NCBI GenBank assembly: GCA_913042885.1
Contig: CAJWLW010000110.1
Span: forward strand, 1-12,860
Source: an uncultured Lentisphaeria bacterium
Lineage (GTDB): Bacteria > Verrucomicrobiota > Lentisphaeria > JABSQK01 > CAJWLW01
Direction of reading: 5' to 3'
DNA: 12,860 nt
Shown here one piece after another: positions 1 to 12,860 of the stretch. The stretch's first letter is position 1; every line of letters starts with the position of its first letter. Made by a program: the position numbers and the translations under genes. The notes below the pieces were generated by a model. It was not told where the DNA came from and did no database searches. It saw nothing but the letters and a program-made list of their open reading frames with translations.

Positions 1-231
1 ATCGGCAGCCCGCCGGCGAAGATCAACGGCAACCAGTACCACGACGGCACCAGCGTCGCGTACTTTCTCGACCTGGGATCCGGTGTCGACGATTTCGGAT
101 CCGAACGTAACGCGAATGAATTGTACGTATTCGATGATTATGCGTTTTTCGTCGATGCCGAATCGACCGCTGCTGCGATTGTGAAAGCGAAGGCCGGCGA
201 AATCCGCAACGGCAAGGATGAGGTGGAGTAG
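1..231 (+). CDS. C-terminal end of an unidentified protein (5' truncated)
   Basis: Frame 1 is open from the window edge to a TAG at 229-231 and gives 76 residues. The tail is acidic and rich in Asp, Gly and aromatic residues (for example QYHDGTSVAYFLDLGSG and ELYVFDDYAFFVD) and ends in a charged stretch rich in Lys and Glu. I do not recognise a family. The composition would suit the end of an exported or surface protein, but the N-terminus is missing and no signal, anchor or catalytic motif can be seen. The gene runs in the same direction as the next one, separated by 143 bp that hold a heptad repeat. It is called coding because of the open frame to the edge, codon use like its neighbours, and the lack of a convincing competing frame. 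Confidence 0.6.
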   Translation: MGSPPAKINGNQYHDGTSVAYFLDLGSGVDDFGSERNANELYVFDDYAFFVDAESTAAAIVKAKAGEIRNGKDEVE

Positions 232-295
232 CGATGACATGCGCTCAGCGATAGCACGGCACCAGAAAGAGAGATGACGAGTGAGCTTCTCTTGC

Positions 296-316
296 ACCTG
301 AAACCTGAACACTGAA
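296..316 (-). repeat. Three degenerate heptads, TTCAGGT-type
   Basis: Read on the minus strand, 316 to 296 is three consecutive seven-base units: TTCAGTG, TTCAGGT, TTCAGGT. The same sequence in another register is the GGTTTCA unit found again at 2131-2144 and 2203-2223. The array lies in the 143-bp gap between the first partial gene and the membrane-protein gene. No ORF covers it convincingly. Confidence 0.7.
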
Positions 317-374
317 TATTCTCCCATGCATTCACCGGCGCTGACCGAATCGGCGCCTACCGGGGAAGAGACTT

Positions 375-821
375 TTGAAAGAGTATCAGAATCGCAGTAC
401 CGGGTTGATCGGACGTACGGCCTGGATACTGGTCTTCGTGATCATCGGTTGCGAAGTGGCGGTGATGCTGTGGCTGCCGAAAACGATGGTAGCGCAGGAG
501 GTCTGGGGTATCGAGGTTGCCCGACAGCGAACGATCCGTCTGCTTGATCAACAGCGCAGCCGTATCCGTCGCTGGAAATTCGCCAGTGATGCCGGCACCC
601 GCGAGGAGATGACTGTCGTGCTCGTTTCACAGGAGCTCGATGTGGCGGCACAGTACCTCCGCAATCACGGCAAGTATCTGAACTGGCGACAGAACGACGA
701 AATTTTCGAGGACCTGTCGATGTACCAGGGCCTTCTGGACAAGCTTGAACCGGGCACGCTGTATCCGGACGCAGAGGAACTCGACATCGATGAGCCGCTG
801 CGAACCTTGCTGGAGGAGTAA
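375..821 (+). CDS. Unknown single-pass membrane protein, 148 aa
   Basis: No known family is recognised. Residues about 15-35 (ILVFVIIGCEVAVMLWL) form one strong hydrophobic segment after a short basic N-terminus (KEYQNRSTGLIGR). The remaining ~110 residues are soluble, charged and probably helical, ending in the acidic tail ELDIDEPLRTLLEE. The positive-inside rule suggests the N-terminus is cytoplasmic and the C-terminal domain periplasmic; this is inference. The start is TTG at 375, the furthest upstream in-frame start, preceded by a purine-rich GGGGAAGAG site at 361-369. The stop codon TAA shares one base with the ATG of the next gene (TAATG), so translation is probably coupled to the HAD phosphatase. 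Context hints at an envelope role, but no function can be assigned. Confidence 0.75.
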   Translation: MKEYQNRSTGLIGRTAWILVFVIIGCEVAVMLWLPKTMVAQEVWGIEVARQRTIRLLDQQRSRIRRWKFASDAGTREEMTVVLVSQELDVAAQYLRNHGKYLNWRQNDEIFEDLSMYQGLLDKLEPGTLYPDAEELDIDEPLRTLLEE

Positions 822-1333
822 TGGCCGCCGCTGTCTTTGTCGATCGCGACGGTACGATTATCGTCGACAAACATTATCTGGCAGATGCCGATGGTGTCGA
901 ACTGCTGGCGAATTCCGGCGAGGGGTTGCGGACAATCCAGGACCTGGGGTTCTGCCTGGTTCTGGTCACCAATCAGTCAGGTGTCGGTCGCGGTTGGTTC
1001 GATAAGGACACGGTCGTGGCACAGCATCTTCGGTTGCGGGAATTGCTGGCTCCGTACGGTGTGCAGTTCGCAGCGATCAAGGTCTGCCCGCACGTGCCCG
1101 ACGACGGTTGTGAATGTCGCAAACCGAAACCGCTGATGCTGATCGAAGCCGCGCAGGAATTGAAACTGGACCTGGCCGCGTCATTCATGATCGGTGACAC
1201 GCCTGCGGACGTCGAGGCCGGCCGAGCTGCCGGGTGCCGAACAATTTGCATCGGTACCGAGGCGTCCGCCGATCACCAGGCAAACGATTTACTCGCCGCC
1301 GCCGAGATTATTGGCAGCGGCACCCACTCGTAA
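821..1333 (+). CDS. gmhB: HAD phosphatase, D,D-heptose 1,7-bisphosphate phosphatase-like
   Basis: A compact histidinol-phosphatase/GmhB-type HAD hydrolase of 170 residues, close to the family length of 180-190. Motif I is DRDGT (nucleophile D8, acid/base D10), motif II is TNQSG (50-54), the motif III lysine lies in CRKPKP (about K101 or K103), and motif IV is GDTPADVEAG (D126, D130). The structural zinc loop C89-x-H91...C97-x-C99 is complete and is typical of GmhB. GmhB removes the 7-phosphate from D-glycero-manno-heptose 1,7-bisphosphate in ADP-heptose synthesis for the LPS inner core. The alpha or beta anomer preference, or a histidinol-phosphatase role, cannot be settled here. The start has a good GGAGGAG site at 813-819 and overlaps the preceding stop by one base. 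No other heptose genes are in the window. Confidence 0.85.
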   Translation: MAAAVFVDRDGTIIVDKHYLADADGVELLANSGEGLRTIQDLGFCLVLVTNQSGVGRGWFDKDTVVAQHLRLRELLAPYGVQFAAIKVCPHVPDDGCECRKPKPLMLIEAAQELKLDLAASFMIGDTPADVEAGRAAGCRTICIGTEASADHQANDLLAAAEIIGSGTHS

Positions 1334-1352
1334 TCCCGATCAGGAGGTCCAG

Positions 1353-2123
1353 ATGAAGAACTGCGTTACGCTCGTTACCGGAGCGGGTAGAGGGATCGGC
1401 CGGGCAATTGCCGTGGCTATGGCCGCCGCCGGCGCGCGGGTCGTTGGCACGGCGCGCAGCCAGGATCAGCTCGACAGTCTCGCCGCCGAGATTACCGATG
1501 CCGGTGGCCAGGCGTTCACTGTCGTCGATGATCTTGCGGACTCTGCAGCGCCGGCTCGCATTCATGCGGCCACAATCGAACACTGGGGCGCTGTTGAAGT
1601 GCTCGTCAATAATGCCGGGATCGGCAGCAGTCAGAATCCGAAACCAATTGTCGATTTCGACGATGATTTCTGGCACCTGACAATGGCTGTCAACGTCACT
1701 GCGCCCTATCTGCTGACCAAGCTGGTACTGCCCGCGATGATCGAAAAGCAATGGGGGCGTATCATCAATATCTCATCGATCAATGCGAAGGTTGCAGGGG
1801 TGCACACGTCCGCCTACACGGCCAGCAAACACGCGATTACCGGACTGACGAAAGCGACAGCAGTGGAAGTTGCGGCGCAGGGTATCACCGTCAACGCTGT
1901 CTGTCCCGGAACCACCGAATCGTTTATGAACAATAAGCGACTGGAATACGACGCGCAGCGTCTGGGCACAACGATCGAGGAACTGGAAGCCAAAGCTTCG
2001 CCGCTGGAGCGCCGGCTGGCTCCCGATGAAATCGCAGCCCTCGCCGTGTTCCTCGCACAGGATCAAGCCCGTGCGATCAACGGCCAGTCGATCAACGTTT
2101 GCGGCGGCACGGTGATGGTGTGA
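1353..2123 (+). CDS. Short-chain dehydrogenase/reductase (classical SDR)
   Basis: A 256-residue classical SDR with all family marks: nucleotide-binding TGAGRGIG (9-16), NNAG (86-89), catalytic N114, S142, Y155 and K159 (YTASK), the PG motif at 185-186, and a typical C-terminus ending INVCGGTVMV. It should oxidise or reduce a hydroxyl or keto group with NAD(P)(H). The overall style resembles 3-hydroxyacyl-CoA or 3-oxoacyl-ACP reductases and 3-hydroxybutyrate dehydrogenases, but the substrate cannot be read from sequence. The start at 1353 is fixed by AGGAGG at 1342-1347; the open frame runs upstream to 1194, overlapping the phosphatase, and that part is not SDR-like. It follows the HAD gene by 19 bp and is probably cotranscribed. 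Confidence 0.92.
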   Translation: MKNCVTLVTGAGRGIGRAIAVAMAAAGARVVGTARSQDQLDSLAAEITDAGGQAFTVVDDLADSAAPARIHAATIEHWGAVEVLVNNAGIGSSQNPKPIVDFDDDFWHLTMAVNVTAPYLLTKLVLPAMIEKQWGRIINISSINAKVAGVHTSAYTASKHAITGLTKATAVEVAAQGITVNAVCPGTTESFMNNKRLEYDAQRLGTTIEELEAKASPLERRLAPDEIAALAVFLAQDQARAINGQSINVCGGTVMV

Positions 2124-2129
2124 ATACTA

Positions 2130-2223
2130 AGGTTTCAGGTTTCGCAACAACTAAATAGGGGTGCCAGTGCCGGCCCCACGTCCCCTGACAACTTCTTTCC
2201 CCGACACCTGAAACCTGATACCT
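2130..2223. repeat. Inverted pair of GGTTTCA-type heptads between convergent genes
   Basis: The left arm 2130-2144 is AGGTTTCAGGTTTCG. The right arm 2202-2216, read on the minus strand, is AGGTTTCAGGTGTCG, so the arms match at 14 of 15 positions with 57 bp between them. The right side continues to 2223 as a third heptad (AGGTATC on the minus strand). The intervening DNA contains a smaller GC-rich fold (GGGG.GCC...GGCCCC near 2157-2176). The element fills the 107-bp space between the SDR stop (+) and the thioesterase stop (-). It may end transcription from both sides, but there is no clear T-tract. Confidence 0.65.
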
Positions 2224-2230
2224 TTGCCCC

Positions 2231-2680
2231 CTACGCTGACGTGCCTGGTACCGCGATCCGTTGCAGGGCTGTCCGGATCCGTGTCGGTACTGCTGTCGAC
2301 TGCTTCGTTACGCGGTTGACGAAGACATGTACAAAATAACCGGTCGCAGCAGGTTCTTCGCTGCCTTGACGGAACAGGCCGATTTCGTAGCGTACACTCG
2401 AGCGCCCGAGTTTGGCGACGCGCAGCCCGGCGTCGATGTGCTCGGGAAACGTCAGTTCATGCAGGTACCGGCACATGCTCTCGGCGCAAATGCCGATCAC
2501 GTCGTCGTGGACCGGGTCGAGTTCGCCTTCGCCCATGAGATACTCGCAGATCACCGTGTCGAAATATGAGTAATAGATGACGTTGTTGACGTGATGGTAC
2601 ATGTCGACATCCTTCCAGCGCGTGGGGATCACGAGGAAATGGGAATAGTCGTCGCGGCGTTCAACTGTTGATTTCGACAT
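2231..2680 (-). CDS. Hotdog-fold acyl-CoA thioesterase (4HBT/YbgC-FadM type)
   Basis: A 149-residue single hotdog domain. The N-terminal motif RWKDVDMYHHVNNVIYYSYF (21-40) matches the Asp-x-Asp...His-Val-Asn-Asn signature of YbgC/FadM/4-hydroxybenzoyl-CoA thioesterases, with D24 or D26 as candidate catalytic acid and H30-V31-N32-N33. The central strand ELTFPEHIDAGLRVAKLGRSS is also typical. It probably hydrolyses acyl- or aroyl-CoA esters in the cytosol; the substrate is unknown. The start MSKSTVERRDD is chosen because the open frame upstream to 2824 is not thioesterase-like. The best SD-like sequence, AGGA, lies about 13 bases upstream, so initiation may be weak. The gene is divergent from the GAF operon and convergent with the SDR. 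Confidence 0.88.
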   Translation of the reverse strand: MSKSTVERRDDYSHFLVIPTRWKDVDMYHHVNNVIYYSYFDTVICEYLMGEGELDPVHDDVIGICAESMCRYLHELTFPEHIDAGLRVAKLGRSSVRYEIGLFRQGSEEPAATGYFVHVFVNRVTKQSTAVPTRIRTALQRIAVPGTSA

Positions 2681-2736
2681 CCGTTGGGTTCGTTCCTGAG
2701 TGTGAAAGTGATGTGTAGGGCATTGCGATCGACAGC

Positions 2737-2764
2737 ACGATAGGCCCGCTGCCGCTGCTTTCAA
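2737..2764 (-). promoter_or_regulatory. Candidate sigma70-type promoter for the thioesterase
   Basis: On the minus strand, TTGAAA (2764-2759) is followed by a 16-bp spacer and TATCGT (2742-2737). That is five of six consensus bases at -35 and four of six at -10, including the key A and final T. Transcription would begin near 2730, giving a leader of about 50 bases. It is back to back with the plus-strand promoter at 2789. Confidence 0.45.
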
Positions 2765-2788
2765 GAATGTTCGTTTCCTTACAGTCGC

Positions 2789-2818
2789 TTGACAGGTGGC
2801 AACAGTTTCCTGTAACTT
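2789..2818 (+). promoter_or_regulatory. Candidate sigma70-type promoter for the GAF-Nudix operon
   Basis: A perfect TTGACA lies at 2789-2794. Either TGTAAC (2811-2816, 16-bp spacer, four of six) or TAACTT (2813-2818, 18-bp spacer) can serve as the -10 box. TAACTT is also the -10 candidate in front of the ATP synthase operon. The predicted start near 2825 leaves about 75 bases of leader, which holds the hairpin at 2835-2866. Confidence 0.5.
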
Positions 2819-2834
2819 GTGCACTTGAATGATC

Positions 2835-2866
2835 CATGAATCTCACCCATCGGTGCGATATTCATG
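2835..2866 (+). promoter_or_regulatory. Inverted repeat/hairpin in the GAF operon leader
   Basis: CATGAAT (2835-2841) is perfectly complementary to ATTCATG (2860-2866). Inside, ATCG (2849-2852) pairs with CGAT (2856-2859) around a GTG loop, so the right side is continuous and the left side carries a 7-base bulge (CTCACCC). The fold can form 11 base pairs. It lies between the predicted start of transcription and the AGGAA site at 2889-2893. It could be an RNA element or a DNA operator; the sequence does not say which. Confidence 0.4.
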
Positions 2867-2900
2867 AGTTGCCTGGGACAAAATTACGAGGAAAATACCG

Positions 2901-4019
2901 ATGGATGTTGACAGGACAACCGTAGAGTTGGACGACGACCAACCGAAGCCTCTGACTTCCGAGCGCTACGAATTCTACGATCGGTTGACTGCCATGCCCC
3001 GCATCTCCCGGGCGATCGGCTCCGAACTCGATCTCGACGCCATACTCTTCGAAGTCGTCAAAGAGCTTTCCAGCATCCTCAAGGCGGCGCACGCCACGCT
3101 GTTTCTCGTCGATACCGAGACCAATGAGCTATGGTCCAAAGTGTTGCTCGAAGGCAACGAACTCAAGGAGATCCGCCTGTCGCTGGGCGACGGCATTGCC
3201 GGGCATGTCGCCGCCACCGCTCGGCCTCTGAACATTCAGGACGCCTACAACGATCCGCGATTCGATTCGCAATATGACCAGGTCAGCGGCATCAAAACCC
3301 GCACCGTCATGTGCTGCCCGGTGCAGACCGCTAACGGCCAGGTCGTTGGTGTCATCGAAGTGCTCAACAAGGACAAGGGCTGTTTTACTCTGGCCGACAT
3401 GATCGTCGTTGAGACTATCCAGCCGAGTCTCGGAATCGCCATCGAAAACGCTGTACTCTATCAGTCGCTGCTCAGCCAGAACAAAACCCTGGAGCGCACC
3501 CAGGACGCCTTGCAGGCACGCATGAGGGAACTTGATCTGCTCTACACGCTTGAAAAAGTCATCGCCAGCCACCACGAAAACAATGACGACTTGATTCGTG
3601 AAATGCTGCGTGAAGCGGCTGTCAGCATTGGTACCGGTGTCATAATGTGTGTCCTTGCCGACGGCCCGACGGCCCAGGCCCATGTCGCCGATTGCCGAGA
3701 TGATCCTGTGTTCACAACGCTGCAGACCAAACCCGTCGGGAAACTGCTGGAGGTCCTGCAGCACGGTAAAGCCTGGTCGGCGGAAACAGTCGAAACAATG
3801 CTCGGCGACGGACTGGACGGCTATATTTTCGACGACGACCTGATCGTCCTGGTGTCGTTGCCGGAGGCGGCATTTGCGGAGGATTCCGGGAAGTCGGGAG
3901 CGTTGGTAGCCCTCAGCCCGCGCCACCACTCGGTGTTGGAACCGGAAGCCTACGAAAAGATGATGTCCCTGATTGCATCCCAGATCGCCCGTGGTCTGAA
4001 CATCGCCGAGGCCAACTGA
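2901..4019 (+). CDS. Tandem GAF-domain sensor protein without output domain
   Basis: A 372-residue cytosolic protein. After an acidic N-terminus, residues about 43-187 form a clear GAF domain (HATLFLVDTETNELWSK, LSLGDGIAGHVAATARPLNI, CPVQTANGQVVGVIEVLNK). It ends in N156-K157...F162...A165-D166, a near match to the NKxnFx3DE motif of cyclic-nucleotide-binding GAF domains, with Ala replacing the usual Asp. Residues about 186-222 are likely a helical coiled-coil linker (LLSQNKTLERTQDALQARMREL). Residues about 225-368 look like a second, diverged GAF fold. No kinase, cyclase, phosphodiesterase or DNA-binding domain follows, so any signal must pass to a partner or be made by dimerisation. The start is supported by GAGGAA at 2888-2893. 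The stop lies three bases before the Nudix-ferredoxin gene, implying cotranslation and a possible functional link. Confidence 0.88.
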   Translation: MDVDRTTVELDDDQPKPLTSERYEFYDRLTAMPRISRAIGSELDLDAILFEVVKELSSILKAAHATLFLVDTETNELWSKVLLEGNELKEIRLSLGDGIAGHVAATARPLNIQDAYNDPRFDSQYDQVSGIKTRTVMCCPVQTANGQVVGVIEVLNKDKGCFTLADMIVVETIQPSLGIAIENAVLYQSLLSQNKTLERTQDALQARMRELDLLYTLEKVIASHHENNDDLIREMLREAAVSIGTGVIMCVLADGPTAQAHVADCRDDPVFTTLQTKPVGKLLEVLQHGKAWSAETVETMLGDGLDGYIFDDDLIVLVSLPEAAFAEDSGKSGALVALSPRHHSVLEPEAYEKMMSLIASQIARGLNIAEAN

Positions 4020-4022
4020 CGC

Positions 4023-4817
4023 ATGCCGAATTCACAAGCCTTCGGCGTCGTGCCCATACGGCGCACGCCCGAGAGTTTCGAGTACCTGCTGATCCAGCAT
4101 CAGGCCGGACACTGGGGCTTTCCAAAAGGCCATGCCGAAGGTGAGGAGACGCCCTTTGAATCCGCCCGCCGCGAGTTCGAGGAAGAGACCGGCATCCTGG
4201 ATTACCGGATTGACGAGAGCGTCTGCTTCAGTGAGTCTTATGTTTTCGAGAAGAAGGGGGTGACGAAGGAAAAAACCGTCGTCTATTTTCCGGCCGTCGT
4301 GCACAGCTTGGAAGTGACCGTACAGGTGGCGGAAATCGGCGATTATGCCTGGCTGTCGCATGCACAGGCGCGCGAGCGCATCAGTTTCGAGGAAAGTCGA
4401 CAGTTGCTGGACGAAGCGAACCAGTATTTCCAAGACGGCATGACGGAGTCTGCCGCCGGCCTGCAACGTAAGGTTGCCGCCTTCGGAATCGACAAAATCC
4501 AGCGTCATATCTTCCTGTGCTGCGACCAGACCAAGCCGAAATGCTGCGACAAAGCCTGCAGCCTGGCGTCATGGGAGCACCTCAAGTCGCGGCTTACGGA
4601 GCTCGGGCTTGATCGTGCCGGGGGCGTTTACCGCACCAAGGCGAACTGTCTTCGCATCTGCGAGCAGGGTCCGATTGCCCTCGTCTATCCCGAAGGCACC
4701 TGGTACCATTCCTGTACACCTGCTGTGCTCGACCGCATCATCCAGGAACACCTGATCGGCGGCTTGCCGGCGGCAGAGTATGTGATCACGGAGCACCCGC
4801 CGAGCAATCCAGCCTGA
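4023..4817 (+). CDS. Nudix hydrolase fused to a thioredoxin-like [2Fe-2S] ferredoxin domain
   Basis: Two domains in one 264-residue frame. Residues 1-140 are a Nudix hydrolase with a perfect box Gx5Ex7REUxEExGU (G36, E42, R50-E51, E54-E55, G57). The preceding [12 protein letters not shown] resembles asymmetric dinucleoside tetraphosphate (Ap4A) hydrolases, so it may cleave a nucleoside di- or polyphosphate. Residues about 160-256 are a thioredoxin-like [2Fe-2S] ferredoxin: [39 protein letters not shown] and TWYHS. The four ligands expected from Aquifex-type ferredoxins map to C166, one of C174/C175/C179, C209 and C213. Helices at 113-158 form the linker. M140 is an in-frame internal Met that could also release the ferredoxin alone. 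It lies three bases after the GAF gene and before a terminator. The redox domain may control hydrolysis or simply travel with it. Confidence 0.9.
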
Positions 4818-4822
4818 ATGAT

Positions 4823-4849
4823 TCGCGATTATTGTCGCGATTTTTTTTT
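4823..4849 (+). terminator. Rho-independent terminator of the GAF-Nudix operon
   Basis: TCGCGA (4823-4828) and TCGCGA (4835-4840) form a six-pair GC-rich stem with a six-base loop, followed at once by nine T residues (4841-4849). It begins five bases after the Nudix-ferredoxin stop codon. Confidence 0.85.
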
Positions 4850-4879
4850 GGCACCCCCGGCCTCAGGCGTTCGAACGAC

Positions 4880-4909
4880 AGCGGCATGCCCCACAAGGGG
4901 ACCGCCGCT
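4880..4909 (-). other. GC-rich hairpin after the DUF4202 gene
   Basis: AGCGGC (4880-4885) pairs with GCCGCT (4904-4909), and CCCC (4889-4892) pairs with GGGG (4897-4900) around ACAA. About 11 of 13 positions pair, counting one wobble. It lies 20-50 bp beyond the minus-strand DUF4202 stop, so it may protect or end that transcript, though it lacks a T-tract. It is followed on the plus strand by the perfect palindrome TTGATATCAA (4909-4918). Confidence 0.4.
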
Positions 4910-4928
4910 TGATATCAAATGCCCCTGC

Positions 4929-5513
4929 CTACTCTTCGCCCAGCGCCTGCTCGACCAACTCCTGCGCCTCCGGCGCCAGCTCGAGCTGCAGCGCTGCTGC
5001 CTGGCCGCGCGGTGACATTTTGCGCCAGGTCTTGCGCACGACCTCGATGACTTTGGCGGCATCGTGCTGCGGCAGGAAGTGTTCAAAGTAATGCTCCAGG
5101 AAGACCAGGCAGGCGACGTCCTCGAGGGTCTGTGTTTCGGGGTCCGATCGCAGGTTTTCCTTGCGGATCAATGACTGCACGCGTGCGATCATGGGGACGT
5201 CATAACCGGCTTCGGCCAGCAACTCCCCGGCTTTCTCGGCGTGAAACACCGCGAGCTCACGGCGCCAGGCGTGGTAGCCAGTCCGGCCCACAGGATAGGT
5301 GTCGCGGCGGATCTCCCAGCGTCGCAGATGCTGCGCCCGCACCGCGAGCTTCAGTGCCTCGCCCGCTTCCGGTTCCAGACGATCGAGCCAGGCCGTCATC
5401 CGCTGCGAGTACAGCAGCTCCCGCGGCACGGCATCGCCGTCTGCATTCTCGATACGCGGGTCAGCAGAATTGGCGGTATCGGTCAAAAGAATCGCATCGT
5501 CGAAGAGAGACAT
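4929..5513 (-). CDS. DUF4202 family protein
   Basis: A 194-residue soluble protein that I recognise as DUF4202 from its conserved blocks: RELLYSQRMTAWLDRLEPEA, RAQHLRRWEIRR, YPVGRTGYHAWRRELAVFHA, RVQSLIRKENLR, ETQTLEDVACLVFLEHYF and RKTWRKMSPRGQAAAL. The function is unknown. The conserved H62, H91 and E131-D132 recall, loosely, metal-binding HD-type phosphohydrolases; that is speculation from spacing. Length and both ends fit the family, so the gene appears intact. The ATG start has no clear Shine-Dalgarno site. It is separated from the glycosyltransferase by 111 bp and seems to form its own leftward unit, facing the GAF-Nudix operon end to end. Confidence 0.88.
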   Translation of the reverse strand: MSLFDDAILLTDTANSADPRIENADGDAVPRELLYSQRMTAWLDRLEPEAGEALKLAVRAQHLRRWEIRRDTYPVGRTGYHAWRRELAVFHAEKAGELLAEAGYDVPMIARVQSLIRKENLRSDPETQTLEDVACLVFLEHYFEHFLPQHDAAKVIEVVRKTWRKMSPRGQAAALQLELAPEAQELVEQALGEE

Positions 5514-5561
5514 GGCAGATAATCCACATTAGATTTTCCCAGGTGCACGAGAATTGCAAAA

Positions 5562-5589
5562 CTAATACTACTGATCGGATTCGGTGCAA
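5562..5589 (-). promoter_or_regulatory. Weak candidate promoter for the DUF4202 gene
   Basis: On the minus strand, TTGCAC (5589-5584) is followed by 16 bp and TATTAG (5567-5562). The match is partial (three and four of six), but the placement gives a leader of about 42 bases and the region is locally AT-rich. The same TTGCAC -35 variant precedes the amidase gene at 10376. Confidence 0.3.
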
Positions 5590-5624
5590 CCTGATCGCCG
5601 AAGGTGCCGTCGGGGCGTTCTACG

Positions 5625-6716
5625 TTATTTGCGAGTGGGATGGCTTGCGAGAATCGCGCTGATTTCTCCGGCGTGTCGCGGCAGTGAGAATGTTTCGGCG
5701 TACGCCATCGCTTCCGTCATCTCAGGCGGCTCGGCGAGCGTCTGTCCGATGGCGTTCGCGATGGCCGCAGGCTGTGCTTCGACAATCGCCGCACCTGCTC
5801 GACCGCCCATGGTTTCTTCCGGACCGCCGCCCCCGGCGATGACGACCGGCGTACCGAGCCCGAACGCTTCGAGGGTAGTGCGCCCGAACGGTTCGCCATC
5901 GGCTACTGACACCAGAACCTCCGCTTCGCGAATGACCGGGTACGGGTTCGGTTGAAAACTGAGGAATCGCACGTTGTCGGGCGCCTGTTGCCATAGCTGC
6001 TCCTCGTAGCGCCGACCGTCATCGTCCCTGGCACCACCGACAACCAGCGCGGTGAACGGCTGCCCTGCGGCTGCTTCGAGAAACATCGCGTGGCGTTTCC
6101 ACTCGACCATGTCGGCAATTAGCACGACGCATGGGCCGTCGGGCAGCTCAAACTTCCGACCGGCGTCGAACGCTTCCGCCTGCACGCGAATGTCCGGCCA
6201 GTCGAAACCGTTGCGGACCGTCGTCATTTTCGCCTGCAGCTCGGTGGGGTACTGCCCGCGTTGAAAATTCGAAATCGTGATTGTCTGCAGGGCGCGCGTG
6301 ACCACCTGCCTCAACACCTTTTGCGGACTCCGTATATCGCGGTGGTGAAAGATCAGCGGCACCTTGTTCGGCAACCCCAGCGTACACAGCAGGCCGGAGC
6401 GAATGCCGTTGGCATAGACCAGGTCGATATCGCGGGTGTCGAGCCAGTCGCCGAGGATCGGCTTGGTGTTGCGGGTATCCGCCCAAGCTGACAGCAGACC
6501 GCGCCAGGTCCGCGGCCAGTTGCGGGTGGGGATCATGCCGGTGTCGATGCCCATGCTGCGCGCCTGCGTGGCGAGACCGGTATCGGAATCGTCGGCCGTC
6601 AAGAGGTAGGGATCGATGCCATAGGCGCTGTCGCGTTTGAGTTCGGACAACAGGCCGAAGAGGCTGCGCTGCGCGCCCCCGGTGAACGGCGACGTGTCGA
6701 TGAACAGGGCCCGCAT
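5625..6716 (-). CDS. GT4-type (GT-B fold) glycosyltransferase
   Basis: A 363-residue retaining glycosyltransferase of the GT4 kind. The N-terminal half has FIDTSPFTGGAQRSL (6-20), the usual glycine-rich acceptor loop. The C-terminal half has the donor-binding elements: MVEWKRHAMFLEAAA (203-217), VVGGARDD, VRFLSFQPNPYPVIREAEVLV (249-269) and the E-x7-E pair in GEPFGRTTLEAFGLGTPVV (E275, E283). It should move a sugar from a nucleotide donor onto a glycan or lipid acceptor at the cytoplasmic face; donor and acceptor are unknown. The chosen ATG at 6716 lies one base after the purD stop (TGACATG); an in-frame start 66 bp upstream would overlap purD and adds nothing family-like. Proximity to waaA suggests LPS or another surface glycan. 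Confidence 0.9.
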   Translation of the reverse strand: MRALFIDTSPFTGGAQRSLFGLLSELKRDSAYGIDPYLLTADDSDTGLATQARSMGIDTGMIPTRNWPRTWRGLLSAWADTRNTKPILGDWLDTRDIDLVYANGIRSGLLCTLGLPNKVPLIFHHRDIRSPQKVLRQVVTRALQTITISNFQRGQYPTELQAKMTTVRNGFDWPDIRVQAEAFDAGRKFELPDGPCVVLIADMVEWKRHAMFLEAAAGQPFTALVVGGARDDDGRRYEEQLWQQAPDNVRFLSFQPNPYPVIREAEVLVSVADGEPFGRTTLEAFGLGTPVVIAGGGGPEETMGGRAGAAIVEAQPAAIANAIGQTLAEPPEMTEAMAYAETFSLPRHAGEISAILASHPTRK

Positions 6717-6717
6717 G

Positions 6718-7977
6718 TCACGCCAATCGCGCAATGGCGCGATGGGCAATGTCTTTGCGGTAGAAGGCGCCGTCCCAGGCAATCTGTTGCGTGGCTGCGT
6801 ACGCTGTGTCTGCCGCGGCTTTGACGTCGGTGCCGGTCGCGGTTACGCCGAGGACGCGGCCGCCGGCGGTGACGATGTCGTCTCCGCTGCGTTGTGTGCC
6901 GGCGTGGAAAACAATCGCGCCATTGGTTTCAGCGGCTTCGAGGCCGGAGATGACTTTGCCTTTTTCGTAGCCGCCGGGATAGCCTCCGGAGGCTAGCACG
7001 ATGCATACAGCGGGCTCTGGATTCCACCCGAACTCGAAGTCCACCAGGCGATTTTCGATGGTGGCCAGCATCGCTTCGGCCAGGTCGCTTTTCATGCGTA
7101 TGCAGATCGGCTGACACTCCGGATCGCCGAAACGTACGTTGAACTCGACCACCCGCGGGCCGGTCGCCGTCGCCATGATGCCGACGTAGATGACGCCGCG
7201 ATAGTCTAAGCCGTCGGCCTGACACCCGGCCAGGAACGGGTTGAGGATGCGCTCGTGGATTTGCGCCCACAACGCGTCATCGACTACTGGCGCCGGTGAG
7301 TAGGCGCCCATGCCGCCGGTGTTCGGGCCCGTGTCGCCGTCGCCGACGCGCTTGTGATCCTGCGACGAGGCCAGCGGCTTGATGGTGTCATGATCGACGA
7401 AGGCGAAGATCGAGGCTTCCTCGCCGACCATGTATTCCTCGACCAGCACCGATTCGCCGGCAGCGCCGAAGGCACCGCTGAAACAGTCTTCGACGGCGGC
7501 GATTGCGGCGGCTTCGGTCTCAGCCACGGTGACGCCCTTGCCGGCGGCGAGCCCATCAGCCTTGATGACGATCGGGGCGCCATTGTCGCGGATACAGGCG
7601 ATAGCATCGGGTGCGTTGGTGAATGATTGTGAGTCGGCGGTGGGTATGCCGTGGCGGTTCATGAAGTCTTTAGCGAACGCCTTGCTGCCTTCGAGCTGGG
7701 CGGCCGTGCTGTCAGGCCCGAAAATGGCCAGGCCGCGACCGCGGAATTCGTTGACGATGCCGTCACAGAGCGGGGCTTCCGGTCCGACGACGACCAGGCC
7801 GACACCGTTGGCTTCGCAGAAATCGCCGAGCTCCGCAGCCGGCGTGTCGATGCATTCGATGCCGTGCATGCCGGCGTTGCCGGGCGCGCAGTAGACGCGA
7901 TCGACGGACGGGCTTTGATTGAGTTTCCAGGCGAGGGAATGTTCCCGGCCGCCGCTGCCAATGACCAGTGCGTTCAT
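6718..7977 (-). CDS. purD: Phosphoribosylamine-glycine ligase (GAR synthetase)
   Basis: PurD joins 5-phosphoribosylamine and glycine with ATP to give glycinamide ribonucleotide, step two of purine synthesis. The 419 residues match the family length (about 420-430). Visible marks are GSGGREH (7-13), PGNAG (32-36), the ATP-grasp segment VIKADGLAAGKGVTVAETE (137-155), LVEEYMVGEEASIFAF (178-193), GDGDTGPNTGGMGAY (212-225) and EFNVRFGDPE (278-287). The start at 7977 gives MNALVIGSGG with AGGA about nine bases upstream. The frame stays open 53 codons further up, but that part is translated heptad repeat (CHLPLATC-like) and is not used. The gene is coupled to the glycosyltransferase by a one-base gap, an unusual partner for a purine gene. 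Confidence 0.96.
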   Translation of the reverse strand: MNALVIGSGGREHSLAWKLNQSPSVDRVYCAPGNAGMHGIECIDTPAAELGDFCEANGVGLVVVGPEAPLCDGIVNEFRGRGLAIFGPDSTAAQLEGSKAFAKDFMNRHGIPTADSQSFTNAPDAIACIRDNGAPIVIKADGLAAGKGVTVAETEAAAIAAVEDCFSGAFGAAGESVLVEEYMVGEEASIFAFVDHDTIKPLASSQDHKRVGDGDTGPNTGGMGAYSPAPVVDDALWAQIHERILNPFLAGCQADGLDYRGVIYVGIMATATGPRVVEFNVRFGDPECQPICIRMKSDLAEAMLATIENRLVDFEFGWNPEPAVCIVLASGGYPGGYEKGKVISGLEAAETNGAIVFHAGTQRSGDDIVTAGGRVLGVTATGTDVKAAADTAYAATQQIAWDGAFYRKDIAHRAIARLA

Positions 7978-8031
7978 ATCGGTGTCCTGTTGCGTAATGG
8001 AACGATTTGATGTGAGATCTGGGTGCCCGAC

Positions 8032-8060
8032 ACAATATCTGAGATGGCGGCAAGTGGCAA
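8032..8060 (-). promoter_or_regulatory. Candidate purD promoter with its -35 box inside a heptad repeat
   Basis: On the minus strand, TTGCCA (8060-8055, five of six) is followed by exactly 17 bp and TATTGT (8037-8032, four of six with the key A and final T). Transcription would begin near 8025, leaving a leader of about 47 bases. The TTGCCA is part of the first two heptads of the array at 8049-8099. Confidence 0.45.
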
Positions 8061-8099
8061 GCGGTAAGTGGCAAATGGTAATAGTGGCAAGGGGCAAGG
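8049..8099 (+). repeat. Seven degenerate GGCAAGT-type heptads
   Basis: From 8049 five units run in phase: GGCAAGT, GGCAAGC, GGTAAGT, GGCAAAT, GGTAATA. After a 2-base slip, GGCAAGG occurs twice (8086-8099), followed by a run of G. Every unit starts with GG. The array occupies the middle of the 234-bp gap between the waaA stop (8212) and the purD start (7977). The rest of the gap, 8100-8211, shows no gene and no strong terminator. Confidence 0.85.
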
Positions 8100-8211
8100 G
8101 GGGGCAGGCTGCAGCAACGCAATAAAAAATTGGCACTGGGCGGTTCGGATAGATGCCCGAGCCGACCCTGCCACAGACGACGAGCCAGGTCGGACGAGGC
8201 AGGCAGCGGCC

Positions 8212-9528
8212 TTACAAAGCGTTGAAGATCTCGATCGTTTTCGCCATGGCACCGCGGTTGTCGATGACGGCACGGCGGGCGTTGGCGCCCAGTTTTTCGC
8301 GTGCGCCGGGGTCAGCGAGCAGGCTTCGTACGTTGGTTAGAAGGTCTGTTTCGTCGTCGACCTCGACAGCGGCTTCCGCCTCCCGGAAGACGCGTGCGAC
8401 GTCGCGGAAATTGCTCATGCCCGACCCGAAAATGACCGCTTTGCCCAGCATTGCCGGCTCGATGATGTTGTGGCCGCCGTCGTTACCGGCCAGACTCTTG
8501 CCGACAAAAACGATGTCGGAAACGGCGAGAAAGGACATCATCTCACCAGTGGTGTTGCCGATGAGAACGGGGGGGATTCGGGATTCGGGATTCGGGATTT
8601 CGTATTTGGGATTTCGGATGTTGGTCACGAGATGGGCGGTGAGACCGAGTTCCTGCAGCGTCCGTTGGATTTCGGTGCCGCGTTCGGCGTGACGCGGAAT
8701 AATGAGCAGCCGGAGGTTCGGGAAATCAGCGACCAGGTCCCGGTAAATGCGCCCGACGATTTCGTCTTCGCCGGGGTGGGTGCTGGCGGCGGCCAAGCGG
8801 ACATGCTCGCCGTCGCCGAATATCTGCTCGAGCAGCTTGCCGTCGAGTTGCGGGACGCTGTTCGGAACGATGTCGAACTTCATCGTACCACAGGTGCCCA
8901 GCGCCGGCAGCTCGCCGGCGACAGCGGCGAGCTTGCGGACATCTTCGGGGGTTTGTACGGCGATCATGGAGAACTTCGAGAAGATGTCGCGGAACAGCCA
9001 TCTGTGCTTGAGATAGCCTCTCGCGGACGAGTCAGAGACACGGCCGTTGATCAGGCCGACGAAGATGTTTCGGCCGGCAACAGTACTGACCAGGGTCGGC
9101 CAGATCTCGACTTCGACGATCAACAGGGCGGCTGGCTCCACGGCGCGCAGCGTCGAAGCGATGCATGGATAGAAGTCGAGCGGGCAATAGATGGGAACGA
9201 CGCCGTCTGGGGCGTTGGCGCGCACGATGGCCTGGCCGGTGGCAGTGGTTGTGGAAACGACGAATTGCCGGCCGGGTTCCCGGTCAAGCCAGTATTTGAT
9301 GAACGGCAATGCCAGTTGCGCCTCACCGACGCTGACCGCATGGATCCAGATGGGATCCTTGAGAGCGCGCAATTGCGACTTCTTGGCGCTGGAGATGAGA
9401 CCGAAGCGTTCGCCAAAGCCGTCGACGAAGTTGCCGCGCTTGACGAGTTTGCACAGGTAGACTGGAAAATACAGAAGGAAAGCGAAGGGGAAGAACAGAT
9501 TGTAAACGATCAGTGCGAGTTTGACCAT
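8212..9528 (-). CDS. waaA: 3-deoxy-D-manno-octulosonic acid (Kdo) transferase
   Basis: WaaA (KdtA) transfers Kdo from CMP-Kdo to lipid A precursor at the inner face of the cytoplasmic membrane. The protein has 438 residues, near the family's ~425. An N-terminal membrane anchor (LALIVYNLFFPFAFLLYFPV) is followed by GERFG (39-43, E40 being the probable general base by analogy with Aquifex WaaA), IHAVSVGE (62-69), VEVEIWP (138-144), GTMKFD (214-219), STHPGEDE (249-256), IPRHAERG (277-284) and GGHNIIEPA (351-359). Residues about 303-319 (TNIRNPKYEIPNPESRI region) are encoded by a heptanucleotide repeat and sit just before the conserved VLIGNTTGEM, a variable loop in other WaaA proteins. The ATG at 9528 overlaps the amidase stop by 19 bp, has no clear SD site and is probably translationally coupled. 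Confidence 0.96.
   Translation of the reverse strand: MVKLALIVYNLFFPFAFLLYFPVYLCKLVKRGNFVDGFGERFGLISSAKKSQLRALKDPIWIHAVSVGEAQLALPFIKYWLDREPGRQFVVSTTTATGQAIVRANAPDGVVPIYCPLDFYPCIASTLRAVEPAALLIVEVEIWPTLVSTVAGRNIFVGLINGRVSDSSARGYLKHRWLFRDIFSKFSMIAVQTPEDVRKLAAVAGELPALGTCGTMKFDIVPNSVPQLDGKLLEQIFGDGEHVRLAAASTHPGEDEIVGRIYRDLVADFPNLRLLIIPRHAERGTEIQRTLQELGLTAHLVTNIRNPKYEIPNPESRIPPVLIGNTTGEMMSFLAVSDIVFVGKSLAGNDGGHNIIEPAMLGKAVIFGSGMSNFRDVARVFREAEAAVEVDDETDLLTNVRSLLADPGAREKLGANARRAVIDNRGAMAKTIEIFNAL
8573..8621 (+). repeat. Seven GGGATTC-type heptads inside waaA
   Basis: Plus-strand units from 8573 are GGGATTC three times, GGGATTT, CGTATTT, GGGATTT and CGGATGT, with no phase break over 49 bp. The array is wholly inside the minus-strand waaA frame, where it is read as about 16 residues containing IRNPKYEIPNPESRIPP. 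Since seven is not a multiple of three, the frame survives only because the total insertion with its flanks is. Confidence 0.9.
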
Positions 9529-10337
9529 GTCACGGCTTGCTGCATCGACTGCAGCGAGGGCACGCGCTGGCGCGCGTCAGTGATCGCCTGGTGCGACAGT
9601 TCGCTGCGCAGGCAGACTTCGTCTTCGTCGGCGGCGGCCAGAACTTCGCCCCACGGCGCGACCATCATCGAATGGCCGTAGGCCAGCACCTGCATCGGTT
9701 CGTTCATGCCACACTGATTGACACCGGCAACGTAGCACTGGTTCTCGATGGCCCGGGCGCGCAGGAGAATTTCCCAGTGGGCTTTGCCGGTCATATGGGT
9801 GAACTCGGCGGGGCACAGCATGAGATCGGCGCCGGCATATACACGGTAGAGCTCCGGGAACCGCAGGTCGTAACAGATCGTCAGGGCGATCGTCCAACCG
9901 TTCAAGGTGAAGGTTGCGGGGTTCGCACCGTGGGCGAAACGCGATGTTTCGTCGATTGAGTTGGTGCCGGTGAACAACTGGAACAAATGGATTTTTTCGT
10001 AGGTGGTGACAAGTTCTCCGTCGGCGCCGATGACCAGGGCGGTGTTGTAGATACCGTTTTCGCGCGTAACCTGGACGCTGCCCCATACCGTGCAGATACC
10101 AATGTCGCGGGTGACGCTGCCGAGGGTGTCGAGATGCTGCTCTAGCGTCGGTGGATCGTATCCAGCCACTATGAAATCGCCGCGGTAGATGGCGTTTTCG
10201 GGCACCACGACAAGGTCGGTGCCGGCGGTATCGGTGTTGTCGAGCAACCCGCGGATGCCGGCGACATTCTGTTCGGGCTGGTCATTGCCACAAGTCTGGC
10301 AGAGGATGACGGACAGGTTTTCGGAAGGGGTGTTCAT
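9510..10337 (-). CDS. Nit-type carbon-nitrogen hydrolase (amidase)
   Basis: A 275-residue nitrilase-superfamily protein with the complete Glu-Lys-Cys triad: E47 in VVVPENAIYRGD, K115 in TTYEKIHLF and C155 in LTICYDLRFPELYR. LLRARAIENQCYVAGVNQCG (191-210) and YGHSMMVAPWG (220-230) place it close to Nit1/Nit2-like amidases, which hydrolyse deaminated glutathione or omega-amido acids (metabolite repair). The exact substrate cannot be decided. The ATG at 10337 is preferred over an in-frame TTG at 10376, which adds 13 non-family residues, although the SD site is poor for both. It starts the leftward cluster and its end overlaps waaA by 19 bp. Confidence 0.92.
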   Translation of the reverse strand: MNTPSENLSVILCQTCGNDQPEQNVAGIRGLLDNTDTAGTDLVVVPENAIYRGDFIVAGYDPPTLEQHLDTLGSVTRDIGICTVWGSVQVTRENGIYNTALVIGADGELVTTYEKIHLFQLFTGTNSIDETSRFAHGANPATFTLNGWTIALTICYDLRFPELYRVYAGADLMLCPAEFTHMTGKAHWEILLRARAIENQCYVAGVNQCGMNEPMQVLAYGHSMMVAPWGEVLAAADEDEVCLRSELSHQAITDARQRVPSLQSMQQAVTWSNSH

Positions 10338-10347
10338 TACAGTCTGG

Positions 10348-10376
10348 AATCTATTGTGAGTAGGGCCAATGTGCAA
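10348..10376 (-). promoter_or_regulatory. Weak candidate promoter for the amidase-waaA unit
   Basis: On the minus strand, TTGCAC (10376-10371) is followed by 17 bp and TAGATT (10353-10348). The start of transcription would fall only a few bases before the ATG at 10337, giving an almost leaderless message, which fits the lack of an SD site. The hexamer match is modest. Confidence 0.3.
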
Positions 10377-10493
10377 CCGGACGCTGGACAGGCCGGCACG
10401 GATGTTTCAAATCCAAACCGTAAACCTCCCCGCGGCAGAGCCGGACAACGGCATGTATTTTAGTGCATTCTCGTCTGTCGGCTTTTCCATGCC

Positions 10494-10521
10494 TTGACAG
10501 CCTTTTTTCGCGGTCTAACTT
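10494..10521 (+). promoter_or_regulatory. Candidate sigma70-type promoter for the ATP synthase operon
   Basis: A perfect TTGACA (10494-10499) is followed by 16 bp containing a T6 run and TAACTT (10516-10521). The -10 box keeps the most important A and final T of TATAAT. It ends 23 bp before the atpZ start codon. The same two hexamers occur before the GAF operon. Confidence 0.5.
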
Positions 10522-10544
10522 ATGCGGATTTCTGTGGTGGAGGT

Positions 10545-10799
10545 ATGGCAGAGGAACCCAAGCAGACACGGCCGGGGAGATATCAACAGGGCCTGAATCT
10601 AGGCACCATGCTGGTGGCCGGTATGGTTTTCTGTACGATGCTCGGGTTCCTTGTCGATCGCAAGTTTGACACACTCCCTTTCGGCACTATCGGCGGGATA
10701 GCGCTTGGCTTTGTGTACGGCGGCTACGAGATGTGGAAGGAGATTCGATTGTCAAACCCGACGTTCCCGAATAACGATCAACAGTCCGACGATGAGTGA
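10545..10799 (+). CDS. atpZ: AtpZ/AtpI family small membrane protein
   Basis: Eighty-four residues with two predicted membrane helices (about 18-38, GLNLGTMLVAGMVFCTMLGFL, and about 46-64, FGTIGGIALGFVYGGYEMW) and charged ends. The short turn VDRKFDTLPFG between them fits the AtpZ family (AtpZ/AtpI, also annotated as a putative Ca2+/Mg2+ transporter), which usually leads F-type ATP synthase operons and works with AtpI in assembly of the enzyme or in ion supply. The ATG at 10545 follows GGTGGAGG closely, so the ribosome site is cramped. Its stop overlaps the next start by eight bases (ATGAGTGA). Confidence 0.85.
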   Translation: MAEEPKQTRPGRYQQGLNLGTMLVAGMVFCTMLGFLVDRKFDTLPFGTIGGIALGFVYGGYEMWKEIRLSNPTFPNNDQQSDDE

Positions 10800-11229
10800 A
10801 TCAACGACAATTCCGTCGAGTACGGCGACCAAGCAGGCGGTCGGGGGAGGAGGCACACGCCGCCTCGCAGTTACTGCTGCTATTGGGGCGTTGCTCTCGA
10901 TTATCTTCGTGGCTCTGGTCAAGCAGACGTTATATCCGCTGGAGATGCTTGTTGGCTGGGGTTTGGCGACTGTGAATGTGATCGTTGCCTTTGTGTTGCA
11001 TGCCAAAGCTATTGCGGCTGCGAACAACCGTGAGTTCGTCACCTGGGGCATTGTCGCCAATAGCTGCCGGATTGTTTTGCTGGTCGGTGCGATCGCTGTC
11101 GGCGCCGTCACCTTCAGTGCGCCGATACCATTCTTGATTACGGTATTGGTGACCTATTTCACCGCGAAATTCAACGAGGTGTTGAGCCTGTACGGTTTCG
11201 CCAACGAAAAGCCGGGGACAAATGGCTGA
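10792..11229 (+). CDS. atpI: ATP synthase subunit I-like membrane protein
   Basis: A 145-residue protein with four likely membrane helices (about 25-44, 50-69, 84-106, 110-127) and a polar, Ser/Thr-rich N-terminus. Sequence conservation in this family is low, and the call rests on size, topology and position between atpZ and atpB. AtpI proteins are thought to help assemble the c-ring and are not part of the finished enzyme. The motif GWGLATVNVIVAFVLH is compatible with the family. Both ends overlap neighbours by eight bases (ATGAGTGA and ATGGCTGA), strong evidence for translational coupling through atpZ-atpI-atpB. Confidence 0.75.
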   Translation: MSESTTIPSSTATKQAVGGGGTRRLAVTAAIGALLSIIFVALVKQTLYPLEMLVGWGLATVNVIVAFVLHAKAIAAANNREFVTWGIVANSCRIVLLVGAIAVGAVTFSAPIPFLITVLVTYFTAKFNEVLSLYGFANEKPGTNG

Positions 11230-12079
11230 CACTGCGGCCGTGGCCGAGACAATTGAAAAAGCTGCCGAACCGACTGCTGCCGAAGCGTCGGCGGCAAAGA
11301 TGGATGTCATCCAGTCGTGGGTCGAGCACCATATCGTCGATGGTGATTCATGGCATCCGATTCCCGGGCTGCCGGCGATTGACCTCGGTGCGTTCGGTCT
11401 CTCGCTGCATGGCGCCATGCTGATTGTCGCGGCGCTGATCTTGATCGTTTTCGGCGGGATCGTTGCCAAGAAAGGGATCCGGATCCGGTCCCGTCTGTCG
11501 AACCTGTTCGAAGTGCTTGTTGTCTTCGTCCGCGACGAGATCGCCATTCCCGCCATGGGCGAGAAAGACGGCCGGGCGATGACGCCGCTGCTGTGTAATT
11601 TCTTTTTCTTCGTCACTGTCCTGAATTGCATGGGCCTGATTCCGATCTTCGTGACCGCGACTGCCAACTTCAGCATCACCTGTGCCCTGTCGCTGATCAC
11701 TTTTGCGTTTATGGTCGGCGGCGCGCTGATCAAGAACGGGCCGGTCGGATTCATCAAGACGTTTATACCGTCGGGTGTGCCGGTGCCGGTGTTGTTCCTG
11801 ATTACGCCGCTCGAGTTTGTCGGGCTGTTCATCAAGACTTTTGCGCTGATGGTTCGTCTCTTTGCGAATATGCTTGCGGGGCATCTGGCGATTTTCGTGA
11901 TGCTCGGTCTGATCGTGCTTTGCCAGTCTTTGCTGGTCAAGGCAGTCGCTGCTGCGGTGTTCATACCCTTTGCGCTGTTCATCTATTTGCTGGAGGTCCT
12001 GATCGCCCTTTTGCAGGCGTACATATTTACGTTGTTGTCGGCCATGTTCATCGGTATGACATGGCATCCGGAACACTGA
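11222..12079 (+). CDS. atpB: F-type ATP synthase subunit a
   Basis: Subunit a forms the two half-channels that feed ions to the c-ring. The 285 residues include an Ala/Glu-rich extension (1-25) ahead of the usual IQSWVEHHIVD start, then the membrane helices. The essential arginine is R212 in KTFALMVRLFANMLAGH, and the last helix has the conserved LEVLIALLQAYIFTLLSAMF (258-277). The C-terminus HPEH is common in environmental Gram-negative phyla. Nothing is missing. The start overlaps atpI by eight bases. A 107-bp untranslated gap follows before atpE, in contrast to the tight spacing before it. Confidence 0.97.
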   Translation: MADTAAVAETIEKAAEPTAAEASAAKMDVIQSWVEHHIVDGDSWHPIPGLPAIDLGAFGLSLHGAMLIVAALILIVFGGIVAKKGIRIRSRLSNLFEVLVVFVRDEIAIPAMGEKDGRAMTPLLCNFFFFVTVLNCMGLIPIFVTATANFSITCALSLITFAFMVGGALIKNGPVGFIKTFIPSGVPVPVLFLITPLEFVGLFIKTFALMVRLFANMLAGHLAIFVMLGLIVLCQSLLVKAVAAAVFIPFALFIYLLEVLIALLQAYIFTLLSAMFIGMTWHPEH

Positions 12080-12186
12080 CAAATCATGGCTTTACAGGTG
12101 AATTGGAACGACTATATTCACGCCTTCCCAAAAGTAACCAAACCCCTGGGGCCGACAGGTTCCAGATCAACCGAAGGGACGAGGAT

Positions 12187-12534
12187 ATGATGAACAGACT
12201 GCTGACAGTTGTTTTACTGCTGCTGGCCGTTGGAATGACCGCACAGGCCGCTGATGCAGCCGCTGGCGCTGTCGCGGAAGCGGCGGGGGCCGGGATGGCT
12301 GGACTTGTCGATATTGGTAAAGGGTTGGCAGTCGTCGGTGCGGGTCTCGCAGCGGTCGGTGCCGGCGTCGGTATCGGCCTTGTCGGTGGTTCGGCATGTG
12401 AAGCGGTGGCGCGCCAGCCGGAAGCCGTTGGTGTCATTCGCCAGAACATGCTTGTCTGTGCCGCCATGATCGAAGGTGTTGCACTGCTTGGCGCCGTCAT
12501 GGGCCTGCTTGTGCTGTTTGTGGTTGGCAGCTAA
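12187..12534 (+). CDS. atpE: F-type ATP synthase subunit c with N-terminal signal-like extension
   Basis: The c-ring subunit, 115 residues against the usual 70-90. The core (about 38-113) has the helical hairpin: glycine-rich GAGLAAVGAGVGIGLVGG, the polar loop ARQPEA (75-80) and the ion-binding E96 in AAMIEGVALLGAVMG. The residue after E96 is Gly, not Ser/Thr, and the position of the Na+-type glutamine is Ile (I64), so protons are the likely coupling ion. The first ~21 residues (MMNRLLTVVLLLLAVGMTAQA|AD) look like a cleavable signal peptide with an AQA site; similar extensions are known in some deltaproteobacterial c subunits. The start could be either of two adjacent ATGs (12187, 12190), behind AAGGGA and GAGGA. 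Confidence 0.95.
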   Translation: MMNRLLTVVLLLLAVGMTAQAADAAAGAVAEAAGAGMAGLVDIGKGLAVVGAGLAAVGAGVGIGLVGGSACEAVARQPEAVGVIRQNMLVCAAMIEGVALLGAVMGLLVLFVVGS

Positions 12535-12598
12535 TAATCGCCTTGCGCACAACATCTGACCACCTTTCTCGCATCTTTCCCAAAGCGGGGTTTTTGTG

Positions 12599-12860
12599 GT
12601 GAACATACTGATAGCAACAGTCGAGCAAAGCGCTCACGACACCGACTCGCACGAGGGCGGACCGACCTTTGTCGACGGCCAGATGCTGATCCTGGTGTGG
12701 GTCGTCTTTGGCCTGATGGCGGCAATCCTGGGCAAGCTATTGTGGAAGCCGGTCATTCAGGCACTGGATGACCGTGCCCAGAAGATCGATCAGTCGATTG
12801 ACAATGCCGAGCGCATCGAGAGTGAGCTGGCTTCTGTCGAAGGGCAGCGCAAGGAGATCA
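12599..12860 (+). CDS. atpF: F-type ATP synthase subunit b (3' truncated by window end)
   Basis: Eighty-seven residues of the peripheral-stalk subunit are visible. A His/Asp-rich N-terminus (SAHDTDSHEGG) precedes one membrane helix (about 30-50, QMLILVWVVFGLMAAILGKLLW), then KPVIQALDDRAQKIDQSIDNAE, the typical start of the long amphipathic stalk helix. The frame is open to the window edge. There is no ATG; two in-frame GTG codons (12596 and 12599) can start it, with only a GGGG tract at 12587-12590 as ribosome site. A small fold, CCC-AAAGC-GGG plus T5 (12579-12595), lies in the 64-bp gap after atpE and could reduce read-through or initiation. Confidence 0.93.
   Translation, partial: MNILIATVEQSAHDTDSHEGGPTFVDGQMLILVWVVFGLMAAILGKLLWKPVIQALDDRAQKIDQSIDNAERIESELASVEGQRKEI

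Follow-up and report, generated by a model that had tools for sequence, protein, structure and literature searches.

Heptad arrays in the window

The stretch of DNA analyzed here (the window; 12,860 nucleotides from an uncultured Lentisphaeria bacterium) carries purD, kdtA (waaA), a convergent pair of SDR and thioesterase genes, and several tandem repeats of 7-base units, one of which lies within kdtA (Table 1). The kdtA product matched PF04413 (Glycos_transf_N) in a Pfam search (E 1.5e-49), and PDB entry 2xci (WaaA) was its best match both by sequence (E 3.1e-23) and, for the structural model, by fold (TM 0.54-0.65). By domain and modeled fold the gene is identified as a KdtA/WaaA Kdo transferase, with Kdo transfer as its predicted activity. 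In the sister genome G001 a single kdtA locus was found, and the genome carries LpxC.

Table 1. Heptad repeats and neighboring genes in the window (L001, a sister metagenome-assembled genome)
Feature	Position	Strand	Remarks
Three degenerate GGTTTCA-type heptads	296..316	-	Same length in L001; weak alone
GGTTTCAGGTTTC, left member of inverted pair	2131..2143	+	Single GGTTTCA unit in L001
ACCTGAAACCTGATACC, right member of inverted pair	2206..2222	-	Between convergent SDR and thioesterase genes; absent in L001
purD	6718..7974	-	Downstream of the 8049 array; Pfam GARS domains
GGCAAGT-type heptads	8049..8101		4-5 units, 2-base break, then 2 GGCAAGG; between kdtA and purD
kdtA/waaA, 3-deoxy-D-manno-octulosonic acid transferase	8212..9528	-	438 aa, 1317 nt, open in the window
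C7 run (coding strand)	8569..8575	-	Directly after the kdtA tract; also seven C in L001
Heptad tract within kdtA	8576..8617	-	6 coding-strand units: CCGAAAT, CCCAAAT, ACGAAAT, 3 x CCCGAAT

Arrays were scored at lag 7 (match +1, mismatch -1.5) against 300 first-order (dinucleotide) resamplings of the window. Runs were present at the places named in a sequence-only reading of this DNA, with very unequal strengths (scores 9 to 25). The strongest array, at 8573-8619 within 8573-8621, scored 25, and since none of the 300 randomized windows reached a score of at least 15, it is far beyond chance. The array upstream of purD, with scores of 11 (8049-8081) and 9.5 (8083-8101), is probably beyond chance as well; runs of at least 11 averaged 0.0067 per resampled window (2/300). 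Runs of at least 9 averaged 0.113 per resampled window, and those at 296 (ACCTGAAACCTGAACACTGAA, GGTTTCA-like on the minus strand, score 9) and 2200-2223 (score 9.5) are weak one by one. The five runs of this window are more than a sister-genome sample would give (0.256 per 12.86 kb at a score of at least 9), although the window was chosen for its runs. The segment at 2130-2223, taken earlier for one array, is in fact an inverted pair in which ACCTGAAACCTGATACC is the reverse-complement type of GGTTTCAGGTTTC.

The sequence-only reading had also proposed that all arrays share a GG anchor which degeneracy spares. The anchor is broken at 8573, where one unit reads CGTATTT, and the probability that a heptad drawn at random from the window carries GG or CC, read cyclically, is 0.66, giving 0.29 for three units of three. 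As an informal observation, most heptad units in our wider survey contain GG or CC. The array at 8049-8101, represented by about two units in L001, looks like a local GGCAAGT expansion separate from the other sites; two consecutive GGYAAGY units were found in 0/6 genomes of the order.

A heptad tract within kdtA

The tract in kdtA reads GGGATTC/GGGATTT on the + strand and includes four or more GGG runs at 4-base spacing. It is a tandem repeat inside an open reading frame, its unit length is not divisible by 3, and none of its three registers contains a stop codon. The structural model, whose numbering is that of KdtA minus one, has a coil at 305-319 flanked by a helix (300-304) and a strand (320-322), and the tract encodes this coil between two parts of KdtA. 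The length of the encoded loop differs among the homologs P0001-P0004, and P0005 (61% identity) has DPKSEIRNPKSE at the loop position, which may be what a 7-base repeat would encode there. Three consecutive GGGATTC units occur in one of the 197 genomes of the class (G001), in kdtA only, and in none of the other 196. The adjoining C7 run is a possible second slippage site. A frame-switching tract in kdtA did not figure in the sequence-only reading.

Open and shifted alleles of kdtA

All sequences compared are metagenome-derived. L001, a Lentisphaeria genome whose PurD is 95% identical to that of the window, is only about 91% identical to the window. Comparison of the DNA shows that its kdtA, at 1310 nt, is shorter by 7 bp, or one unit, and the span made up of CAT, tract and C7 between shared flanks measures 52 nt in the window and 45 nt in L001. 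The L001 gene is frameshifted and reaches a stop at 327 aa, with its C-terminal half intact in another frame. P0004, in contrast, is an open protein that agrees with L001 KdtA at all residues beyond the tract (303/303 and 114/114, 100%), and both forms therefore exist within one species. Its 431 aa correspond to 1296 nt with stop, 14 nt below L001 as calculated from protein length only, which implies an open frame. Thus the reading frame toggles with repeat number, from the 438-aa frame of the window to the shifted L001 allele and the open P0004, and the alleles differ by whole units.

On this evidence the kdtA array (8573-8621) is probably a contingency (phase-variation) locus with heptanucleotide units, in which slippage would change the tract reversibly and thereby affect LPS. 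A first alternative, which we regard as unlikely, is that the L001 allele is a recent and irreversible pseudogene, left by one replication slip in a tract that is mutable and serves no selected switch. The expected product of a shifted allele is a free C-terminal piece, and P0121, a 109-aa piece of KdtA that matches L001 at 100% and could start at its own ATG, is represented, among the matches listed, by 3 member sequences from 11 contigs (maximum length 98,435 bp). Among the matches listed (5 matches from 23 candidates), such pieces belong only to L001's species, and neither the window's type nor P0002/P0003 has one. The listed contigs number 11 with the shifted form and 1 with the open P0004, a count taken at the protein level over contigs whose samples may overlap. 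This ratio is compatible with a recent pseudogene that is mostly fixed. It is less easily reconciled with an open protein identical outside the tract, or with P0002 and P0004, whose loops vary in length while the frame is kept. Rates of substitution (dN/dS) were low, at 0.061/0.233 downstream of the tract and 0.031/0.119 upstream, or about 0.26 in both. The C-terminal half of the L001 gene thus appears to be still under purifying selection, although such estimates average over a long divergence and are compatible with a recent pseudogene too.

A collapse or expansion of the tract during assembly of L001 is improbable. Tandem repeats are prone to mis-assembly, the stated coverage of L001 is 4.3, and a perfect repeat of ~30 bases might confuse small k-mers; against this, the tract should fall below the usual short-read length, and the free C-terminal piece recurs across 11 contigs that reach 98 kb in length. 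We give still less credence to the idea that the shifted allele remains expressed, either because polymerase stutter or ribosomal slippage at C7 partly restores the frame or because the two pieces form a split enzyme. The C7 run does adjoin the tract in both the window and L001, and the piece represented by P0121 has a start codon available; the run of C seems to be interrupted in P0003, however, as judged by its protein only.

The GGTTTCA-type family across the class

A dispersed GGTTTCA-type family includes the inverted pair at 2130-2223 as well as the heptads at 296-316, and in this respect the earlier view of heptads as a real theme of these genomes was borne out. In G001 such arrays lie at 10 places (orientations 10 and 9), and they recur in some other genomes of the class, with a patchy distribution: 23/197 genomes and 669 pattern matches, compared with 3 for a reversed control. 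Eight of the G001 places were compared and share the unit, with no common flank detected at E 1e-4. Within G001, GGTTTCA is a dispersed, STRR-like family with one unit at many non-homologous sites. Our by-eye reading that all GGTTTCA arrays have unrelated flanks proved wrong outside G001. Several arrays in G005, G057 and G058 have flanks in common, and dispersal is less clean in these genomes. In G057 and G058 the shared flank of many arrays measures 60-105 bp, and copying of a longer interspersed element therefore accounts for some of the dispersal. The G057, G058 and G059 samples overlapped little in homologous sites at which the birth of an array might be followed.

G057, G058 and G059 were chosen because they are rich in the GGTTTCA-type unit, and in their samples period 7 led all periods that are not multiples of 3 (6, 5 and 6 arrays), with 0, 0 and 2 arrays of period 8 and 1, 1 and 1 of period 6. 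The G001 sample held 3 heptads and 5 hexads, and ten stretches of G005 picked regardless of matches (85 kb) were free of arrays with periods from 4 to 14. The expectation that heptads outnumber hexads and octads thus holds in the first three genomes and not in the G001 and G005 samples. A reverse transcriptase had been named as a possible correlate of the arrays; we rejected it as their source, as it does not seem to be needed. Ten genomes have 10 or more GGTTTCR matches: five carry an RVT_1 match (G005, G011, G013, G057, G059) and five do not (G001, G025, G056, G058, G075), in draft genomes where misses are possible; across the class the figure is 89/197. A single templated or register-bound synthesis making all heptad arrays could draw on the shared unit and undetectable flanks at the eight G001 places and on the lead of heptads in G057-G059, yet it is scarcely credible given the RVT_1 result, a GG anchor near chance, G057/G058 arrays that ride in longer repeated elements, and GGGATTC and GGCAAGT (GGYAAGY) units that look like expansions at single loci.

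Discussion

Cyanobacterial STRR are dispersed heptad arrays with a patchy distribution, and the GGTTTCA family resembles them in this, with a different unit. The same likeness and difference apply to the TAACTGA repeats of Beggiatoaceae, described in PMC4679880 as dispersed heptad arrays of patchy distribution. A text search of the literature with GGTTTCA and three rotated or complementary forms returned no bacterial repeat of this unit among the matches listed. GGTTTCA adds a heptad family of patchy occurrence, with longer repeated elements accounting for part of its spread. PMC4692102, which also mentions Calothrix heptads, describes dispersed, mainly non-coding heptads in Xanthomonas and Nostoc (GGGAATC and GGGGA(C/T)T). 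The kdtA tract is likewise G-rich, and its spaced GGG runs are a further likeness; we rejected its assignment to that GGGNATC family, since its unit is GGGATTC and, unlike theirs, it occupies one G001 place, in a coding region.

Closer parallels exist among simple sequence repeat (SSR) loci. PMC2651432 describes heptanucleotide loci of Haemophilus influenzae, some of them within open reading frames (hmw1A in PittAA; a TonB-dependent receptor homolog), where a change in number shifts the frame. The kdtA tract has in common with these its 7-base units and its position inside a reading frame that shifts on change; the H. influenzae examples come from a host-adapted species, affect genes for adhesins and receptors and have 8-14 units where they lie in coding regions, whereas the gene here is that of a core LPS enzyme in an uncultured marine member of the Lentisphaeria, with 5-6 units read from DNA. 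For kdtA itself, PMC5953494 predicts SSR phase variation in Neisseria through a homopolymer (G8-G10) at the 3′ end, by which the protein is extended or fused. The gene is the same; here a mid-gene heptad tract would truncate the product. Among the matches listed in our literature search, at the level of titles and abstract openings, none reported a heptad switch in kdtA or phase variation in Lentisphaerota.

We propose that strands slip by whole 7-base units during replication. Because 7 is not divisible by 3, one unit gained or lost would bring the downstream half of kdtA into frame or throw it out. As the tract is free of stops in three registers, in-frame lengths would yield a functional enzyme whose loop is extended or shortened (ON); other lengths would yield a truncated protein in which the conserved C-terminal portion of the CMP-Kdo-binding domain is missing (OFF). 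In E. coli KdtA is essential, and a frequent OFF state would therefore be surprising. Meningococcus has, however, been reported to be functional without kdtA (PMC5953494).

Environmental sequences of an ocean bacterium that is still uncultured here show one gene in both an open and a shifted form. Its product acts at the base of the LPS, at a step that is indispensable in E. coli. More tentatively, and at somewhat less than even confidence, a marine member of the Lentisphaeria may possess a reversible heptad switch at the first core LPS step, with populations that include cells in which lipid A carries neither Kdo nor any of the parts that follow it. The literature on SSR phase variation concerns nearly always host-adapted pathogens, among the matches listed. 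If our proposal is correct, a phase-variable Kdo transferase would constitute an on/off switch for the whole LPS, for example against LPS-binding phages, and would place such a switch outside the host-adapted pathogens in which they are mostly studied.

The kdtA tract

The highest-scoring period-7 run in the window lies inside kdtA (waaA), the Kdo transferase gene of LPS synthesis. By fold, the AlphaFold model of its product (mean pLDDT 89.6) matches WaaA 2xci best. Read along the coding strand, the tract consists of CCGAAAT, CCCAAAT, ACGAAAT and three copies of CCCGAAT, followed by C7. L001, a contig of the sister MAG Lentisphaeria bacterium ETNP2_MAG_64 and the closest relative found, has CCGAAAT and four copies of CCCGAAT before the C7, one unit fewer. 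kdtA is 1317 nt long in the window versus 1310 nt in L001, where the reading frame ends at 327 aa, soon after the tract, and the conserved C-terminal half is open in another frame. No register of the tract contains a stop codon. Compared between the two contigs by the Nei-Gojobori method, the 906 nt preceding the tract give a dN of 0.031 and a dS of 0.119, and the 354 nt following it give 0.061 and 0.233; a dN/dS of about 0.26 on both sides argues that the downstream half is not in long decay. In the model, the tract forms a coil (residues 305-319, numbered one below KdtA) between a helix (300-304) and a strand (320-322). A protein search scored 8000 candidates and gave 4546 proteins, of which the best 120 were considered. 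At the site of the coil, the loop is shorter and variable in most of the compared KdtA proteins at roughly 50% identity. The sister genome, G001, contains LpxC and one kdtA locus was found there. By sequence, a canonical G-quadruplex motif (at least four GGG runs, 4-base spacing) is present on the kdtA template strand.

Features of the window, with lag-7 scores for period-7 runs
Feature	Position	Strand	Evidence
kdtA/waaA	8212-9528	minus	PF04413, E 1.5e-49; PDB 2xci, E 3.1e-23
Period-7 run in kdtA	8573-8619		score 25
Period-7 run	8049-8081		score 11
Period-7 run	8083-8101		score 9-9.5
Period-7 run	296-316		score 9-9.5
Period-7 run	2200-2223		score 9-9.5
GGTTTCA-type pieces	2131-2143, 2206-2222
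G-quadruplex motif	8569-8603	plus	canonical motif
GAF-domain gene	2901-4019
Segment lacking in L001	2820-3945		alignment
NUDIX hydrolase	4023-4817		Pfam: NUDIX only

The two PurD proteins are 95% identical, and the L001 DNA aligns at 90% over 2-2819 and 91% over 3946-10382. The GAF-domain gene is largely missing from L001, where the flanks are connected by about 21 bases and just the final 74 or so bases of the gene are left. The window's gene content is ordinary (HAD-like hydrolase, SDR, thioesterase, GAF, NUDIX, DUF4202, glycosyltransferase, purD, kdtA, carbon-nitrogen hydrolase), and by sequence an ATP synthase cluster apparently begins after these genes. The cysteine-rich C-terminal part of the NUDIX hydrolase resembles a thioredoxin-like 2Fe-2S ferredoxin.

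Other alleles and a proposed switch

Four metagenomic proteins, P0001 to P0004, share 90-98% identity with the window KdtA. P0004 (431 aa), with the shorter loop NIRNPESRIPPV, equals L001 KdtA at 303/303 N-terminal and 114/114 C-terminal residues; its protein length gives 1296 coding nt, 14 nt or two heptads less than L001, in frame. Judged by protein length, P0002 (436 aa) falls 6 nt short of the window, which would fit the loss of one unit combined with one added base. When the C-terminal 126 residues of L001 KdtA served as query, 23 candidates yielded 5 proteins. Among them is P0121, a free C-terminal piece of 109 aa that begins MMAFLAVSD and matches L001 at 100% identity; it comprises 3 member sequences and is listed on 11 contigs (longest 98,435 bp). 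The remaining four (47-55% identity, contigs of 636-1,323 bp) look like contig-end fragments, and none of the five matches listed was a free C-terminal piece of the window, P0002 or P0003 type. Since P0004 and P0121 match L001, the open and shifted forms both occur within its species; from the window's own lineage, no form but the open one is known.

These data support well a length polymorphism by which kdtA is opened and closed; a reversible, selected switch is less well supported. Slipped-strand mispairing would add or remove heptad units, in-frame lengths would leave KdtA working, and other lengths would truncate it to a product that retains the N-terminal domain but misses the greater share of what is conserved in the C-terminal domain, to which, in WaaA, the title of PDB 4bfc assigns CMP-Kdo binding. 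Both reversibility and an LPS phenotype are what we infer for such changes. Split or leaky expression of the shifted allele seems to us very unlikely.

Heptads elsewhere in the window and class

The sequence-only reading had placed the kdtA tract on a par with arrays at three other loci. Scored at lag 7 (match +1, mismatch -1.5), all are present, and their scores are far from equal. First-order resampling of the window, repeated 300 times, gave on average 0.113 runs with a score of at least 9 and 0.0067 with 11 or more, and none reached 15. Across 956 kb of the sister genome, the frequency of runs of at least 9 was 0.256 per 12.86 kb at period 7, not above period 10 (0.282) or 14 (0.269) and little above period 4 (0.229); at 15 or more, period 7 came first (0.040 per 12.86 kb; next 0.027), on very small counts. 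A GG anchor in all three units is near chance: 66% of random heptads of the window hold GG or CC cyclically, which gives a 29% expectation that all three would do so.

The array at 8049-8101, upstream of purD, counts about seven heptads in the window, interrupted by 2 bases, and about two units in L001 (CAAGTGGCAAGTGG), and appears to be local growth from a seed. The run at 296-316 has equal length in L001, with point changes. The two GGTTTCA-type pieces form an inverted pair between convergent genes; the L001 counterpart of 2131-2222 has a single GGTTTCA, without the pair.

GGTTTCA-type units form a dispersed family. The pattern GGTTTCRGGTTTCRGG occurred in 23 of 197 genomes of the class, with 669 overlapping matches versus 3 for the reversed pattern. 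Counts were highest in G057 (137), G059 (130), G005 (120) and G058 (112), followed by G025 (39), G075 (34), G013 (24, with almost all of those listed falling in a single array), G001 (19, at 10 places), G056 (16) and G011 (13); 13 more genomes had 1-5 each. Apart from G001 and G005, the remaining 4 genomes of the order had none. At a score of at least 14, arrays of periods 6, 7 and 8 numbered 1, 6, 0 in G057, 1, 5, 0 in G058 and 1, 6, 2 in G059, so heptads were commoner than hexads and octads in these samples. In G001 they did not outnumber hexads (5, 3, 2), and ten G005 stretches picked without regard to matches had none of the three (0, 0, 0); 79 other loci from many groups gave 5, 6, 0. The sequence-only reading had suggested looking for a reverse transcriptase or specialised polymerase that tracks the heptads. 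RVT_1 matched in 89/197 genomes, and five of the 10 with at least 10 GGTTTCRGGTTTCRGG matches had none. Heptads are thus real and patchy, and a reverse transcriptase is not needed.

Other heptads include two inverted GGGACTC arrays about 105 bases apart in Wenzhouxiangella (L074 11266-11306 and 11411-11441), a long GGGTGAC array grading into TGGTGAG units in an Oceanospirillales MAG (L031 1305-1373), and, in a related Victivallales genome, heptads with a further unit, of TCTAACC type (L003 2267-2310 and 7308-7333). At L172 (G005 C76), a GGTTTCA array runs directly into GGGTTCA, the units changing along one tract.

The 300-base flanks of GGTTTCA arrays were compared all against all (E 1e-4). 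Eight of the 10 G001 places were included, and had no flank in common with each other or other genomes. Several G005 arrays have common flanks, and many in G057 and G058 are bordered, on one side or both, by the same stretch of 60-105 bp. In these G057 copies the array stands just before an ORF beginning ATGGCAGAAAGC, with unit number differing between copies, which indicates that a longer interspersed element carries the array. Common flanks lower the odds of a single process behind all heptad arrays, an idea to which we give next to no credence. At L212, L218 and L219 (G057) and L227, L229, L236 and L237 (G058), copies of a longer interspersed repeat contain GGTTTCA heptads in varying number. 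At the G057 loci, the heptads directly precede a ribosome-site-like GGAGAG and ATG, perhaps as leader of a gene that we guess encodes a transposase.

Both orientations within 250 bp occurred in 1/3 clusters of the G001 sample, 4/18 in G005 (half of the stretches picked for matches), 1/6 in G058, 0/5 in G057 and 0/3 in G059. Hairpin-capable inverted pairs lie at 2130-2220 in the window, at L125 13189-13283 and at L184, L185, L188 and L189. With ORFs called mechanically (4/10 scanned have a Pfam family above cut-off), 7/8 G001 places fall in, or border on, a gap separating two long ORFs, some overlapped by shorter or unsupported ORFs; the other (L161) is inside a 492-aa ORF without Pfam match. 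Cyclically, GGTTTCA is TTTCAGG, for which the literature text retrieved concerned mainly plant telomeres. Genlisea telomeres are one such case. The match is probably coincidence.

Comparison with known systems

Heptanucleotide SSRs are described as shifting frames inside H. influenzae ORFs (PMC2651432), kdtA phase variation is predicted in Neisseria from a poly-G tract at the 3' end, with the meningococcus reported as functional without kdtA (PMC5953494), and Xanthomonas and Nostoc have G-rich heptads in abundance (PMC4692102, which cites a general heptad excess and a proposed connection with the DNA segment that the polymerase holds). The kdtA tract would work like these cases. The finding is real and testable, and lies elsewhere than where the sequence-only reading put its weight; what is new is the position of the tract within the gene and the kind of host.
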